This document shows positions 1 to 64,000 of a stretch of 64,000 nt of DNA, piece by piece. The notes under the pieces were generated by a model. It saw nothing but the letters and a program-made list of their open reading frames with translations. It was not told the origin of the DNA and ran no database searches. Source of the DNA: Haloplanus sp. HW8-1 (lineage in GTDB: Archaea > Halobacteriota > Halobacteria > Halobacteriales > Haloferacaceae); NCBI RefSeq assembly GCF_023703795.1, contig NZ_CP098518.1:806001-870000 (forward strand). Reading direction: 5' to 3'. The position numbers were made by a program, and so were the translations under genes. How positions within the stretch are numbered: position 1 is the first letter of the stretch; each line of letters opens with the position of its first letter.

Positions 1-401
1 TCGCAACTGCGCCGGCGGGTCCATCGGGCCGTTTCTCGATGGCGGTGACCGCGGGGTCGGCAGGGGGGCCGAACGACTGGAGGTCCTGCCGGTGTGGGTC
101 CCGCCGCCGCCGGAGTGCTGGCGACAGAGCGGCGGCGCCCAAACATCACCGTTGAAAATCGGACGCGCAATTTTTTATGTCGGCTCGCGGTAGCGGCAGG
201 TGCGACGACCGGTTGCAACGGCGGCTCCCACCGCCGGCGACGAGTTCGCCGCACCGCGCGAACGCGTACGTACACGACATCCGAACCGCTCCCTATGTGT
301 GTTGTGGTTTACATATTCACACCTGCGGCTCCACTATTTATTTCTATCAACATATCCGTAATACAAACGGGTTTTACCGAGCCGATCGACGACTCAATCG
401 C
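1..401. other. Left-edge region before the phoX-like gene, no assigned gene
   Basis: About 400 bases without a gene I can assign. The first ~120 bases are GC-rich and open in more than one frame on both strands, so they may hold the end of a gene that lies outside the window. Bases 160-180 and 300-365 are A/T-rich; 333-347 (a stretch around TATTTATTT) is the best TATA-like candidate for the downstream gene and would give a leader of roughly 35-40 bases. Confidence 0.4.
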
Positions 402-3086
402 ATGGTCGATTTGACTCGACGAACCCTGATGGCGACGTCTACAGCCGCCGCTCTCGGTGCCAGCGTGGTGGGCTCCGGTGTGGCGAGTGCGGACGTCGAG
501 GAATCGGACACGCCCGGCGCGCCGAGTGTCAAGGGCGAACTCAAGCGGTTCTCGACGACGGCGTTCGGGGCCGAAGTGACCGGGCCGTTCGTCTTCGAGG
601 ACGGCTCGCTCCTGTACAGTCTCCAGCATCCCAACGGGACGAATCCGGGGAAGTTCGGCCGCGCGGCGGTCGGCTACTTCGGCGGCTTCACCTTCGAGTT
701 CGACGGCAACAACGACGACTTCCCGGAAGTCGGTATCCCCGACACGGAAGAGAAACAGCGGCAGGTGCGATCCGAAGCCGGCGATTACGAGATTCTGATC
801 CAGGGTCGCGAGCCGATCCAGGGTGGCTCCGAGCGTCTCGGCGTCCCGCAGACGCCGGATGGGGATGGTCTCACGGAGTTCGCGGGATCGTCCGGCGGCT
901 ACGGTGGAAATCCGGACTGCAACCAGTTCGTCTCGACGGACGAGGACGGGACCGAGGGCTTCCTGTTCACCAACTGGGAGAACTACCCCGGCTGCATCTC
1001 GCGGGTTCCGATCAGCCAGGACGAGAACGGCGAGTGGAGCGCCGACGTCGACTCCGACATGACGCTCAACCTGCCGAACACGGAGGCCTTTCGCGACATC
1101 GGGGGCACATGGGTCAACTGTTACGGTGACCTCAGCCCGTGGGAGACGATGATCTCCGCCGAGGAGAACTACAGTCATCCGCGTGTCTCCTATACGTACA
1201 CGGTAAGCGACATCGTGGAGTCGGGTACCGGCGTCGGCAAGATCGGCGGCTGTCAGTTCTGGAACCGGCCGAACCCGACGGGGATCGGCCCCGCGATCGA
1301 GGAGTACGCCGCGAACGGCGATATCGAGGAGGCCTTCACCGCGCAGGGCTACTGGTCCCAGGGCGGCATCGAGAAGGGGGCCTACTACCTCGGTGCGGAA
1401 CCGGTCGACCAGACCGACGACGGCGGCAACGACCTGACGCCGATCGGCGACGGCTACCCGAATCCGTACCGCTACGGCTACTTCGTGGACATTCGGGATC
1501 CGGCCGCTGACGAGCCGAGCCCGATCAAGTACTGGGTGATGGGTCGGGCCGCCTGGGAGGCGCCCGACATCCAGGGCGACCGCAAGACGGTCTACGGCTG
1601 CTCGGACGGCGACAGCAAGGGCATCTACAAGTTCGTCGCCGACGAGCCGATCGACAGCTACGCGAATACGGACGACATCGCGGGGACGCTCTACGCCCCG
1701 AAGATCACGAACGACGCCGCCAGCGTCGCCGACTCCGGGACCCGGAACTCGCCGGCCCAGACGCCGCTCGAGATCGAGTGGATCGAGATGGGTCACGCCA
1801 CGAACGGCGAGGTCGCGTCCTGGATCGCCGACTACGACGACGTCACGCAGATCGACTACATCACGGCCCACACCGACTACACCGAGGACGACCTCGGCAC
1901 GAACGTCGCGTACAGCGACGCCGTCAAGGAGGCCGACCTCACCGTCCTCAAGAGCGCCAGCGGCAACCAGAACTACATCACGAACGAGGAAATCGTCCGC
2001 TGGGGCGAGCAGTACGAGGCCAACGGTCCCGACGGCGTCGACGAGGAGCTCCGCCGCGTCCCTTTCCTGGAAACCCGCGCGGCCGCGAAGGAACTCGGTG
2101 CCTCCATCGAGTTCAACAAGGCCGAGGGCGTCGACAGCGTCGACGACTCCCAGCCCGGCGACTTCGTCTACTTCGGTATCTCCGCGTTCGAGGACCAGCT
2201 CGCCGACGACGAGGGTGACATCCAGATGGACCGCGTCAGCGGTGGGATCGTCTACCGCGCCGAACTCGACCCGAACTACGACGTCTCGCGGCTCGAACCG
2301 GTCATCGTCGGTCCCGACTTCACCGACGGACCGCAGGACGCCGACGACGCGCTCCGCAACATCGACAACGTCTACACGATGCGCGACGGTCGTGTCCTGT
2401 GCTGTGAGGACGGCTTCGGCGGCCCGGCACGCTCCTACCCCAACGACGGCCTCTACGTCTTCCAGCCGAACGTCCTGGTGGACGTGCAGTCGATTGCCGT
2501 CGGCTACGGGAAGACCGGCGAGGCGGTCCTCGAAGCGTCGTCCCTTCCCGCCGGCTTCTCCGGTGTGGAAGTCACCGTCTCCGTCTCGAACCCCGACGTC
2601 GCCAGCATCACCGGCGTCGAGTTCCCCGATGCGCTCGGCCTCACCGAGAGCTCGATCAGCAAGGACGGGTCCACCGTGACCATCCGGGTCGCGGACACGG
2701 ATCGGAACGTCGAGGCCGGCGGCCGCGACGTTCCGCTCGCCACCCTCACGGTGCGTGGCGACAGCACCGGGACGACCGACCTGGGGGTCGAGATCGGCCA
2801 GATGGACGACGAGGAGGGTAACGCCATCGGCGCCGAGGCCCGTTCGGGCGTCCTGGTCACCGGCCCGCCGACGGTCACGGGCGGGGCGGCGCCCACCGAC
2901 CCCGACGGCGACGGCCTCTACGAGGACCTCAACGGTAACGGCCGCCTCGACTACGAGGACATCGAGATCCTGTTCAGCAACTTCGACGCCGACAGCGTCA
3001 CCATGAACGCCTCGGCGTACGACTTCAACGAGAACGGTCAACTCGACTTCGACGACGTCGTCGACCTCTACGAGGAGGTCAACTGA
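402..3086 (+). CDS. Tat-exported PhoX-like (DUF839) phosphatase with C-terminal cohesin-like and dockerin domains
   Basis: 894 residues. The ATG at 402 is chosen because it gives a twin-arginine signal (LTRRTLMATS) followed by an alanine-rich hydrophobic stretch; longer in-frame starts precede no signal. The body (about residues 45-690) resembles the PhoX/DUF839 family, secreted calcium-dependent phosphatases of the beta-propeller type, with conserved-looking stretches such as SPWETMISAEENY and YGCSDGDSKGIYKFV. Residues about 691-822 form an all-beta module like cohesin. The tail carries two calcium loops typical of type I dockerin: DLNGNGRLDYED (842-853) and DFNENGQLDFDD (874-885). Likely role: hydrolysis of organic phosphate outside the cell. 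The next gene encodes a surface protein with a related cohesin-like module. Family assignment is from recognition, not a search; exact substrate unknown. Confidence 0.85.
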   Translation: MVDLTRRTLMATSTAAALGASVVGSGVASADVEESDTPGAPSVKGELKRFSTTAFGAEVTGPFVFEDGSLLYSLQHPNGTNPGKFGRAAVGYFGGFTFEFDGNNDDFPEVGIPDTEEKQRQVRSEAGDYEILIQGREPIQGGSERLGVPQTPDGDGLTEFAGSSGGYGGNPDCNQFVSTDEDGTEGFLFTNWENYPGCISRVPISQDENGEWSADVDSDMTLNLPNTEAFRDIGGTWVNCYGDLSPWETMISAEENYSHPRVSYTYTVSDIVESGTGVGKIGGCQFWNRPNPTGIGPAIEEYAANGDIEEAFTAQGYWSQGGIEKGAYYLGAEPVDQTDDGGNDLTPIGDGYPNPYRYGYFVDIRDPAADEPSPIKYWVMGRAAWEAPDIQGDRKTVYGCSDGDSKGIYKFVADEPIDSYANTDDIAGTLYAPKITNDAASVADSGTRNSPAQTPLEIEWIEMGHATNGEVASWIADYDDVTQIDYITAHTDYTEDDLGTNVAYSDAVKEADLTVLKSASGNQNYITNEEIVRWGEQYEANGPDGVDEELRRVPFLETRAAAKELGASIEFNKAEGVDSVDDSQPGDFVYFGISAFEDQLADDEGDIQMDRVSGGIVYRAELDPNYDVSRLEPVIVGPDFTDGPQDADDALRNIDNVYTMRDGRVLCCEDGFGGPARSYPNDGLYVFQPNVLVDVQSIAVGYGKTGEAVLEASSLPAGFSGVEVTVSVSNPDVASITGVEFPDALGLTESSISKDGSTVTIRVADTDRNVEAGGRDVPLATLTVRGDSTGTTDLGVEIGQMDDEEGNAIGAEARSGVLVTGPPTVTGGAAPTDPDGDGLYEDLNGNGRLDYEDIEILFSNFDADSVTMNASAYDFNENGQLDFDDVVDLYEEVN

Positions 3087-3226
3087 TCGTGCCGGCCGTC
3101 GTCGGTTCCGCGCCGAGCGCTCCCGGCACGGCGGTGGCGTCGGGCGACGGCCACCCGAGAACGAGGTGTCTCGCCGCCCGGTCCGCCGACCGGCCCCGAT
3201 AGACCCTCATTCCCTATTCCCAGACA

Positions 3227-3964
3227 ATGATTCGACTGAGACCTTCGATTCCGACACCTGTCGACTCCCGCCGTCGCGGCGCGGCCGTCGTGGTCGCGCT
3301 GGCGGCGCTCGCCCTCCTCGGGGCGGCGGCAGGTGCAGCCACGGCACAGAGCGATCGACCGACCGTCGTCGTGACCGACGGCTCGACGACCGCGGACGGG
3401 ACCACGACCGTCGGCGTCGTCCTCACGAGCGCCCCGGACGGCCTGGCGGGCTACTACCTCGAACTCACCGTCCAGAACCCCGAGGTCGTGAGCATTCGGT
3501 CCGCTAGCTACCCCGCCCGGTTCGGGCTGACGAGCGACCCCGAAATCGGGGCGGACGGAACGACACTCACGCTCGAGGCCGCGGACGTGGAGGGCGCGGT
3601 CGAACCCGGTGCCACCGACGTGACCTTGGCGACGGTGACCGTCGCCGGCGCGTCGCCGGGCGAGGTCGAACTCACCCTCGATCCCCGGCAGTTCGACGCG
3701 GACGACGGGAGCGCCGTCGATCCGGCCACTCAGTCCGGAACCGTGACGGTCGGAGGTGGCGGCGCCACCCCGTCGACCGCCGCAGCCGGATCGACCGGCA
3801 CGGACGTCGGTGGCGGCGACGGTACCGCCGGGGACGCCGACGGCGACCGTCGCGGGACCGACCCGCCCGCACGATCGACCTCGGGGGCAGGCCCCCTCTC
3901 GCCGGCGCTGGTGTTCGTCGCGATGGGGACTGTCGCGATCATCGGCCTCCGGCGACGGAGGTAG
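3227..3964 (+). CDS. Secreted cell-surface protein with cohesin-like domain and C-terminal membrane anchor
   Basis: 245 residues. Residues 1-41 look like a Sec signal (RRR then a long Ala/Leu/Val stretch, ending near ATAQ). Residues about 44-165 form a cohesin-like beta module that lines up with the module in the preceding phosphatase: NPEVVSI, ARFGLTS, DGTTLTL and TLATVTV here match NPDVASI, DALGLTE, DGSTVTI and TLATLTV there. Residues 165-215 are a Gly/Thr/Asp-rich linker. Residues about 222-245 are a hydrophobic helix ending in RRRR, the layout of an archaeal C-terminal surface anchor; the motif is not a clean PGF-CTERM. It sits 140 bases after the phosphatase gene on the same strand. Likely role: scaffold or anchor on the cell surface, possibly binding the neighbour's dockerin (inference). 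Confidence 0.75.
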   Translation: MIRLRPSIPTPVDSRRRGAAVVVALAALALLGAAAGAATAQSDRPTVVVTDGSTTADGTTTVGVVLTSAPDGLAGYYLELTVQNPEVVSIRSASYPARFGLTSDPEIGADGTTLTLEAADVEGAVEPGATDVTLATVTVAGASPGEVELTLDPRQFDADDGSAVDPATQSGTVTVGGGGATPSTAAAGSTGTDVGGGDGTAGDADGDRRGTDPPARSTSGAGPLSPALVFVAMGTVAIIGLRRRR

Positions 3965-3999
3965 CTGTACCGGCGTTCGACCACCCTCTCGACGACCAC

Positions 4000-4416
4000 A
4001 TGCCACGACCGAATCCCACATCCGACGGCACTGAGACGATCCACCGCGAGTACGTCCTCGACGTTCGTATCGTCGAACGCACGACCCTCGACGGGACCAG
4101 ATACCGGTTCCAGGCCCCACACCACGACGGCGAGACGTTCGACGACCCCGAGACGGCCGAACTGTACGCCGACGTCTACTTCGACGTCAACGGGTTCGAC
4201 GAGGAGGACGTCGGCGACCGGGGCGTTCCGCCGGCGATCATCCAGGCCGGGCGGGACACCCTCACCGCGTACTTCCTCACGCAGACGTACGGCGACCTCA
4301 ACTGGGTCGCGTCGTACTACGGGATCAAACCGGAGCGGGCCGAACGGTACGTCAACCGCGTCGAGAAGCGGGCGAAAGGGATCCGCGCAGGGGTTACGGA
4401 GCGCGGTTCGGCCTGA
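4000..4416 (+). CDS. Conserved-looking hypothetical protein
   Basis: 138 residues, not recognised. The N-terminal half (residues 17-65) looks like a small beta domain (EYVLDVRIVE, YRFQAPHHDG). The C-terminal half is helical and basic, with NWVASYYGIKPERAERYV at about 104-121 resembling a helix-turn-helix (the pattern 'WVASYYGI..ERAERYV'). No signal or membrane segment. Codon use is typical of the window, which supports a real gene. It begins 35 bases after the cohesin-like gene and could be read with it. A DNA-binding role is only a guess. Confidence 0.7.
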   Translation: MPRPNPTSDGTETIHREYVLDVRIVERTTLDGTRYRFQAPHHDGETFDDPETAELYADVYFDVNGFDEEDVGDRGVPPAIIQAGRDTLTAYFLTQTYGDLNWVASYYGIKPERAERYVNRVEKRAKGIRAGVTERGSA

Positions 4417-4852
4417 CGCGACCGACACCCCATCCGTCATCACTGTCGATAGTTGCACCGCCGTCTCCTGGTCTGGAGTATCGAGAATGATAATTCAGGC
4501 CGTAACGTTATGTGATGTGAGGGCCGGTATTTCGGTGGGCACTCCGATCCGATGCCGGCCGACGTTTCGTCGGCCGGCGATCGAGACGACGCGGCTCCGG
4601 GGGGAACGCGTCGCCCGTCGGATCGGGTAGCCCTATCGCGTGTGACCCTCTCAGTACCGCTACCGAACGACGGCCCCGTTTCGTCGAGTGTCGACCGGAC
4701 GGGCGGACCGGGAGCTTCTCCAGCCGTCAGACCCACGTGTTGAGGGTGCCTCGACGAGCGACGACGTCGGTCCGGTGACGCCAGTCGAACGCCGCGTTGC
4801 CTCGATGATCGCGGGCGCCCGGCGTCGGGAGACAGGGGTTTGCCGTCCGCGA
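4417..4852. other. Intergenic region between convergent genes
   Basis: 436 bases between the hypothetical gene ending at 4416 and the gatA stop at 4853. It includes an A/T-richer patch at about 4485-4515 and a strong hairpin at 4554-4578. Short open frames occur on both strands but their codon use and composition are poor, so I call no gene. It probably holds the 3' ends of two convergent transcripts. Confidence 0.5.
4554..4578. repeat. Perfect 11-bp inverted repeat, 3-base loop
   Basis: GCCGGCCGACG pairs exactly with CGTCGGCCGGC across a TTT loop. It lies between converging transcripts and has no U-tract on either side, so it is not a standard oligo-T archaeal terminator, although it could shape 3' ends. 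It may also be chance in a GC-rich genome. Confidence 0.5.
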
Positions 4853-6124
4853 TCAGCCCTCGACAGCGCTTGCCGCCCGGATGATCGCTCGCTCGCCGAA
4901 CGCCGGGCCGATCAACTGGAGACCGACGGGGAGGCCGTCGGCCCGTCCCGCGGGCACGGAGATGGCGGGCAGGTTGGCGAGGTTCACGGGGACGGTGTTG
5001 GCGTCCGCCAGGTACATCCGGAGCGGATCGTCCAGGTTCTCGCCGAGTTCGAACGGGAGGACGGGCATCGTCGGCGATGCCAGCACGTCGGCCTCGGCGA
5101 GCGCCTCGTCGAAGTCCCGCTTCAGCCATGCGCGAGCGTCCTGGGCCTTCGCGTAGTACTTGTCGTGGTAGCCGGCCGAGAGGGCGTAGGTGCCGAGCAG
5201 CACCCGCCGTTTCACCTCGTCGCCGAACCCCTCCTCGCGAACCCGCGCGAAGGACTCGTTCCAGTTGCCCTCGACGTCCGCTCCGGGACCGTAGCGCACG
5301 CCGTCGAACCGCGCGAGGTTCGACGACGCCTCGGATATGGCGATGACGTAGTACGCCTGCACCGCGGTTTCGACCGACGGCAGGGCCACCTCGTGAGTTT
5401 CGGCACCCTGCGCTTCGAGGTCGGCGAGGGCGTCCTCGAACGTCTCGACGACGCGCTCGTCGGCGCCCTCGATCAGTTCCGTCGGGACGCCGATCGAGAG
5501 GCCGTCGACGTCGCCGTCGGCGGCGCTGGCGTAGTTCGCGTCGGCACCCGCCTCCCGCGTCGTCGCGTCGCGCTCGTCGGGGCCGGCGATCACTTCGAGC
5601 ACCTCGGCGGCCTCCTCGACGGTCGGCGCCAGCGGTCCGATCTGTTCCAGCGAGTTGGCGTAGGCGACGAGGCCGTATCGAGAGACCAATCCGTAGGTTG
5701 GCTTGATGCCGACGACGCCACAGAACGCCGCGGGACAGCGCACCGATCCGCCAGTGTCGCTGCCGAGAGCGGCGTCGGCCTCGCCGGCGGCGACGGCCGC
5801 GGCGCTGCCCCCGGACGACCCGCCGGGGACGCGGGACTCGTCGACCGGGTTCGTCGTCGGGCCGAAGGCCGACGTCTCGGTGGTCGTCCCCATCCCGAAC
5901 TCGTCCATGTTGGTCTTGCCGACGAGCGTCGCGCCCGCCCCCTTGAGCCGTTCGACCACCGTCGCGTCGTAGGGCGGGACGTAGTCGGCGAGCATCTCGG
6001 AGCCACAGGTGGTCCGGACGCCCTCGGTCGAGATGTTGTCCTTGACGGCGACGGTCCGATCCGCCAGCGGCCCGTCCGCGGCGCCGTCGATCGTCGTCTC
6101 GGTGATGAACGCGTCGCCGCTCAT
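4853..6124 (-). CDS. gatA: Asp-tRNA(Asn)/Glu-tRNA(Gln) amidotransferase subunit A
   Basis: 423 residues, slightly shorter than bacterial GatA (about 480). It shows the amidase-signature catalytic set: Lys in AVKDNIST near residue 28, cis-Ser in PGGSSGGSAAA near 109 and nucleophile Ser in SDTGGSVRCP near 127. The subunit releases ammonia from glutamine and passes it to the GatB partner, which converts misacylated Glu-tRNA(Gln) or Asp-tRNA(Asn) to the correct aminoacyl-tRNA in the cytoplasm. The start overlaps the gatC stop by four bases, so the two are translationally coupled. gatB is not in the window, a common situation in haloarchaea. Confidence 0.95.
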   Translation of the reverse strand: MSGDAFITETTIDGAADGPLADRTVAVKDNISTEGVRTTCGSEMLADYVPPYDATVVERLKGAGATLVGKTNMDEFGMGTTTETSAFGPTTNPVDESRVPGGSSGGSAAAVAAGEADAALGSDTGGSVRCPAAFCGVVGIKPTYGLVSRYGLVAYANSLEQIGPLAPTVEEAAEVLEVIAGPDERDATTREAGADANYASAADGDVDGLSIGVPTELIEGADERVVETFEDALADLEAQGAETHEVALPSVETAVQAYYVIAISEASSNLARFDGVRYGPGADVEGNWNESFARVREEGFGDEVKRRVLLGTYALSAGYHDKYYAKAQDARAWLKRDFDEALAEADVLASPTMPVLPFELGENLDDPLRMYLADANTVPVNLANLPAISVPAGRADGLPVGLQLIGPAFGERAIIRAASAVEG

Positions 6125-6399
6125 GAGACGTTCGGCCCCTTGAAGTAGCCGTCCTCCGACTCGGGGGCGTTCTGCAGCGCCTCCGTCTGGGTGAGTCCCT
6201 CGTGCACCTCGTCGTCCCGCATGACGTTCACCAGTTCCGCCTCGGCGTCCACTTCCGGGACGTCGTCGAGGGCGTCGAAGTAGGAGAGAACCTCGGAGAA
6301 CTGCACGGCGAACCGATCCACCTCGTCCTCTTTCAGGTCGATCCGGGCCAGGTCCGCGACGTGGCGGACTTCGTCGGGATCGACGGGCGTCTCACTCAT
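6121..6399 (-). CDS. gatC: Asp-tRNA(Asn)/Glu-tRNA(Gln) amidotransferase subunit C
   Basis: 92 residues, the normal GatC size. It shows the family pattern: an N-terminal helix (VRHVADLARIDLKEDEV), a central FSEVLSYFDALDDV segment and a C-terminal tail rich in D/E that includes LRxD-like VMRDDEV. GatC stabilises GatA and wraps the GatA-GatB interface. It is the first gene of gatC-gatA on the minus strand, with a 4-base overlap. The start at 6399 gives a family-length product; the leader is short, and no clear TATA box was identified. Confidence 0.93.
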   Translation of the reverse strand: MSETPVDPDEVRHVADLARIDLKEDEVDRFAVQFSEVLSYFDALDDVPEVDAEAELVNVMRDDEVHEGLTQTEALQNAPESEDGYFKGPNVS

Positions 6400-6503
6400 G
6401 TGTGAGGGGACTTTCGGGCCGGCACTAAGGGTTTCGGTCCACCAACGCCCCGCTCCGCGGTCGGTCTGCGACCGGTCCCGCGGGCCGGCGATGGCCAGTA
6501 GCG

Positions 6504-6511
6504 TTTATGTA
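6504..6511 (+). promoter_or_regulatory. TATA box of trpB
   Basis: TTTATGTA centred about 28 bases before the ATG at 6535, the spacing expected for a leaderless haloarchaeal transcript. Confidence 0.6.
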
Positions 6512-6534
6512 CCCTGGGCGAGCATCCGACCGCT

Positions 6535-7686
6535 ATGGTCGACGGTACCTTCGACGGCTACGGTGGCCGTCACGTTCCCGACGCGCTCGAGGAACCTCTC
6601 GAACATCTCGCGGCCGCCTACGACGAGGTGGCACCCACGGAGTCGTTCCAGTCTGACCTCCGGGACCGCCTGGAGACGTTCGCCGGACGCCCCACGCCCC
6701 TCTATCACGCCCGCAATCTCAGCGAGCGCTACGGCGCCGACATCTACCTCAAGCGGGAGGACCTGCTCCACGGCGGCGCCCACAAGATCAACAACACGCT
6801 CGGGCAGGCGCTCCTCGCGAAGCGGGCGGGCAAGGAGCGCCTCATCGCCGAGACCGGCGCGGGACAACACGGCACGGCGACGGCGATGGCGGGCGCCCTC
6901 CTCGATCTCGACACCGAGATCTACATGGGGAAAAAGGACGTCGAGCGCCAGAAGATGAACGTCTTCCGGATGCGGCTGATGGGCGCGACGGTCAACGAGG
7001 TGACCCGCGGTGGGGCCGGCCTCGCCGATGCCGTCGACGTCGCACTGGAGGACATGGCCGCGAACATCGAGGACACGCACTACCTCGTCGGCAGCGTCGT
7101 CGGCCCCGATCCGTTTCCCCGGATGGTCCGGGAGTTCCAGTCCGTCATCGGCGAGGAGGCGCGCCAGCAGATGCTCGACCGGACCGGCTCTCTCCCCGAC
7201 GCGGCCGTCGCCTGCGTCGGCGGCGGGTCGAACGCCATCGGCCTGTTCCACCCGCTTCGCGACGACGACGTCGCCTTCTACGGCGCCGAGGGCGGCGGCG
7301 AGGGCGAGGGCTCCGGCCGCCACGCCGCTCCCCTCGCCGAGGGCGAAGACGAGGTCATCCACGGCATGAAAACGCGCGTGATCGGCGACGACACCGAGGT
7401 TCACTCCGTGTCGGCGGGGCTGGACTACCCCGGTGTCGGCCCCGAACACGCCATGTTCCGCGCGATGGGCCGGGCCGAGTACACCGCCGTCACCGACGAC
7501 GAGGCACTCGGTGCCTTCCGGGAACTCGCCGAGACGGAGGGGATCATTCCCGCTCTCGAATCGAGTCACGGCGTGGCGCTGGCGATCCGACTCGCCGAGG
7601 AGAGCGACCACGACAGCATCCTCGTGAACCTCTCGGGCCGCGGCGACAAGGACATGGAGACGGCGGCGGAACACTTCGATCTGTAG
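6535..7686 (+). CDS. trpB: Tryptophan synthase beta chain
   Basis: 383 residues, usual TrpB length. PLP-dependent enzyme joining indole and serine to give tryptophan. The PLP lysine is in [11 protein letters not shown] (Lys84), the substrate loop reads [13 protein letters not shown], and the cofactor phosphate loop is GGGSNAIG. Sequence features such as the [10 protein letters not shown] segment are of the classical TrpB1 type that works with TrpA. No trpA, trpC or other trp gene is adjacent: the neighbours are divergent gatC and an A/T-rich gap. The partner alpha subunit must lie elsewhere, or this copy acts as an indole-salvage enzyme (inference). Confidence 0.95.
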
Positions 7687-8055
7687 ACGACCGAGGCGTA
7701 GCGACCGCACCGTTCCGGACCCCCACATCCAGTCCCGACTTCGGGGCACGTTCTCGATGGCGTCGTCCGCGGTATCTCGCCAGCCGGCCGTTCGAATAAA
7801 CTCCACCACAGTTTTTAGGCTGGCCAAAATCAGAGGCGTTGCGGGGTCACAGACTGGTCTCGTGATCGGACAATTTGTAATTGGTTTCATTTACTATACT
7901 CCATCTACCGATTTGGTCGAGGAAATCGTGTTAGACGAATCGAACCCCGTTTGAACGAGAGAATTGCGCATTTTGGAGACTCTTGAACGTGATATTTGGT
8001 TTCGAGAAAATAAAGGCAAGTGTTTATATCTGTCCCGTCCGGATACCTATCCGGA
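7687..8055. other. A/T-rich intergenic region
   Basis: 369 bases between trpB and the HbpS/GlcG-like gene. From about 7790 to 8040 the base composition drops well below the surrounding ~68% GC, with runs such as ACAATTTGTAATTGG and GAAAATAAAGG. A 65-codon open frame at 7757-7954 has codon use unlike the neighbours and is not called. The right end carries the promoter of the next gene. The rest may be old transferred DNA or a regulatory region. Confidence 0.6.
8023..8029 (+). promoter_or_regulatory. TATA box of the HbpS/GlcG-like operon
   Basis: TTTATAT centred 30 bases before the ATG at 8056. This supports that ATG over the in-frame ATG at 8020, which would start inside the promoter. Confidence 0.7.
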
Positions 8056-8481
8056 ATGGTTCAATCCATCACCCTTGACACGGCGAAAGAATTGATCGAC
8101 GCGGCCGAACGGAAGGCCGAGGAAATCGACAACCCGATGGTCATCACCGTCGCGAACAGCGAGGGGAACCTCGTCGCGCAGCATCGGATGGACGACGCAT
8201 GGCTCGCGTCCGTCTCCATCTCGCGGAACAAGGCCTATACATCGGCTGCGCTAGACATGCCTACGCACGAACTCGCCGAACCCTCCGAACCCGGCAACTC
8301 CCTGTACGGGCTCCAGACGACTGACGAGGGACGGATCGTCATTTTCGGTGGCGGCTACCCGCTGCTGGACGAGTCGGGGGACGTGGTCGGCGCGTTCGGC
8401 GTGTCCGGCGGCGCCGTCGAGCAGGACATGGAAGTCGCGCAAGCCGGCGTGAGCCGCTGGGAAGAAATCCGAGGTGGATGA
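8056..8481 (+). CDS. HbpS/GlcG-family (DUF336) heme-binding-like protein
   Basis: 141 residues, the whole of one HbpS-like domain. Recognisable pattern: helix LDTAKELIDAAERKAEE, strand VITVANSEGNLVAQHRMDDA, then ISRNKAYTSAALDMPT and the Gly-rich end IVIFGGGYPLL...GAFGVSGG. The family includes GlcG of glycolate operons, the heme/iron-binding HbpS and subunits encoded beside diol or aldehyde enzymes. Start chosen from the TATA box at -30. The stop lies 3 bases before the next gene, a zinc dehydrogenase, so the two form an operon; a role supporting that enzyme's cofactor or aldehyde metabolism is an inference. Confidence 0.85.
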   Translation: MVQSITLDTAKELIDAAERKAEEIDNPMVITVANSEGNLVAQHRMDDAWLASVSISRNKAYTSAALDMPTHELAEPSEPGNSLYGLQTTDEGRIVIFGGGYPLLDESGDVVGAFGVSGGAVEQDMEVAQAGVSRWEEIRGG

Positions 8482-8484
8482 TCA

Positions 8485-9648
8485 ATGTCAATGAACGCGG
8501 TGGTCTACAAGGGACCACACGAAGTGGCGATCGAAGAGGTCGACGAACCGCAGATCGAACACCCCAACGACGTCGTCATCGACATCACGACGACGTGCAT
8601 CTGTGGCTCAGACCTCCACATGTACGAGGGGCGGACGGCCGCGGAGCCGGGCATCGTCTTCGGGCACGAGAACATGGGTATCGTCGAGGAAGTCGGCGAG
8701 GCGGTGTCGAGTCTCGAGGTCGGCGACCGCGTCGTCGCCCCGTTCAACGTCGCCTGTGGACACTGTGAGAACTGCGAGAACGGTTACACCGGCTTCTGTA
8801 CGAACGTCAACCCCGGCTTCGCCGGCGGCGCGTACGGCTACGTCGCGATGGGACCGTACAAGGGGGGACAGGCGGAGAAACTCCGCATCCCATACGCGGA
8901 TTTCAACGCGCTGAAACTGCCCGAGGGCGACGAACACGAGGACGCGTTCGCGCTCCTCGCGGACATCTTCCCCACGGGGTGGCACGGGACCGAACTCGCC
9001 AACCTCGAACCCGGCGACTCGGTGGCGGTCTACGGCGCGGGACCGGTCGGCCTGATGGCGGCCTACAGCGCGAAAATCAAGGGCGCGGCCGAAATCTACG
9101 TCGTCGACCGCGTGCCGAGCCGACTCGATCTCGCCGAGGAACACTGCGACGCGACGCCGATCAACTTCGAGGAGGGCGACCCGGTCGAGCAGATCAAGGA
9201 CGTGCACGGCGGCGGCGTCGACAAGGGCGTCGACGCGGTCGGCTACCAGGCCGTCGACCCGGACAAGGAGGGTGACTCCGCGTACGATCCGGCCCGCGAG
9301 AACCCCGCCGTCGTCATCAACAACCTGATTCGGACGGTCAAGCCGACGGGCGAACTCGGGATTCCGGGGCTCTACGTGCCGGAAGACCCGGGCGCACCCG
9401 ACGACATGGCCGCGCAGGGTCGACTCGGCATCGACTTCGGTCTCCTGTTCGAGAAGGGACAGGCGCTCGGCACCGGCCAGTGTAACGTCAAGGAGTACAA
9501 CCGCGAACTCCGTGACCTGATCATCGAGGGCCGGGCCGATCCCAGTTGGGTCGTCTCGCACCGCGTCGACCTCGAGGAGGCACCCGAGATGTACGAGGCC
9601 TTCGACAACCGCGAAGAGGGCGTGACGAAAGTGCTGTTGGAGCCGTAA
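8485..9648 (+). CDS. Zinc-dependent alcohol dehydrogenase, glutathione-independent formaldehyde dehydrogenase type
   Basis: 387 residues, typical for the formaldehyde-dismutating/PFDH branch of zinc alcohol dehydrogenases. Catalytic zinc ligands: Cys in CICGSDLH (about 40), His in GHENMG (about 61) and a distal acidic residue. Structural zinc ligands: four cysteines in ACGHCENCENGYTGFC. NAD-binding Rossmann motif: GAGPVGLMAA. The long insertion around residues 245-300 (YQAVDPDKEGDSAYDPARENP) is the mark of this branch compared with ordinary ADH. Cytoplasmic NAD-linked oxidation of formaldehyde or another aldehyde/alcohol. Second gene of the operon with the HbpS-like protein. The true substrate cannot be told from sequence. 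Confidence 0.88.
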   Translation: MSMNAVVYKGPHEVAIEEVDEPQIEHPNDVVIDITTTCICGSDLHMYEGRTAAEPGIVFGHENMGIVEEVGEAVSSLEVGDRVVAPFNVACGHCENCENGYTGFCTNVNPGFAGGAYGYVAMGPYKGGQAEKLRIPYADFNALKLPEGDEHEDAFALLADIFPTGWHGTELANLEPGDSVAVYGAGPVGLMAAYSAKIKGAAEIYVVDRVPSRLDLAEEHCDATPINFEEGDPVEQIKDVHGGGVDKGVDAVGYQAVDPDKEGDSAYDPARENPAVVINNLIRTVKPTGELGIPGLYVPEDPGAPDDMAAQGRLGIDFGLLFEKGQALGTGQCNVKEYNRELRDLIIEGRADPSWVVSHRVDLEEAPEMYEAFDNREEGVTKVLLEP

Positions 9649-9714
9649 ACCGGGCTCCCGTCGATCCGATTTTTCGACGACAGAGCTAACAGGACGCCGT
9701 GAGTATCCGAAATC

Positions 9715-9867
9715 ATGTGCCAGTACTGTAGTTACCGCTACCACGACGGCTGGACGCAGTTGCTGTCGTACGACGAAACCTACCAGTCGACGGTCGGTGA
9801 GACTTCGGAGTCGACCTACGGCTTCCACGAGTCCTGGGACGACCTCCGCGACGACGTGGGTATCTAG
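9715..9867 (+). CDS. 50-residue CxxC protein
   Basis: Small frame that starts MCQYCSYRYHDGW and ends DDLRDDVGI. The N-terminal CQYC pair plus a following His/Tyr-rich stretch suggests metal binding or a redox site. Codon use is typical of the window. It starts 66 bases after the dehydrogenase and its stop overlaps the stop of the convergent COG0523 gene by four bases. No known family recognised. With a zinc enzyme on one side and a metallochaperone on the other, a metal-handling role is plausible but unproven. Confidence 0.6.
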   Translation: MCQYCSYRYHDGWTQLLSYDETYQSTVGETSESTYGFHESWDDLRDDVGI

Positions 9868-10961
9868 GCCTCGCGGGGGAACGGGTCGGTCTCGGCCCCG
9901 CCTGGTTCGACGGACTCGTTGGCCAGGCAGTCGTCGAGGGCGGCCGTGATCGCGTCGGCGTCGAGGTGACGGCCGATGATCACGAGCCGCGTCGCCGGAT
10001 CGTCCCCACCCCACTCGCCGATCGGTCCGGCCTGAACGGCGGGACCGGCCTGGCTCACGCCGAGGACGGTTTCGGGACGGCTCGCGACCCATGCGAACCC
10101 CTTCAGCCGGACCACGTCGCCCTCCCACTCGTCGAGCCAGGTGTCGAGGCGGTCGGCGTCGAACGGCCGCTCCCGGCGGTAGACGAACGACTCCACGCCG
10201 TGGGCGGCGGCCGCGGGTCGGTGGTCGTGGTCGTGGTCGTGACCGTCGCCCTCTGCCTCGGCGAGTGCTCGCTTCCAACCCTGCCGTCGCCGGGCTTCCT
10301 CGAAGTCGAACAGGCCGGTCCCGAGAACCGCGTCTGGGTCGACCTCGGAGTAGGTCGTCCGGCGAAGCTCCGCTCGGGGCTGAAGCTCCCTGATCGCCGC
10401 CTCGACCGCGTCGAGTTCCTCGTCCGGAACCATGTCACACTTGTTCAACAGGAGCACGTCACAGAACTCGACCTGGTCGACGAGCACCTCGGTCAGTGGA
10501 CGTTCGGGATCGGGTGCCGCGTCCGGGAGCGACTCGGCCGGGTCGAACGCCTTCCAGAACCCGTAGGCGTCGACCACGGAAACGGTGGTGTCGAGGCGGA
10601 CGTCCTTGGGCGGGTCGGTCCCGTCGGTGCCCTCGGTCAGCGTCCGGGCGATGGGGATGGGTTCGCTGATACCGGAGGCTTCGATCACGAGATAGTCGAA
10701 GGTCCGTTCCTCGGCCAGTCGGGCCACCTCCGTCACGAGGTCATCTCCGAGACGACAGCAGATACAGCCGTTCGAGAGGTCGATCACGCCGTCGTCGGTC
10801 TCCCCAGACAGCAGTTCGGCGTCGACGTTCAGTTCACCCATGTCGTTGACGAGGACGGCGATGCGGCGGTCCCCCGGATCGCTCAGGAGGCGGTTGACCA
10901 GCGTCGTTTTCCCGGCGCCGAGCGGGCCGCTGATGACCGTCGTGGGAATCGGAGGTGTCAT
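9864..10961 (-). CDS. COG0523/CobW-family GTP-dependent metallochaperone
   Basis: 365 residues, usual COG0523 size. G domain: Walker A GPLGAGKT (12-19), the family's metal motif GCICC (Cys66, Cys68, Cys69) and NKCD guanine-specificity motif (LLNKCDMV). A His/Asp-rich loop GDGHDHDHDHR near residue 260 is typical of zinc-handling members, and a CobW C-terminal domain follows. The start at 10961 is chosen because MTPPIPTTVISG leads straight into the first beta strand; an in-frame ATG at 11075 would add a 38-residue tail unlike the family. It faces the CxxC gene and the zinc dehydrogenase, suggesting metal delivery to that or another zinc enzyme. Confidence 0.9.
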   Translation of the reverse strand: MTPPIPTTVISGPLGAGKTTLVNRLLSDPGDRRIAVLVNDMGELNVDAELLSGETDDGVIDLSNGCICCRLGDDLVTEVARLAEERTFDYLVIEASGISEPIPIARTLTEGTDGTDPPKDVRLDTTVSVVDAYGFWKAFDPAESLPDAAPDPERPLTEVLVDQVEFCDVLLLNKCDMVPDEELDAVEAAIRELQPRAELRRTTYSEVDPDAVLGTGLFDFEEARRRQGWKRALAEAEGDGHDHDHDHRPAAAAHGVESFVYRRERPFDADRLDTWLDEWEGDVVRLKGFAWVASRPETVLGVSQAGPAVQAGPIGEWGGDDPATRLVIIGRHLDADAITAALDDCLANESVEPGGAETDPFPREA

Positions 10962-11136
10962 GTGGGTCCGATTCACGGGACCGATCGTAATCAACCCCTC
11001 GTAGTCCTGCCGACAGGTTACGGACGTCGGTCGGCGGTCGGCGGCTACCGAACTCCGCACGACCGATGCCGACACATTTAAATATTCGGCTCTGATTACA
11101 TTCTGTATAGAGCCGTTTTGCTCACGATAACAACCA

Positions 11137-12126
11137 ATGACCGATAGCGTACGCGGTTACACGACCGAACGCTCGCGCGCGCGTGCGAGCGAGGACGAGG
11201 CCGAGAGTACCGACGGGGACAGCGAGCAGTTGCGCTGTCCGGAGTGTGGGGGCCAGCTCGCCACGGACACGGAACACGGCGAGACGGTGTGTGCGGACTG
11301 TGGCCTCGTGGTCGAGGAAGACGAGATCGACCACGGCCCCGAGTGGCGCGCCTTCGACTCCAAGGAGAAAGACCAGAAATCGCGGGTCGGCGCGCCGACG
11401 ACCCAGATGATGCACGACAAGGGGCTGTCGACCAACATCGGCTGGCAGGACAAGGACGCCTACGGGAAGACCCTCTCCTCGCGCCAGCGCGAGAAGATGC
11501 AGCGCCTGCGCACCTGGAACGAGCGATTCCGGACCAGGGATTCGAAGGAGCGCAACCTGAAGCAGGCGCTGGGCGAGATCGATCGGATGGCCTCCGCACT
11601 CGGCCTGCCCGAGAACGTCCGCGAGACGGCGTCGGTGATCTACCGCCGCGCCCTCGCCGACGACCTCCTGCCCGGGCGCTCGATCGAGGGAGTCGCGACC
11701 AGCGCGCTGTACGCGGCCGCCCGCCAGGCCGGCACTCCGCGGTCGCTGGACGAAATCGCCACCGTCTCCCGCGTCGACAAGGACGAGATCGCCCGCACGT
11801 ACCGCTATGTCGTCCGCGAACTGGGACTCGAGATCCAGCCCGCGGACCCCGAGCAGTACGTTCCCCGCTTCGCCTCCGAACTCGACCTCTCCGACGAGTC
11901 GGAACGCCGTGCCCGCGACCTGCTGAAGACCGCGAAGGATCAGGGCGTCCACAGCGGCAAGAGTCCGGTCGGCCTCGCGGCCGCCGCCATCTACGCCGCC
12001 GCCCTCCTCACCAACGAGAAGGTGACCCAGAGCGAAGTGAGCGAGGTGGCCAACATCAGTGAGGTCACCATCCGCAATCGCTACCACGAACTCCTCGAAG
12101 CCGAAGAACAGATTCAGGTCCCGTAG
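11137..12126 (+). CDS. tfb: Transcription initiation factor IIB
   Basis: 329 residues. N-terminal zinc ribbon CPEC (34-37) and CADC (52-55), then the B-finger region (RAFDSKEKDQKSRVGAP) and two cyclin repeats, about 125-215 and 220-315, ending in the DNA-recognition helix EVTIRNRYHELL. TFB binds the TBP-TATA complex and recruits RNA polymerase. Haloarchaea carry several tfb paralogues; this one has the full domain set. An A/T box TTTAAATAT (11077-11085) lies about 55 bases upstream, giving a short leader. Confidence 0.97.
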   Translation: MTDSVRGYTTERSRARASEDEAESTDGDSEQLRCPECGGQLATDTEHGETVCADCGLVVEEDEIDHGPEWRAFDSKEKDQKSRVGAPTTQMMHDKGLSTNIGWQDKDAYGKTLSSRQREKMQRLRTWNERFRTRDSKERNLKQALGEIDRMASALGLPENVRETASVIYRRALADDLLPGRSIEGVATSALYAAARQAGTPRSLDEIATVSRVDKDEIARTYRYVVRELGLEIQPADPEQYVPRFASELDLSDESERRARDLLKTAKDQGVHSGKSPVGLAAAAIYAAALLTNEKVTQSEVSEVANISEVTIRNRYHELLEAEEQIQVP

Positions 12127-12150
12127 CGGTCCGTCTCCGCGGCGTGTGCG

Positions 12151-12297
12151 TCACCGGTATTCGACCGTCAGGGACGCGTCCGCGGGCAGTACGATCGTGT
12201 TTTCAGTCCCGGAGAGATCGATCTCGATCGTGCCGATCGTCGATTCGACGGGGACGGTCCGATTCAGGCGGTCGTCTCTGATGGTGACGTGACTCAT
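12151..12297 (-). CDS. Small hypothetical protein
   Basis: 48 residues starting MSHVTIRDDRLNRTVPV and predicted to be all beta, without Cys or membrane segment. It fills most of the gap between the convergent tfb gene and the divergent Nudix gene. Acidic composition and codon use fit a haloarchaeal gene. Function not recognised. The frame stays open upstream to an ATG at 12408, but that would run into the Nudix gene, so the start at 12297 is preferred. Confidence 0.5.
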   Translation of the reverse strand: MSHVTIRDDRLNRTVPVESTIGTIEIDLSGTENTIVLPADASLTVEYR

Positions 12298-12385
12298 GGA
12301 GGGCGCTCGGTCCCACACTCGCGGATCGTCCGTGAAAAAGTTACACGGTCGGAAGGCCGATACGTCCGCCGACCCTGCGCCACCC

Positions 12386-12859
12386 ATGGAGACGACCCGA
12401 CATTTCACGGCGTCGATCTATCTCGTCGCCGACGGGGCGGTCGCGCTCCACGAGCATCCGCGTCTCGGCCTGCGACTGCCACCCGGCGGCCACGTCGACC
12501 GCGGGGAACTCCCCCACGAGGCGGCACTCCGGGAAGCACGGGAGGAAACGGGACTGGATCCGCGGCTCCTCACGGACCACGCCGAGGTGTCCTCGCCGAC
12601 GGCCCGGGCGGTCCCCCGGCCCCGCCACCTGATGCTGGCGGACGTGAACGTCTGCGACGGCGAGGTGGGCCACCAGCACGTGGATCACGTCTACTACGCG
12701 ACGGTCGAATCGCGGGCGATCGATCCCGAACCGGGCGAACCCGGGCCGGCGGCGTGGACGTGGTACGACCGGCCGGCGCTCCGCGAGGCGGCCGTCGACC
12801 CCGACGTGCGCGAACTGGGCCGGGAGGCAATCGGGGTGGCCGCCGCGGCCGACGGCTAA
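12386..12859 (+). CDS. Nudix hydrolase
   Basis: 157 residues. Clear Nudix box GX5EX7REXXEEXGX: GGHVDRGELPHEAALREAREETGLD region at about residues 37-61, with the metal-binding REAREETG. Such enzymes cleave nucleoside diphosphates linked to another group. The substrate cannot be read from sequence. The start at 12386 leads directly into the first strand (HFTASIYLVAD). Its end overlaps the stop of the convergent asparagine-synthase-like gene by four bases. Confidence 0.9.
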   Translation: METTRHFTASIYLVADGAVALHEHPRLGLRLPPGGHVDRGELPHEAALREAREETGLDPRLLTDHAEVSSPTARAVPRPRHLMLADVNVCDGEVGHQHVDHVYYATVESRAIDPEPGEPGPAAWTWYDRPALREAAVDPDVRELGREAIGVAAAADG

Positions 12860-13941
12860 TCGATCAGCGACTCGACGTACCGATCCACGTGCCGGTCCAT
12901 CCGGCGCTTGAACCCGGCCTGCCGAGCGAGGCGATCGAGTTCGCGCGACACCAGGCTCCCGTACTGGAGGGCCTTCTTATCGGCGGTGACGACGTCGTCG
13001 GGGAGCCAGCCTGCGGCCGCCCGCCGGAGTGCGATCTTTCGCTCGTCGGGTGTCGCGAGGAGGTGGCCAGGAAGGGGGAGCGCCGCCGTGACGACCCGGT
13101 CGGCCACCAGCGGCGTCACGGGCTCGACCCCTGCGGCCCGGAGCGTGAGTGCGTCGCGCGCCAACTGGTCGGGCAGCGATCGGATCGTCTCCCTGGTCGC
13201 CCCCCGAACGGTCGTGGCCGCGACCCGGTCGTCGGCGGCCGGATCGACCACCTTCGCGTACCCGCCGAACAGTTCGTCGGCCCCCTGGCCGACCGCGAGG
13301 CGGTCGACGCCGTCGGCGGCGACGCGCTCGGCGACGAGATACAGCGGCAGGGCGATGGCGACGTCCATCGCGTTCGTGCGGCCGGTGGCCGCGACCACGC
13401 GGGGGACCGCCCGCTCCATATCGGCGTGTGTGAGTTCGACGACCCGAAGCTCCCGATCCATCGCGGCGGCCGCCTCCCGTGCCGCGGCCACGTCGTGAGC
13501 TTCGGGGAAGCCGGCGACGTAACAGGGTGCGTCCGGGACGCCGGCGGCGACCAGCGCGGAGTCGACACCGCCGGAGAAGGCGACGGCGAGGCTGCCGTCG
13601 TCCACGCCGGTCACGGCGCCGTGGACGGCGCGTTCGACTGCCTCGACGGCCTCCGTGTCGTCCGCGACGGGGGGGTCGGGGAGCGACCAGCGCCGACGGT
13701 CGACGAGTTCGCCGTCGACCCGTTCGCGGACGTGGCCGGGGGGCACGGGCGTCGGCGCTGTGGCGCTCACGTCCGCGGGCGAGAACCCCCAGTCCGCCGG
13801 CGTTCCGAACAGCGGTTGCCGCCCGAGGACGTCGCGGACGAGACGACCGTCGAGGCGTCCGGCGAAGCCGGCGGTGCCGGGAAACGGCTCGCCGGATTCG
13901 AGGGCACGGCGGACCGTCTCGGGGTCGGCTCCCCGGATCAT
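12856..13941 (-). CDS. Asparagine-synthase-like protein lacking the glutaminase cysteine
   Basis: 361 residues; full AsnB is 500-630. Residues about 115-350 are the ATP-pyrophosphatase (synthase) domain with PP-loop AFSGGVDSAL and the later GQGADELFGGY motif that positions aspartate/ATP. The N-terminal ~100 residues look like a shortened class-II glutamine amidotransferase domain (VLGRQPLFGTP, VPPGHV), but there is no N-terminal Met-Cys, so glutamine hydrolysis should be absent. It may use ammonia directly or a partner, and the acceptor may not be aspartate. The start overlaps the stop of the PHP gene by four bases, so the two are co-translated. Confidence 0.82.
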   Translation of the reverse strand: MIRGADPETVRRALESGEPFPGTAGFAGRLDGRLVRDVLGRQPLFGTPADWGFSPADVSATAPTPVPPGHVRERVDGELVDRRRWSLPDPPVADDTEAVEAVERAVHGAVTGVDDGSLAVAFSGGVDSALVAAGVPDAPCYVAGFPEAHDVAAAREAAAAMDRELRVVELTHADMERAVPRVVAATGRTNAMDVAIALPLYLVAERVAADGVDRLAVGQGADELFGGYAKVVDPAADDRVAATTVRGATRETIRSLPDQLARDALTLRAAGVEPVTPLVADRVVTAALPLPGHLLATPDERKIALRRAAAGWLPDDVVTADKKALQYGSLVSRELDRLARQAGFKRRMDRHVDRYVESLID

Positions 13942-14621
13942 AGCAGGTCGCCGAGGGCGCGCATCATCCGGCGTTTCGCCCCGCCAGCGGCCTGTCGAAA
14001 GCTGATGTGCCAGGGGGTGCGCCGACCCACGACGCTCGTTCGGCCGGCGGCGATGGCGTCGAGGATGGCGCGTGCGGAGTGGTCGTCCGCGTCGACTTCG
14101 GTGATCGCCTGTCCGACCATCTCGGCGATGTGGGCGTCGCTCCCGGCGGTCATCGGGAGGTCGTGCGTGGCGGCGAAGCGTTCGGCCTTCCGGTTGGCCC
14201 GCCCGGTCAGCAGCCGGGAGTTGTACACCTCGATGGCGTCCGCACTCGCGAGGGTCGCCTCGGAGATGTGCGCGGCGACGCCGTGGCGGGAGGACTGGAA
14301 CGGGTGGGGAACGACGGCGATGCCGCCCCCATCGTGGATGCGGTCGAGGGTCGCCTCGAAGGAGAGACCGGCGGGAATCGCCTCACGAATCCCGAAGGCG
14401 AGGACGTGGCCGGCGGTGGTCGTGATCTCCATGCCGGGGATGCCGATCAGGCCGTAGTCGGGGGCCTTCTCGACGGCGTCGAGGCTCGCGTCGATCTCGT
14501 CGTGATCGGTGACTGCCAGGGCGTCGAGGCCGACCGACTGCGCCTGTTCGAGCAGGTGGTCGACCGGATCACGGCCGTCGTGCGAGAGCGACGAGTGTGT
14601 GTGCAACTCGACCGATAACAC
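13938..14621 (-). CDS. PHP-domain phosphoesterase
   Basis: 227 residues from a GTG start. The PHP metal motifs are visible: HTHSSLSHDG near the start, VTDHDEID, a His in AVVPHPFQ and the late Asp/His pair in GSDAHIAE. The family hydrolyses phosphoesters with two or three metals (histidinol phosphatase, nucleases, AMP phosphatases). GTG at 14621 is preferred to the ATG at 14720 because the core begins right after it and an A/T box (minus-strand TTTTTTA) lies 27 bases upstream. First gene of a two-gene operon with the asparagine-synthase-like protein; substrate unknown. Confidence 0.88.
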   Translation of the reverse strand: MLSVELHTHSSLSHDGRDPVDHLLEQAQSVGLDALAVTDHDEIDASLDAVEKAPDYGLIGIPGMEITTTAGHVLAFGIREAIPAGLSFEATLDRIHDGGGIAVVPHPFQSSRHGVAAHISEATLASADAIEVYNSRLLTGRANRKAERFAATHDLPMTAGSDAHIAEMVGQAITEVDADDHSARAILDAIAAGRTSVVGRRTPWHISFRQAAGGAKRRMMRALGDLL

Positions 14622-14644
14622 GTCCGATAGTGTGATGCGGTCGG

Positions 14645-14651
14645 TAAAAAA
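14645..14651 (-). promoter_or_regulatory. TATA box of the PHP operon
   Basis: Minus-strand TTTTTTA centred 27 bases upstream of the GTG at 14621. It lies inside the longer alternative frame and so argues for the shorter GTG start. Confidence 0.6.
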
Positions 14652-14759
14652 CACGCCGATCCCCGCCGTGGCACCCCCCCGAGCGTGCGGCGTCGGCGTG
14701 GCGCCCCGGATGACGCACATGGAAAGACATTACCTCCGGAGCGCGAAAGACCGAAGTGA

Positions 14760-16901
14760 ATGAGCCTGTCCGATCCGGATCACGACCTCGTCGCCGCCGA
14801 ACTCGGGCGGGACCCCACGCCCGCCGAGACGGCGCTCTTCGAGAACCTCTGGAGCGAGCACTGCGCGTACCGGTCGTCCCGGCCGTTGCTGTCCGCGTTC
14901 GACAGCGAGGCCGACCAGGTGGTCGTCGGTCCCGGCGACGACGCCGCGGTCGTTGCCCTCCCCACCTACGCCGACGACGGCGAGGAGACGTACGTCGCCG
15001 TGGGCATCGAGAGTCACAACCACCCTTCATACGTCGACCCCTACGACGGCGCCGCGACGGGGGTCGGCGGCATCGTCCGAGACATCCTCTCGATGGGGGC
15101 CTACCCCATCGCCCTGACGGATTCCCTCTATTTCGGCGGCTTCGACCGCGAACACTCCCGATACCTCTTCGAGGGCGTCGTCGAGGGCATCGCCGACTAC
15201 GGCAACGCCATCGGCGTTCCCACCGTGGGGGGGAGCGTCGAGTTCCACGACGGCTACGAGGGCAACCCACTGGTCAACGTCGCCTGCGTCGGGCTAGTGA
15301 CCGAGGACCGCCTCGTCACCGCCGAGGCGAAGACGCCGGGGAACAAACTCGTCCTCGTGGGCAACGCCACCGGCCGCGACGGTCTGGGCGGCGCCTCCTT
15401 CGCCAGCGAGGACCTCGGCGAGGACGCCGAGACGGAGGACCGACCGGCGGTGCAGGTGGGCGACCCCTACACGGAGAAACTCCTGATCGAGGCCAACGAG
15501 GCGCTGATCGACGAGGACCTGATCCTGGCGGCCCGCGACCTCGGCGCCGCGGGGCTGGGCGGTGCCTCCAGCGAACTCGTCGCCAAGGGCGGCCTGGGCG
15601 CGCGGATCGAACTCGACCGCGTCCACCAGCGCGAACCGAACATGTCGGCCCTGGAGATCCTGCTCGCCGAGTCACAGGAGCGGATGTGTTACGAGGTGCG
15701 ACCCGAGGACGTCGAGCGGGTCGCCGAGATCGCCGCCCGCTACGACCTCGGCTGTTCGGTGATCGGCGAGGTGACCGAGGGCAACTACGTCTGCACGTTC
15801 GAGGGGAGCGAGTCGGGAGGTCGCGAGACGGTTGTCGACGTGCCCGCCGAGTTCCTCGCCGACGGCGCGCCGATGAACGACCTGCCGATGGCGGACCCCC
15901 CGCGGCCGGAGCGGGATCTGCCCGACGCCGACTTAGAGGGGGCCTTCGACGCGGTCCTCGCCAGCCCCAACACCGCGAGCAAGGAGTGGGTGTACCGACA
16001 GTACGATCACGAGGTCGGGACGCGGACGGCCCGTCGACCGGGCGATGACGCCGCGATCATGGCGGTCCGCGAAGCGGGGACGGGACTGGCGCTCTCGGCG
16101 GGCGCGAGTCCGGCGTGGACGAGCGCCGACCCCTACGACGGCGCCCGCGCGGTGGCCCTGGAGAACGCGACCAACCTCGCGGCCAAGGGGGCGACACCCC
16201 ACGCCGCGGTCGACTGTCTCAACGGCGGCAACCCGGAGAAGCCGGACGTCTACGGCGGCTTCGGCGCCATCGTCGACGGTCTCGCCGACATGTGCAGTGC
16301 CCTCTCGGTGCCGGTGGTCGGCGGCAACGTCTCGCTGTACAACGACTCGGTGGCCGGACCGATCCCGCCGACGCCGACGCTGGCGATGCTCGGCGTCCGT
16401 GAGGGGTACGACGCGCCGCCCATGGGCCTCTCCGGCGAGGGAACGCTCCTCGAAGTCGGCGCGGCCGGCGGCGGCCTCGGCGGGTCCGCGTATCTCTCAC
16501 AGGCCGGCGGGAGCGACCGGTTCCCGGATCTGCCCGCCGAGCCGGCGGCGGTCGTCGACGCCGTCGCGGCGGTCGCCGCCCTCGATTCGACTCTCGCCAC
16601 CCACGACGTGAGCCACGGCGGCCTGGCGGTGACCCTCGCGGAGATGGTGACGGCCGACGCGGGCGCAAGCGTCACCGTCGACGACGCCGAAGCGCTGTTC
16701 GACGAGACGCCGGGACGGATCGTCGTTGAGACGACCGACGTCGAGGCGGTGAGGGACGCGGCGGGCGACCTGCCGGTGCGTGATCTGGGGGCGACGACGC
16801 CCGATCAGCGGCTGAAGATAGCCGTCGGTGACGGGCAACTGGAGCGAACGGCCGAGACCATCGCCACCCGCCGCGACGTGATCGAACGGGAACTCGATTA
16901 A
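14760..16901 (+). CDS. purL: Phosphoribosylformylglycinamidine synthase subunit II
   Basis: 713 residues, the size of the archaeal/small PurL (the large bacterial form is about 1,300). Begins with the family's active-site region [12 protein letters not shown], has GPGDDAAVV, the IESHNHPSY loop with the catalytic His, two AIRS-type halves and the late GGNVSLYN motif. It catalyses the ATP-dependent conversion of FGAR to FGAM in purine synthesis, receiving ammonia from PurQ with PurS. purQ and purS are not adjacent. It diverges from the PHP operon across 138 bases. Confidence 0.97.
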
Positions 16902-17056
16902 ATCAACAGCGGCAGGCCGAACGTCACCGCGACCCCGACCAGGAGGACGACGAATCCGACGCCGACCTGACCGGTGGAGAAGTCCTGCATGGGCGAGGTG
17001 ACACGGCCCTCGTCGTCGCTGTGTGGGTGGTGGTCGTGGTCCGAGTGGTCGTCCAT
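16898..17056 (-). CDS. Small His/Asp-rich single-pass membrane protein
   Basis: 52 residues. The N-terminus is packed with His and Asp ([17 protein letters not shown]), followed by a short amphipathic part (MQDFSTGQ) and one hydrophobic helix to the C-terminus ([20 protein letters not shown]). It resembles a small haloarchaeal family (DUF7550-like, from memory). The histidines could bind metal at the membrane face. The stop overlaps the purL stop by four bases (convergent). ATG at 17056 is chosen because it starts exactly at the His/Asp motif. Confidence 0.75.
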
Positions 17057-17195
17057 GCGCGGAGGTGGGACGCGGCGATACAAAAAGACACCTGAACGGG
17101 GCGACCCGCGACCCCAGGCCCGCCGAGGGCCGACTCACCGACGGCCACGGACACCGGGTTCCTTTTGACCGCCCCCATCGTAGCCGCGGATACGG

Positions 17196-18011
17196 ATGGC
17201 CGTAACCAAGCGCATCATTCCCTGTATCGACGTGGATCTCGACGAAGACGGCGACCCGGCGGTGTACACCGGTGTCAACTTCGAGGACCTGAAGCATACG
17301 GGCGACCCGGTCGAGATGGCCCGGGAGTACAACGAGGCGGGCGCCGACGAGTTCGTCTTCCTCGACATCACGGCCAGCGCGGACGGTCGTGAGACCATGC
17401 TCCACGTCGTCGAGCAGGTGGCCGACGAGGTGTTCATCCCCCTGACGGTCGGCGGCGGCATCCGGACTCGCGAGGACATCAAGGAGACGCTGCGGGCCGG
17501 CGCGGACAAGGTGTCGATCAACACCGCGGCCATCGAGAATCCGGAACTGGTGGACGCCGGCGCGGCCGCCTTCGGCAGTCAGTGTATCGTCATCAGCGTC
17601 GACGCCCGCCGGCGCTACGACGAGCAGGGGGAGCACTACGAGCGAATCGACGGCGAGTCCTGCTGGTTCGAGTGTACGATCAAGGGCGGCCGCGAGGGCA
17701 CCGGCGTCGACGTCGTGGAGTGGGCCCGCGAGGTCGAATCGCGTGGGGCGGGCGAACTGTTCGTCAACTCCATCGACGCCGACGGCACCAAGGACGGCTA
17801 CGACGTCCCGCTCACCCGCGCGGTCTGCGAGAACGTCTCGACGCCAGTCATCGCCTCCTCGGGCTGTGGCGGCCCCGAGGACGCTTACGAAGTGTTCACC
17901 GAGGCCGGCGCCGACGCCGCGCTCGCGGCCTCGATCTTTCACTTCGACGAGTACACCATCCGCGACGTCAAAGAGTACCTCGACGACCGGGACGTTCCGG
18001 TCCGGCTCTAG
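17196..18011 (+). CDS. hisF: Imidazole glycerol phosphate synthase cyclase subunit
   Basis: 271 residues, full-length (beta-alpha)8 barrel. Starts [10 protein letters not shown] with the catalytic Asp; has the second catalytic Asp in the SVDARR strand, and phosphate-binding loops VGGGIRT and ASSGCGG. HisF uses ammonia from HisH to turn PRFAR into imidazole glycerol phosphate and AICAR, linking histidine and purine synthesis; purL lies just upstream. An insertion around residues 135-150 ([14 protein letters not shown]) is usual in haloarchaeal HisF. No other his gene is adjacent. Confidence 0.97.
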
Positions 18012-18292
18012 GCCGCCGCGTCGAACGCGGTGACGAAGTCGTCGGCGAGGTCTTGGACGCGCCGGGAGGCGTCGCCGACGGCGTCGAGCGGGCCGGTCGT
18101 GTCGTCGGTCTTGACCGAGAGGATCGGTTCGGTCTGCCCGCCGGACTGCTCCGGGTTCATGTCGTAGGTCGCGGCCGTGACACCCGGCGTCTCCAGCAAC
18201 GCCCCCTTGAGGACGTTCATGAACGTGTGATCCTCCCCCGCGATCTCCATGCGAAGTTCCTCGTCGGTCTTCTCGATGACCCGCAGTTCCAT
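18008..18292 (-). CDS. rpoL: DNA-directed RNA polymerase subunit L (Rpo11)
   Basis: 94 residues, typical for archaeal Rpo11. Pattern: [17 protein letters not shown], then the conserved [16 protein letters not shown] segment, a Gly-Val strand and a C-terminal long helix. It forms a heterodimer with RpoD (Rpo3), equivalent to the bacterial alpha dimer, and starts polymerase assembly. The stop overlaps the convergent hisF stop by four bases. The start at 18292 matches the family N-terminus; the frame remains open far upstream through non-coding DNA. Confidence 0.95.
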
Positions 18293-18670
18293 ACCCACCG
18301 CTACCGGCGGTTCGCGTTTCAAGGTTTCGTATAGCGGCGAATAATTGCTCTCCGCACGAACGGGCGACGCCGGATGGCGTCCCCCGCACGGAGAACGTAC
18401 GGGACCACACAAGGTGGTCGTCCGACTGACCAAGCCACTGCGAGGAGCACCTGACTCGCAATGTGCTATGCGATACGTGACGCGTCGGGCCTGAGGCCGT
18501 TCGCGTCGGGTGCTAGATTTACGCTTGTGCTGAAAAGCTTGTTGGCTAGCCCAATATCTAGCTACGAATTGTGGTTGGGGTGGTTGTATGTGGCTTTTTA
18601 TCCGAATAAGAAGTCGGATACGGATATGCGTCGGTCGAGAGACCGTGTCGGGTGGACGTTCGACCACGGG
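18293..18670. other. Intergenic region with several hairpins, possible structured RNA
   Basis: 378 bases between the rpoL start and the end of the UDG-family gene; no protein gene seen. It holds several compact inverted repeats: GACGCC/GGCGTC about 18367-18381, GACCAC/GTGGTC at 18403-18419, TGCGAG/CTCGCA at 18439-18460, and an A/T-rich part at 18530-18610 with TATA-like stretches on either strand (GAATAATT near 18340 on plus; the minus-strand GATAAAAAG near 18600). It does not match RNase P RNA, SRP RNA or tRNA by eye. Confidence 0.45.
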
Positions 18671-19297
18671 TCACCGGACGAGATACGGATCGTTGCCGGC
18701 GACGAAGCGGCCGAGGTCGGTCTCGCGACGGTAGTCGGTCGAGCGCAGACGGTCGATGGCGTCGACCAGACGCCGGGCGTCGTCGGACTCCCACGTCGCG
18801 GGCTCCCGGATCGGCATCACGAGCCAGCCACTCCCGAGGAGTTCGCTCGCGTGAAGCGCCGCGAGGTCGGGGTCGTCGGCGTCGTGGGCGGTACACGTCT
18901 CGAGGACGTGACGCGTCGCCCGTTCGCCGACCGGCAGGAGGACGTGCGCCGCGATGGCGCGAAGTTCGGCGTCGAAGAACGGTTCCATCGCGGCGTAGTC
19001 GTCCGCAGTCGGCTCTCCCTCCGGTACGCAGGTGTGGAGATAGGAGAGAAACGTGTTCTCGGCGGTCGGTTCGTCGCCGATCGAGCGGAGGAGGCCGGCG
19101 TCGCGAAGCGCCCGCTGGAGGCGGCGACCGGCGGGGGTGCCGGTGAAGGGGACGCCCGTCTCGGCGCCGCCGTGGACCCCTGGGTGGTCGCCGACGACGT
19201 GGAAGTGAGCGTTGGCGTCGCCGTAGCCCGGGACGAACCGTTCGCACGGCGGGTCCAGGCCGAACGGGTTACTGATGCGGTCGGTGACGTTTCGCAC
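18671..19297 (-). CDS. Uracil-DNA glycosylase superfamily protein
   Basis: 208 residues. A UDG-like motif 1 reads GDHPGVHGG, followed by TGVPFTGTPAGRRLQRAL, which corresponds to the family-4/5 layout (GEAPG... G.PF.G..G..L). A motif 2-like stretch lies near ENTFLSYLHTCVPEG. The HVVGDHP strand and the basic C-terminus fit DNA repair of uracil or related damage. No clear four-Cys iron-sulphur set is present, unlike typical family 4 enzymes. Catalytic activity is therefore inferred and the branch uncertain. Confidence 0.75.
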   Translation of the reverse strand: MRNVTDRISNPFGLDPPCERFVPGYGDANAHFHVVGDHPGVHGGAETGVPFTGTPAGRRLQRALRDAGLLRSIGDEPTAENTFLSYLHTCVPEGEPTADDYAAMEPFFDAELRAIAAHVLLPVGERATRHVLETCTAHDADDPDLAALHASELLGSGWLVMPIREPATWESDDARRLVDAIDRLRSTDYRRETDLGRFVAGNDPYLVR

Positions 19298-19327
19298 GAC
19301 TACGGCTACGTGCCCAGGAACCTAAAT

Positions 19328-19801
19328 CTACAGTTCGACGCCCGACGGGATGAGGCTCTTCGATCGCAGAAGGCTCCCGTTGGCGTCGTAGACGAGGAAG
19401 GTACTCTTTGAGTAGGTCGCTACCGGTTCGCCGTCGATCTGGAGGACGACGCTGTAGCGCCCGCCGTCGTCGCCGGTAGTCTGTCCGTACTCACGGGCGG
19501 CGCGGACGAACCGCAACACGTCGTCGGCGTCCTCGTTGAGTTCGAGGAGGAAGTCGCCGGTGATTCGGTCGGTGACGCCCACGACTCCTGTCGCATCGGG
19601 CGAATCGAGTGAGTCCTGCAACCGGAAGGTGACGTCCGTCTCGCCCGCTTCCAGGATGTCTCCCTCGGCGTCGGTCAACCGGTCTGTCAACGTCTCCTCG
19701 GGGCCGTGGAAGTCGATAACGACCCGGGGTTCGGCCGGCGTCTCCCCGGTCTCCACCCAGTCGATATTGTGTGCTTCCAACTCGAAGTGGTCGCGCCTCA
19801 T
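19328..19801 (-). CDS. DUF5793-like haloarchaeal protein
   Basis: 157 residues, acidic, mostly beta. It begins MRRDHFELEAHNIDWVE and ends SLIPSGVEL, a pattern I associate with the haloarchaeal family DUF5793. No signal, membrane segment or Cys motif. It lies 30 bases upstream of the UDG-like gene on the same strand and may be read with it. Function unknown. Confidence 0.8.
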   Translation of the reverse strand: MRRDHFELEAHNIDWVETGETPAEPRVVIDFHGPEETLTDRLTDAEGDILEAGETDVTFRLQDSLDSPDATGVVGVTDRITGDFLLELNEDADDVLRFVRAAREYGQTTGDDGGRYSVVLQIDGEPVATYSKSTFLVYDANGSLLRSKSLIPSGVEL

Positions 19802-19847
19802 TCCGTAACTCCGTTTTTGGGTTCAGGGGGTATGAACGTAACGCCCC

Positions 19848-20420
19848 GTGACTTCCCCGGATTCGGCCGAGGATCACGGCGAGAGGTTTATCCCGTGGCT
19901 CCGCGTCCAGACCGGTATGTGGGTTCGGTCGGAGTATTCGGGCGAACTCGCCGTCCTGACGACGTGGCTCTCGGTTCTCATCCCGTGGAACGTAACGTAC
20001 GTCTCGGGAGTCGCCGGCGGTGCCCTCCTGTTCGTCCGCTTCCCGCTCTTCCAGATCCGGTACAGTTTCGGGGTTCCGATCGCCGCGGGCATCACGGTCA
20101 CCGACCCGCTCTCGGCGACCGCCTTCCAGCGCGGGCAGGCGCTCGAACCCGTCTACCAACTGTGGACGGTAGGGGCCGCCGTCTTCGCGGCGGCGCTCGT
20201 CGTCTCCGCCGTCTACTACCGTCGGGAGGCGTGGGCCGAATCCTGGCCCGTCGATCCCGTTCGCCTCCTCGGGACGCTTCTTCTCGGCACGGGCGTCGTC
20301 CTCGCGGCGGCGACGTATCTCCTCCTGTCCCGGGGATTCCCGGGCGTTCCGATCCCGCTCGGCGTCGTCTTTCTCCTCCTGTTCGGGGGCGTCCTCCTGA
20401 CGGTGGATCGCACGGCCTGA
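19848..20420 (+). CDS. Multi-pass membrane protein (TIGR04206-like)
   Basis: 190 residues with about five hydrophobic segments: residues 35-60 (LAVLTTWLSVLIPWNVTYVS), 70-90, 105-125, 140-162 and 168-188. It diverges from the DUF5793 gene by only 46 bases. The overall pattern (LIPWNVTY near the first helix) resembles the haloarchaeal TIGR04206 family from memory. An in-frame ATG at 19917 (MWVRSEYSGE) is a possible later start. Role unknown. Confidence 0.75.
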   Translation: MTSPDSAEDHGERFIPWLRVQTGMWVRSEYSGELAVLTTWLSVLIPWNVTYVSGVAGGALLFVRFPLFQIRYSFGVPIAAGITVTDPLSATAFQRGQALEPVYQLWTVGAAVFAAALVVSAVYYRREAWAESWPVDPVRLLGTLLLGTGVVLAAATYLLLSRGFPGVPIPLGVVFLLLFGGVLLTVDRTA

Positions 20421-20437
20421 CCGCCAGCGGGCACAAA

Positions 20438-20445
20438 CTATAAAT
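20438..20445 (+). promoter_or_regulatory. Strong TATA box upstream of a 31-codon frame
   Basis: CTATAAAT, close to the archaeal consensus, centred 28 bases before the GTG at 20469. It could drive that small frame as a leaderless message, or the dap operon (start 20661) with a leader of about 190 bases, or both. Confidence 0.6.
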
Positions 20446-20468
20446 CGGCCGGCCTCCCGTATTCGAAC

Positions 20469-20564
20469 GTGACGCCGCCACCCGTCGCCCCCGTGTCCAC
20501 GCCGGACGACCGGTCGGCAGCGACGGGTGGACTCGCGGCTCTTCTGAAAAAACGCGACCGGTAG
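20469..20564 (+). CDS. Possible 31-residue peptide ahead of the lysine operon
   Basis: GTG-initiated frame of 31 codons (begins with TPPPVAPVS, ends LLKKRDR) placed exactly 28 bases after a strong TATA box. It ends 96 bases before dapA. It has no run of Lys or Asp codons that would mark a classic attenuator; two adjacent AAA codons near the end are the only lysines. It may be a small protein, a leader peptide or chance. Confidence 0.3.
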   Translation: MTPPPVAPVSTPDDRSAATGGLAALLKKRDR

Positions 20565-20660
20565 CACCGCTCGCGGCGGGCGTGGCACCCCGTCCCGGGC
20601 GACCGACGGCGGTCGACCCGTTCCGACACGACTAACAGCGCAGACGACACCCATCCCACA

Positions 20661-21563
20661 ATGACACTATCCGAGTTCCGCGGGGTCTACCCCGCCATGA
20701 CCACGCCGTTCCACGAGGACGGCAGCATCGACTTCGAAACCCTCCGCGAGGACGCCCACCGACTCGCCGACGCCGGCGTCGACGGCCTCGTTCCCGTCGG
20801 CTCGACGGGCGAGAGTGCGACGCTCAGCCACGACGAACACGTCGAGGTGGTCGAGGCCGTCGTCGACGCCGTCGGCGACGACGTGCCCGTGATCGCCGGT
20901 TCCGGGTCGAACAACACCGCCGAGGCGCTCTCGCTCTCCCGGCGCTCCGCCGACGCCGGCGCCGACGGCCTCCTCCTCATCTCGCCGTACTACAACAAGC
21001 CCGAACCCGCGGGGATGTACGACCACTACCGGAGGGTCGCCGACGAGGTGGATGTCCCACAGATCGTCTACAACGTCCCCGGGCGGACGGGACGGAACAT
21101 CGACGTCGACACGACGGTCGACCTCGCTTCCCACCCCAACATCCGTGGCTACAAGGCCGCCAGCGGCGACCTGAATCAGGTTTCGGAGATCATCGAGCGC
21201 ACCCGCGACGAGGACTTCGCGGTGCTCTCGGGCGACGACGGCCTGATCCTCCCCACGCTCTCGGTGGGTGGGACGGGCACCATCAGCGTCGTCGCCAACG
21301 TCGAACCGGCGCGGACGGTCGACCTCGTGCATTCGGCCCTCGACGGCGACTTCGAACGCGCACGGGAGATCCACCACGAACTCGGGCCGCTGATGCGCGC
21401 CCTGTTCTGGGAGACGAACCCCATCCCCGTCAACGAGGCGATGGCCATCCGTGGCTACGGGCCCGGGACGGTTCGGTCGCCGCTCACCCGTCTCTCCGAG
21501 GAACGTCGGTCGGATCTCGAAGCCGTCCTCGCCGACCTCGATCCGGTGGAGGCCGAGCCGTGA
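20661..21563 (+). CDS. dapA: 4-hydroxy-tetrahydrodipicolinate synthase
   Basis: 300 residues, normal DapA size. Pyruvate-binding GSTGESATL loop, catalytic Tyr in YNVPGRTGRN, and Schiff-base Lys in GYKAASGD. It condenses pyruvate with aspartate semialdehyde, the first committed step to diaminopimelate and lysine. First gene of a six-gene operon; its last four bases overlap the dapB start. Archaea lack murein, so the product goes to lysine. Confidence 0.96.
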   Translation: MTLSEFRGVYPAMTTPFHEDGSIDFETLREDAHRLADAGVDGLVPVGSTGESATLSHDEHVEVVEAVVDAVGDDVPVIAGSGSNNTAEALSLSRRSADAGADGLLLISPYYNKPEPAGMYDHYRRVADEVDVPQIVYNVPGRTGRNIDVDTTVDLASHPNIRGYKAASGDLNQVSEIIERTRDEDFAVLSGDDGLILPTLSVGGTGTISVVANVEPARTVDLVHSALDGDFERAREIHHELGPLMRALFWETNPIPVNEAMAIRGYGPGTVRSPLTRLSEERRSDLEAVLADLDPVEAEP

Positions 21564-22318
21564 TCGAGGTGGCCGTCACCGGCGCCGGCGGCCACATGGG
21601 ACGGGAGGTCCTCGCCGCGGCGAACGAGCGCGCGGGTATGGACGTCACCCTCGCGGTCAACCGCACGGCGGTCGGCACCGTCGAGGGCGTCGACGTCGAG
21701 GACGAGGCCGACCTGCCCCGACTGCTCGCGGAGCGCGACCCCGACGTCCTGGTCGATTTCACCGTCCCCGACCCCAGCACGCGCTACGTCGAGGCCTGTG
21801 CCGAGGCGGGCGTCCCCGCAGTCGTGGGGACGACGGGGTTCGACGACGACCAACTGGCGGCGTTGTCCGACGCCGCCGACGCGGTGCCGGTCCTCAGGGC
21901 CGCGAACTTCGCCCGCGGCGTGGCGGCGCTCCGGCGGGCGATCCGCGAGGCCGTCGCAGCCGTCCCCGACTACGACGCCGAACTCACCGAAACCCATCAC
22001 AACCGCAAGCGCGACGCGCCTTCGGGCACGGCGCTGACGATCCTGGACGATATCGACCGGACACGGGACGAGGCCGCCGACCGCGTCCACGGCCGTGAGG
22101 GCGAACAGCCCCGTGAGGAGGGGGAGATCGGCGTCCACGCACGCCGCGCCGGCGACGTGACCGGCGAACACGAACTACTACTTGCGGGGAACCACGAGGT
22201 GCTGACGCTCACGCATCGTGCCGAGTCCCGCGGCGTCTTCGCCGAGGGGGCGCTCGATGCGGCCGACTGGCTCGTCGGCCGCCCGGCCGGCGCGTACGAC
22301 TTCGAGGACGTACTATGA
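21560..22318 (+). CDS. dapB: 4-hydroxy-tetrahydrodipicolinate reductase
   Basis: 252 residues from GTG at 21560. NAD(P)-binding GAGGHMGREV at the N-terminus, VVGTTGF in the middle and the family signature ETHHNRKRDAPSGTA with catalytic His-His and Lys. It dehydrates and reduces the DapA product to tetrahydrodipicolinate. Overlaps dapA and dapD by four bases each, so translation is coupled. Confidence 0.96.
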   Translation: MIEVAVTGAGGHMGREVLAAANERAGMDVTLAVNRTAVGTVEGVDVEDEADLPRLLAERDPDVLVDFTVPDPSTRYVEACAEAGVPAVVGTTGFDDDQLAALSDAADAVPVLRAANFARGVAALRRAIREAVAAVPDYDAELTETHHNRKRDAPSGTALTILDDIDRTRDEAADRVHGREGEQPREEGEIGVHARRAGDVTGEHELLLAGNHEVLTLTHRAESRGVFAEGALDAADWLVGRPAGAYDFEDVL

Positions 22319-23193
22319 CACTGCAATCCGACGTAACCGACCTGTGGCAGCGCTACGACGACGACGCGGTCGACGCCGAGACGGCCACCGCCGAGGATTA
22401 CGACACGCTCGATGCCTTCCTCGACGGGTTGGAGGCGGGCGAGATCCGCGCCGCCGAGAAGCGGGGCAGCGCCGAGGGAACCTCGGCTGGCTCCCGGCCG
22501 TCGGCCGGGAACGGCCAGTGGGAGGCCAACGAGTGGGTCAAGCGCGGTATCCTGCTCAACTTCGGCCTGCGGCCCACCGAGGCGCGCTCTCACGGCGGCG
22601 TCGACTACCACGACGTGTTGCCCCTGCGGGAGACGGACGACCTGGGTGACCGGGGGACCCGCAACACACCCGACGGCACGACGATCCGCCGGGGCGCCTA
22701 TCTCGGGAGCGACTGCATCATGATGAGTCCCTCGTTCGTCAACGTCGGCGCACACGTCGGCGACGGCACCCTCGTCGACTCCTGTGACACCGTCGGCTCG
22801 TGTGCCCAGATCGGCGAAGACGTCAAACTCGGCGCGAACACGCTCATCGGCGGCGTCCTCGAACCCGTCGAGGACGCTCCTGTGGTCGTCGAGGACGGCG
22901 TCTCGCTCGGTGCCGGCTGTCGCGTCACGAGCGGTTTCGTCGTCGGCGAGAACACGGTCGTCGGCGAGAACACGCTGCTCTCGCCGCGCATCCCCGTCTA
23001 CGACCTCGTCGAGGAGGACGTGATCTACGGCCGCCTGCCACCGGAGCGCCGCGCGTTCACCCGGATGGTCGAGTCCTCCATCGGCGACCACGACCTCTTC
23101 GCCGGCGGCGCGTACAAGCCCGCCGTCGTCGCCATGGACATCGAAGCCGAGACCCGCGACGCCACGAAGCGAGAGGAGGCGCTCCGGGAATGA
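22315..23193 (+). CDS. dapD: Tetrahydrodipicolinate N-succinyltransferase
   Basis: 292 residues. N-terminal helical part, then a left-handed beta helix of hexapeptide repeats (about 120-230) with IRRGAYLGSDCIMMSPSFVNVGAHVG, typical of DapD. It transfers succinyl from succinyl-CoA to tetrahydrodipicolinate. Its presence shows the operon uses the succinylase branch and not the direct dehydrogenase or the LL-aminotransferase branch. Four-base overlaps on both sides. Confidence 0.94.
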   Translation: MTLQSDVTDLWQRYDDDAVDAETATAEDYDTLDAFLDGLEAGEIRAAEKRGSAEGTSAGSRPSAGNGQWEANEWVKRGILLNFGLRPTEARSHGGVDYHDVLPLRETDDLGDRGTRNTPDGTTIRRGAYLGSDCIMMSPSFVNVGAHVGDGTLVDSCDTVGSCAQIGEDVKLGANTLIGGVLEPVEDAPVVVEDGVSLGAGCRVTSGFVVGENTVVGENTLLSPRIPVYDLVEEDVIYGRLPPERRAFTRMVESSIGDHDLFAGGAYKPAVVAMDIEAETRDATKREEALRE

Positions 23194-24452
23194 GCGGGGA
23201 GGCGGCCGACGCCGGCGAGGGCGACCCCGCCGTGCGGCGACTCGCCGACTGGTCGGCCGCCGACCTGCGGGACCTGGCCGCGGAGTACGGCACGCCGCTG
23301 TACGTCACCGACCTCGACCGGGTGCGGGAGAACGCGAGGCGTCTGCGGGCGGCCTTCCCCGCCGCCGACGTGAAGTACGCCGTGAAGGCTCACACCGGAC
23401 GGGCCGTCCTCGAAACCGTCCGCGAGGCCGGCCTCGGCGCCGAGTGTGCGTCGGCGGGCGAGGTGGTCCGCACCCTCGACGCCGGCTACGAGGCGGTCCA
23501 GTACACGGCGGTCAACCCGCCCGCCGAGGACCTCGACGTCGTCGTCTCGCGGTGGGACGCGGGCGCGGACCTGACCGTCGTCGCCGGGGCACGTGATACG
23601 CTCGATCGGCTCCGAGAGCGGGGGTTCGACGGCCGACTGGCGATTCGGGTGAACCCCGGCGTCGGCGCCGGCCACCACGAGAAGGTGACCACGGGCGGCC
23701 ACGCCAAGTTCGGCGTCCCCTACGACCGCGCGGCCGACACCGTTGCCGACGCCCGGGCGGACTTCGACGTGGTCGGGATCCACGCCCACGCCGGCAGCGG
23801 CATCAGCGGCGACGACCTCGCCGAGCATCGCGAACTCGTCGCCCGGATGGGCGATCTGGACCGAGAGGTCGGCGATCTGGAGTTCGTCGACGTCGGCGGC
23901 GGCTTCGGCGTACCCTACCGCGAGGACGAACCCCCGCTGGATCTGCCCGCGGTCGCCACGGCGACCCGCGAGGCACTCGGCGACGTGGACGCGACCCTGG
24001 CCGTCGAACCCGGACGCTACGTCGTGGCCGACGCGGGCGTCCTCCTGACCCGCGTCAACACGGTGAAGCCGGTCGACGACGCGGGCGCGGCGGGTGCGGT
24101 GCCCGTCGTCGCCGGCGTCGACGCCGGCATGACCACCCTGCTCCGGCCGGCGATGTACGACGCCTACCACGCGATTCGGAATCTGACCGACGAGCGCCCC
24201 GAGCGACCGGTCACCGTCGCCGGCCCGGTCTGTGAGACGGCCGATCTGTTCTGCGAGGAGCGGCCACTGCCGACGCCGCGCCGGGACGACCTGCTGGCCA
24301 TCGGTTCGGCCGGCGCCTACGGCTACGAGATGGCGAGCACGTACAACTCCCGGCCGCGGCCGGCGGAGGTCGTCTTGGCGGACGGCGACCCCCGGATCGC
24401 CCGCGAACGCGAGACCCTCGCCGCCCTCACCGATCTGGAGGTGGACGGATGA
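23190..24452 (+). CDS. lysA: Diaminopimelate decarboxylase
   Basis: 420 residues. PLP lysine in VKYAVKAHTG near residue 66, Gly-rich phosphate loop VDVGGGFGVPY, the His/Ala stretch IHAHAGSGIS and the C-terminal CETADLFC and AYGYEMAS motifs of the fold-III decarboxylases. It releases CO2 from meso-DAP to give lysine, the last step of the pathway. The ATG at 23190 overlaps the dapD stop; the frame is open further upstream inside dapD, but that part is not coding. It sits before dapF and dapE although it acts last. Confidence 0.95.
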   Translation: MSGEAADAGEGDPAVRRLADWSAADLRDLAAEYGTPLYVTDLDRVRENARRLRAAFPAADVKYAVKAHTGRAVLETVREAGLGAECASAGEVVRTLDAGYEAVQYTAVNPPAEDLDVVVSRWDAGADLTVVAGARDTLDRLRERGFDGRLAIRVNPGVGAGHHEKVTTGGHAKFGVPYDRAADTVADARADFDVVGIHAHAGSGISGDDLAEHRELVARMGDLDREVGDLEFVDVGGGFGVPYREDEPPLDLPAVATATREALGDVDATLAVEPGRYVVADAGVLLTRVNTVKPVDDAGAAGAVPVVAGVDAGMTTLLRPAMYDAYHAIRNLTDERPERPVTVAGPVCETADLFCEERPLPTPRRDDLLAIGSAGAYGYEMASTYNSRPRPAEVVLADGDPRIARERETLAALTDLEVDG

Positions 24453-25333
24453 CGACAGTCACCGCCGAGAAGTACCACGGTACCGAGAACGACTTCCTCG
24501 TCCTGCCGGCGGACGCCCCCGTCCCCGACCGGGCGGCGTTCGCGGCGACCCACTGCGATCGGGAGTCCGGCGTCGGCGGCGAACGAACCGGCGCCGACGG
24601 CGTGCTCTTTCTCGACCTCGATCCCACCGCGTCGCCGGTCCGGGTGACGATGACGCTCGTCCAACCGGACGGTTCCGTCGCCGAGATGTGTGGCAACGGC
24701 GCGCGCGTCACCGCCGTGTGGGCGGCCCGCGAGACGGGCGCCCGCGAGGTGGTCATCGAGACGCCGGCGGGCGATCGACACGCCGTCGTTCAGTCCGAGG
24801 GCGTCACCGTCGAGATGGGGCGGCCCTCCTTCGACCCGGCCGACGTGCCGCTGGCGCGGGACGCCGGCGGGCCGCTGATCGACACCCCCGTGGAGGGCCT
24901 GACCGTCACCGCGGTGAACACCGGCGTGCCCCACGCCGTCGCCTTCGTCGACGACGTGGACGCCGTCGACCTCACCACCGTCGCCCCGCCGGTCCGGCAC
25001 GCGGCGGTCTTCCCTGAGGGGGCGAACGTGACCCTCGCCGCGCGGATCGACCTCGACGACGACGCGACCGAGGGCGCCCCGGGCGCTCCCGCGGCCTTCC
25101 GCCAGCGGACCTACGAGCGCGGCGTCGAGGGGGAGACACTCGCCTGTGGGACGGGCGCCGTGGCCGTCGTCGCCGCAGCCAGGCGGACCGGCCGCCTCGA
25201 TACCGAGGGACCGGTCCGCGTCTCGCCGCCCGGCGGCGACCTGGTGATCGTCGTGCCCGACGACGGCCCGGCGACGCTGACCGGCCCGGTCGAACGCGAG
25301 TTCGCGGTCGACTTGGAGGTGCCCGGAAGGTGA
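24449..25333 (+). CDS. dapF: Diaminopimelate epimerase
   Basis: 294 residues, two-fold DapF structure. The two catalytic cysteines lie in EMCGNGARV (first half) and LACGTGAVAV (second half), and the N-terminus carries the conserved HGTENDFLV. It interconverts LL- and meso-DAP without cofactor. Overlaps lysA and dapE by four bases each. Confidence 0.96.
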   Translation: MTTVTAEKYHGTENDFLVLPADAPVPDRAAFAATHCDRESGVGGERTGADGVLFLDLDPTASPVRVTMTLVQPDGSVAEMCGNGARVTAVWAARETGAREVVIETPAGDRHAVVQSEGVTVEMGRPSFDPADVPLARDAGGPLIDTPVEGLTVTAVNTGVPHAVAFVDDVDAVDLTTVAPPVRHAAVFPEGANVTLAARIDLDDDATEGAPGAPAAFRQRTYERGVEGETLACGTGAVAVVAAARRTGRLDTEGPVRVSPPGGDLVIVVPDDGPATLTGPVEREFAVDLEVPGR

Positions 25334-26445
25334 GCGCCGTCGGGTTCGATCCGGTCGCGTTCCTCGACGCGGCCGTCCGCATCGAGTCCCACGAGGACGT
25401 GACGGCGATGCGCGAGTTCCTCGTGGACACCCTTGCCGACCACGACGCCGACCCGCTGGTCGACGACGCGGGCAACACGCTCGCCACGAAGGGGTCGGGA
25501 GCCCCCCACGTCGTCCTGAACACGCACATCGACACGGTGTCGCCACACGTCCCCTACGACCGGGACGGCGAGTGCATCTACGGCCGCGGATCCTGTGACG
25601 CGAAGGGGCCGCTCGCGGCTATCCTCGCGGCCTTTCTCGGGACAGACCCCGGATCGGGGCGACTGACCCTCGCGGTGACGCCCGACGAGGAGGTGTACTC
25701 CACGGGCGCGGCGGCGCTCGATCTCTCGGTGCTCCCGGGGGTCGACGCCCCGGCCGGCGACGCCTACGTCGTCGGCGAGCCGACCGGACTGGACGTGTGT
25801 ACCGCCGCCAAGGGCCGCTTCGAGGGGACTGTCCGACTGTCGGGGGCGAACGCCCACGCCGCCGAACCGGCGACGGGAACGAACGCAGTCGCCGCCGCAG
25901 AGGGGGCGCTCGCGGCGATCCGAGACTTCGACGCCGACAGGGATCCCCACCCGTCGCTCGGCCCGGCGACGCTCACGCCGACGGTGATCGAGGGCGGCGA
26001 CGCGACGAATCAGGTGCCCGCGGACTGTGCGATCACCGTCGACCGGCGGAGCGTCCCGCCGGAGTCCGCCGAGGGGTTCCGAGAGTCCCTCGAAACGGCC
26101 GTCGACGACGCCACTACCGACGCCGTGGACGCCACGTTCGACCTGACCGAGCGGCCGACGCCCTTCCTCGAGGCTTTCGCCACCGACACCGACGAATCGG
26201 TCGTCCGGCGCCTCGCAGACGCGGCCGCCCGCGTCACCGACGGCGCCGGCGGCACCGTCCGCCCGTTCACCGCCGCCACCGAGGCCTCCTACTTCTCGCC
26301 CGCCCCGACCGTCGTGTTCGGTCCGGGCGTCCTCGCCGACGGGTCGGGCCCCGTCGCCCACGCTGACCGGGAGTACGTCCGGATCGACGCGGTGGAGCGG
26401 GCGGCGACGGCGCTGACCGACGCGCTCGCGACGCTGGTCGACTGA
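25330..26445 (+). CDS. dapE: Succinyl-diaminopimelate desuccinylase (M20 family)
   Basis: 371 residues from GTG at 25330. M20 dinuclear zinc motifs: NTHIDTV with the first His, GRGSCDAKG with the bridging Asp, PDEEVYS with the catalytic Glu, and VGEPTGLD. It removes succinate from N-succinyl-LL-DAP. Its place in the dap operon sets the substrate, which sequence alone would not. Only the aminotransferase step (DapC) lacks a gene here, along with aspartokinase and aspartate semialdehyde dehydrogenase. Confidence 0.92.
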   Translation: MSAVGFDPVAFLDAAVRIESHEDVTAMREFLVDTLADHDADPLVDDAGNTLATKGSGAPHVVLNTHIDTVSPHVPYDRDGECIYGRGSCDAKGPLAAILAAFLGTDPGSGRLTLAVTPDEEVYSTGAAALDLSVLPGVDAPAGDAYVVGEPTGLDVCTAAKGRFEGTVRLSGANAHAAEPATGTNAVAAAEGALAAIRDFDADRDPHPSLGPATLTPTVIEGGDATNQVPADCAITVDRRSVPPESAEGFRESLETAVDDATTDAVDATFDLTERPTPFLEAFATDTDESVVRRLADAAARVTDGAGGTVRPFTAATEASYFSPAPTVVFGPGVLADGSGPVAHADREYVRIDAVERAATALTDALATLVD

Positions 26446-26484
26446 AGCGCAACCCCCAAGCGCCCGGGGAGTCTCGGGACGACC

Positions 26485-27180
26485 ATGTACGAGGCGGTTC
26501 AGGTGGCTCCCGACGGCGAGTCCGACGCCGGTCGCGTCGTCCAGACGGCGGCACGGATGGGGTACGACGGCGTCGTGATCCGGGCGCGGGATGGGACTCC
26601 CGACTACGACGCACTCCGTGACGCCACGGCTATCGACGTCGTCGACGGCGTCGAGGTGGTCGCGGCGGACCCCGAACGGGCGAGCGGGGCGGTCGGGGGC
26701 CGCCGCCCGGACCACACGCTACTCTGTGTCCGGGGCGGCACCGACCGACTCAACCGCTTCGCGGTCGAGAACGAACGCGTCGACGTCCTGACGCGGCCGA
26801 TGGCCGACGAGGGCGACGTGAACCACGTCCTCTGTAACCGGGCGGCCGAGAACGGCGTCCGGATCGAATTCGACCTCGGTCCGGTCCTCCGGTCGACGGG
26901 CGGCCCGCGGGTGCAGGCGCTTCGGGACCTGCGGAAACTCCGCGAACTCGTCGCGGATGCGGGGGCCCCCTTCGTCGTCAGTGCGAACCCGTCCTCCCGC
27001 CTCCAGTTGCGCGCGCCGCGGGAACTCGTCGCCCTCGGCGAGGTGGTCGGGTTCGACCCCGACACCGTCCGTACGGGCCTCCGGGAGTGGGGCGAACTCG
27101 CGGCGCGCAACCGCCACCGGCGGTCCGAGTCGTTCATAGAGCCGGGGGTCGAACGGGGACCGTATGAAGAAGACGCTTGA
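26485..27180 (+). CDS. rnp3: Ribonuclease P protein component 3 (Rpp30)
   Basis: 231 residues, a TIM-barrel-like Rpp30 protein. Typical stretches: GYDGVVIRAR, VLTRPMADEGDVNHVLCNRAAENGV-like central segment, and the late FVVSANPSSRLQLRAPREL. Together with Pop5, Rpp21 and Rpp29 it activates the RNase P RNA that trims tRNA 5' ends. It lies 39 bases after dapE and overlaps the methyltransferase by 17 bases. Confidence 0.93.
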   Translation: MYEAVQVAPDGESDAGRVVQTAARMGYDGVVIRARDGTPDYDALRDATAIDVVDGVEVVAADPERASGAVGGRRPDHTLLCVRGGTDRLNRFAVENERVDVLTRPMADEGDVNHVLCNRAAENGVRIEFDLGPVLRSTGGPRVQALRDLRKLRELVADAGAPFVVSANPSSRLQLRAPRELVALGEVVGFDPDTVRTGLREWGELAARNRHRRSESFIEPGVERGPYEEDA

Positions 27181-27766
27181 GGAACACGCCGAACGCTTCT
27201 CCGAACTGGCGCCGGAGTACGACGACGAGACATCGCCCGAGTACCGCGCCTGCGTGGACCTCGTCGTCTCGTACGCCGATCCCGGGTCCGAGGAGGTGGT
27301 GCTTGATCTGGGGACCGGCACCGGCGCGCTCGCGCTGCCCCTCGCCGACGACGCCGACCGGGTGGTCGGCCGCGACATCAGCGCGGGGATGCTCGACGAG
27401 GCCCGCCGGAAAGCCACCGAGCGCGACCGCTCGAACGTCGCGTTCGGCGAGGGTCGATTCCGCGATCCAAACTACGACGGCCCCGTCGACATCGTCGTCT
27501 CCAACTTCGCCATGCACCACCTGAACGACGCGGAGAAACGCGAGGCAATCGACGCCATCGCCGCGCTGGATCCCCGCCGTTTCGTCCTCGGCGACGTGAT
27601 GCTCTTCGAGGAGGTCCACCCCGAATCGGGCGTCTACGACCCCGAGGTGGACGACCCGGCGCAGGCTGGCATCCTCGCGGACGCGCTGACCGACGCAGGA
27701 TTTGTCCTGACGGCCGTGGATCGGGTGTCGGCGGCGGTCGGCGTGATCGCCGCCGAGCGCCGATGA
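27164..27766 (+). CDS. Class I SAM-dependent methyltransferase
   Basis: 200 residues. Motif I VLDLGTGTGALALPLA, the acidic post-I residue in VVGRDIS, motif IV DIVVSNFAMHHL and a Rossmann-type spacing overall. Substrate unknown. It is placed between two RNase P subunit genes, overlapping rnp3 by 17 bases and rnp2 by four, so it is translated with them; this suggests a role in RNA metabolism (tRNA or RNase P RNA methylation), which is inference. Confidence 0.85.
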   Translation: MKKTLEEHAERFSELAPEYDDETSPEYRACVDLVVSYADPGSEEVVLDLGTGTGALALPLADDADRVVGRDISAGMLDEARRKATERDRSNVAFGEGRFRDPNYDGPVDIVVSNFAMHHLNDAEKREAIDAIAALDPRRFVLGDVMLFEEVHPESGVYDPEVDDPAQAGILADALTDAGFVLTAVDRVSAAVGVIAAERR

Positions 27767-28107
27767 AGCACCTGCCCAAACACCTCAGCCCGCGGTGGCG
27801 GTATCTCGCGGTGGCTCTGGAGGCCCGTCCCGACGTGTCGCTCTCGCGGGGCGACTTCCAGCGGGCGGTGTGGTACGCCGCCGGCAACCTGCTCGGCGAC
27901 CCCGGGAGCGCGGACGCCGACCTGCGGGTGTTGCGCTTCTCGTTCGCGGACGGGGAGGGCCACGCGGTCGTCCGTGCCCGTCGCGGCGAGGTCGATCCGG
28001 CACGGGCGGCGCTCGCCTGCGTCAGCGAGGTTGGCGGCGACCCCGTCGGTGTCCACGTCCGCGGCGTCTCGGGGACGCTCCGGGCCTGTGCGGAGAAGTA
28101 TCTCTAG
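27763..28107 (+). CDS. rnp2: Ribonuclease P protein component 2 (Pop5)
   Basis: 114 residues, RRM-like fold. Opens KHLPKHLSPRWRYLAVALE, typical of archaeal Pop5, followed by a helical part and VLRFSFADGEGHAVVRARRGEV, ending GVSGTLRACAEKYL. Pop5 pairs with Rpp30 to form the core activating unit of archaeal RNase P, so their presence in one operon is functionally coherent. Confidence 0.93.
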   Translation: MKHLPKHLSPRWRYLAVALEARPDVSLSRGDFQRAVWYAAGNLLGDPGSADADLRVLRFSFADGEGHAVVRARRGEVDPARAALACVSEVGGDPVGVHVRGVSGTLRACAEKYL

Positions 28108-28180
28108 GTACGTCCGGCGGACGCCGGTCGCGGACCCCCTCGTGGCGACCGCGACCGTCCGACTACCCGAGTAAGAAAGG

Positions 28181-28187
28181 TATTTAG
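28181..28187 (+). promoter_or_regulatory. TATA-like box, likely psmA promoter
   Basis: TATTTAG about 150 bases before the psmA ATG. Transcription would start near 28211 and leave an untranslated leader of about 120 bases, long for a haloarchaeon. Readthrough from the RNase P operon is also possible. Confidence 0.5.
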
Positions 28188-28333
28188 GACGCCGGACCGG
28201 AGTGGCGACCCGAGAGACGCGTCGTGTTCGAGAACGGCCGTCGGCGGGGCGTCGTCCACGAAGTGGACGGGACCGGGCCGGCGTCGCTCGGGGACGACCG
28301 AACTCGATTTCGAGTCAGAGTCAACGTGATACA

Positions 28334-29113
28334 ATGCAGGGACAAGCCCAACAGCAGGCCTACGACCGCGGGATAACGATCTTCTCGCCCGATGGCCGCC
28401 TCTATCAGGTCGAATACGCCCGAGAGGCCGTCAAGCGAGGGACAGCGAGTATCGGCATCCGAACCGAGGACGGCGTGGTACTGGCGGCGGATAAACGCTC
28501 CCGGTCGCCACTGATGGAGCCGACGAGCGTCGAGAAGATCCACAAGGCGGACGACCACGCGGGCATCGCGTCGGCCGGCCACGTGGCCGACGCCCGCCAA
28601 CTCATCGACTTCGCCCGCCGGCAGGCCCAGATCAACCGCCTGCGATACAGTGAACCGATCGGTATCGAGGCGCTCACGAAGGAAGTTACCGACCACATCC
28701 AGCAGTACACGCAGGTCGGGGGTGCCCGCCCGTTCGGCGTCGCGCTTCTCATCGGTGGGATCGAGGACGGCGAACCCCGCCTCTACGAGACCGACCCCTC
28801 GGGAACGCCCTACGAGTGGAAGGCGGTCTCCATCGGCGCGAACCGCGGTGATCTCCAGGAGTACCTCGAGGAGAACTACGAGGACGGCCTCGACCTCGAC
28901 GGCGGTATCGCGCTCGCGCTTCGGGCGCTGGCGACCACCAACGACGACAGTCTCGAACCGGCCGGCGTCGACGTGGCGACAGTCAGCCTCGACACCGAGG
29001 CGTTCCACGAACTCGACAACGACGAGATCGAGACTCACCTCGCCGACCTCGACCTCCTCCCGGACGACGAGGACGAGGACGATGACGCGGATGTGGACGC
29101 CGACGAGGAGTAG
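28334..29113 (+). CDS. psmA: Proteasome subunit alpha
   Basis: 259 residues. It has the alpha-type N-terminal helix (YDRGITIFSPDGRLYQVEYA) that shapes the gate, then KRGTASIGIRTEDGVVLAADKR and the full Ntn fold without a catalytic Thr at the N-terminus. The C-terminal tail is a run of Asp and Glu, usual in haloarchaea. Seven subunits form each outer ring of the 20S proteasome. The ATG at 28334 matches the conserved haloarchaeal start MQGQAQQQAYD; a frame open to 28202 runs through the leader only. It is followed by a large inverted repeat. Confidence 0.97.
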   Translation: MQGQAQQQAYDRGITIFSPDGRLYQVEYAREAVKRGTASIGIRTEDGVVLAADKRSRSPLMEPTSVEKIHKADDHAGIASAGHVADARQLIDFARRQAQINRLRYSEPIGIEALTKEVTDHIQQYTQVGGARPFGVALLIGGIEDGEPRLYETDPSGTPYEWKAVSIGANRGDLQEYLEENYEDGLDLDGGIALALRALATTNDDSLEPAGVDVATVSLDTEAFHELDNDEIETHLADLDLLPDDEDEDDDADVDADEE

Positions 29114-29171
29114 TCGCCGCCGCGACCGACCGCTCTCTTTCCTTTCTCGTCTCGTGCAGGAACGCCCTCAT

Positions 29172-29249
29172 ACGGAGTATTGTAACTGTTTACCGGTGGT
29201 TCGCCGAGACGGTCCGGCGAACCACCGGTAATGGCTTACAATAAACCGT
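29172..29249. repeat. Large near-perfect inverted repeat between convergent genes
   Basis: Arms 29172-29206 and 29215-29249 around an 8-base centre. The inner 17 bp pair perfectly (TTACCGGTGGTTCGCCG against its complement at 29215-29231). The outer parts match again at TATTGTAA/TTACAATA and at ACGG/CCGT with a few mismatches, so each arm is 35 bases. It sits between the psmA stop (29113) and the stop of the minus-strand regulator (29251), where it could fold in either transcript. It is not an oligo-T terminator. Confidence 0.8.
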
Positions 29250-29250
29250 A

Positions 29251-29607
29251 TCAGTACTCCTCGTACGCCAGATTCATCAGCCACTGCGAGAAGGCGTCGC
29301 TCCGTGGATCGACCTCCTCCTCGCCGATGAACGGCGAGAGCATGTCCCCGGCCATCAGCAGCGAGAAGTCGAGGTCACGTGCCGTCGGCATCAGGAAATA
29401 CGTGTTGTGTCCTTGGTAGACGGTCTCTTCGCGCCGGATGAGCGTCTGTTCGACCAGGGATTCGGCGATGCGACTGCCCTTCCGCGAGGAGATGTCGAGT
29501 TCCTTCCACAGTTCGCTCTGGTGGATCCCGCGTGTTTCGCGGATGAGTTCGAGTGCGGCGCGCTCGTCGGTCGAGAGGTCGGCGTCCGGGCCCTCGGCAG
29601 CGCTCAT
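29251..29607 (-). CDS. Winged-helix DNA-binding protein (MarR/Lrp-like)
   Basis: 118 residues. A winged helix at about residues 14-75: LSTDERAALELIRETRGIHQ, SELWKELDISSRKGSRIAESL (recognition helix) and a wing TLIRREETVYQGHNTYFL. The C-terminal ~45 residues are acidic and unknown. The ATG at 29607 is chosen because a Shine-Dalgarno GGAGGT lies six bases upstream and a TATA-like ATTTAAAC at 29665-29672 gives a short leader; an ATG at 29649 is possible but less supported. It converges on psmA. Targets unknown. Confidence 0.8.
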   Translation of the reverse strand: MSAAEGPDADLSTDERAALELIRETRGIHQSELWKELDISSRKGSRIAESLVEQTLIRREETVYQGHNTYFLMPTARDLDFSLLMAGDMLSPFIGEEEVDPRSDAFSQWLMNLAYEEY

Positions 29608-29613
29608 CGACAC

Positions 29614-29619
29614 ACCTCC
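29614..29619 (-). promoter_or_regulatory. Shine-Dalgarno site deciding the regulator's start
   Basis: Minus-strand GGAGGT six bases before the ATG at 29607. Shine-Dalgarno sites are uncommon in this genome's leaderless messages, so its presence points to this ATG over the upstream one. Confidence 0.55.
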
Positions 29620-29664
29620 GGGTCGACGGTTCGATGCATACACCCACAAACCGTTGCGGCGGGT

Positions 29665-30444
29665 TTAAATTTGACTTTCGCCCGGACCGACCGGACGGTA
29701 CGGTGTCTCGCAGGGTGCCCCCCCGGCGAACCGATACGTCCACCCGTCGTCGTCGAGGTGGAGCAGCGATGACGATCGGGTGCCGTACCCGTCTTCGTGG
29801 ATACAGACGCCGAAGTCGTGGTCGCCGAGGACCCCCGCCGCCCGATCCAGCCACCGGTCGGCCGTCTCGCCCGGTTCCGGAGTCAGCGCCGTCCGCACTT
29901 CGCGGGCGTTAGCGGCCTGTTCGGCCGCCCGCTCGGCGCGGTCGGGGTTCCCGTCGGGCGTGTGGAAGGCGTCGATCATCGCCCCGCCACCCCCCAGTGC
30001 CGCGCCGCTGTTGACGACGACGTGGACGCCGGGGTCGAGGTGGTGGGTCCGGAGTCGTCCGTCCCACTCGAACAGGTAGGCGGCCGTCCGGTCCGCGACG
30101 ACGAGGTTGAACCCGTCGTAGCCGTGCGTATCGACGGAGTGCTCGACGAGACGTGCGGCCGACCGGGCGTCGGATTCTCGGAGCGCGTCGGTGACCAGCA
30201 GTCCGCGCGACCGTTCGGCAACCGGGTCCGCCAGCCATCGGTTCGTGATGCCGACGAACAGGCCGGCGTCGTTGTGACCGATCCACGTCCCGCCGGCTTC
30301 GGCGTCGCGCGGCGCGATGACCGTCGGATCGGCTCCGGTTCGTGTCGGCGGCTCCGACGCCCGGTCACGGCGCTCGTCACGGTTGGCAGCGACGAGAACC
30401 GGCGCGTCGGGAAACACCTGCCAGGCGAAGGTGAGCGTACACAC
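29665..30444 (-). CDS. NRDE family protein (TANGO2-like)
   Basis: 259 residues. Starts MCTLTFAWQ with the N-terminal Met-Cys and carries the naming motif AANRDERRDR near residue 19, then GGTWIGHNDAGLFVGITNRW. The family looks like an Ntn-hydrolase relative with Cys2 as candidate nucleophile; the eukaryotic member TANGO2 is linked to heme or lipid handling. Molecular role here unknown. It lies 33 bases downstream of folC-folP on the same strand. Confidence 0.9.
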   Translation of the reverse strand: MCTLTFAWQVFPDAPVLVAANRDERRDRASEPPTRTGADPTVIAPRDAEAGGTWIGHNDAGLFVGITNRWLADPVAERSRGLLVTDALRESDARSAARLVEHSVDTHGYDGFNLVVADRTAAYLFEWDGRLRTHHLDPGVHVVVNSGAALGGGGAMIDAFHTPDGNPDRAERAAEQAANAREVRTALTPEPGETADRWLDRAAGVLGDHDFGVCIHEDGYGTRSSSLLHLDDDGWTYRFAGGAPCETPYRPVGPGESQI

Positions 30445-30477
30445 GGACGGGCGTAGACGTCCCGGCGACTTAAGGGG

Positions 30478-32916
30478 TCATTCCCGCCACCCGTCGGGTG
30501 TCGCTGCGGCGTCGTCGGTCGCGACCGCGGTGCGGACGGCGGCCACGTTCTCCGCCACGTCGTGGACCCGAACGATGTCGACACCGCGGTCGACGGCCAG
30601 CGCCGTCGTCGCGACGGTCGCCGGAAGCCGCTCGCCGGCCTCCTGGCCGACGTGGGCGAACATTGACTTGTGTGAGTGTCCCAGGAGGACCGGACAGCCG
30701 AGCGCCCGGAACTCTTCGAGGCGGTCGAGGAGTTCGAAGTTCTCGACGGCCGATTTCCCGAAGCCCAGGCCGGGATCGACGATCACTTTCTCGCGATCGA
30801 GACCGGCGCGTTCGGCCAGCGCCACGCGCTCCGCGAGTTCGTCGATCACGTCCGACACCACGTCGTCGTACGGGACGTCCCTGTCGGGGACGACCGGCGC
30901 GTCGATGCTGTGCATCACGACGACCGGCACGTCGTATTCGGCGGCCACGAAGCGCATCTCGGGGTCGGCCAGCCCCGTCACGTCGTTGAGAACGTCCGCG
31001 CCGGCGTCCAGGGCCGCCCGGGCCACCGCGGCCTTTCGGGTGTCGATCGACACCATGGCGTCGAGGTCGTGGAGCGCCTCGATCACCGGACGCACGCGCT
31101 CGATCTCCTCCGTGACGGGGACCGGATCGGCGCCCGGGCGCGTACTCTCGCCGCCGACGTCGATCACGTCCGCGCCCGCTGCGACCATCGCCTCGGCGCG
31201 CTCGACGGCCGCGCTCGGGTCGAAGTACTCGCCGCCGTCGTGGAAACTGTCGGGGGTCACGTTGAGGATACCCATGACCGACGGCCGTTCCTCCCAGGGA
31301 TACCCGTGAGTGGGGACGCTGTCGCCGAGTCGGTCGGCGAGTCGGTCGGCGACCCCAGACAGTTCCCCGTCGAGGTCGGCGGCGAGCGCGCGGAGTTCGG
31401 CGTCCGTCCCGGCGATCACCGCCTCCCGGAGTTCGCGCCCCGTGCGGTACTCGGACGTGACGGCGGTCGCGCCGGCCCGGCCGGCGACCCGTTCGACCGT
31501 CCGTGCCTCCCGGCGATCGAGGCGGATCGTCACGACGCGATGGACGCCCTCGCCGATCACGTCGGCCCCCACGTCGGCGCCGGAGCGGTCGAACACGGCG
31601 GCCGCGTCGTCCACGGTGTCGATCCGACGCGAGACTGCGAGCCGCGACCAGGTGCGGCGAGCCTCGGCGACGGCGAACAGCGAGCCGACGACGAGAACGC
31701 AGTCGTCGGGAGCGGCGGCGGCCCGGGCGCGGTCGAGACCGGCCGCGACCGTCGGTACCGCCGCCACGTCGGTCACGCCGGCCGACTCGAAGGCCGCGGC
31801 GAGCACCGCCGGATCGGCCGCGCGCTCGTGTTCCGGGGCACAGGCCTGCACCGACGCGACAGCCGGGAGTTCCGCGACCATCTTTCGGTGATCCTTGTCG
31901 TGCATCGCGCCGAAGACGAGGTGGAGGGCCGCGTAGTCGTACTCGTCGAGGGTCTCCGCCACCGCGCGACACGCCCCGGGGTTGTGTGCGCCGTCGAGGA
32001 CGACCAGCGGATCGCGGTCCACGACCTCGAACCGGCCGGGCCAGTGAGCACCCCGGAGGCCGTTCGCGATGGCGGCGGCGTCGACACGGTCGCCGCCGGC
32101 CTGCCTCGCGAGGACGGCAGCGACGCCGGCATTACGCGCCTGATACGCGCCTGGCATCGGCACGCGAGTGTCGACGTCCCAGTCCGCGCCCGAGATCGCG
32201 ACGCCGGCCTCGGTGTGATTGACGAGGCCGTCGTAGGCGACCGTCACGTCGGGTGTCTCCTCGGCGAACCCGACGGTCAGTGCGTCGGGGGCGTGCCGCC
32301 GGACGGCCGTCCGTGCCTCGCCGGTCGCCCCCGTCACCAGCGGCGCGTCCGCGGGGGCGACGGTGACTTTCTCGGCCGCAATATCGTCGAGGGTGTCGCC
32401 CAGGATGTCGGTGTGTTCCAGGCTCACCGCCGTCACCGCGGCGGCAACCGGGTCGACGACGCTCGTCGCGTCGAGCCGGCCACCCATCCCCACCTCCAGC
32501 ACCGCCACGTCGACCGCCGAACGGCCGAAATACCAGAGGCTCATCGCCGTGAGCGCCTCGAAGGACGTGATCGGGTCGCCCTCGACCGCCCGATCGACGA
32601 GGAACGGGCGCACCCGCTCGACGAAGTCGACGACCGCGGACTCGGGGATCCGTCGGCCGTCGACGCGGATCCGTTCGCGTACGTCGTCGAAATGCGGCGA
32701 CGTGTACAGCCCAACCCGGTAGCCCGCTTCCCGGAGGATCGACTCCGTCATGCGGGCCGTACTCCCCTTGCCGTTCGAGCCCGCGACCTGCACGAACTCG
32801 ACGGTCTCGTGTGGGTCGTCGAGGTGGGCCAGCAGGGCACGGATCGACTCCGTCCCCGGGTCGAGCGCGAACCGGCGGAGGTCGGAGAGAAAGTCCGCCG
32901 CGGCGTGATAATCCAT
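30478..32916 (-). CDS. folCP: Bifunctional folylpolyglutamate synthase / dihydropteroate synthase
   Basis: 812 residues, two enzymes fused. Residues 1-~425 are FolC (Mur-ligase type): ATP loop VAGSNGKGSTARM near 44, the later GGRLDATSVVDP and DGAHNPGACRA. Residues ~545-805 are dihydropteroate synthase: GILNVTPDSFHDGG, DVGGESTRPGA, SIDTRKAAV and GHSHKSMF. About 120 residues between them are of unclear role. The protein would make dihydropteroate and then add glutamate to folates. The fusion is known from haloarchaea such as Haloferax. Start at 32916 matches FolC length; a double hairpin lies just upstream. Confidence 0.93.
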   Translation of the reverse strand: MDYHAAADFLSDLRRFALDPGTESIRALLAHLDDPHETVEFVQVAGSNGKGSTARMTESILREAGYRVGLYTSPHFDDVRERIRVDGRRIPESAVVDFVERVRPFLVDRAVEGDPITSFEALTAMSLWYFGRSAVDVAVLEVGMGGRLDATSVVDPVAAAVTAVSLEHTDILGDTLDDIAAEKVTVAPADAPLVTGATGEARTAVRRHAPDALTVGFAEETPDVTVAYDGLVNHTEAGVAISGADWDVDTRVPMPGAYQARNAGVAAVLARQAGGDRVDAAAIANGLRGAHWPGRFEVVDRDPLVVLDGAHNPGACRAVAETLDEYDYAALHLVFGAMHDKDHRKMVAELPAVASVQACAPEHERAADPAVLAAAFESAGVTDVAAVPTVAAGLDRARAAAAPDDCVLVVGSLFAVAEARRTWSRLAVSRRIDTVDDAAAVFDRSGADVGADVIGEGVHRVVTIRLDRREARTVERVAGRAGATAVTSEYRTGRELREAVIAGTDAELRALAADLDGELSGVADRLADRLGDSVPTHGYPWEERPSVMGILNVTPDSFHDGGEYFDPSAAVERAEAMVAAGADVIDVGGESTRPGADPVPVTEEIERVRPVIEALHDLDAMVSIDTRKAAVARAALDAGADVLNDVTGLADPEMRFVAAEYDVPVVVMHSIDAPVVPDRDVPYDDVVSDVIDELAERVALAERAGLDREKVIVDPGLGFGKSAVENFELLDRLEEFRALGCPVLLGHSHKSMFAHVGQEAGERLPATVATTALAVDRGVDIVRVHDVAENVAAVRTAVATDDAAATPDGWRE

Positions 32917-32948
32917 ATCTCACGATTCGGTGGGGCGAGGGTTTTAGT

Positions 32949-32985
32949 CCCACGGTCGTGGGTGACAGCCCCCCGAACAGGGGGG
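32949..32985 (+). repeat. Double hairpin element, copy 1
   Basis: Two adjoining inverted repeats: CCCACG GT CGTGGG (32949-32962), six bases, then CCCCCC GAACA GGGGGG (32969-32985). The order, a CCCACG hairpin followed by a C-run/G-run hairpin with GAAC in the loop, also occurs on the minus strand at 52416-52341. It lies between the agl23 stop and the folCP start. It may be a dispersed repeat or the remains of an insertion-sequence end. Confidence 0.6.
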
Positions 32986-33000
32986 TCGATCGACGGACGA

Positions 33001-34800
33001 CTACTCGACGTAGCCCCGATCGCGGGCTCGGTCGAGCGCGTCGTCCTCGACGAACACGACGATCTCGTCGTTCCAGAGCCGGAAGTCGTGGCGGTGGCTC
33101 GTGTATCCCGTGAGCTGTCGGCCCACGCGGTCGGCGTCCCAGCTAGCGGCGACGACGACCGGCGGCGGGTCCGGGCCGAGCGTTTCCGCGTCGGGCGAGG
33201 TGCTGTTGACGGTCGCGCCGTAGCGTTCGAGATACCAGGGCAGGGGCAGGCGGGTGTGCCAGGCCGGGCCGCCGGGGCGTGGCTGTCGGAGCGAGCTCTC
33301 GTTTTGCACGTAGAACCGGACGTTGCTCGGGTTGCCCGGCGGGTGCGTGCCGACGAACAGCACGTCGGTGCCGTCGGTGACGCGAGCGACGCCGTGGACG
33401 AGCGCCAGCGTCTCCTTGAGTTCGTTTTCGGGCTGTGCCCACTGGATGATCTCGCCGGCCTCGTCGTCGTCGGCGCTGTTCGCGTACGTCGCGTTCGCGC
33501 CGACGGCGCCGACAGCGGCCCCACAGAGCAGCAGTGCCGCGAGGACGGTCGGCGCCGTCCAGGCGGCGAGGCGGTCGGAACCGGCGCCGGCGTCGTCGCG
33601 GGTCCGGGCGACCGCCCGCCGGGCCCGCCGGCCGAGGGTCGCAACGCCGACCGCCGCGGGCACCGCGAGCGGGATCACCGCGTGGACGGCCGCCCACGGC
33701 GCCCGGATGTCCGTCGCGATGGGGTAGCCGACGACGCTGACCACGCCCCAGTAGGTCGCGGCGGCGACGAGGGTCCGCGAGCCGGTGCCCCCGGTGTCGG
33801 CCACGTCGTACCCGTCGGCGACGAACCCGATCGCCGCGAACAGCAGGACGAAGGGGGCGCCGTACAGCAGCGTTTCGAGGTAGTCGTACAGGAAGGGGAG
33901 GTAGTCGTGACTCTGGTGTGTGCCGCCGACCCAGAGGTCGTAGAAGGCCTCCCACGAGCCGACGGTCGCCGCCTCGACGACACCCGGGAGACGTCCCGGG
34001 GTGGCGAGGGCGTGCCAGAGCTCGGGGCGGGGGGCATAAAAGAAGACGACGACGGCGATGAACGCGAGGAGAGCACCGGCCGTGTGCGCAAGCGCGAGCC
34101 CGACCCCCCGGCGGACGGACCCACCCCACGCCGCGAGCCGGTAGGCGAGGGCCGTTCGCCACTCCGTGCGGACGAGATGTGGAATGGACCCTCCCGAGCG
34201 GGCCGTCCGGAACAGCCGGTGATCGACCAGCAGGGCGCCGGCGCCGAGAAAGCACAGCAGGTAGACGACGGCGTTTTCCTTGGTGGTGAACGCGAGGCCC
34301 AGGCTGGCTGCGGCGGGGTAGAGCAGGCGGGCGTCGCCCCGGTCGAGCGCCCGGACGAACAGGGCGAGAGCGACGAAGGCAAAGGCGCCCACGAGGACGT
34401 CGTTTCGCATGAACCGCGAGTAGTAGACCAGCAGCGGGTTGATCGCGAAGACGACGGCGAGGGCGGCCACCTCGGTCTCCCGCAGGTGGTCACGGAGGAG
34501 CCACGCCGACAGCGGGAGGAGTCCCCCGACGAGCGCGACGATCAGGCGGGCGCTGAAGTCCGTCGCGCCGAGGACGGGGACGGAGAACACCCAATCGTTG
34601 ACGACGAAGAGAAAGGGGCCGTGGACGATGGGGCGGTAGGCGAACTCCCCGGTCTCGTGATAGCGGAGGATCCAGTAGCCGACGCGACCCTCGTCCCAGT
34701 GGAAGATCCGGGTACCGAGGGTGACGAGCCTGACGGCGAGGGCGAAGGCGGTGATCGCGAGCACCGCCCGGAGGGTACGACGGCGGCCGTCGGAACGCAT
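33001..34800 (-). CDS. Agl23-like membrane protein (TIGR03663, glycosyltransferase-39-like)
   Basis: 599 residues with ten or more hydrophobic helices. The first loop carries IFHWDEGRVGYWILRY, the Asp-Glu pattern of PMT/ArnT-like lipid-linked sugar transferases, followed by YYSRFMRNDV and FTTKENAVVYLL. This matches the haloarchaeal family described as flippase-activity-associated Agl23 in N-glycosylation. Start at 34800: an upstream extension would be basic and Pro-rich, unlike the family, and runs to 34929 over the ribH promoter. It diverges from ribH. No other agl gene is adjacent. Confidence 0.87.
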   Translation of the reverse strand: MRSDGRRRTLRAVLAITAFALAVRLVTLGTRIFHWDEGRVGYWILRYHETGEFAYRPIVHGPFLFVVNDWVFSVPVLGATDFSARLIVALVGGLLPLSAWLLRDHLRETEVAALAVVFAINPLLVYYSRFMRNDVLVGAFAFVALALFVRALDRGDARLLYPAAASLGLAFTTKENAVVYLLCFLGAGALLVDHRLFRTARSGGSIPHLVRTEWRTALAYRLAAWGGSVRRGVGLALAHTAGALLAFIAVVVFFYAPRPELWHALATPGRLPGVVEAATVGSWEAFYDLWVGGTHQSHDYLPFLYDYLETLLYGAPFVLLFAAIGFVADGYDVADTGGTGSRTLVAAATYWGVVSVVGYPIATDIRAPWAAVHAVIPLAVPAAVGVATLGRRARRAVARTRDDAGAGSDRLAAWTAPTVLAALLLCGAAVGAVGANATYANSADDDEAGEIIQWAQPENELKETLALVHGVARVTDGTDVLFVGTHPPGNPSNVRFYVQNESSLRQPRPGGPAWHTRLPLPWYLERYGATVNSTSPDAETLGPDPPPVVVAASWDADRVGRQLTGYTSHRHDFRLWNDEIVVFVEDDALDRARDRGYVE

Positions 34801-34901
34801 CGCTAACCCCTGTCGTCTCGGCGGTAACAACCCTTTTGGTTTCGCAGGGGGCCGGCCCGCGGAGGGCAAGGACTTTGCTACCCCGCACCGACGCCGCTCA
34901 C

Positions 34902-35306
34902 ATGGTTCGACTGGGGCTTGTGGTGGCACAGTACAACGCGTCGGTCACCGAACCGATGGCGGAGTCGGCGCGGACGGCGGCCGAGGCGGCCGACGCCGAA
35001 ATCGGCGCAGAGCTGTCGGTTCCGGGGGCGTACGACGCGCCGCTGGCGGCCGATCGGCTCGCCCGCCGCGATGACGTGGATGCGGTGGCCGTTCTCGGCG
35101 CCATCGTGACGGGCGACACGGATCACGACCAGGTGATCGGCGACGCGACGGCACAGGCGCTCACCCGGGTGAGTCTGGACCGGGACACACCGGTCACCTT
35201 CGGCGTCTCCGGGCCGGGAATGAGCGGCGCCGAAGCCCGGGAGCGCGTCGAGAAGGGAGCGGAAGCGGTAAACGCGGCGGTCGAAATGGTACACACGCTA
35301 CCATGA
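34902..35306 (+). CDS. ribH: 6,7-dimethyl-8-ribityllumazine synthase
   Basis: 134 residues, the short archaeal RibH. Substrate loops: VVAQYNASVTEPM, VPGAYDAPLAADRL and the catalytic stretch GAIVTGDTDHDQVI containing the proton-transfer His. It joins the ribityl pyrimidine and the four-carbon phosphate in riboflavin synthesis. Its stop overlaps the next gene's start by four bases. No other rib genes nearby. Confidence 0.93.
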   Translation: MVRLGLVVAQYNASVTEPMAESARTAAEAADAEIGAELSVPGAYDAPLAADRLARRDDVDAVAVLGAIVTGDTDHDQVIGDATAQALTRVSLDRDTPVTFGVSGPGMSGAEARERVEKGAEAVNAAVEMVHTLP

Positions 35307-36451
35307 CATTCGACTTCGCATCGCGTGTCGAGCGCGTCGAGCCGAGCGCTACGCTCGCGATCAGCAACCTCGCGAACGAACTCGAAGCCGACGGGATCGA
35401 CGTCGTCGACCTCTCGGTGGGCGAACCCGACTTCGACACGCCGGACAACATCAAGCGGGCCGCCAAGGCGTCGCTCGACGTCGGCGACACGGGCTATACC
35501 TCCTCGAACGGCATTCCGGAACTCCGGGAGGCGATCGCGGAGAAACTCCGCGCGGACGGCATCGACTGCGAGGCGGGGAACGTGATCGTCACCCCCGGCG
35601 GCAAGCAGGCGCTCTACGAGATCTTCCACACCCTGATCGACGCGGGCGACGAGGTGGTCCTCCTCGATCCGGCGTGGGTCTCCTACGAGGCACAGGCGAA
35701 GATGGCCGGCGCCGACCTCTCGCGGGTCGATCTCTCGCCGTACGATTTCCAACTCGAACCCGCCATCGACGACCTCGCGGCGACCGTCTCCGACGAGACG
35801 GAACTGCTGGTGGTCAACTCCCCGTCGAACCCCACCGGCGCCGTCTACTCCGACGCCGCCCTCGAAGGCGTCCGCGATCTGGCGATCGAGCACGACATCA
35901 CGGTCATCTCGGACGAGATGTACGACGAGATCACGTACGGCGTCGAGCAGACCAGCCTCGGCAGTCTCGACGACATGGGCGACCGCACCATCACCGTCAA
36001 CGGCTTCTCGAAGGCCTACGCGATGACGGGGTGGCGGCTCGGTTACTTCCGTGCGCCGGAGTCGTTTATCTCGCAGGCTGGCAAGATTCAATCGCACTCG
36101 GTGTCGTGTGCCGTCAACTTCGTCCAGCACGCGGGGATCGAGGCGCTACGGAACACCGACGAGGCGGTCGCCGAGATGCGCGCGGCCTTCCGCGAACGCC
36201 GCGACATGCTCGCGGACCTCTTTGCCGACCACGGCGTCGACGTACCCGTCGGCGACGGCGCGTTCTACATGATGCTCCCCGTCGATCAGGACGACCAGGC
36301 TTGGTGTGAGGGCGCCATCGAGGACGCCCACGTCGCGACGGTGCCGGGCAGTGCCTTCGGCACGCCCGGCTACGCCCGCCTCTCCTACGCCGCGAGCACG
36401 GAGCGACTGCGGGAGGGCGTCGAGCGACTGGCCGAGGGCGGCTACCTATAG
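35303..36451 (+). CDS. PLP-dependent aspartate-type aminotransferase
   Basis: 382 residues, fold type I. Asn in NSPSNPTGAV, Asp/Tyr region VISDEMYDEITYG, PLP Lys in NGFSKAYAMTGWRLGY and Arg near the end. It belongs to the AspC/AspB-like group that transaminates aspartate and related amino acids with 2-oxoglutarate. Co-translated with ribH by a four-base overlap. The lysine operon lacks a DapC gene, and an enzyme of this group could fill that step, but nothing in the sequence shows that specificity. Confidence 0.9.
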   Translation: MTFDFASRVERVEPSATLAISNLANELEADGIDVVDLSVGEPDFDTPDNIKRAAKASLDVGDTGYTSSNGIPELREAIAEKLRADGIDCEAGNVIVTPGGKQALYEIFHTLIDAGDEVVLLDPAWVSYEAQAKMAGADLSRVDLSPYDFQLEPAIDDLAATVSDETELLVVNSPSNPTGAVYSDAALEGVRDLAIEHDITVISDEMYDEITYGVEQTSLGSLDDMGDRTITVNGFSKAYAMTGWRLGYFRAPESFISQAGKIQSHSVSCAVNFVQHAGIEALRNTDEAVAEMRAAFRERRDMLADLFADHGVDVPVGDGAFYMMLPVDQDDQAWCEGAIEDAHVATVPGSAFGTPGYARLSYAASTERLREGVERLAEGGYL

Positions 36452-36509
36452 ATCGCCCCGCGGCGACCGGGCCGTGGGTTTAGGTGGGGTGCCGACCCAC
36501 GACTACCCG

Positions 36510-38408
36510 ATGCGCGTTCGGGACCTGCCCCTGTCGACGGCGGTGATCGAGCACTTCGAGTCGCGGGGGATCGACGAACTCTACCCGCCACAGGTTGCGG
36601 CGGTCGACGCCGGCGTCACCGAGGGGACGCGACTCGTCGCCGCAGTCCCGACAGCGAGCGGCAAGACCTTCGTGGCTTCGCTGGCGATGCTGACCGCCGA
36701 CGGGCCGGGCCTCTATATCGTCCCGCTCCGGGCGCTCGCCCGCGAGAAGTACGAGACGTTCTCGGAGTTGCCGGGCGTGAGCGTCGGAATCTCGACCGGC
36801 GACTTCGACGAGACTACCGACGAGTTGGGGAACCACGACGTCGTCGTCGCCACGAGCGAGAAGGTGGATTCGGCCATCCGGAACGGCGCGGACTGGATCG
36901 CCGACCTCGCCTGCGTCGTCGTCGACGAGGTCCACCTCGTGGGCAGCGAGGGGCGGGGGCCGACGCTGGAGGTGACGCTCGCGACCCTCCAGCGGCGGGC
37001 GCCCGGCGTGCAGGTGGTCGCACTCTCCGCGACGGTCGCCAACCCCGACGAGATTGCGGACTGGTTGGACGCCGCCCTCGTCCAGTCGACGTGGCGGCCG
37101 GTCGACCTCCGCACCGGCGTCTACGCCGAGGGCGTGGCGACCTTCGACGACGACACGACCCTCGACGTGGCGGTGGCCGGCGATCCGGCCGACGCGACCG
37201 AGGCGACCGACGCCCTCGTTTCGGGGGCCGTCGACGGCGGCGGACAGGCTCTCGCGTTCGTCCGGTCGCGGCGCGAGGCCGAGTCGCTCGCGGAACGTCT
37301 CGCCGAGTCGGGGCTGGGCGCGTCGCCCGACGTAGCGAGCGAGGTCCGCGACCTCGACGGCACCGAGACGGGGCGCCGTCTCGCCGACTGTCTCGACGAC
37401 GGGGTCGCCTTCCACCACGCGGGGCTCCGAAGCAGCCACCGGATCGCCGTCGAACGCGCCTTCCGCGACCGCCGGCTTCGAGCTATCTGTGCGACGCCGA
37501 CGCTCGCGGCCGGCGTGAACGTCCCCGCACGCCGGGTCGTGATCCGGGATCAGCAGCGGTACACCGGCTCGGGGATGGAGTGGCTGCCGACGCTGGAGGT
37601 CCACCAGATGTGTGGCCGGGCGGGCCGCCCCCACCTCGATCCCTACGGGGAGGCGATACTGGTGGGAGACGAATCCAGCCGCGAGGAACTGTGGGAGCGG
37701 TACGTCACGGCGGCGCCCGAACGCGTCGAGTCACGGCTCGCCGACCCGAACGCGCTCCGGACGCACGTCCTCTCGATCGTCGCCTCGGCGTTTGCCGCCT
37801 CGCGGGCGGGAATCCTCGACGTACTCGACGCGACGTTCTACGCCCACGGCACGCCGACGGCGGAACTGGGCGGCGTCGTCGACACGGCGGTCGCGGATCT
37901 CGTCGAGATGGGGATGATCGTCGACGGGGCGGAGCTGTCGGCGACCGAACTCGGCGAGCGCGTCTCGAAACAGTACGTCACCCCGGAGACGGGCGCCCGG
38001 GTCGTCGAGGGGGTGCGGACGGCGGCGGGGATGGAGACGGTGACGGCGCTGACGGCGCTGGAGATCGTCTGTGATACGCCGGACATGCAGGACACGTATC
38101 TCGGCAACCGCGAGCGGGCGAAGATGTACCGGTTCGCACGGACCCACGCCGACGAGTTCACGACGGGCATGACCGAGACGGCCGATTTCGAGGGCTGGCT
38201 CACGGCCGTGAAGACGGCCCGCATCCTCCACGAGTGGACCGAGGGAGCGAGCGCCGAGGAACTGGTCGAGCGGTTCCGCATCGGGCCGGGCGACTTGGAG
38301 TCGCGGATCGAGCGGGCGGCGTGGCTGCTGGGTGCGGCCGACGCCATCGCGGACGCCCTAGACGTCGACGCCAGTCTCCCGTTCCGTGATCTGCGGGCGC
38401 GGCTCTAG
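36510..38408 (+). CDS. Hel308-like superfamily 2 helicase, short form
   Basis: 632 residues. Q-motif-like LYPPQVAAVDAG, Walker A PTASGKT (47-53), DEVH box (139-142), SAT motif VALSATVAN, motif IV FVRSRREAE, AFHHAGL and the motif VI QMCGRAGRP near residue 365. The winged-helix and ratchet regions follow. Hel308/Ski2-like enzymes unwind stalled replication forks 3'-5'. Typical Hel308 is 700-830 residues; this protein seems to lack the C-terminal helix-hairpin-helix domain and has a compact helicase core, so it is probably a paralogue. A TATA-like GTTTAGG at 36478-36484 fits the ATG at 36510. Confidence 0.88.
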   Translation: MRVRDLPLSTAVIEHFESRGIDELYPPQVAAVDAGVTEGTRLVAAVPTASGKTFVASLAMLTADGPGLYIVPLRALAREKYETFSELPGVSVGISTGDFDETTDELGNHDVVVATSEKVDSAIRNGADWIADLACVVVDEVHLVGSEGRGPTLEVTLATLQRRAPGVQVVALSATVANPDEIADWLDAALVQSTWRPVDLRTGVYAEGVATFDDDTTLDVAVAGDPADATEATDALVSGAVDGGGQALAFVRSRREAESLAERLAESGLGASPDVASEVRDLDGTETGRRLADCLDDGVAFHHAGLRSSHRIAVERAFRDRRLRAICATPTLAAGVNVPARRVVIRDQQRYTGSGMEWLPTLEVHQMCGRAGRPHLDPYGEAILVGDESSREELWERYVTAAPERVESRLADPNALRTHVLSIVASAFAASRAGILDVLDATFYAHGTPTAELGGVVDTAVADLVEMGMIVDGAELSATELGERVSKQYVTPETGARVVEGVRTAAGMETVTALTALEIVCDTPDMQDTYLGNRERAKMYRFARTHADEFTTGMTETADFEGWLTAVKTARILHEWTEGASAEELVERFRIGPGDLESRIERAAWLLGAADAIADALDVDASLPFRDLRARL

Positions 38409-38539
38409 ACGTACTGCGTGACGGGGTCGGTCTCCGTGCCGCGTGCCGATACCCCGCTCATCGGAGCCGAGATCAGCGTCATCCGACGTTGAGCCGCCGG
38501 CCGCGAGGAGGGCGAAATGATCGGGGAGGGTTGGGTTGT

Positions 38540-39448
38540 TTACAGGATCCGGTGGCGGTACCGGTAGAGCAGCGCTCCGACGACCACGAAAGGCGTAAGG
38601 AAAGCAAGGAGGTACGGGGCGGCGTAGGCGCCCGCGACAACCAACGCCCGGAGGACGACCCCGACGCCCTCGACTGACTCGAGGAAGGCGGCCACGATGG
38701 GCGTGTCGTACCACTGGTCGGGTGCCGGGCGGTCGGGGCGAGGTTCGGCCATCTCGACGGTGATGGTCGAGTACGCGACCCGTCGCTGCAGGTTCTGTAA
38801 CTGCGCCTCCGTTCGCTCGATTTCGGTCTGGACCTCGGAGAGTCGCCGCTCGACCGCGAGGACGTCCTCGGTGTCGTTTGCCTGCTGGTAGAGCGTCCGC
38901 AGTCGGTCGCGTTCGGCCCGGAGGTTCTCCAGTCGCGCCTGCAGGTCGACCACCTGATCGGTCACGTCCTGGGTTTCGGTCCGGGATTCGAGCACCCGTC
39001 CCTCACGCTCGACGGCGGTCATCGTCGCCGAGAAGTTATCCGCGGGCACCCGGAGCACGACCCGGCCGGACGTCCAGGCGGCGTCGTCGCGGTCGTTGAC
39101 CTGCTTCGCCGAGTCGCTGACGTAGCCGCCGTGGCTCTCGACGAGTGCCGTCAGATTCGACCGGGACGCCTCGAAGTCGTCCACGCGCAGGCGGACGTGA
39201 CCCGTCCGGATGATCGATCGGCTCGTCGCCGCAGTGGCCTCTTCCTCGCCACCGCTCGCGCCGCCGTTGCCGGCGTCGCCTCCGTCGGCGGCACGTTCTT
39301 GGGCGTCGGCTCCTTGCGTCTCCGCGAACGTGGCGCTGTCACCGCCACCCCCTGCACCGACCTCCGCGCCGCCGGCCGCGCCGTTGCAGCCGGCGAGCAG
39401 TACCAGGGCCACGAACAGGACGGTGACGATCCGGGTTCGTCGTACCAT
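38540..39448 (-). CDS. DUF4349 lipoprotein with coiled coil and membrane anchor
   Basis: 302 residues. Lipoprotein signal with lipobox LLAGCNG at about residue 19-20, a Gly/Ala/Glu-rich linker to about 75, then a DUF4349 domain: SIIRTGHVRLRVDDF, GGYVSDSAKQVN, RVPADNFSATM, a coiled coil (QARLENLRAERDRLRTLYQ to about 220) and the motif STITVEM. A hydrophobic C-terminal segment and RYRHR end follow. The family is exported and attached to the membrane from outside; its job is unknown. It diverges from the DUF7260-like gene. Confidence 0.88.
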   Translation of the reverse strand: MVRRTRIVTVLFVALVLLAGCNGAAGGAEVGAGGGGDSATFAETQGADAQERAADGGDAGNGGASGGEEEATAATSRSIIRTGHVRLRVDDFEASRSNLTALVESHGGYVSDSAKQVNDRDDAAWTSGRVVLRVPADNFSATMTAVEREGRVLESRTETQDVTDQVVDLQARLENLRAERDRLRTLYQQANDTEDVLAVERRLSEVQTEIERTEAQLQNLQRRVAYSTITVEMAEPRPDRPAPDQWYDTPIVAAFLESVEGVGVVLRALVVAGAYAAPYLLAFLTPFVVVGALLYRYRHRIL

Positions 39449-39491
39449 GCGCGCTCCTTGTCCGTCCCGACGCAAAACCCCTGCCAAGACA

Positions 39492-39505
39492 CAAACGGCC
39501 GTTTG
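39492..39505. repeat. 14-bp perfect palindrome in a divergent promoter region
   Basis: CAAACGGCCGTTTG lies 44 bases upstream of the DUF4349 ATG (39448) and about 70 before the TATA box of the divergent transcript. A second pair, TTGTTGT (39526-39532) and ACAACAA (39585-39591), brackets that TATA region. The arrangement looks like operator sites. Confidence 0.55.
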
Positions 39506-39571
39506 ACATTCGGCGCCGTGGGTATTGTTGTCACAACGGCGATCCGAGCAGGATAGATATTATATACGATA

Positions 39572-39578
39572 TTTTTAT
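39572..39578 (+). promoter_or_regulatory. TATA box for the transcript starting near 39604
   Basis: A TTTTTAT stretch in an A/T-rich block (39551-39580) centred about 28 bases before the ATG of a 44-codon upstream frame. It places the 5' end of the message close to 39604 and so far ahead of the next long gene at 39735. Confidence 0.6.
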
Positions 39579-39603
39579 CTTGACACAACAACGTGACGAC
39601 GAC

Positions 39604-39738
39604 ATGAACGGCGAGGACCCACGTGGCGGTTCCCAACGTCGGAGGCGCCCGCTCGCAGCCGCGGGCGTTCCGAGAGGACGGCGGCGTGTGGCCAGGACGG
39701 CGGTGGGGGACGGACGAACGATCGGTGGGCGGGAATGA
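39604..39738 (+). CDS. 44-codon upstream frame overlapping the next gene
   Basis: ATG at 39604 is 28 bases after a TATA box; the frame is Arg-rich (MNGEDPRGGSQRRRR at the start) and ends TGA at 39736-39738, overlapping the ATG of the DUF7260-like gene in ATGA. Its composition is not that of a typical acidic haloarchaeal protein. It may serve to bring ribosomes to the downstream start by termination-reinitiation. Confidence 0.4.
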   Translation: MNGEDPRGGSQRRRRPLAAAGVPRGRRRVARTAVGDGRTIGGRE

Positions 39739-40478
39739 CGGCTCGTATCGAGGAGGCACGCACGGCCGTCGCCGAGGAGCGGTCGTGTGTAGCTGCCGAA
39801 CTCGACGCTTTCGAAGCGTTCGACCGGCGCGTGGCCGGCATCCAGACGGTTGCCGCCTCGACGGCTCCGCCACAGTTGACCGACCCGGGCGGCTCCGATC
39901 GGTCGCTCGAACGCGTCCGGGAGGCGTACGTGGAGACGGTGATGAGCGTCCCCCACTACGAGGCGGCGTACGGCGACACGGTCGCCGAGAGTCTCGCAGT
40001 CGAGTTCGGCGATGACCTCGCGGGAGCCCTCGTCGGTGGGACGGCGCTGACTCCCGAGTTTCGCGACGCCGTCAGGGCCGCAGCCGACGCCGCACGCCGG
40101 GAACGGGCGGAGTTTCTCGACGTTCTGGGCCGCGAGGACGACTCGCTGGCCCGGACGGCGTCGGACCTGTCGGCGCTCCATGCCGACCTCGACGCCCTCG
40201 ACGACCGGCCGCTGCCGGATCGCTCGTTCGACGACCTCCACGCGCTGTGGGGGACGCTCCGGGACCTCGAGACGCGGATCGACGGGATCGCCATGCGCCG
40301 ACAGGAGACGATCCACGGCCACCGGGGGACGCTCCCGGGCATTCCCGCCGATCTGACCGAGTACCTCTATGCTGACCTCCCGGAGACGTACCCGGTGCTC
40401 GCCGCCGCCGCGGACGCCGGGCGGGCGGTCGACTGTGCCCGACGGCGTGTGGAACGGCGGCTCGCCTCGACGGCCTGA
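39735..40478 (+). CDS. Helical haloarchaeal protein (DUF7260-like)
   Basis: 247 residues, almost entirely helical, rich in Ala, Asp, Glu and Arg. Residues about 58-80 read LERVREAYVETVMSVPHYEAAY, a pattern I link to the haloarchaeal family DUF7260. No signal, membrane helix or Cys. Function unknown. Its ATG overlaps the stop of a 44-codon frame that begins right after the promoter. Confidence 0.72.
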   Translation: MTARIEEARTAVAEERSCVAAELDAFEAFDRRVAGIQTVAASTAPPQLTDPGGSDRSLERVREAYVETVMSVPHYEAAYGDTVAESLAVEFGDDLAGALVGGTALTPEFRDAVRAAADAARRERAEFLDVLGREDDSLARTASDLSALHADLDALDDRPLPDRSFDDLHALWGTLRDLETRIDGIAMRRQETIHGHRGTLPGIPADLTEYLYADLPETYPVLAAAADAGRAVDCARRRVERRLASTA

Positions 40479-40540
40479 TCGCCGCCGTCGGTCGACGCCG
40501 ACGGGAAACGTTGAGGTGGCGGCCGCCCCCAAGAGACGGT

Positions 40541-41641
40541 ATGCGACCCGAAGAGCTGCGGGCGGAGATCCCCGCCCTCGATCGCGGAATCTACTTCAAC
40601 ACCGGCGCGTCCGGGCCGGCCCCCCGACGTGTCGTCTCGGCTGCAAGTGATTTCCTCGAACACCACGAGTACGTCGCCCCCGTCGAGGAAGGCGCGTACC
40701 CCGCGGCCTTCGAGACGTTCGAAGAGACCCGGGAGACCGTCGCCGGTTTCCTCGGCGCCGAGCCGTCCGAAATCGCCCTCACCGAGAGCACCGCCGACGG
40801 AATCGCCCGCGTCGCCGCCGCCCTCGACTGGGAGGCGGGCGACGTCGTCGTCCGCACCGACCTCGAACACTCCGCGGGCGTCGTTCCTTGGTGGAACCTC
40901 CGCGAGCAGGGCGTCGAAGTGCGGGTCCTCGACACCGAGGCCGGGCGTGTCGACCTCGACGCGCTGGACGCCGCCGTCGCCGACGCCCGCCTGCTCTGTC
41001 TGAACTCGATCACCTGGAACTACGGGACGCAGTTGCCGATCCCGGAGATCGTCGAGATTGCCCACGACCACGACACGCTGGTGCTGGTCGACGCCGTCCA
41101 GTCGCCGGGTCAGGTGCCCGTCGACGTCGGCGAGTGGGGCGCCGACTTCGTCGCCGCCGCCGGTCACAAGTGGCTCCTCGGTCCGTGGGGAGCCGGGTTT
41201 CTCTACGTCGATCGGTCGGTAGCCGACCGTCTCACGCCGGGCGTCGCCGGCTACCGGAGCGTCGTGGACACCGGGGCCACGGATCTGGAACTGAAAGCCG
41301 GGGCGCCCCGACTGGAGGTCGGCACCACGTCGCCGGCGCCGTACCGCGGCCTGATGAAAGCGATCGAGACGATGGAGGCCATCGGCTACGACACGATCAC
41401 CGGCCGCATCGAGCGGCTGACCGATCGCCTGAAGGCAGGGCTCGACGATCGCCTGCTCGGTCCCCGCGAGTACGAATCCGGACTCGTCACCTTCGACGCC
41501 GACGATCCCGAGGGGCTGGTCGAACGTCTCGGCGAGCGGGACGTCCACGTTCGATCGCTGCCCTACCCCGACGCGGTGCGCGCGTCGGTCCACGTGTTCA
41601 ACACCGCTGCGGACGTGGACGCGCTGCTGGACGCGCTGTGA
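40541..41641 (+). CDS. PLP-dependent aminotransferase class V (cysteine desulfurase-like)
   Basis: 366 residues. Typical class V features: GIYFNTGASGPAPRRVV, TESTADGIARV, DLEHSAGVVPW (the His over PLP), VDAVQSPGQVP and Schiff-base Lys in AAAGHKWLLGPWGAG. This subgroup includes isopenicillin-epimerase-like and desulfurase-like enzymes. There is no obvious active-site Cys loop near residue 320-330, so sulphur transfer is unlikely. Reaction unknown. It stands alone, 62 bases after the DUF7260-like gene. Confidence 0.88.
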   Translation: MRPEELRAEIPALDRGIYFNTGASGPAPRRVVSAASDFLEHHEYVAPVEEGAYPAAFETFEETRETVAGFLGAEPSEIALTESTADGIARVAAALDWEAGDVVVRTDLEHSAGVVPWWNLREQGVEVRVLDTEAGRVDLDALDAAVADARLLCLNSITWNYGTQLPIPEIVEIAHDHDTLVLVDAVQSPGQVPVDVGEWGADFVAAAGHKWLLGPWGAGFLYVDRSVADRLTPGVAGYRSVVDTGATDLELKAGAPRLEVGTTSPAPYRGLMKAIETMEAIGYDTITGRIERLTDRLKAGLDDRLLGPREYESGLVTFDADDPEGLVERLGERDVHVRSLPYPDAVRASVHVFNTAADVDALLDAL

Positions 41642-41702
41642 GCGACCCCCACGCCACGCGGTCCCCACAGCGCCGGGACGGCCCGTCGGGTCGACCACGA
41701 CC

Positions 41703-41709
41703 ATATTTA
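41703..41709 (+). promoter_or_regulatory. TATA box of the PH-domain operon
   Basis: ATATTTA centred 28 bases before an ATG at 41734 that starts a 10-codon frame, not before the gene itself at 41763. Confidence 0.65.
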
Positions 41710-41733
41710 CCGCGCCGACCGGAACGGGGTGGC

Positions 41734-41766
41734 ATGAGCCGTCGTCAGGAGGGGGAGCCCCGGTGA
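41734..41766 (+). CDS. 10-codon upstream frame coupled to the PH-domain gene
   Basis: Reads MSRRQEGEPR then TGA. The stop overlaps the GTG start of the next gene (GTGA), and the purine-rich GGAGGGGGAG inside it serves as a Shine-Dalgarno-like site for that GTG. TATA box at -28. The most likely purpose is leaderless entry followed by reinitiation at the GTG. Confidence 0.5.
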   Translation: MSRRQEGEPR

Positions 41767-42224
41767 ACCGGCTCCACCCGCGGGTTCGTGTCGTCTGGGC
41801 CGCCCAGGCCGCTATCGTGGCCGGAATCCTGGCCGTCATCTCGAAGACCGTCGACCTGCTGGCCGTCGACCTGCCGGTGTGGGTTCCGCCCGCGGTCTTC
41901 GTTTCCGTCCTCACCGTCGGCGTTGGCCTCGCAGTCGCGCGGTATCGCGTCTGGCGCTACGAGGTGCGGGACGACGCCCTCTATCTCGAACGCGGCGTGT
42001 TCACGCGCGTCCGGACGGTCGTTCCCTTCGTCCGTCTCCAACACGTCGACTCCTCGCGCGGCCCCGTCGAGCGACTCGTCGGCCTTGCCAGTACCGTCGT
42101 CTACACAGCCGGGTCGCGCGGCGCCGACGTGACGGTTCCGGGACTGACACCCGAGGGTGCCGACGACCTGCGTGAACGGCTGAAGCGCCTCGCCATCCGT
42201 GCCGAGGGCGAAGACGCCGTATGA
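41763..42224 (+). CDS. PH-domain membrane protein (YdbS-like)
   Basis: 153 residues from GTG. Two hydrophobic helices (about residues 9-32 and 38-58), then one bacterial-type PH domain (DUF304/bPH2): YEVRDDALYLERGVFTRVRTVVPFVRLQHVDSSRG through VYTAGSRGADVTVPGL. It corresponds to YdbS, whose gene is normally followed by the larger YdbT. The next gene overlaps by four bases. In Bacillus the pair affects resistance to some peptides; in archaea the role is unknown. Confidence 0.88.
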   Translation: MNRLHPRVRVVWAAQAAIVAGILAVISKTVDLLAVDLPVWVPPAVFVSVLTVGVGLAVARYRVWRYEVRDDALYLERGVFTRVRTVVPFVRLQHVDSSRGPVERLVGLASTVVYTAGSRGADVTVPGLTPEGADDLRERLKRLAIRAEGEDAV

Positions 42225-43747
42225 AACTCTCGCTACTCTCGGTCCCGTACCGCGTGGTGGAGCGCGGCGGGAGCGTCGTCTTCACTGCCGCCATCCTGTT
42301 TTCCGGAGCGTCGGCCGCCTTCGGCCCCGTCGGCACCCTCGTCGGCGCCGGGCTGGTCGGTCTCGCGTTGCTCCTCGTGATCGGCTACGAAGTCGCCTAC
42401 TACCGGCGGTTCGAGTACGACCTGGACGGCGATACTTTCGACATCCGTTCGGGCGTGATCTCCCGTCGGAACCGGGAGATCCCGCTCCGGCGCATCCAGA
42501 ACGTCGACATCAGCCGGAACGTCGTCCAGCGGGCCTTGGGCGTCGCCGCCGTCGACTTCGAGACGGCCGGCGGGAGCGAGACGGAGGCCTCGCTCCGGTT
42601 CGTCGAGTTCGCGGAAGCAAAGCGGCTCCAGGCCGAGATCGGTCGCCTGAAACGCGGCGGCGAGGCCGAGGACGGCGACGCCGACGCCCCCGAGGCGGCG
42701 GAACTGTTCGCGCTCTCTCCCCGGGAACTCGCCTTGGTCGGGGCGCTCTCTTTCGACGCTCGCATCCCTGGACTGCTCTTCGTCCTCCTCTCGGGGAGCG
42801 TGCCCGCCGTCTCGTCGCTGCTTCCCGTCGGAACGAGCCGGTTCCTGCTCGCCGCCGGCGTCGTCGCCCTCGGGGTCGGGGTGGTCCTCGTAGCGTGGCT
42901 CGCCGGCGCTGCCGCGGCCGTCCTCAACTACTACGACTTCCGACTGACCCGGGTCGAGGACGAACTGCAGTACGAACGCGGACTCCTGCGTCGGTACGAC
43001 GGCTCGATCCCGCTGGACAAGGTCCAGACCCTCACGGTCGCCGACGATCCCCTGAAGCGGTTCTTCGGCTACGCGTCGCTCCGGATCGAGACGGCGGGCT
43101 ACGCCCCGGGGTCCGGCTCCGGCGAGGGGGGTTCGGAGGCGGCCGTGCCCCTCGCCGCCCGCGACCGGGTGTTCGACCTCGCGAACCGGATCGAGTCGTT
43201 CGGGTCGCCGGCGTTCGAGCGCCCGCCGAAGCGGGTCCGGAGCCGGTACGCGTTCCGCTATCTGCTCGCCGTCGGCGTGTTCGTGGGGCTCCTCTATGCG
43301 GTGACGGTCGTCACGCCCCGCTCGCTGCCGTGGTATGGCCCACTCCCCCTGGCGCTTTTCGCCCCGGTCGCCGCCCACCTCAAGTGGAAACACCGCGGGT
43401 ACTGGCTCGGCGAGACCCACGTCGTCACCCGGAACGGCGTCCTCAGACGGCGCATCAAGGTCGTGCCGTACTACCGAGTGCAGACGGTGATCGACACGCG
43501 AACCGTCTTCCAGCGCCGGTGGGGGGTGGCGACCGTCACCGCAGACACCGCGGGGTCGCTCTCGCTCGTCGGCCACGACGCCGCCGCGGTGGACGTCGAC
43601 GCGGCGACGGCCGACGACCTCCGGACGGCCCTCGATACCCGCCTTCGGGAGTCGCTCGCGACACGCCGCGGGTGGCTCGACGACGGGTCGACGGCGAGTC
43701 CCGACACCGGCGACGACGTCGGTACGGACGCACCGTCCGGGACGTAA
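42221..43747 (+). CDS. Multi-PH-domain membrane protein (YdbT-like)
   Basis: 508 residues. Membrane helix pairs at about 20-55, 190-235 and 350-385, each followed by a PH domain of the DUF304 type with the repeating pattern [YF]..D...IRSG[VL].RR....PL.RIQ.[VL].[IT] (RRNREIPLRRIQNVDI, RRYDGSIPLDKVQTLTV, RRRIKVVPYYRVQTVI). Three repeats as in YdbT. The tail is Asp/Ser/Thr-rich. It forms a coupled pair with the gene before it and probably a membrane complex. Confidence 0.88.
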   Translation: MKLSLLSVPYRVVERGGSVVFTAAILFSGASAAFGPVGTLVGAGLVGLALLLVIGYEVAYYRRFEYDLDGDTFDIRSGVISRRNREIPLRRIQNVDISRNVVQRALGVAAVDFETAGGSETEASLRFVEFAEAKRLQAEIGRLKRGGEAEDGDADAPEAAELFALSPRELALVGALSFDARIPGLLFVLLSGSVPAVSSLLPVGTSRFLLAAGVVALGVGVVLVAWLAGAAAAVLNYYDFRLTRVEDELQYERGLLRRYDGSIPLDKVQTLTVADDPLKRFFGYASLRIETAGYAPGSGSGEGGSEAAVPLAARDRVFDLANRIESFGSPAFERPPKRVRSRYAFRYLLAVGVFVGLLYAVTVVTPRSLPWYGPLPLALFAPVAAHLKWKHRGYWLGETHVVTRNGVLRRRIKVVPYYRVQTVIDTRTVFQRRWGVATVTADTAGSLSLVGHDAAAVDVDAATADDLRTALDTRLRESLATRRGWLDDGSTASPDTGDDVGTDAPSGT

Positions 43748-43750
43748 CGA

Positions 43751-44503
43751 TCACTCCGTGCGGGGGACGGCGACGGCGCCGGCGACGAAGAAGGCGGCCG
43801 CCAACACGGCGAGGACGGCGAGTGCGCCCGTCGGATCGCCGCCGTCGGCCGCGGTCCGCACCCCACGGGAGAAGTACGTCAGCGGCGAGAACGCCGTCAC
43901 AGGCCGGAACCACGCCGGCAGCATCGTCGGCGGGACGAGCGTCTCCGAGAGTGCCCAGACGGGCAGCGCCACGGCGTTGCTGGCGGCGATGACGCCGTCC
44001 TGTGAGTCGGCGATCCGGCCGAGGATCGCTCCCAGCCCACAGAAGAGCGCGACGCCGACGACCACCAGCGGTACGAGTGCCAGGAGCACCGGCCCGACGA
44101 CCACCTCGGCGCCCGTCACGATGACGACCAAGACCAGCAGGAGCAAGCCGGCGAGTCCGATGATGGCGACGTTGACGAGGGTGTGTGCCAGGAGCCACTC
44201 CCAGCGCCGAAGCGGCGTCGTCGCCAACTTCTCGAACCGGTTGCCGTCCCGGTGACGGGCGATGGTACTGCCGACCCGCGACAGCGGCGTGAACACGACG
44301 ACGACGGCCAGGTAGCCGGGGAGGTAGTACGACGGCTCCCGGGCGAACAGGCCGCCGCCGGTCGGCCGCGTTCCCACCAGGGCGCCGAAGATCAGGATGA
44401 GGAGGACGGGGAAAAAGAACGTGAAGAAGACGGCCGTCTTCCGACGGACGAACGACCGGAGGGCGCCGACGAACGTGGACCGAATCCGCCGACGCCGGCT
44501 CAT
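43751..44503 (-). CDS. ABC-2 type transporter permease
   Basis: 250 residues with six hydrophobic segments: after a basic start (SRRRRIRSTFVGALRSFVRRK) come FFTFFFPVLLILIFGALVG, then further helices to about 245. This is the layout of ABC-2 exporters (DrrB/ABC2 type). Substrate unknown. It is the second gene of a two-gene operon with the ATPase, overlapping by four bases, and its stop faces the PH-domain gene with three bases between. Confidence 0.87.
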   Translation of the reverse strand: MSRRRRIRSTFVGALRSFVRRKTAVFFTFFFPVLLILIFGALVGTRPTGGGLFAREPSYYLPGYLAVVVVFTPLSRVGSTIARHRDGNRFEKLATTPLRRWEWLLAHTLVNVAIIGLAGLLLLVLVVIVTGAEVVVGPVLLALVPLVVVGVALFCGLGAILGRIADSQDGVIAASNAVALPVWALSETLVPPTMLPAWFRPVTAFSPLTYFSRGVRTAADGGDPTGALAVLAVLAAAFFVAGAVAVPRTE

Positions 44504-45453
44504 CGCTCGCCCTCCGTCTCGGTCGGCGTGGCGGGTCCGGTCGCGTCCGCCGGGGCGATCGATTCGCCGGTGAGACGGAGGTAGACGTCCTCGAGCCCGG
44601 GTTCAGCCCAGGTGAACGAGTCGACGTCTACGCCCTCGGCTTCGAGCGTCGCGACGACGTCGCCGACGTCGGCGAGTGCGACGTCACGGACCACCAGTCG
44701 CCCGTCGCGTTCGGCCACCTCGGCGCCGAGGGCAGTCGAGAGCGCGTCCCGGTCGACGGGCCGGGTGGCGTCGACGAGCAGGTGACTGTCGCCACCGTGC
44801 TCCGCGATCAACGCGGCCGGCGTCCCGACAGCGACGAGGCGTCCGGTGCGGAGCAGGCCGACCCGATCCGCGAGGCGTTCGACCTCCGCCATGGAATGAC
44901 TGGTGAGCAACACGGTCGTACCCCCGGCCGCCAGGTCGTCGATCAGGGTCCACAGCGACCGCCGACCGGCGGGGTCGATGCCGGTCGTCGGCTCGTCGAG
45001 AAAGAGCACGTCGGGGTCGTTCACGAGCGCCGTGCCGACGCAGGCGCGGCGCTGTTGGCCCCCCGAGAGGTTCTGGTACCAGGTGTCGGCATCGTCGGAG
45101 AGCCCCACGTCGCAGAGGACGGCCTCGACGGACCGGGCGTCGTCGTAGAGACCGGCGTAGTAGGCGATCAGTTCGCGGGCGGTGAGCCGGTCCGCGGGGC
45201 GAAACGACTGGGGGAGCAGGCCCACGCGTGCGGCGTCGACGTTGCCGGGGGCGACCCCCAGTACGCGGACGGTCCCCTCACAGCGCGTCGTCCCGGTGAG
45301 CGCCCGGACGAGCGTCGTCTTGCCGGCGCCGTTCGGCCCGACCAGGCCGAACACCTCGCCGGTGGGAATCGACAGCGAGACGCCGTCCAGCGCGACGGCG
45401 TCGCCGTACTGCTTGCGCACGTCGTCGGCGACGAGTACCTCTGCCTCGGCCAT
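44500..45453 (-). CDS. ABC transporter ATP-binding protein (drug/lipid exporter type)
   Basis: 317 residues. Walker A GPNGAGKTT near residue 39, Q-loop LLPQSFRPADRLT, signature LSGGQQRR, Walker B VLFLDEPTTGID and switch His in LLTSHSMAE. The C-terminal 100-residue extension (residues ~220-310) is usual for CcmA/DrrA-like exporters. It powers the adjacent permease. Substrate not shown. Confidence 0.93.
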   Translation of the reverse strand: MAEAEVLVADDVRKQYGDAVALDGVSLSIPTGEVFGLVGPNGAGKTTLVRALTGTTRCEGTVRVLGVAPGNVDAARVGLLPQSFRPADRLTARELIAYYAGLYDDARSVEAVLCDVGLSDDADTWYQNLSGGQQRRACVGTALVNDPDVLFLDEPTTGIDPAGRRSLWTLIDDLAAGGTTVLLTSHSMAEVERLADRVGLLRTGRLVAVGTPAALIAEHGGDSHLLVDATRPVDRDALSTALGAEVAERDGRLVVRDVALADVGDVVATLEAEGVDVDSFTWAEPGLEDVYLRLTGESIAPADATGPATPTETEGER

Positions 45454-45525
45454 ACCTGAGGCTCGCGAGGGTGGCGAGGTAAGGATTCCCCTTCGGTGCT
45501 GTCCAGTGGCGTCCGAGCCGACAGT

Positions 45526-45759
45526 TCACACCCGGCTTCGGACCATCGCGGCCAACTCGTCCACGTCGTAATCGCCGTCCTCGTCCTTGTCGTAGATGGT
45601 GTCGCCGTCGACGTGCACCCGGAAGACGCCTTTCTCGCCGGTCACGAGCGCCACGGAGTCGAGGTCCTCGCCCAGCGCCGTGAGCAGGGCGTGCTGGATG
45701 CTTTCGGCACGGTCGAGGAAGCCACACGGAACACAGTACTCGATGGCCACGTCAGTCAT
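45526..45759 (-). CDS. Rdx/SelW-family thioredoxin-like protein
   Basis: 77 residues. VAIEYCVPCGFLDRAESI carries the redox pair Cys9-Cys12 on the thioredoxin-like fold of selenoprotein W relatives (Cys in place of selenocysteine), followed by VALVTGEKGVFRVHVDGDTIYD. Redox partner unknown. A TATA-like box on the minus strand (45784-45790) lies 28 bases upstream, supporting this start as leaderless. Confidence 0.9.
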   Translation of the reverse strand: MTDVAIEYCVPCGFLDRAESIQHALLTALGEDLDSVALVTGEKGVFRVHVDGDTIYDKDEDGDYDVDELAAMVRSRV

Positions 45760-45783
45760 GGTCGACCGTTAGGGAAGCGGCGG

Positions 45784-45790
45784 CATAAAT
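45784..45790 (-). promoter_or_regulatory. TATA box of the SelW-like gene
   Basis: Minus-strand ATTTATG centred about 28 bases before the ATG at 45759. Confidence 0.6.
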
Positions 45791-45814
45791 CCCGCCCCGT
45801 CCGACTCGGGACGA

Positions 45815-46966
45815 TCAGCCGTCGATCCGGGTGTGTCCCGTGCGGCGGCGCTCGACGAACGCCCAGTCGATGTCGACGCCGAGTCCCGGGTCGTCGGGGA
45901 CGGGCATCCGGCCGTCGCCGTCGATCGCCTCGGGTTCGCCCTCGAACCCCTGATTCAGGATCCAGTTGCTCTCGGGGTTGAGAAGGCCGTGTTCGAAGTA
46001 GTTGGAGTTGCGCAACGCGCTCATCAGGTGGGCGTGTGCCGGGCCGCCGAGCAGGAGTTCCACGTCGACGCCGAAGGACTCGGCGGTCTCCGCGATTTTG
46101 AGCGCCCCCGTGATGCCGCCGTCGAGGTGGGCGCTCGCCCGGACGAGATCCGTCGCCTCCGTGGCGAGGCTGCCGGCGGTGCCGTACGGCCCCGTGCGGA
46201 CGTGTTCGAGGCCGAGCATCGGCGTGTCGAGTTCGGCGACGAGTTTCCTGACCGCCCGCTCGCTCACGCCGCCGTCGTGGAACGGATCCTCGTACCAGAA
46301 GAACCCGAGGTCGTCGAGCGCCCGCCCGACCGCTAGAGCGTCGGCGTAGGTCCGATAGAGGCTGGAGGCGTCGAGCATGAGATCCAGTCGGTCGCCGACA
46401 CGCTCGGCGAGTGCCTCGCAGATGGCGACGTCGAGGTCGGGATCGACGGCGGGGTGGCCGTGGAACTTGAACCCGCCGTAACCACGGTCGAGACAGGTCT
46501 CGGCGAAGTCTGCGACGGCCTCGGGGCCGTCGAGTCCGCCGTTGTCGTCGACGAACATCGTCGAGGCGTACGTCGGAAGCGAGTCGCGGCCGCCGCCGAG
46601 CAGCGTCGAGACGCTCTCGCCGTAGTGCCGGCCGGCGAGATCCCAGAGCGCGACGTCGATGGGGCCGACCCCGAAGCGATCGGTGTGTCTGAGCGCCCGC
46701 CAGCAGTCCTGCCAGATCTCTCGCCGTGCCAGCGGATCACGGCCAAGGACGTGTTCCTCGGCCACCATCCGTATCTGTGCGATCATGGGCGGTGTGAACG
46801 AGAATCCGCGGTACCGTCCCTCCGTGCCGTCGGCGGTCCGGATCGTGAGGACGAACCCGGGCGGTTCGAGCGTCGAGTCGGGGTCGTACACCCAGTTGCC
46901 GTCGACGGTCCCCGTCCGTGGCACCTCGTAGTCGAACTCGTGGATCTCGATCTCGCTGATGCGCAT
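45815..46966 (-). CDS. Enolase-superfamily enzyme (mandelate racemase / muconate cycloisomerase group)
   Basis: 383 residues. N-terminal capping domain (about 1-120) and a (beta/alpha)8 barrel. Metal ligands fit Asp in DLMLDASSLY, Glu in FFWYEDPFH and a further acidic/His position in LGLEHVRTG. The FKFHGHP strand resembles the K-x-K/H site of the sugar-acid dehydratase subgroup. The product is likely a sugar-acid or related dehydratase or racemase; the substrate is not evident. No sugar catabolism genes are adjacent. The ATG at 46966 starts exactly at the family N-terminus (MRISEIEIHEFDY). Confidence 0.87.
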   Translation of the reverse strand: MRISEIEIHEFDYEVPRTGTVDGNWVYDPDSTLEPPGFVLTIRTADGTEGRYRGFSFTPPMIAQIRMVAEEHVLGRDPLARREIWQDCWRALRHTDRFGVGPIDVALWDLAGRHYGESVSTLLGGGRDSLPTYASTMFVDDNGGLDGPEAVADFAETCLDRGYGGFKFHGHPAVDPDLDVAICEALAERVGDRLDLMLDASSLYRTYADALAVGRALDDLGFFWYEDPFHDGGVSERAVRKLVAELDTPMLGLEHVRTGPYGTAGSLATEATDLVRASAHLDGGITGALKIAETAESFGVDVELLLGGPAHAHLMSALRNSNYFEHGLLNPESNWILNQGFEGEPEAIDGDGRMPVPDDPGLGVDIDWAFVERRRTGHTRIDG

Positions 46967-47057
46967 CGGGGGAGTGTCGACCGCGTCGAGCAAAGATCTT
47001 GGGACGACGACACATACTGAATCGACGACGGACGGAGTCCCACGAATCGGCGGAGAG

Positions 47058-47213
47058 TTACTCCGGCCGCGGCCGACTGAGGTTCCGCAACGTACCCTCA
47101 CACTCCGGACAGCAGGTCGGGGACTCCGCGCTACAGAGCCGTGCACCACACTCCAGACACTCGTACAGTTGTTCGTCCAGATCACAGGGGGCAGGATCCG
47201 ACGGCGTTGGCAT
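47058..47213 (-). CDS. Small zinc-ribbon protein (rubrerythrin-like domain)
   Basis: 51 residues. Two Cys pairs, CLEC (about 19-22) and CPEC (about 35-38), around the body of a short zinc ribbon, with a third Cys pair part nearby (SPTCCPEC). Ends TLRNLSRPRPE. Similar small proteins in haloarchaea are annotated as rubrerythrin-like. A TATA-like box about 27 bases upstream supports the start. Likely role unknown, perhaps binding nucleic acid or a protein partner. Confidence 0.75.
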   Translation of the reverse strand: MPTPSDPAPCDLDEQLYECLECGARLCSAESPTCCPECEGTLRNLSRPRPE

Positions 47214-47388
47214 ACGTCCGCACACACGTCCATGATTCATGTTAACTCTTATCTGTGTCGTCGAGAACTGAACGTACGTCGAACGACGGCCCCAGACACG
47301 CTCGCGGTCGGACCCTGCGATCGGTTCGTCGTCGCTGGGGGCAGGACGGGAACGTTCCATCGGGTGGATCGAGCGCAGTCGCCGCCCC

Positions 47389-47396
47389 GTTTTTTG
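47389..47396 (+). promoter_or_regulatory. TATA-like box of the tandem UspA gene
   Basis: GTTTTTTG centred 28 bases before the ATG at 47421. Confidence 0.5.
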
Positions 47397-47420
47397 TCCC
47401 TGGCCCGCGTCGACTGTCGC

Positions 47421-48302
47421 ATGTTCGACAGGATCCTCTTTCCGACCGACGGCAGCGACGGGGCGACCGCCGCCTTCGGGCATGTCCTCGACCTCGCGGC
47501 CGCCCACGACGCCACGGTGTACGTCCTCAACGTCGCGGATACGGCGCGTGACAGCGTCACGCAGGTTCGAGGACGGGTGATCGACGCCCTCGAACGCGAG
47601 GGTGCCCGCACCGTCAAAGAGACGGCCGAACGGGCGAGCGATCGGGGCGTCGCGACCGTCACCGAGGTGTTGCAGGGCGAGCCATACAGCACCATCGTCG
47701 ACTACGCGGCCACAAACGACGTCGACCTCGCCGTCATGCCGACCCACGGCCGGCGTGGACTCGAACGGTTCCTTCTCGGGAGTACGACCGAGCGGGTGGT
47801 CCGTCGGTCCGAGGTTCCCGTTCTCACGATCCGACCGGACGAGGACGTGACAGCCCGTCATCCCTACCGGAACGTGCTGGTGCCGACCGACGGGAGCGAC
47901 CCGTCGGCGGCGGCGCTCGATCTGGCGGTCGACGTGGTCGGCGACGGCGGACCGGGGCTCCACCTCCTCTCCGTGGTCGACGTGGCCAGCCTCGGGATCG
48001 AGGTCAGAACCGACATCGCGGTCGACGCACTGGAGGAGAGGGCAAACGAGATCCTGGAGACGGCCGAAGGCACCGCGGCGGCGGGGGGCGTCGCTCCGGC
48101 CGCGACGACGGTGGAGTACGGCACCTCGATCGCCCGCGTCGTCCGGTCGTACGTCGCGGATCATGACGTCGACCTCGTGATCGTCGGGACACACGGACGA
48201 ACGGGCTTCGACCGGTACGTCCTGGGGAGCGTCACGGAAAAGCTCGTGCGGACGGCCCCCGTTCCGGTCCTGACGGTTCGGGGATCGTCGGCGGTACCCT
48301 GA
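47421..48302 (+). CDS. Universal stress protein, two UspA domains
   Basis: 293 residues. Two tandem domains (about 1-140 and 150-290). Each begins with the nucleotide site (ILFPTDGSDG; VLVPTDGSDP) and ends with a G-x2-G-x9-G-S/T ATP loop (HGRRGLERFLLGST; HGRTGFDRYVLGSV). ATP binding is therefore likely in both. Fused UspA pairs are common in haloarchaea and respond to stress. It is followed 81 bases later by the HemAT gene on the same strand, which has its own TATA box. Confidence 0.93.
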   Translation: MFDRILFPTDGSDGATAAFGHVLDLAAAHDATVYVLNVADTARDSVTQVRGRVIDALEREGARTVKETAERASDRGVATVTEVLQGEPYSTIVDYAATNDVDLAVMPTHGRRGLERFLLGSTTERVVRRSEVPVLTIRPDEDVTARHPYRNVLVPTDGSDPSAAALDLAVDVVGDGGPGLHLLSVVDVASLGIEVRTDIAVDALEERANEILETAEGTAAAGGVAPAATTVEYGTSIARVVRSYVADHDVDLVIVGTHGRTGFDRYVLGSVTEKLVRTAPVPVLTVRGSSAVP

Positions 48303-48351
48303 GCGACGACGCCGAGGCGGACGATTATCACGCACGGGAATCGGCGGATAG

Positions 48352-48358
48352 CTTTATC
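48352..48358 (+). promoter_or_regulatory. TATA box of the HemAT gene
   Basis: CTTTATC centred 29 bases before the ATG at 48384. Confidence 0.55.
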
Positions 48359-48383
48359 GCCCCGACTCGCCGACGGTGGGGGC

Positions 48384-49904
48384 ATGCAGGACTTCGAATC
48401 GGCGTTCGGTCAAGGGGGTCTGAACGATCAGGTCTCGGCCGACGCCCTCATGGACGAGTGCGGGCTGGACGAGAGCGAAATCGCGTGGCGGAAGGACTTC
48501 GTCGGCTTCGACGAGGCCGATGCGCGCCGCCTCGAAGGGCTCGACGAACTGTTTCGTGAACGGGCCGACCAGATCGCCGACGACTTCTACGACAATCTGA
48601 CCGGGTACGACGAGACGCGGGCGGTGATCGACCGCTCGGAGAAGGGTATCGAACAACTGAAGCGGACACAGTCCGCGTATCTCGTCTCGCTCGCCGACGG
48701 GGAGTACGGCGCCGACTACTTCCGGAACCGTGCCCGGATCGGGAAGCTCCACGACCTGCTGGACATGCCGATAAAGCAGTATATCGGTCAGTACGGCGTC
48801 TACTACGACCTCCTCGTTCCCCTGCTGATGGAGCGGACGGCGGACCGCCTCCTCGGCCACCTCGACGAGGCAGCCGGCGTCGACGACGCGGCCGTCGAGG
48901 ATCTCGTCCGGTCGGAACTCGACGAGGGTCTGGCGGAGATCCTCTCGGTCCTCCGCATCATCAACCTCGACATGCAGGTGGTCGCGGACACCTACATCCA
49001 CTCGTACAACCGGCGACTCGAAGCGACGATCGACGAGCGCGAAAAGTTGATGGACGGGGTCGAACGCGACCTCGCGGAGCCGGTGGCCACCCTTCGGGAG
49101 TCCGCGGAGGACGTGGCCGAGAGTGCGGGGTCGATCAGCGACCTCGCGGACGAACAGGCCGACACCATGGGAGAGGTCGCCGGCGAGGTGTCGAACATGA
49201 GCGCGACCGTCGAGGAGATAGCCTCCACGGCCGACGAGGTGGCGGCCACCAGCGACCGTGCCGAGGAACTGGCTGCCGAAGGTCGAGAGGCGGCGACCGA
49301 GTCGATCGCGGTGATGCAGCAGGTGAGCGAATCGGCCCGGGAGGTGACGGCGGACGTCGACGACCTGGAAGAGCGGATCGACGAGATCGACGAGGTCGTC
49401 GAGGTGATCAACGACATCTCGGACCAGACGAACCTGCTAGCACTCAACGCCTCGATCGAGGCAGCCCGCGCGGGCGAGGCCGGCGACGGCTTCGCCGTCG
49501 TCGCCGACGAGGTGAAAGGCCTCGCCGAGGAGTCACAGCGACACGCTGGCGAGATCGAGGCGATGGTCGCCGATATCAAATCCGAGACCGCGGCGGCGGT
49601 CGAAAGCCTGGAAGCGACGGCCGAAGAGGTCGAACGGGGCGTCGAAGGGGTTGAGGACGCGATGACCAAACTCGAGCGGATCGTCGACGTCATCGCCGAC
49701 GCCTCGCAGGGGATTCGCGAGGTGTCGACGGCGACCGACGATCAGGCGGCCTCGACCGAGGAGGTCGCCGGTATGATCGACCGACTGGTGGATCGTGCCG
49801 ATCGGGTGGCCGAGGAGGTAGAGCGCGTCGCCGCGGCCAACGAACGGCAGACAGAGCGAATCCGCGAGGTCGACGAGGCCGTCACTCGTCTGGGGACGAA
49901 CTGA
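48384..49904 (+). CDS. hemAT: Globin-coupled chemotaxis transducer (HemAT)
   Basis: 506 residues, soluble. Residues about 30-190 are a sensor globin with the proximal-His region RIGKLHDLLDMPIKQYIGQY. After a helical linker, residues about 215-500 form the methyl-accepting coiled coil with the conserved hairpin tip DQTNLLALNASIEAARAGEA that contacts CheA/CheW. Haloarchaeal HemAT binds O2 and mediates aerophobic movement. No che genes adjacent. It fits the region's theme of redox and oxygen sensing; the nos genes 10 kb away suggest a facultative denitrifier (inference). Confidence 0.93.
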   Translation: MQDFESAFGQGGLNDQVSADALMDECGLDESEIAWRKDFVGFDEADARRLEGLDELFRERADQIADDFYDNLTGYDETRAVIDRSEKGIEQLKRTQSAYLVSLADGEYGADYFRNRARIGKLHDLLDMPIKQYIGQYGVYYDLLVPLLMERTADRLLGHLDEAAGVDDAAVEDLVRSELDEGLAEILSVLRIINLDMQVVADTYIHSYNRRLEATIDEREKLMDGVERDLAEPVATLRESAEDVAESAGSISDLADEQADTMGEVAGEVSNMSATVEEIASTADEVAATSDRAEELAAEGREAATESIAVMQQVSESAREVTADVDDLEERIDEIDEVVEVINDISDQTNLLALNASIEAARAGEAGDGFAVVADEVKGLAEESQRHAGEIEAMVADIKSETAAAVESLEATAEEVERGVEGVEDAMTKLERIVDVIADASQGIREVSTATDDQAASTEEVAGMIDRLVDRADRVAEEVERVAAANERQTERIREVDEAVTRLGTN

Positions 49905-49994
49905 CCGGCAGGTTCCCACGACTCGCGGGCGCACGTTCAATAACCTCGGGTGAGATGCCCGGCCCGTGCTCGGACGCCCGGAGGCGGTCACGTG

Positions 49995-50819
49995 ATGCTC
50001 GACCTGTTCACACGACTGTTCGGCACCGATCCACTGATCCACGGGGTCGTGGGCGGCGTCGTCATCGCGACGTTCAACCTGCTGGGGGCGTCGCTGGTGT
50101 TCGTCTGGCGGGATCCCTCCGAACGGGCGCTCGACGGGGCGCTCGGGTTCGCCGCGGGCGTGATGCTCGCCGCGAGTTTTACGAGCCTCATCATCCCGGG
50201 CATCGAGACGTATTCCGGCGGCGACCCGCTCCCGGTGTTGCTCGGTCTCGCGCTGGGTGCGCTCTTTCTCGACCGGTCGGACGCGCTGGTGCCCCACGCT
50301 CACTATCTCGTCACCGGCCGCCAACGGGACGACGCGGCCGGCGGGAACCGGAGCCTGCCGATCGACGACGAACGATTCGCGGGTGTCGTCCTGTTCGTCC
50401 TCGCGATCACGCTCCACAACATGCCGGAGGGGCTCGCCGTCGGCGTCGGCTTCGGGAGCGGCGACCTCGCCACGGCCGTGCCGCTGATGCTCGCCATCGG
50501 CATCCAGAACGTGCCGGAGGGTCTCGCCGTCTCGATCGCGGCCATCAACGCGGGACTGGATCGGCGGGCCTACGCCGTCTTCGCCGGGATCCGCTCGGGT
50601 GTCGTCGAGATCCCCCTGGCGATCCTCGGCGCGTACGCCGTCGGTGCGGTGTCGTCGCTCCTGCCGTACGCGATGGGCTTTGCCGCGGGCGCGATGCTGT
50701 TCGTCATCAGCGACGAGATCGTCCCGGAGACCCACACGGGGGGACACGAACGCGTCGCGACCCTCGGGACGCTCGCCGGGGTGATCGTGATGCTCTATCT
50801 CGACATCTCGCTCGGCTGA
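49995..50819 (+). CDS. ZIP-family metal transporter
   Basis: 274 residues with eight hydrophobic helices. The metal path in helices IV and V is visible: TLHNMPEGLAVGVGFG (His, Asn and Glu) and IQNVPEGLAVS. A His-containing loop lies at about residues 105-125 (VPHAHYLVTG). It probably brings in Zn2+ or another divalent metal. Start at 49995 is chosen since the first helix follows at once and a GGAGG lies ten bases upstream; TATA-like TTCAATAAC at 49936-49944. Confidence 0.9.
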   Translation: MLDLFTRLFGTDPLIHGVVGGVVIATFNLLGASLVFVWRDPSERALDGALGFAAGVMLAASFTSLIIPGIETYSGGDPLPVLLGLALGALFLDRSDALVPHAHYLVTGRQRDDAAGGNRSLPIDDERFAGVVLFVLAITLHNMPEGLAVGVGFGSGDLATAVPLMLAIGIQNVPEGLAVSIAAINAGLDRRAYAVFAGIRSGVVEIPLAILGAYAVGAVSSLLPYAMGFAAGAMLFVISDEIVPETHTGGHERVATLGTLAGVIVMLYLDISLG

Positions 50820-50900
50820 GCGGCGGGCGACGGCGCGACGACCGCCCCGGCAACGCACCGGAGCAGTCGAATTCTCATGCGTCTGGAAAGAGGGGGGCTC

Positions 50901-50907
50901 ATATATC
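50901..50907 (+). promoter_or_regulatory. TATA box of the zinc-ribbon gene
   Basis: ATATATC centred 27 bases before the ATG at 50931. Confidence 0.6.
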
Positions 50908-50930
50908 GGCGGCCTTCCTATCCATCAACG

Positions 50931-51110
50931 ATGAACGGGGGTACGGACCTGACGTTCCACTGCCCGACGTGTGACGAATCCATGGACGTGAACGCGCCGA
51001 TGCGGGAGGCGCTCCTAGAACACGGGTGTGTGGTCTGTGGAACCACCGTCCCTCGGAGTGCGTTCTCCTCCGCTTCTTCTCCCGGCGCCGACGGTGACGG
51101 CGAAGCCTGA
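50931..51110 (+). CDS. Small zinc-ribbon protein (DUF7560-like)
   Basis: 59 residues. Cys pairs CPTC (about 11-14) and CVVC (about 33-36) form a zinc ribbon; the C-terminus is Ser/Ala/Asp-rich. It resembles a haloarchaeal zinc-ribbon family I know as DUF7560. The start is set by the TATA box 27 bases upstream; an in-frame ATG at 50877 would lie upstream of that promoter. Confidence 0.75.
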   Translation: MNGGTDLTFHCPTCDESMDVNAPMREALLEHGCVVCGTTVPRSAFSSASSPGADGDGEA

Positions 51111-51193
51111 CCCGCGTCGGTCGACCCCGGTCGCGGCGGCCGAGTTGCATAATTATAAACGGTCGCCTCCCTTTCTCCCGACAGACGACACTA

Positions 51194-51640
51194 ATGACCG
51201 TGGAGCAACAGACCGCGATGACGGGGGCCGAAACCGACGCCCTCCTCGGACGTCACGAGACCGGCGTCCTCTCGCTCGCCCGCGAGGACGAACCCTACGC
51301 GGTGCCGATTTCGTACGGGTACGACGCGGGCGAACGCCAGTTCTGTATGCGACTGGTGTCCGCGCCGGGGAGCGGGAAACGTCGGTTTCTCGGCGACTCC
51401 CCGAAGGTTCGATTCGTCGTGTACGAGGAGCGCGAGACGACGTATCGGAGCGTCATCGCGGACGGGCGACTCGAACACCTCCCGAAGTCGGCACTCACGC
51501 CCGACCACGTCGAACGCTTCGGCGCGGCGAAGCGGCCGCTGTTCGAGATGTGGGGCGAACCGAAGGCGGAGCTGAACGTCGAACTCTACGAACTCTCGCC
51601 GGACGAACTGAGCGGCCGACGGATCGACATCGACCCCTGA
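51194..51640 (+). CDS. Pyridoxamine 5'-phosphate oxidase family protein
   Basis: 148 residues, a split-barrel flavin/F420 fold. Pattern: ETDALLGRHETGVLSLAREDEPYAVPISYGY, then KRRFLGDSPKVRFVVYEE and SVIADGRLEHL. In haloarchaea such proteins bind FMN or F420, or act as general flavin-binding stress proteins; true PNPOx activity is doubtful as the C-terminal substrate part is missing. A TATA-like AATTATAAAC at 51148-51157 precedes it. It converges on the HTH gene at 51648. Confidence 0.85.
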   Translation: MTVEQQTAMTGAETDALLGRHETGVLSLAREDEPYAVPISYGYDAGERQFCMRLVSAPGSGKRRFLGDSPKVRFVVYEERETTYRSVIADGRLEHLPKSALTPDHVERFGAAKRPLFEMWGEPKAELNVELYELSPDELSGRRIDIDP

Positions 51641-51647
51641 TCACGTT

Positions 51648-52301
51648 TCACTGTTCGAGGACGGCGTCCAGCAGTTTCGACTGTGCGGCACTCAAGTGTT
51701 CGCTGAACGTCGAGCGCGAGATGTCGAGGGCGTCCGCAACCTCGCCTGCGTTCGCACCCTTCGGGTGATCGAAGTAGCCCATCTCGTGGGCACGTTCGAG
51801 CACCTCGCGCTGTCGGGCGGTCAGTCGCCCCCGATCGACGAACACCAAGTCGTGGTCGGACGGATCCCCGTGGGATCGGAGGAGTCGACGGACGTCCACC
51901 TCGGGATACGCCTCGCGGAGCGTCGTGATGACTCCCCGAAGTTCGCTCATGTCGGCGGCATGAAAGACCAGATGCAGCATCCCGTCGCGCGTATGGACGT
52001 CGACGACCGGGCAGTCAAACGCCTCGACGCGCTCGCAGGGGCATCCCTGTCCGCGGGGGCGGCTGAACCGATACGTGGTCTTCGACCCATAGGTGAACAC
52101 GGGCTCTACGTCGCCGCCGGGTGGCGCCTCGACGGCCGTGTCTTCGAGCATGAACTCCTCGGTTACCCGGCCCGTGGCCTCCGGATCGATCCCCCTGGTG
52201 ACGGAGGAGGTGGGCGCACCGGCGTCCGCGGCGGCGCTCGCGACGGGACAACTGCCGTCGGCGTCGACCCGCAGTTCCGCCCGAATGCCTGTCGCCATCA
52301 T
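51648..52301 (-). CDS. Bat-type HTH-10 transcriptional regulator
   Basis: 217 residues. The C-terminal ~60 residues carry the bacterio-opsin-activator HTH: LTARQREVLERAHEMGYFDHPKGANAGEVADALDISRSTFSEHL (about 155-200). The N-terminal half is a small sensor-like domain with two Cys-containing stretches (RGQGCPCERVEAFDCP). This is a common haloarchaeal regulator class with unknown ligands. ATGATG at the start allows two adjacent starts. A TATA-like TTAGGAA lies 27 bases upstream, and a composite palindrome lies beyond it. Confidence 0.88.
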   Translation of the reverse strand: MMATGIRAELRVDADGSCPVASAAADAGAPTSSVTRGIDPEATGRVTEEFMLEDTAVEAPPGGDVEPVFTYGSKTTYRFSRPRGQGCPCERVEAFDCPVVDVHTRDGMLHLVFHAADMSELRGVITTLREAYPEVDVRRLLRSHGDPSDHDLVFVDRGRLTARQREVLERAHEMGYFDHPKGANAGEVADALDISRSTFSEHLSAAQSKLLDAVLEQ

Positions 52302-52340
52302 CCGCGGCTTTGCGGGCCAGGTTCCTAAGCTTGGCCATCC

Positions 52341-52365
52341 GTCCCCGCCCGTTCCGGGCGGGGAC
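52341..52365 (-). repeat. Double hairpin element, copy 2: GC hairpin part
   Basis: GTCCCCGCCC pairs perfectly with GGGCGGGGAC across a 5-base loop (10-bp stem). Read on the minus strand it follows a CCCACG palindrome (52416-52397) and has GGAAC in the loop, the same order and loop bases as the element at 32949-32985. Confidence 0.65.
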
Positions 52366-52387
52366 GCCGACCGGAGGGAGCGTTTCG

Positions 52388-52396
52388 CTTATAAAC
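52388..52396 (+). promoter_or_regulatory. TATA box of the ArsR-like gene
   Basis: CTTATAAAC, close to consensus, about 55 bases before the ATG at 52447, so transcription should start near 52420 with a leader of about 27 bases. A 20-bp palindrome begins one base after it. Confidence 0.65.
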
Positions 52397-52416
52397 CACC
52401 CACGATATCGTGGGTG
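52397..52416. promoter_or_regulatory. 20-bp perfect palindrome directly after the TATA box
   Basis: CACCCACGATATCGTGGGTG is its own complement. It occupies the space between the TATA box and the expected start of transcription, where a bound protein would block the polymerase. It could be an autoregulatory operator for the winged-helix gene downstream, or a hairpin of a dispersed element. Confidence 0.6.
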
Positions 52417-52446
52417 TAGACTGGTTGTCCCCCAGCGAGTACGTGT

Positions 52447-52833
52447 ATGCGACCGACGATGGCTATCGCCACCAGCCCGCCCGAAAAGACGATCGAAGAA
52501 TCGACCGTCCGTGATTCCGAGGAGGTCCAAGCGGTACTCGACGCCCTGCACGATCCCGACTGTCGTGCGGTCCTCGACGCGACGGGTGAGGAGTCGCTGT
52601 CGGCCAGCGAACTCTCCGACGTCTGTGAACTACCGCTGTCGACGACGTATCGGAAGCTCGATACGCTCACGGGGGTTGGCCTCCTCGACGAGCGAACCCG
52701 CCTCTGTCCCGACGGCAAGCACGCGAGCGAGTACGTCCGTTCGGTGGAACACGTCGACGTCGACGTCGTCGACGGCGGCTTCGAACTCACCGTGACGCAT
52801 CGGGTGCGGTCCGGAACGACGACGCCCCTCTAA
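52447..52833 (+). CDS. Winged-helix transcriptional regulator (ArsR-like)
   Basis: 128 residues. Residues about 24-95 form a winged helix: EVQAVLDALHDPDCRAVLDAT, SASELSDVCELPLSTTYRKLDTL (recognition helix) and LLDERTRL. The C-terminal part HVDVDVVDGGFELTVTHR resembles the strand end found in haloarchaeal HTH proteins of this type. No metal-binding Cys set of the arsenic/cadmium sensors. An alternative start at Met5 is possible. The palindrome at its promoter suggests autoregulation. Confidence 0.85.
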   Translation: MRPTMAIATSPPEKTIEESTVRDSEEVQAVLDALHDPDCRAVLDATGEESLSASELSDVCELPLSTTYRKLDTLTGVGLLDERTRLCPDGKHASEYVRSVEHVDVDVVDGGFELTVTHRVRSGTTTPL

Positions 52834-53038
52834 CTCCCGGTCGTCACCGTCCGGCCCGATCGCACAGGATTCTTACAGCGTCATCCGTGGTCGTTCGCAC
52901 GCCCCACAGGAATGATACCACGAGCCACACTGCGGGAGGCGTACGCCGATACGGTGAGGGACGCTACTACGTGAAGCGGTTACGGAAGGAGTACCCGGCG
53001 AGCGAACGGCCGGTGTTCGACGTCTCGGTCGGGCCGCC

Positions 53039-53230
53039 TCACCCCGAGTCGCGGTGTCGACGCACCGCCCACAGCACGAGGAGCAGTCCCTCGATGCGGG
53101 CGGCGGTGTACACCCAGCGGCGTGGCGTGGCGTCGCCTTCGGTCGCTAGGTTCAGCCAGACGTCGACGAGTCGGCGGGGACGGAACGCCTCGGCGAGGCC
53201 GAGCGCCAGTGCGGCGATACGGAGGAGCAT
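53039..53230 (-). CDS. Small membrane-associated hypothetical protein
   Basis: 63 residues. MLLRIAALALGLAEAF is a hydrophobic start, then a basic loop RPRRLVDVWLNLA, and a second hydrophobic part RIEGLLLVLWAV before a basic end. Similar short proteins are found in haloarchaea. A TATA-like ATAACAATTAG on the minus strand lies about 27 bases upstream (53251-53262), which supports expression. Function unknown. Confidence 0.62.
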   Translation of the reverse strand: MLLRIAALALGLAEAFRPRRLVDVWLNLATEGDATPRRWVYTAARIEGLLLVLWAVRRHRDSG

Positions 53231-53404
53231 ATCCGAACCACGCGCCCGACACTACTAATTGTTATTGGTGATATTATATGACTGGCCGGCGTGGCTCGGG
53301 GCTGTTCCAACACCCTGGGAACGACGGTGCGGTTGAAATGCGTTCCCGATCGACCGTTACACGGGAGGACGAATCGGTGGCGAACGCGGGCGACATCTGG
53401 ACCC

Positions 53405-54058
53405 ATGACACACACCAAACGCATCGTCGTCGCGGGTGGCGGACGCGTCGGGCTACGGACGGCCAGGGAACTCGCCGACCGGGGACACGAGATCGTGTTG
53501 ATCGAGAAGGAGGCCGACCGCACCGACGAGGTAGCCGCCGAACACGTCGCGATGGTCCTGCAGGGCGACGCCACCGCCCCGTCGATCCTCGAACAGGCCG
53601 AACTTGAGCGTGCGGACGCCGTCGCGGCTCTGACCGACGAGCCCGGAACCAACCTGGCCGTCTGTCTGGAGGCCAAACGCATCGCCCCGGACGTCCGGAC
53701 GCTGGCGCGGACCGATACGGGGACCGAGGACGAGTACGACGAGATCGCGGACGCGACAATCCTCCCCCACGAGTTGAGTGCCGCCACCGCGGCCGACATC
53801 CTCTCGAGTGACGAGGTACGTACCCTCGCGAGCGACCATCACGACCTCGGGGTCTTGGAGATCGAGGTGGCGGCGGATGCCCCGATCGTCGGCCACACTC
53901 TCGACGAGATCAGCCTCCCCAGAGGGAGTCTGGTCGTCTCGGACCGCGACCGGACGCGCGTCGCCCGGCCGGACACGGAACTCGAAGCGGGGGAGCGCTA
54001 CGTCGTCGCCGTGGAGTCGGCCGTGGCCGACGAGGTACTGTCGCTGTTCCGTGGCTAA
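53405..54058 (+). CDS. TrkA-like NAD-binding (RCK) protein
   Basis: 217 residues. TrkA-N Rossmann domain with GGGRVGLRTARELADRGHEI and the acidic end of strand 2 (LIEKE) for NAD(H), then ATAPSILEQAEL. Residues ~140-217 are a TrkA-C (RCK-C) ligand domain. This is a full RCK subunit of the kind that gates K+ channels and transporters, but no transporter gene is in the window. The nearest A/T-rich promoter is at 53262-53280, leaving a leader of about 100 bases, so the start at 53405 is set by the Rossmann motif. Confidence 0.9.
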   Translation: MTHTKRIVVAGGGRVGLRTARELADRGHEIVLIEKEADRTDEVAAEHVAMVLQGDATAPSILEQAELERADAVAALTDEPGTNLAVCLEAKRIAPDVRTLARTDTGTEDEYDEIADATILPHELSAATAADILSSDEVRTLASDHHDLGVLEIEVAADAPIVGHTLDEISLPRGSLVVSDRDRTRVARPDTELEAGERYVVAVESAVADEVLSLFRG

Positions 54059-54123
54059 CCGATCGTCCCGCCGTTCGGGAACCGGGACGGGACATTTCAC
54101 GTCGGAGTACTAACGGATCGGTC

Positions 54124-54786
54124 ATGAGCATCGACGCCGACGGCGGTCGGTTCGCGGATCGTATCGACGCGGGCCGACGACTGGCGAGCGAACTCCGCGA
54201 CCGCGGGAACGAGGCCGATATCGTCCTCGCGATCCCGCGGGGTGGCGTTCCGGTCGGGCGGCCAGTCGCCGACGCCCTCGACGTCCCGCTCGACGTCGTC
54301 GTCGCCTCGAAGATCGGCGCGCCCGACAACCCGGAGTACGCCATCGGCGCCGTCGCGAGCGACGGAAGCGCGTGGTTCGACGAAGGATCTATCGACCGAC
54401 TGGGTGTGAGTGACGTCTACGTCGACCGGGGGCGGAACCGCGAGGCTGCGGCAGCCCGGGAGAAAGCCTCGCGCTACCGGAACGACGGTCCGGTGCCGAA
54501 CCTGTCCGGACGGTCTGTCGTCGTGGTCGACGACGGCGCCGCGACGGGCGCGACCGCAATCGCCGCGCTCCGACTCGTGGCCGCAGCGGGCGCCGAGCGG
54601 ATCGTCCTTGCCCTCCCAGTGGCGCCGCCGGACACGATCGACCGCCTCGAAGACCACGCCGACGTCGACACCGTGGTCGCTCTCGAAACGCCGACGCAGT
54701 TCCGGGCGGTTGGCGCGTTCTACGACCGGTTCGATCAGGTCAGCGATGAGGAAGCGATGGCGCTCCTGAGTGACCCCGACGATTGA
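54124..54786 (+). CDS. Phosphoribosyltransferase-domain protein
   Basis: 220 residues. PRPP-binding motif VVVVDDGAATGATA near residue 136-149, flexible loop and IPRGGVPVGRPVADAL near the start. This group (ComF/COG1926-like) is often annotated as a predicted phosphoribosyltransferase; the substrate is not known. It stands between the TrkA-like gene and Hsp20, 65 and 76 bases apart. Confidence 0.88.
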   Translation: MSIDADGGRFADRIDAGRRLASELRDRGNEADIVLAIPRGGVPVGRPVADALDVPLDVVVASKIGAPDNPEYAIGAVASDGSAWFDEGSIDRLGVSDVYVDRGRNREAAAAREKASRYRNDGPVPNLSGRSVVVVDDGAATGATAIAALRLVAAAGAERIVLALPVAPPDTIDRLEDHADVDTVVALETPTQFRAVGAFYDRFDQVSDEEAMALLSDPDD

Positions 54787-54827
54787 CCCGTCCACACGTC
54801 CTCAACTATCAGGAACGACCGTGTCGA

Positions 54828-54836
54828 GTTATTAGT
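54828..54836 (+). promoter_or_regulatory. TATA-like box of the hsp20 gene
   Basis: GTTATTAGT centred 31 bases before the ATG at 54863. Confidence 0.5.
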
Positions 54837-54862
54837 CAGGACGCCATCAGGTACGCGCACGG

Positions 54863-55312
54863 ATGACCCGACGAAACCCGTTCGACGAACTCGAAGAGTT
54901 GTTCGACCGAATGCAGGAGAACGTCGAGAACGCGGCACGAATGTGGGATCCAGAGGAGTTCGAGGGGGGGCTGCCACGGCCGGGATCGGCGGGCATGAGC
55001 GTCGACCTCGAAGACACGGGTGACGAACTCGTGTTGACGGGCGATCTGCCCGGGTTCGAGACCGAGGACATCGACGTACGGATGGTGGACCGGACGCTGC
55101 AGATCTCCGCCGAACGAGACGAGGAGGCCGAGTCGGACGCGGGCGAGTACGTCCGTCGCGAGCGCCGGCACGCGTCGGTCTCCCGGTCGATCAGCCTCCC
55201 CGAGGCGGTCGACGAGTCGGACATCACGGCCAGGTACAACAACGGCGTGTTGACGGTCAGGATGCCGAAACGGGAGCCGGACGATCGGGGGACGCGAATC
55301 GACGTGAACTGA
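54863..55312 (+). CDS. Small heat shock protein, Hsp20 family
   Basis: 149 residues. N-terminal arm (FDELEELFDRMQENVEN), alpha-crystallin domain about residues 45-140 with DELVLTGDLPGFETEDIDVRMVD and ADESD-ITARYNNGVLTVRMPKR (A/G-x-L motif in NNGVLTV). The C-terminal I-x-I assembly motif is not evident, so oligomers may be small. It holds unfolding proteins under stress. It shares a transcript with the GNAT gene 9 bases on. Confidence 0.93.
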   Translation: MTRRNPFDELEELFDRMQENVENAARMWDPEEFEGGLPRPGSAGMSVDLEDTGDELVLTGDLPGFETEDIDVRMVDRTLQISAERDEEAESDAGEYVRRERRHASVSRSISLPEAVDESDITARYNNGVLTVRMPKREPDDRGTRIDVN

Positions 55313-55321
55313 CGCGGGTCG

Positions 55322-56371
55322 ATGGACGAGGAGCGGCCGTTCACGCCCGATCTTCCGCCGGGATACGCCATCGATCGCGCGCGGCCCGACGATGCTCCCG
55401 GTATCGCGGCGGTGTACGAGGCGGCGTATCCGTCGGATACCGACTATCCCTTGGTCGAGGAGTCGGCGGTCCACGAGGCCCTTCTCGGCGACTCCAACGT
55501 GGCGACGTTCGTCGTCGCGACGGGAGGGACGGTCGTCGGTACGGCCGCCATCGAGTACGACTCGCTCGACGACGGGAACGCACAGATCTGTAAGCTGGCC
55601 GTCCACCCCGACCACCAGGGAAGGGGTCTGGGACGCGAACTCCTCAAACACCGGCTGAACGTCCTCCACGCGGACCGATCGTTCTCGGGAGTAGTGTACT
55701 CGGCGGCGGTGACCTCTCACCCTGCCTCGCAACACAACCTGCTGGCACGTGGGTTCGAACCGTTCTCGATACACAAGGGGCTCCAAGAGGGGTACTTCGG
55801 CCCGACGAGCGAGAGCGAGGTCATCACCCTCTACACGCCCAGCATCGACTACGACGAACGCGACGTGTACGTTCCGGAACGGTACCGTCACATCGTCGAA
55901 CGGACGCTCGCGAGTGCGTCGCTAGACCTTCTTGGACGTCGGATCCGGACGGTCAACACAGTCACCTACCCGACGGCCGATCAGGTGGAGATGGCGCTCT
56001 CTCGGGCGCGGGGCTTTCTCTGGGAGGTGACCGCGGACGGCCACGAGTCGTGGGCACGGACCGAGGCGGAGATCAGAGCGGCCATGCGCGAGGAGGACGT
56101 CCACCTGATGGTGCCCGTCGACGCCAACGCCCGTCACCTCCTTGCGCTGTACGAACCGTTGGAGGCCGACGGCTTCTCGCCCGCGGGATTCATCCCCGAC
56201 TGGCTGACCCGTGACGGGGAGGACCGCGACGCGTTCGTCTTCCAGCATCCGCCGTCGGACGAACCGGCGGCGGTGTGTGTCGTCGACGACGTGAAGGCCC
56301 TGATCGACGTGCTCGGGTGGGAGTACCGCGTCGTCGAGGACGCCGACCGGTACTGGACGCTCGAACTGTGA
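55322..56371 (+). CDS. GNAT N-acetyltransferase, two-part
   Basis: 349 residues. The N-terminal half is a GNAT domain: IDRARPDDAPGIAAVYEAAY at the start and the acetyl-CoA loop LAVHPDHQGRGLGREL near 95-110. The second half (about 185-349) keeps a similar size but has no recognisable acetyl-CoA loop; it may be a degenerate GNAT copy or an own domain. Substrate unknown. It is read with hsp20, which suggests a stress-related or protein-modification role. Confidence 0.82.
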   Translation: MDEERPFTPDLPPGYAIDRARPDDAPGIAAVYEAAYPSDTDYPLVEESAVHEALLGDSNVATFVVATGGTVVGTAAIEYDSLDDGNAQICKLAVHPDHQGRGLGRELLKHRLNVLHADRSFSGVVYSAAVTSHPASQHNLLARGFEPFSIHKGLQEGYFGPTSESEVITLYTPSIDYDERDVYVPERYRHIVERTLASASLDLLGRRIRTVNTVTYPTADQVEMALSRARGFLWEVTADGHESWARTEAEIRAAMREEDVHLMVPVDANARHLLALYEPLEADGFSPAGFIPDWLTRDGEDRDAFVFQHPPSDEPAAVCVVDDVKALIDVLGWEYRVVEDADRYWTLEL

Positions 56372-56391
56372 CCGACGGTCGTCCCCGGGAG

Positions 56392-56733
56392 TCAATCGAC
56401 CGTCCAGTCGTTGTATCGGTAGTACCCGAACACCATGACGAGGAGGACTGCGAGGGAGACGCCCGCTTCGAGGATGTTCCGACCCGTCTCGAGGCCGTCG
56501 ATGACGTTGTGAAACCAGAAGACGTTGGCCCACGCCGACCGATGAAGCGCCTGCCAGGCCGTCTCCGGCCCCACGATATCGAGTTCACGGAGTAGCCAGT
56601 AGCCGTCGGGGATCATGGCCCAGAACCCGCTCAGAAACAGCAGGAGGAACTCCCGACGGACCGGCAAGTCGAGGACCGTCAGCGCCAGGAGGGCCATGAA
56701 CACGCCGACGGTAAAGTGGACGATGGCTTGCAC
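56392..56733 (-). CDS. Small membrane protein, four hydrophobic helices
   Basis: 113 residues. Hydrophobic segments at about 5-22, 27-46, 62-76 and 88-106; start MQAIVHFTVGVFMALLAL and end YYRYNDWTVD. HFTVG and PDGYWL recall membrane-bound hydrolase-like (YfhO/DUF457) small proteins, though a metal set is not complete here. Convergent with the GNAT gene. Function unknown. Confidence 0.7.
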   Translation of the reverse strand: MQAIVHFTVGVFMALLALTVLDLPVRREFLLLFLSGFWAMIPDGYWLLRELDIVGPETAWQALHRSAWANVFWFHNVIDGLETGRNILEAGVSLAVLLVMVFGYYRYNDWTVD

Positions 56734-56824
56734 GGGGACCTGCGTAGGGTTGGGCGCCTCCGCACTTTACTGTTGGTCTCCGATCACGTCTCGCCGCCGT
56801 GGTGCGGACGTCGCGAACGCCGAC

Positions 56825-57949
56825 TCACGAGGGGCACGGGTCGGCGGCGAAGGCGGCGAGGGTTCGACAGTAGTCGGGGAGGCTGTCGACGACGAGATAC
56901 TCGTACCCCTCGTGGGACCCGTAGGCCTCCGGTCCGAACGCTACCCCGGGCACCCCGTGGGTCGCGAAGTGTCGCAGGTCGCTCGTGTGGGGCTTGCGGA
57001 CCAGGTCCACCGAGCAGCCGAGTTCCCACTCGGCGTGTCGTTGCAGGCCGCGAACGTACGGGTCGTCGGGGTCGGTGTCGACGGGGGCCCCGTGGCCGAC
57101 GCTCTCGACTGAGAGGTCGGGTATCTCCTGTAGCGCGGTCAACGCCCGGTCGCGGGCGCCCGCGTCGGGATAGCGGACGTCGAGACGGAGCCGTGCGTTG
57201 TCGGCGACCTGGTTGACCGCCGTACCGCCCTCGATGTGGCCGTAGTTGACGGTCGTCGGCCAGTCGTCGGCCGACGCGTCGAAGACCGCCTCGATGGCGG
57301 GATAGGTCCCTAGCAGCGTCTCGATGGCGCTCTCGCCTTGCTCCGGCGTCGCGGCGTGGGCCGGTTCGCCCGTTGCCAGCAGGTCGATCCGGATCACTCC
57401 CTTCTGCCGGTGGACGATATTCATGTAGCCGTCGAGGTTGTTCGGTTCGCCCGTGATACAGAAGGCAGGATCGTATCCCACCTCCTCGAGGAGGTAGCGC
57501 GCGCCGTCGTAGCCGCCGCGTTCCTCGTCGGACACGACCATCAGCGCGAGCGACGGTGGGTCGTCGGCCCGCGACAGGTCACGAACGACGTGCATCATCG
57601 CCGCCAGTCCACCCTTCATGTCCGCGGTGCCCCGTCCCGAGAGTTCGCCGTCGGTGACGTACCGCGGGGTGAACAGGCGGTCGGCCCCCGGTACGACGTC
57701 GAGGTGACCGTGAAAGACGAGTTCGGGCGACAGCGACCCGTCGAGCGAGACGACGAGCGAAGGGGTGTCGCCGTGACTGTATCGCTCGACTGACACGGCG
57801 GCGTCCGCGAAGAAGTCGGCGACGTAGGACAGACAGTCGTCGATGGCCTCCGGCCGGTCCTCTGTGGTGCGATACTCCACGAGGTCGACCGTCGTCCCCA
57901 CCACCCGCTCGCGGAGCGACGTTCGGGATTCCTCGCCGTACGCTGCCAT
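56825..57949 (-). CDS. M20-family metallopeptidase / deacylase (ArgE-DapE type)
   Basis: 374 residues. Metal ligands: FHGHLDVVPG (His), GRGTADMKGG (bridging Asp), SDEERGG (Glu pair) and a later His. The dimerisation domain lies about residues 180-290. It resembles ArgE/DapE-like deacylases; as the window has a true dapE in the lysine operon, this one probably has another substrate. It lies downstream of the ribokinase gene on the same strand, 44 bases apart. Confidence 0.9.
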   Translation of the reverse strand: MAAYGEESRTSLRERVVGTTVDLVEYRTTEDRPEAIDDCLSYVADFFADAAVSVERYSHGDTPSLVVSLDGSLSPELVFHGHLDVVPGADRLFTPRYVTDGELSGRGTADMKGGLAAMMHVVRDLSRADDPPSLALMVVSDEERGGYDGARYLLEEVGYDPAFCITGEPNNLDGYMNIVHRQKGVIRIDLLATGEPAHAATPEQGESAIETLLGTYPAIEAVFDASADDWPTTVNYGHIEGGTAVNQVADNARLRLDVRYPDAGARDRALTALQEIPDLSVESVGHGAPVDTDPDDPYVRGLQRHAEWELGCSVDLVRKPHTSDLRHFATHGVPGVAFGPEAYGSHEGYEYLVVDSLPDYCRTLAAFAADPCPS

Positions 57950-57993
57950 CGTCGGGGGTTCGCGTCTCGACCATTTGAATCTGTCTCGGCGGA

Positions 57994-58938
57994 TCAGTTC
58001 GCTCCCCGTGTCGAGCGGATGTCGTCGAGCGTCGGGACGCCGTTTCGGGCGCCGGCCTCACGGGTGGCGAGCGACCCCGCGACGGTGGCGTCGGCGACGG
58101 CCTTGCGGAGGGACACGCCGGCCACGAGTCGTGCCGCCAACACGCCGTTCAACACGTCGCCGGCGCCCGTCGTGTCGACCGGATCGACGGTCGGTGGCTC
58201 GACGGTGAACAGCCGTTTGCCCGCCCGTTCGACGACGACGGGGGCGCCGCCACGTTTGCGGACGACGACGCCGTCGAACCCGTCGAGGGAGTCCTCGAGC
58301 GCCGCGTACTCGTGTTCGTTCGGCGTACAGTAATCGACCGCCTCGCAGGCGAGCAGTGGGTCGACCCCCTCGGGGGGCGCCGGATCGAGGACGACCGTCG
58401 GCCGTCTCGGGTCACCCGCCAGGTCGGCGAGTAGCGACTCGACCGGGGCGACCGGAACCTCGTTTTGCAGAAGGAGGCAGTCGGCGTCGCGGACGGCGTC
58501 GTACTGGTTCCGGACGTACGGGCGGCCGACGGTCGCGTTGGCCCCCGGAACGACGACGATTCGGTTGTCACCGGAATCGTCGACGAACACGTAGGCCGTC
58601 CCGGTCGGCGCGTCCGCCGTCCCGATTCGGTCCACGTCGACGCCGGCGTCGGCGAGGGCGGCGAGGACGCCGAATCGCCCGTGATCCCGACCGACCTTGC
58701 CGAGCATCGCCGTCGACGCCCCGACGCGGACGGCGGCGACGGCCTGGTTTGCCCCCTTGCCCCCGTGTCGACGCTCGTCGGCGTCGACGGTGAAGTCGTC
58801 GGGGAGGCGATCGATCCGAATGGTCCGTCCCCGCTCCGGGAACCATGCGAACCGCTCCGCGAACGCCGCGAGATCGGCATCCGTCGCCGAGACGACGCGG
58901 TCGACGTTGATGCTCCCGAGACTCACCACGCGACTCAT
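57994..58938 (-). CDS. PfkB-family sugar kinase (ribokinase-like)
   Basis: 314 residues. GSINVDRV at the start, the substrate loop GGKGANQAVAAVR, and the ATP/catalytic motif DTTGAGDVLNG with the base Asp. This is the usual ribokinase pattern; it could phosphorylate ribose or a related nucleoside. No transporter or ribose catabolism gene adjacent. The N-terminal region 30-50 is slightly longer than in E. coli RbsK. Confidence 0.9.
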   Translation of the reverse strand: MSRVVSLGSINVDRVVSATDADLAAFAERFAWFPERGRTIRIDRLPDDFTVDADERRHGGKGANQAVAAVRVGASTAMLGKVGRDHGRFGVLAALADAGVDVDRIGTADAPTGTAYVFVDDSGDNRIVVVPGANATVGRPYVRNQYDAVRDADCLLLQNEVPVAPVESLLADLAGDPRRPTVVLDPAPPEGVDPLLACEAVDYCTPNEHEYAALEDSLDGFDGVVVRKRGGAPVVVERAGKRLFTVEPPTVDPVDTTGAGDVLNGVLAARLVAGVSLRKAVADATVAGSLATREAGARNGVPTLDDIRSTRGAN

Positions 58939-59118
58939 AGCGTACCTGATTACTAACGCGACGGATGCATCTATACGTTAGGGACCGTCGTTCGGGCGAC
59001 GTTATTCCGCAATTGACAGTTCGGAAGGCGTACGAATTTCGTCGTGACGGCGACACGTGGCGACGGCATCGACGTCTCACCGAAATTCTTTCTTTCGACC
59101 TGATAACTATCACCAACA

Positions 59119-59129
59119 TTTATTTAAAT
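59119..59129 (+). promoter_or_regulatory. TATA box of the single-domain UspA gene
   Basis: TTTATTTAAAT centred 27-28 bases before the ATG at 59152, in an A/T-rich 190-base gap. Confidence 0.65.
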
Positions 59130-59151
59130 CACGACAGGACGGAGTAGTGCC

Positions 59152-59526
59152 ATGTCAATCCTGGCTGCAGTCGACGACGCGGACGAATCCCGTGTAGTAC
59201 AGCGTGGATACGAACTCGCTCGGGCGTTCGACGAGGAACTGGTCGTTCTCAACGTCCAGCCGGAGACCGAAGAGCACTCGACGGCCGAGGATATCGCCAC
59301 GAATGCGATCCGACTGGCGCTCGACGACCCCGAGAACGTGACCGCCGTCGGGGCGCTCGGCGAACCGGCTCCGCGCATCCTCCACGAATCAGAGGAGCGC
59401 GACACCAGCTACATCGTCCTCGGGCCGCGGAAGCAGACGCCGATCGGCAAGGCGCTGATGGGTAGCGTCTCCCAACTCGTTTTGCTGAACTCGGAGTGTA
59501 CCGTTGTCTTCGTCGCCGAAGAGTAA
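59152..59526 (+). CDS. Universal stress protein, single UspA domain
   Basis: 124 residues, shorter than usual (about 140). ILAAVDDADESRVVQRGYELARAFDEELVVLNV at the start and the ATP-type loop GPRKQTPIGKALMGSVSQLVLLNS-like end with G-x9-G-S spacing. The first loop Asp is kept but several surface helices are short. It may bind ATP. Leaderless from the TATA box at -27. Confidence 0.87.
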   Translation: MSILAAVDDADESRVVQRGYELARAFDEELVVLNVQPETEEHSTAEDIATNAIRLALDDPENVTAVGALGEPAPRILHESEERDTSYIVLGPRKQTPIGKALMGSVSQLVLLNSECTVVFVAEE

Positions 59527-59612
59527 CGACCCGGTTGGACGCTCGACTCTTTTCGCTCGCCGACCGACGTCCACAACCTATTGGTCCGTGGAGGGCGTCG
59601 CTCCGACCCGGA

Positions 59613-59936
59613 ATGAGTCTCCCGACGGGAAACTGGCTGGGAACGGGTGAGGCGCTGGCACTGCTCGTCGTCCTCGGACTCACGACCCTCGGCACTCTGT
59701 CGCTGTTCGCTATCGCCATCGCCGCAGCGCGGCGCCGGCGATCGCGACCGTACGTCCTGCTTACGGTCGCCATCGGCCTCTTGGTCGCGCGGTCTATCGT
59801 CGGCATCGGGACGGTTCTCGGCCGGGTCCCAATGGTCGTCCACCACCTGATCGAACACACCACCGACTTCGCCATCGCCGTGTTGATCCTCTCGGCCGCG
59901 TATCTCGTCACGGGACGCGCCACGACGACCCGCTGA
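59613..59936 (+). CDS. Small membrane protein (DUF7521-like), next to NosL
   Basis: 107 residues with three hydrophobic helices (about 12-36, 46-68 and 78-100) and a basic loop (ARRRRSRPYV). Proteins of this shape sit beside winged-helix regulator genes in haloarchaea (DUF7521, from memory). Here it lies 58 bases before nosL. It may be a membrane sensor partner for the HTH protein at 60624, which is inference. Confidence 0.72.
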   Translation: MSLPTGNWLGTGEALALLVVLGLTTLGTLSLFAIAIAAARRRRSRPYVLLTVAIGLLVARSIVGIGTVLGRVPMVVHHLIEHTTDFAIAVLILSAAYLVTGRATTTR

Positions 59937-59994
59937 CGGCCGCTTTCGACGAACACACCATCGTACCTTTGGTGATCAGGGGTGTAAGTAGGAT

Positions 59995-60558
59995 ATGACT
60001 CGAGACACCGCCGTCGACACGACGCGCCGACGCGTTCTGATCGGGACGGCCGCCGTCGTCGCCCTCGCGGGGTGTTCGGGGTCGACCGACCGGCCCGAGC
60101 CGATTTCGCTGTCCGGCGACGTCAGTTGCGATCAGTGCGGCATGGTCATCGATCAGCACCCCGGCCCGTCCGGCCAGACCTACTACCAGGAGCACAGCGT
60201 CGAGGGCCACGATCCACCGGCCCGGTTCTGTAGCACCGTCTGTACGTACAGACACCGATACTCGAAGGAGCCGCAGGGATGGCAGCCGCAGGTGACCTAC
60301 CTCACCGACTACTCGACGGTGGACTACAGGGTCAGCGAGTCGGATGGGACCCGTGTCATCTCGGCACACCTGGCGGCCGAGGCGTTCGCGCCGACGGAGG
60401 ACTTGGAGGTCGTCGCCGGGACGGACGTCGAGGGGGCGATGGGGCCGGCACTGGTGCCGTTCGGCGACAGCGACGACGCCGAGGCCTTCGCCTCGGAGTA
60501 CGGTGGCGACGTCATCGCGGCGGCGAACATCTCGCAGGAACTCGTCGCGAGGGGATAG
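59995..60558 (+). CDS. nosL: NosL-like copper lipoprotein of N2O reductase maturation
   Basis: 187 residues. Signal with RRRVLIGTA (Tat-like) and lipobox VALAGCSG near residue 24. The copper motif CDQCGMVIDQHPG and later HxxPxRFCSTVC fit NosL, the periplasmic lipoprotein that delivers Cu to the CuZ site of N2O reductase with the NosDFY machine. The nosD-nosF-nosY operon lies just downstream on the other strand. Start at 59995 is the only ATG before the signal. Confidence 0.9.
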   Translation: MTRDTAVDTTRRRVLIGTAAVVALAGCSGSTDRPEPISLSGDVSCDQCGMVIDQHPGPSGQTYYQEHSVEGHDPPARFCSTVCTYRHRYSKEPQGWQPQVTYLTDYSTVDYRVSESDGTRVISAHLAAEAFAPTEDLEVVAGTDVEGAMGPALVPFGDSDDAEAFASEYGGDVIAAANISQELVARG

Positions 60559-60623
60559 CGACGGTTCCCACTGCGTGGGAATCGACGGGGGGCGATTGTC
60601 CTTCCGTCGCAATACTCCCGCGT

Positions 60624-61151
60624 ATGACCAGCGTTCGTCGGCAAGTTCGTGACCACGTCCAGTCCAACCCTGGCGTTCACTTCAACGAACTCGTCCGGAA
60701 CCTCGACATCGCGACCGGTCAGGCCCAGTATCACCTGCGACGGCTCGGTCGGCGCGACGAGGTGATCGCCGAACGGATACGCGGGCGTACCCACTACTTC
60801 GATCCGGAGTACGACCCCTGGGAGCGTCGGGTCCTCTCGCTGTACCGTCGCGAAACCGCCCGCGAACTCATCGGTCACCTAGTCGAAGACGGACGGCTTC
60901 CGGCGTCGACGCTCGCCGACCGACTCGACCTCGCGCGTAGTACCGTCTCCTGGCACGTCGACACGCTCGAAGACGCGGATATCGTCGAGCGAACTTACGG
61001 CGACCGCGGCCAAGTCGAGGTGGCGCTCACGCGTCCGGAGGAGACGGTGGCGTTTCTGCAGGCGGTCACGCCGTCGCTCTCCGACCGCCTCGTCGATCGG
61101 TTCATGCGGTTCGTCGACACTGGCCTCCACGGTGTCGAGGCCGAGGAGTAA
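60624..61151 (+). CDS. Two-HTH transcriptional regulator of the nos region
   Basis: 175 residues with two winged-helix modules: residues about 4-60 (NPGVHFNELVRNLDIATGQAQYHLRRL) and about 80-140 (LPASTLADRLDLARSTVSWHVDTLEDADIVE). Both are MarR/ArsR-like; no effector domain or metal-Cys set. It is 65 bases after nosL on the same strand, so the gene may control the nos genes. Confidence 0.85.
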   Translation: MTSVRRQVRDHVQSNPGVHFNELVRNLDIATGQAQYHLRRLGRRDEVIAERIRGRTHYFDPEYDPWERRVLSLYRRETARELIGHLVEDGRLPASTLADRLDLARSTVSWHVDTLEDADIVERTYGDRGQVEVALTRPEETVAFLQAVTPSLSDRLVDRFMRFVDTGLHGVEAEE

Positions 61152-61237
61152 CCCCACGGGGACGCCGGCTTCGCGAACGCGTCTGGCACTTACGTCCGTA
61201 GCGACGTCGCTGCCGTCGATGACGCCTCGGCGCCGCC

Positions 61238-62056
61238 TCAGCGTCGCCGCCACCGGATGGCGAGCGTCGCGGCGAGAAGTGACGCCAGTCCCCAGACGAC
61301 GAGGCTGGTCACGGCGGCGGACGTCGAGACGAACGCGGAGCGCCCGGTGAAGGCCACGTAAAGAACCGTCTCGAACACCAGCCCGCGGTAGGCACTAGAC
61401 GGAGAGAGTGCGAGCAGGGAGCCGAGGCCAATGCCGGTGTCGCCAGCCATCGCCCCGAAGACGGTGACGTCGGCGCCGACCACCACGACCAGCAGGCCGA
61501 CGAGGGCAAGCAGGATGGCACGCCGGCGCGACCCGGCCGCCGCGGAGAGCGCAACGGCGATGGCGAGCGCAACGAGGGCGAACGCGGCCGTAAGCGCTAG
61601 AAAGCGAACGAAGAGGAGCGGCGAGTCGACGCCGCGGTGCGTGGCAAACACCGTCGTCGCGGGCGCGGCCGTCGTGGCGACGTGGAGGCCGAGGACGGCG
61701 AGCGGCGCCACCACGACGCCGAGCAACGCGACGGCGCGGCCGGCGTAGACGCCGCCGACGTACGCCGACGCGGGGAGCGGGTAGGTAGCGAACACGTCCA
61801 GACGGCCGCGTTCGGCGTCGTCGGCGACGGCCCGGTAGCCGACGGCGAACGCGACGGCCGGTACCAGTACCTCGACGACTAGCAACACGTCCACGACGGT
61901 CGGCACGTAGCCGGCGGAGGGGCCGTTCCCCGCGCGAGCGACACCGAAGACGACGAACGTCACCACCGCCGCGAGCAGCGCGTAGGTCCAACTTCGGGAG
62001 GCAGCGCGGACCTCCCTGGCGAACACCGCCCAGAAGGCGCCGAGTGGTCCCGTCAT
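61238..62056 (-). CDS. nosY: NosY-like ABC permease for N2O reductase maturation
   Basis: 272 residues with six hydrophobic helices; start LGAFWAVFAREVRAASRSWTYALL, the typical NosY opening, and YPLPASAYVGGVYAGRAVALLG in the middle. With the NosF ATPase it forms the ABC complex that works with NosD to build the copper site. Third gene of nosD-nosF-nosY; it overlaps nosF by four bases. Confidence 0.9.
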   Translation of the reverse strand: MTGPLGAFWAVFAREVRAASRSWTYALLAAVVTFVVFGVARAGNGPSAGYVPTVVDVLLVVEVLVPAVAFAVGYRAVADDAERGRLDVFATYPLPASAYVGGVYAGRAVALLGVVVAPLAVLGLHVATTAAPATTVFATHRGVDSPLLFVRFLALTAAFALVALAIAVALSAAAGSRRRAILLALVGLLVVVVGADVTVFGAMAGDTGIGLGSLLALSPSSAYRGLVFETVLYVAFTGRSAFVSTSAAVTSLVVWGLASLLAATLAIRWRRR

Positions 62057-62781
62057 TCCGACGCCCCCCGCGTTCGAACCGCGACGATATCCTGATCGCC
62101 GCCCACCAGCGACGTAAACGTCTCGTGAAGCGGTCCGCCGGTCCGCTCGCGGAGTTCCGTCGGCGTGCCCTCCGCGACGACTTCGCCCCGGTCGAGGACG
62201 ACGATCCGATCCGCCGTCCGCTCGACTGCGGGGAGGTCGTGTGACGTCACGACGACGGCGTGGCCCTCCTCGGCGAGGCCGTCGACGATGTCGTAGACTA
62301 GCTCACTCATCCCTGGATCGAGGCCACTCGCGGGTTCGTCGAGGGCGAGCACCGGGGGAGCGCCGGCGAGCGCCTGGGCGATACCGAGGAGTCGCGTCAT
62401 CCCCCCGGATAGCGCCTCGACGCGTCGGTCGGCGACCCCGCCGAGACCCACCCGGTCGAGCAGGTCCGCCGGATCGTCGTCGACGAGACGGGCGTAGAAC
62501 GCCGCCGTCTCCAGCGTCGTGAATCCCGGTCGGAAGGTGGGTTCTTGGGGTAGGTATCCGAGGAAACGGACGGCGTCCGATTCCTCGTAGTCGACCGTAC
62601 CCGCCGTCGGCGACAGGAGGCCAGCGAGCACCCGGAGGAGCGTCGTCTTTCCCGACCCGTTCGGCCCGATCAGCGCGACGACCTCGCCCGGCGGAATCGA
62701 TATCGATACCCCGGAAAGCGCGGTCACGTCTCCGAACGTCCGAGTGACGTCGGTCGCGCGAAGCGACGACTCGTCCGTCAC
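62053..62781 (-). CDS. nosF: NosF ABC ATPase
   Basis: 242 residues. Walker A GPNGSGKTTLLR, Q-loop YLPQEPTF, signature LSGGMTRLLG, Walker B VLALDEPASGLD and switch His in VVTSHDLP. The short length with no C-terminal extension fits NosF. It powers the NosY complex that moves material for copper-sulphur cluster building to the extracytoplasmic side. Four-base overlaps with nosD and nosY. Confidence 0.92.
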   Translation of the reverse strand: MTDESSLRATDVTRTFGDVTALSGVSISIPPGEVVALIGPNGSGKTTLLRVLAGLLSPTAGTVDYEESDAVRFLGYLPQEPTFRPGFTTLETAAFYARLVDDDPADLLDRVGLGGVADRRVEALSGGMTRLLGIAQALAGAPPVLALDEPASGLDPGMSELVYDIVDGLAEEGHAVVVTSHDLPAVERTADRIVVLDRGEVVAEGTPTELRERTGGPLHETFTSLVGGDQDIVAVRTRGASE

Positions 62782-64000
62782 ACACCGGCCCCCGTCGTCG
62801 TCTCGTTTCGCGCGCTGGCAAGCAGTTCCGGGTTCGCCGGGCGGGCCAGCGGCGCCGTGTCGACGATGCTCGCCTTCCGGAAGCCGGGGGTCGTGCCCCG
62901 AAGCGCTCGGAGCCCTTGAACGGTAGGTGCCGAACTCAACGCCACCGCGGCGTCGGTCCGGTGGAGTCTGCGATCCAGTGGATCGGTCGGAGAGTACGCC
63001 CGGTCGAGCGTTGCTCCGCCGTCGAAACTGCTGTCGTAAGCGCCCTCCCAGTAGTTGCCGCGGCCGTCGTGAGTGAAGATGCGCAGCGGTCCCGGGCCGG
63101 CCGTCGCGTGACGGTCGTTGGCGACGAAGTCGTTGGCGACGACCCGGTTCGAAGGCACCACCGTCGAGGCGGCGAACCCGACCTGGTTTCCGTAGAGAAC
63201 GTTGCCCTCGAACGTCGTCTGGGTGGCGTAGGCCACCATTCCACGGTCGGTGTCGACAGCGACGTTGTCCGCGACGTAACTATGCGAGCCGCCGACGAAG
63301 ATGCCGCCGTTGGCGTGGCGAACGTCGTTGCCGACGATGGCGTTACGGGACGGGCGCGTCATCACGACGACGCCGCTCGCCTCCTGTCCGCGAGCCACGT
63401 TGTCGGCGACCAGCGTCTCGGAGGTGTACATCAGATGCACGCCGAAGCGTTGCTCGAGGAAGGTGTTGTTCCGGATGACGGTACCGGGTGCACGGTGGAG
63501 GTACACCCCGTCGCGGCCGCCCGTTATCCGGGAATCCTGGACCACGACGGCTTCGTTCATCGCGATGACGCCCATGAAGCCGTCGAGCCACTCCGCGGAG
63601 CCGTTCACCGCGACATCATCGACGACGGCCCCCGGAACGCGACGGAGCAACACGCCGTTCGACGGCGTATCGATCGTCACGTTGCGGACGTACAGCCGCG
63701 AGACGTTGGTGGCGGCGACGGCCGCGTCGCCACCGCCGTATCCGCGCTGGATCTGTGCGTCCCAGTCGGAACTTCCCTCGACGCTCCCGTTCGTCGCCCG
63801 GGTCGCGTTGCCGACCCCACCGATGGCGAAGCCGGTCACCGCCACGTCGTCGGCTCGAACGTGGATCACGGTGCCGGTACCGCCACCGGACAGGCGAGCG
63901 CCCGGACCGCGAAGGGTGAGCGACCGGTTCACGACGACGTGTTCCTCGTATCGTCCTCCGGGGACGAGGACGGTGGTGTTCGGGGGCGCCGCCTCGACGG
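62778..64000 (-). CDS. nosD: NosD-like beta-helix protein, 5' part outside the window
   Basis: Partial: the frame is open through the right edge, so the start and the export signal lie outside. At least 407 residues are seen. The protein is a right-handed beta helix (NosD/CASH repeats): IRNNTFLEQRFGVHLMY, VADNVARGQEASGVVV and IVGNDVRHANGGIFVGG are successive rungs. An apparent internal start at 63932 is not the true one because the frame continues upstream with VEAAPPNTTVLVPGG. NosD is an extracytoplasmic copper-site maturation factor. C-terminal part after the helix is short and Ala/Thr-rich. Overlaps nosF by four bases. Confidence 0.9.
   Translation of the reverse strand, partial: VEAAPPNTTVLVPGGRYEEHVVVNRSLTLRGPGARLSGGGTGTVIHVRADDVAVTGFAIGGVGNATRATNGSVEGSSDWDAQIQRGYGGGDAAVAATNVSRLYVRNVTIDTPSNGVLLRRVPGAVVDDVAVNGSAEWLDGFMGVIAMNEAVVVQDSRITGGRDGVYLHRAPGTVIRNNTFLEQRFGVHLMYTSETLVADNVARGQEASGVVVMTRPSRNAIVGNDVRHANGGIFVGGSHSYVADNVAVDTDRGMVAYATQTTFEGNVLYGNQVGFAASTVVPSNRVVANDFVANDRHATAGPGPLRIFTHDGRGNYWEGAYDSSFDGGATLDRAYSPTDPLDRRLHRTDAAVALSSAPTVQGLRALRGTTPGFRKASIVDTAPLARPANPELLASARNETTTGAGV

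What the first reader, a model, noticed from the sequence alone, without database searches (positions are those of the whole stretch)
29172..29249. 78-base near-perfect palindrome after psmA
Two 35-base arms with a perfect 17-bp inner stem and an 8-base centre stand between converging genes. This is far longer than needed for chance and is not the U-tract kind of archaeal terminator. It may be a bidirectional 3'-end processing hairpin or a small mobile palindromic element.
Basis: seen in the sequence. Interest (0 to 1): 0.55.

Follow-up and report, generated by a model that had tools for sequence, protein, structure and literature searches.

The report
Mobile hairpin inserted at stop codon
The palindrome is one copy of an 80-base jumping hairpin found in many salt-loving archaea; it carries no gene and often lands exactly on a gene's stop codon, where the 3 bases copied on insertion leave the stop intact.

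Summary
The palindrome is real and is not a psmA feature. The unit is 80 bp (29171-29250), flanked on both sides by TCA. The right TCA (29251-29253) is the TGA stop codon of the minus-strand gene convergent with psmA. The own genome holds 16 near-full-length copies plus a few partial ones; five congeners show 39-103 end-motif hits each; relatives match in 63 of 391 sampled genomes of the class. Identical 3-bp flanks (85 of 112), empty orthologous sites and nested insertions mark a mobile, non-coding, MITE-like element with a TNA target duplication. The target resembles the dyad GWCTNAGWC. In the main set, 71 of 97 copies sit exactly on a crude-called gene stop, against 8.6% of free TNA sites; on plasmid pHmuk01, 4 of 5 copies followed abut an annotated stop. 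The hairpin is kept by compensatory changes around a conserved unpaired block. No insertion sequence with these ends was found among the transposase loci tested; a DDE transposase acting in trans is inferred. An effect on mRNA 3' ends was not testable. Verdict: new variant of a known kind.

The parts
29171..29250 (.). 80-bp mobile palindromic element (TACGG...CCGTA)
   Evidence: boundaries set by aligned copies and 3-bp direct flanks
29168..29170 (.). left copy of the 3-bp target duplication (TCA)
   Evidence: identical 3-bp flanks in 85 of 112 extracted elements
29251..29253 (-). right copy of the target duplication (TCA) = TGA stop codon of the minus-strand wHTH-like gene
   Evidence: TCA stands at this place in 6 of the 8 congeners compared, TTA in G024, CTA in G111
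29171..29185 (.). outer stem, left arm (pairs with 29236-29250, one mismatch column)
   Evidence: pair counts on A1, helix 1: 95.7% of cells paired
29236..29250 (.). outer stem, right arm
29186..29190 (.). left side of the conserved internal mismatch block (CTGTT); overlaps a TTGTAA-N4-TTACC box at 29180-29194
   Evidence: C.C in 78, G.G in 76 and T.T in 70 of 80 oriented copies; box
29231..29235 (.). right side of the internal mismatch block; second TTGTAA-N4-TTACC box on the minus strand at 29227-29241
29191..29206 (.). inner stem, left arm
   Evidence: helix 2 (13 pairs counted): 10 of 13 pairs with compensatory change
29207..29214 (.). apical loop AGACGGTC
29215..29230 (.). inner stem, right arm
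29251..29607 (-). host gene: small winged-helix/HTH-like protein whose TGA stop was the insertion target (start codon chosen by eye)
   Evidence: ORF; weak B-block_TFIIIC and HVO_A0261_N matches, both below cut-off
28334..29113 (+). psmA (proteasome alpha subunit), convergent neighbour, not the insertion target
   Evidence: Pfam PF00227 and PF10584

Best explanation
The palindrome is one insertion of a haloarchaeal, non-coding, hairpin-forming mobile element of about 80 bp. SHOWN: it is repeated; it ends in inverted repeats; it is flanked by a 3-bp direct repeat of the form TNA; it is absent from orthologous sites in related species; occupied stops share a dyad-like context GWCTNAGWC; and most copies in the main set lie exactly on a stop codon, nearly always TGA, where the target duplication leaves one TGA as the gene's stop. 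INFERRED: a DDE-type transposase supplied in trans recognises the paired TTGTAA-N4-TTAC boxes, cuts at TACGG/CCGTA and inserts by a 3-bp staggered cut at TNA. INFERRED: stop codons are hit because the last codon plus TGA often fits the target and because insertion there is harmless; part of the bias may be true targeting. INFERRED: the hairpin is conserved because the element is recognised or processed as a hairpin, in DNA or in RNA. Any effect on mRNA 3' ends would be a by-product or an exaptation.
For: Copies: 16 near-full-length in the own genome; 21 of 148 same-family genomes, 12 of them of the own genus; 39-103 end-motif hits per genome in 5 congeners, 0-1 in reversed controls; 63 of 391 class genomes. 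Target duplication: 85 of 112 with identical 3-bp flanks: 43 TCA, 36 TGA, 3 TTA, 2 TAA, 1 ACT; 0 with 4 bp; 30 of 40 in other genera. Empty sites. Nested insertions: (3 of 4 long forms tested). Stop-codon siting; annotation on pHmuk01, 4 of 5 copies followed. Identical element at two loci of G033. Compensatory changes: (18 of 27 pairs; covariation 0.395 vs 0.137 shuffled).
Against: No transposase with these ends was found: none of 19 DDE_Tnp_1 loci in the own genome has a matching pair of ends; none of the 30 fetched of 35 matches in three further genomes; no DDE_Tnp_4 in the own genome; no IS-length partner seen in 20 regions of G187. 27 of 112 elements lack an exact 3-bp repeat. Length and interior are conserved, unusual for a MITE (recalled). 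Stop-codon preference may partly reflect survival, not targeting, and in the 40 loci of other genera only 15 pass the strict ORF test. Some decayed duplications lose the copy that could act as stop (TGG/TGA 1; GGA/TGA 2 and CGA/TGA 1). At the psmA site the gaps of G062, G046 and G083 score 31, 26 and 25 against the element, above the shuffled 95th percentile of 24 but below each shuffled maximum, so a decayed copy, in G083 above all, is possible and the insertion may be older than the own species.
Confidence: 0.88

Rival explanations
1. A bidirectional transcription terminator or 3'-end processing hairpin kept by selection at the ends of convergent genes, without mobility of its own.
For: Stable hairpin; sits at gene ends; pairing conserved by compensatory change. 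In Haloferax volcanii hairpins lie upstream of 503 termination sites and one tested hairpin terminated 59% of transcripts (PMC7237163, passages read).
Against: No intact palindrome at the orthologous psmA site in the 8 congeners compared. The direct TNA flanks are not part of a hairpin. Nested insertions. Copies at stops stand in tandem as well as convergent contexts (25 +-, 20 ++, 23 --). No T-run follows either arm.
Confidence: 0.05
2. The element is mobile AND serves the host as a portable 3'-end module; copies at stop codons are enriched because they are useful, not only harmless.
For: The excess at stops persists after weighting sites by target preference: 24 of 28 vs 0.54 expected in convergent gaps, 19 of 23 vs 0.20 and 23 of 29 vs 0.22 in tandem gaps. 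Decayed duplications TGA/CGA (5) and TCG/TCA (4) keep the copy that can serve as stop. Pairing is maintained.
Against: Copies differ between species and decay (70-96% identity to consensus among 80 oriented copies). Keeping the stop-proximal copy needs only selection on the stop codon, and contrary decays exist (TGG/TGA 1; GGA/TGA 2, CGA/TGA 1). No RNA data.
Confidence: 0.25
3. A REP-like palindrome moved by an HUH (Y1) transposase, as REPs are by RAYTs, or a PATE moved by IS200/IS605 machinery.
For: Imperfect hairpin with conserved mismatches, no linked transposase found, and high copy number resemble REP/RAYT logic (recalled).
Against: IS605-type elements and PATEs make no target duplication (Table 4 of PMC3119063, passage), whereas these copies carry one whose centre base does not follow the element's orientation (oriented elements: 36 TGA/TGA and 22 TCA/TCA; 18 and 12). 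Y1 transposases were not searched.
Confidence: 0.07

Closest known systems
[quoted passage not shown]
   Same: short, non-coding, terminal inverted repeats, target-site duplication, multicopy, intergenic
   Different: no parent IS sharing the ends was found in what was searched; 80-bp length and hairpin conserved across families of the class; often placed on stop codons
Small mobile repeats (SMR) of Haloquadratum walsbyi, e.g. HqIRS41 of 80 bp (PMC3119063, passages)
   Same: haloarchaeal, 80-110 bp, inverted ends, mode of mobilisation unknown
   Different: SMRs are reported to make no target duplication and to hit other mobile elements; here a TNA duplication and stop codons. The HqIRS41 sequence was not seen (supplements not readable), so common descent is not excluded
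IS5-superfamily elements of the IS1031 type and PIF/Harbinger Tourist MITEs (recalled)
   Same: 3-bp TNA/TWA duplication inside a short palindromic target
   Different: no such transposase found with these ends
REP/BIME palindromes with RAYT; PATEs
   Same: imperfect hairpins, high copy, extragenic
   Different: PATEs make no target duplication (PMC3119063, passage; for REPs recalled); REPs are 20-40 bp (PMC3733652, abstract opening in a search listing)
Correia, ERIC and SPRITE elements of bacteria
   Same: small mobile sequences; Correia and ERIC affect the transcripts that hold them (PMC10969869, passages; SPRITE only from its abbreviation list)
   Different: different hosts and sequences; the words 'stop codon' do not occur in that review's main text

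Membership tests
MITE | short, non-coding, terminal inverted repeats | tested here: met
   80 bp, arms 29 of 35 complementary
MITE | target-site duplication | tested here: met
   3-bp repeat in 85 of 112 elements; empty sites
MITE | multicopy and mobile | tested here: met
MITE | parent transposon sharing the ends | tested here: inconclusive
   none of 49 DDE_Tnp_1 loci in 4 genomes has a matching pair of ends; other transposase families were not searched, apart from DDE_Tnp_4 in the own genome (none)
Small mobile repeat (SMR) | inverted ends unrelated to known transposons | tested here: inconclusive
   no related IS found; ISfinder not available
Small mobile repeat (SMR) | no target duplication | tested here: not met
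   3-bp duplication
PATE / IS200-IS605 derivative | no terminal inverted repeats and no target duplication | tested here: not met
   has both
REP / RAYT | 20-40 bp palindrome | tested here: not met
   80 bp
REP / RAYT | moved by a Y1 transposase | not tested
   Y1 transposases were not searched
IS1031/Harbinger-type MITE | 3-bp TNA duplication in a palindromic target | tested here: met
   context GWC-TNA-GWC at 68 occupied TGA stops against 149 free ones; the upstream G hardly differs, 63% vs 58%; the family feature itself is recalled
IS1031/Harbinger-type MITE | mobilised by an IS5-superfamily transposase | not testable with these tools
   needs a transposition assay
archaeal U-tract terminator | T-run at the 3' end | tested here: not met
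   no T-run follows on either strand (sequence)
Rfam RNA family | score above gathering threshold | tested here: not met
   best match 21.2 bits vs threshold 64 (window 28900-29500)

The most novel reading that the evidence does not exclude
A class-wide haloarchaeal family of 80-bp hairpin elements is moved by an orphan, perhaps domesticated transposase that reads the hairpin and directs insertion to gene ends, so that each jump adds a ready-made 3' hairpin directly behind an intact stop codon: a mobile, self-healing 3'-UTR module.
Probability: 0.25. Interest if true: 0.85.

Novelty: new variant of a known kind. Interest (0 to 1): 0.6.

Why it matters
It gives haloarchaea a counterpart of the bacterial mobile hairpins, with an unusual way of staying harmless: the target duplication leaves a working stop codon. 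It offers natural insertion/no-insertion pairs between related species (probably Haloplanus; also Halomicrobium mukohataei) in which to ask whether a hairpin behind the stop codon changes archaeal 3' ends, and it poses a defined search for the missing transposase.

Tried and rejected
I looked only at L067, L116 and L123; of these only L067 (Haloplanus ruber) reads as a degenerate copy. Viral-contig scan with the 16-nt end pattern: 18 stretches, none with a second arm. Phage records: no match at E 1e-5.

Hunt for the parent IS: 19 DDE_Tnp_1 loci in the own genome (single end-like matches at 3-4 mismatches in several, no pair), DDE_Tnp_4 (none), 30 of 35 DDE_Tnp_1 matches in G187, G101 and G090, single arms in G101 and G187. 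No IS emerged; the single arms looked at read as truncated or decayed copies, or as chance motifs. Rfam: nothing near threshold.

'Conserved psmA terminator' was rejected: 8 of the 11 other genus genomes were compared and keep the gene pair without an intact palindrome. G101 and G106 have the two genes rearranged or apart and G116 has no match, so they were not compared. Local scores against the element are 17-31 in the 8 gaps, own 152; G062, G046 and G083 exceed the shuffled 95th percentile, none the maximum. G062 carries a sister-family element in its gap (read by eye).

Purely neutral siting was considered. Site-weighted controls lower but do not remove the stop-codon excess. The gene calls are crude and the elements are related copies, so the p-values are only indicative.

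Some orthologue comparisons were uninformative (L137/L198 lacks one flank; L204/L203 ambiguous).

Rows dropped: of 55 references prepared, 46 went into alignment A1 with the window's own; L284, L286, L301, L318, L320, L321, L251, L252 and L013 were left out without a written rule (some near-duplicates, some decayed).

Literature: searches list no title or abstract opening that describes a stop-codon-sited haloarchaeal palindrome. Only the top 15-20 papers of each were listed, only open-licence papers are held, supplements were not readable, and ISfinder could not be consulted.

Full report
OBSERVATION. The palindrome is present as described and exceptional. The 17-bp inner stem with an 8-base centre is exact, 35-nt arms match at 29 of 35, and none of 286 other tiles of the window exceeds 25. 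The RNA fold has z -8.1. The repeating unit is 80 bp, 29171-29250 (TACGG...CCGTA), flanked by TCA on both sides.

SURROUNDINGS. psmA ends at 29113, 57 bp before the element. On the other side the element directly abuts a minus-strand gene for a small wHTH-like protein (Pfam matches below cut-off). The right-hand TCA (29251-29253) is that gene's TGA stop codon.

COPIES. The search of the own genome (3.84 Mb; 40 of 59 candidates scored) gives 16 copies covering at least 78 of the 82 query bases, two of 65-73 bases and several fragments, all of these on contig C1. One more 80-bp copy appears by its ends (L255). In the same taxonomic family 21 of 148 genomes match at E 1e-6: 12 of the own genus, counting the window's, and 9 of other genera. 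End-motif counts in five congeners are 39-103 against 0-1 in reversed controls. Across the class 63 of 391 genomes and 26 of 86 genera match (where only two candidates per genome were scored, so this is a lower bound); matches outside the own family often cover all 82 bases at 74-82% identity. The only plasmid hit at E 1e-5 is Haloplanus sp. GDY1 (83.5%) and H. ruber has a degenerate copy, so the window is probably Haloplanus; this is inferred. G187 is Halomicrobium mukohataei DSM 12286, inferred because one of its contigs has the exact length of pHmuk01 and an element at the same coordinates. It shows 85 + 80 core-motif hits (normally two per element) against 5 + 6 in controls.

MOBILITY. A script extracted 112 element candidates from the fetched loci of G000, G101, G062 and others (overlapping long forms included); 80 of 112 are exactly 80 bp. 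The 3 bp on each side are identical in 85 of 112 (43 TCA, 36 TGA, 3 TTA, 2 TAA, 1 ACT) and 4 bp in none. The middle base is the same on both sides, not complementary, so it is not an extension of the palindrome. Both TGA and TCA occur in elements oriented by their asymmetric arms (36 and 22), so it is not part of the element. Among 40 elements of other genera, 30 have identical flanks (18 TGA, 12 TCA). Orthologous empty sites: of the 8 congeners compared, which keep the psmA/wHTH pair, none has an intact palindrome, and 6 of 8 have TCA at the stop. Further examples are L015 vs L240 and L011 vs L177. L009 and L181 carry an element at the same stop, an old shared copy or two independent hits. 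In three of the 8 psmA gaps (G062, G046, G083) the local score against the element slightly exceeds the shuffled 95th percentile; G083 also has the same gap length and a colinear weak match, possibly a decayed copy. Of four long forms tested, three resolve into an 80-bp outer element plus a 76-78-bp sister element with a TGA or TCA duplication. One pair of identical copies stands at two loci of G033.

STOP CODONS. With a crude codon-model gene caller (412 genes on 85 loci), 71 of 97 elements of 78-81 bp lie exactly at a called stop (68 TGA, 2 TAA, 1 TAG), 26 are intergenic and none is inside a called gene. Of unoccupied TNA sites outside genes or at stops, 199 of 2305 (8.6%) are stops. By context: convergent 25 of 30 vs 0.455; ++ 20 of 25 vs 0.163; -- 23 of 29 vs 0.162; divergent 0 of 5, where no stops exist; 8 elements have an unclear context. 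Occupied TGA stops differ from free ones most at -1 (C 76% vs 42%), +5 (C 68% vs 35%), +4 (A or T 52% vs 27%), -2 (A or T 74% vs 52%) and +3 (G 49% vs 31%); G at -3 hardly differs (63% vs 58%). Together they read as the dyad GWC-TNA-GWC. Weighting sites by the downstream half of this preference, mirrored, lowers the contrast but leaves it: 24 of 28 vs 0.54, 19 of 23 vs 0.20, 23 of 29 vs 0.22. An ORF-only test agrees: 68 of 90 elements with a stop-type flank end a frame of at least 60 codons with GC3 at least 0.75, against 9.7% of 4936 TGA triplets in the same loci. In the 40 loci of other genera only 15 pass that strict test, and no control was run there.

Annotation gives an independent check. 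On pHmuk01, 4 of the 5 copies followed directly abut an annotated stop codon; the fifth overlaps a hypothetical ORF. A sixth motif place in the capped list (149505) was not followed. Halomontanus rarus adds one copy at a PHP-domain gene. The copies looked at on Haloplanus, Natronomonas and Natrinema plasmids abut no listed gene, though that gene table is incomplete.

STRUCTURE. On 47 aligned elements (46 distinct; 46 of 55 prepared references plus the window's), 27 designed pairs are 93.2% paired (79.5% shuffled), 18 pairs show two-sided changes, and the covariation score is 0.395 vs 0.137; slid versions fall to 23-46% paired. One pair, columns 22/59, is unpaired in 18 sequences. RNAalifold on the same alignment finds the same two helices and leaves columns 16-22 and 59-65 unpaired. 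In 80 oriented copies, nearly all of the genus, this block shows C.C at 16/65 in 78, G.G at 18/63 in 76 and T.T at 19/62 in 70. In other genera the letters of the block vary, except C16, which is invariant in A1. Caveat: arm-to-arm copying inside a palindrome can also produce compensatory changes, so this does not by itself prove an RNA role.

MECHANISM. A 3-bp staggered insertion into a dyad target points to a DDE transposase acting on paired boxes; the resemblance to IS1031-type and Harbinger elements is recalled, not tested. No parent IS was found among 49 DDE_Tnp_1 loci in four genomes, nor as a long-range partner of the single arms examined. Either it belongs to an unsearched family, or it is an orphan gene unlinked to such ends, or it is lost in the genomes examined. 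Insertion at a TGA leaves TGA-element-TGA, so the gene keeps its stop. Nine duplications decayed in one copy (TGA/CGA 5, TCG/TCA 4) keep the triplet that can act as the stop; a few contrary cases exist (TGG/TGA 1; GGA/TGA 2 and CGA/TGA 1).

COMPARISON AND NOVELTY. The nearest description in the papers searched is the small mobile repeats of Haloquadratum (passages of PMC3119063): 80-110 bp, inverted ends, mobilisation enigmatic, but without target duplication and aimed at other mobile elements. A 2024 review of prokaryotic MITEs does not contain 'stop codon' (PMC10969869, term search). Haloferax hairpins can terminate transcription (PMC7237163, passages), so a 3'-end effect is plausible but untested. 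I file this as a new variant of a known kind.

Noticed in passing
L193:329-487, L193:2827-2987, L192:2082-2242; G062 psmA gap (L202): A sister family of 76-78-bp palindromes (ends GAGG/TAGG, stem with GAGAATCT) that inserts with the same kind of TNA duplication, three times into a TGA/TCA of the first family's internal block; the G062 copy was read by eye.
   Followed up: partly
G187 (Halomicrobium mukohataei) C2, e.g. 23531-23592, 53057-53118, 191927-191988: A second numerous subfamily with arms TTGTAGGCGTTTACCC / TTGTAGGTCTTTACCA at constant spacing in the pairs listed, suggesting recent activity.
   Followed up: no
L149 = L319 (G057), L148 (G124), L298, L308: Variants whose outer five bases differ (TAGTG...CACTA, TAGGG...CCCTA) while the TTGTAA-N4-TTAC box is kept: the cut ends drift, the inner box much less.
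   Followed up: partly
L216 (G090) versus L155 (G116): At an orthologous convergent gene pair one genome has an element at the minus gene's TCA, the other an element at the plus gene's TGA: apparently two independent insertions on the two stops.
   Followed up: partly
L175:3302-3470 (G101): A half element after a TGA, followed about 100 bp downstream by what looks like a tRNA gene; not checked with ARAGORN.
   Followed up: no
window 30478-32916 (-): 812-aa frame that reads as a folylpolyglutamate synthase-like plus dihydropteroate synthase-like fusion (by eye, from recall).
   Followed up: no
G083 gap between psmA and the wHTH gene (L196): Same-length, weakly colinear stretch that may be a decayed copy at the same stop codon.
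   Followed up: partly
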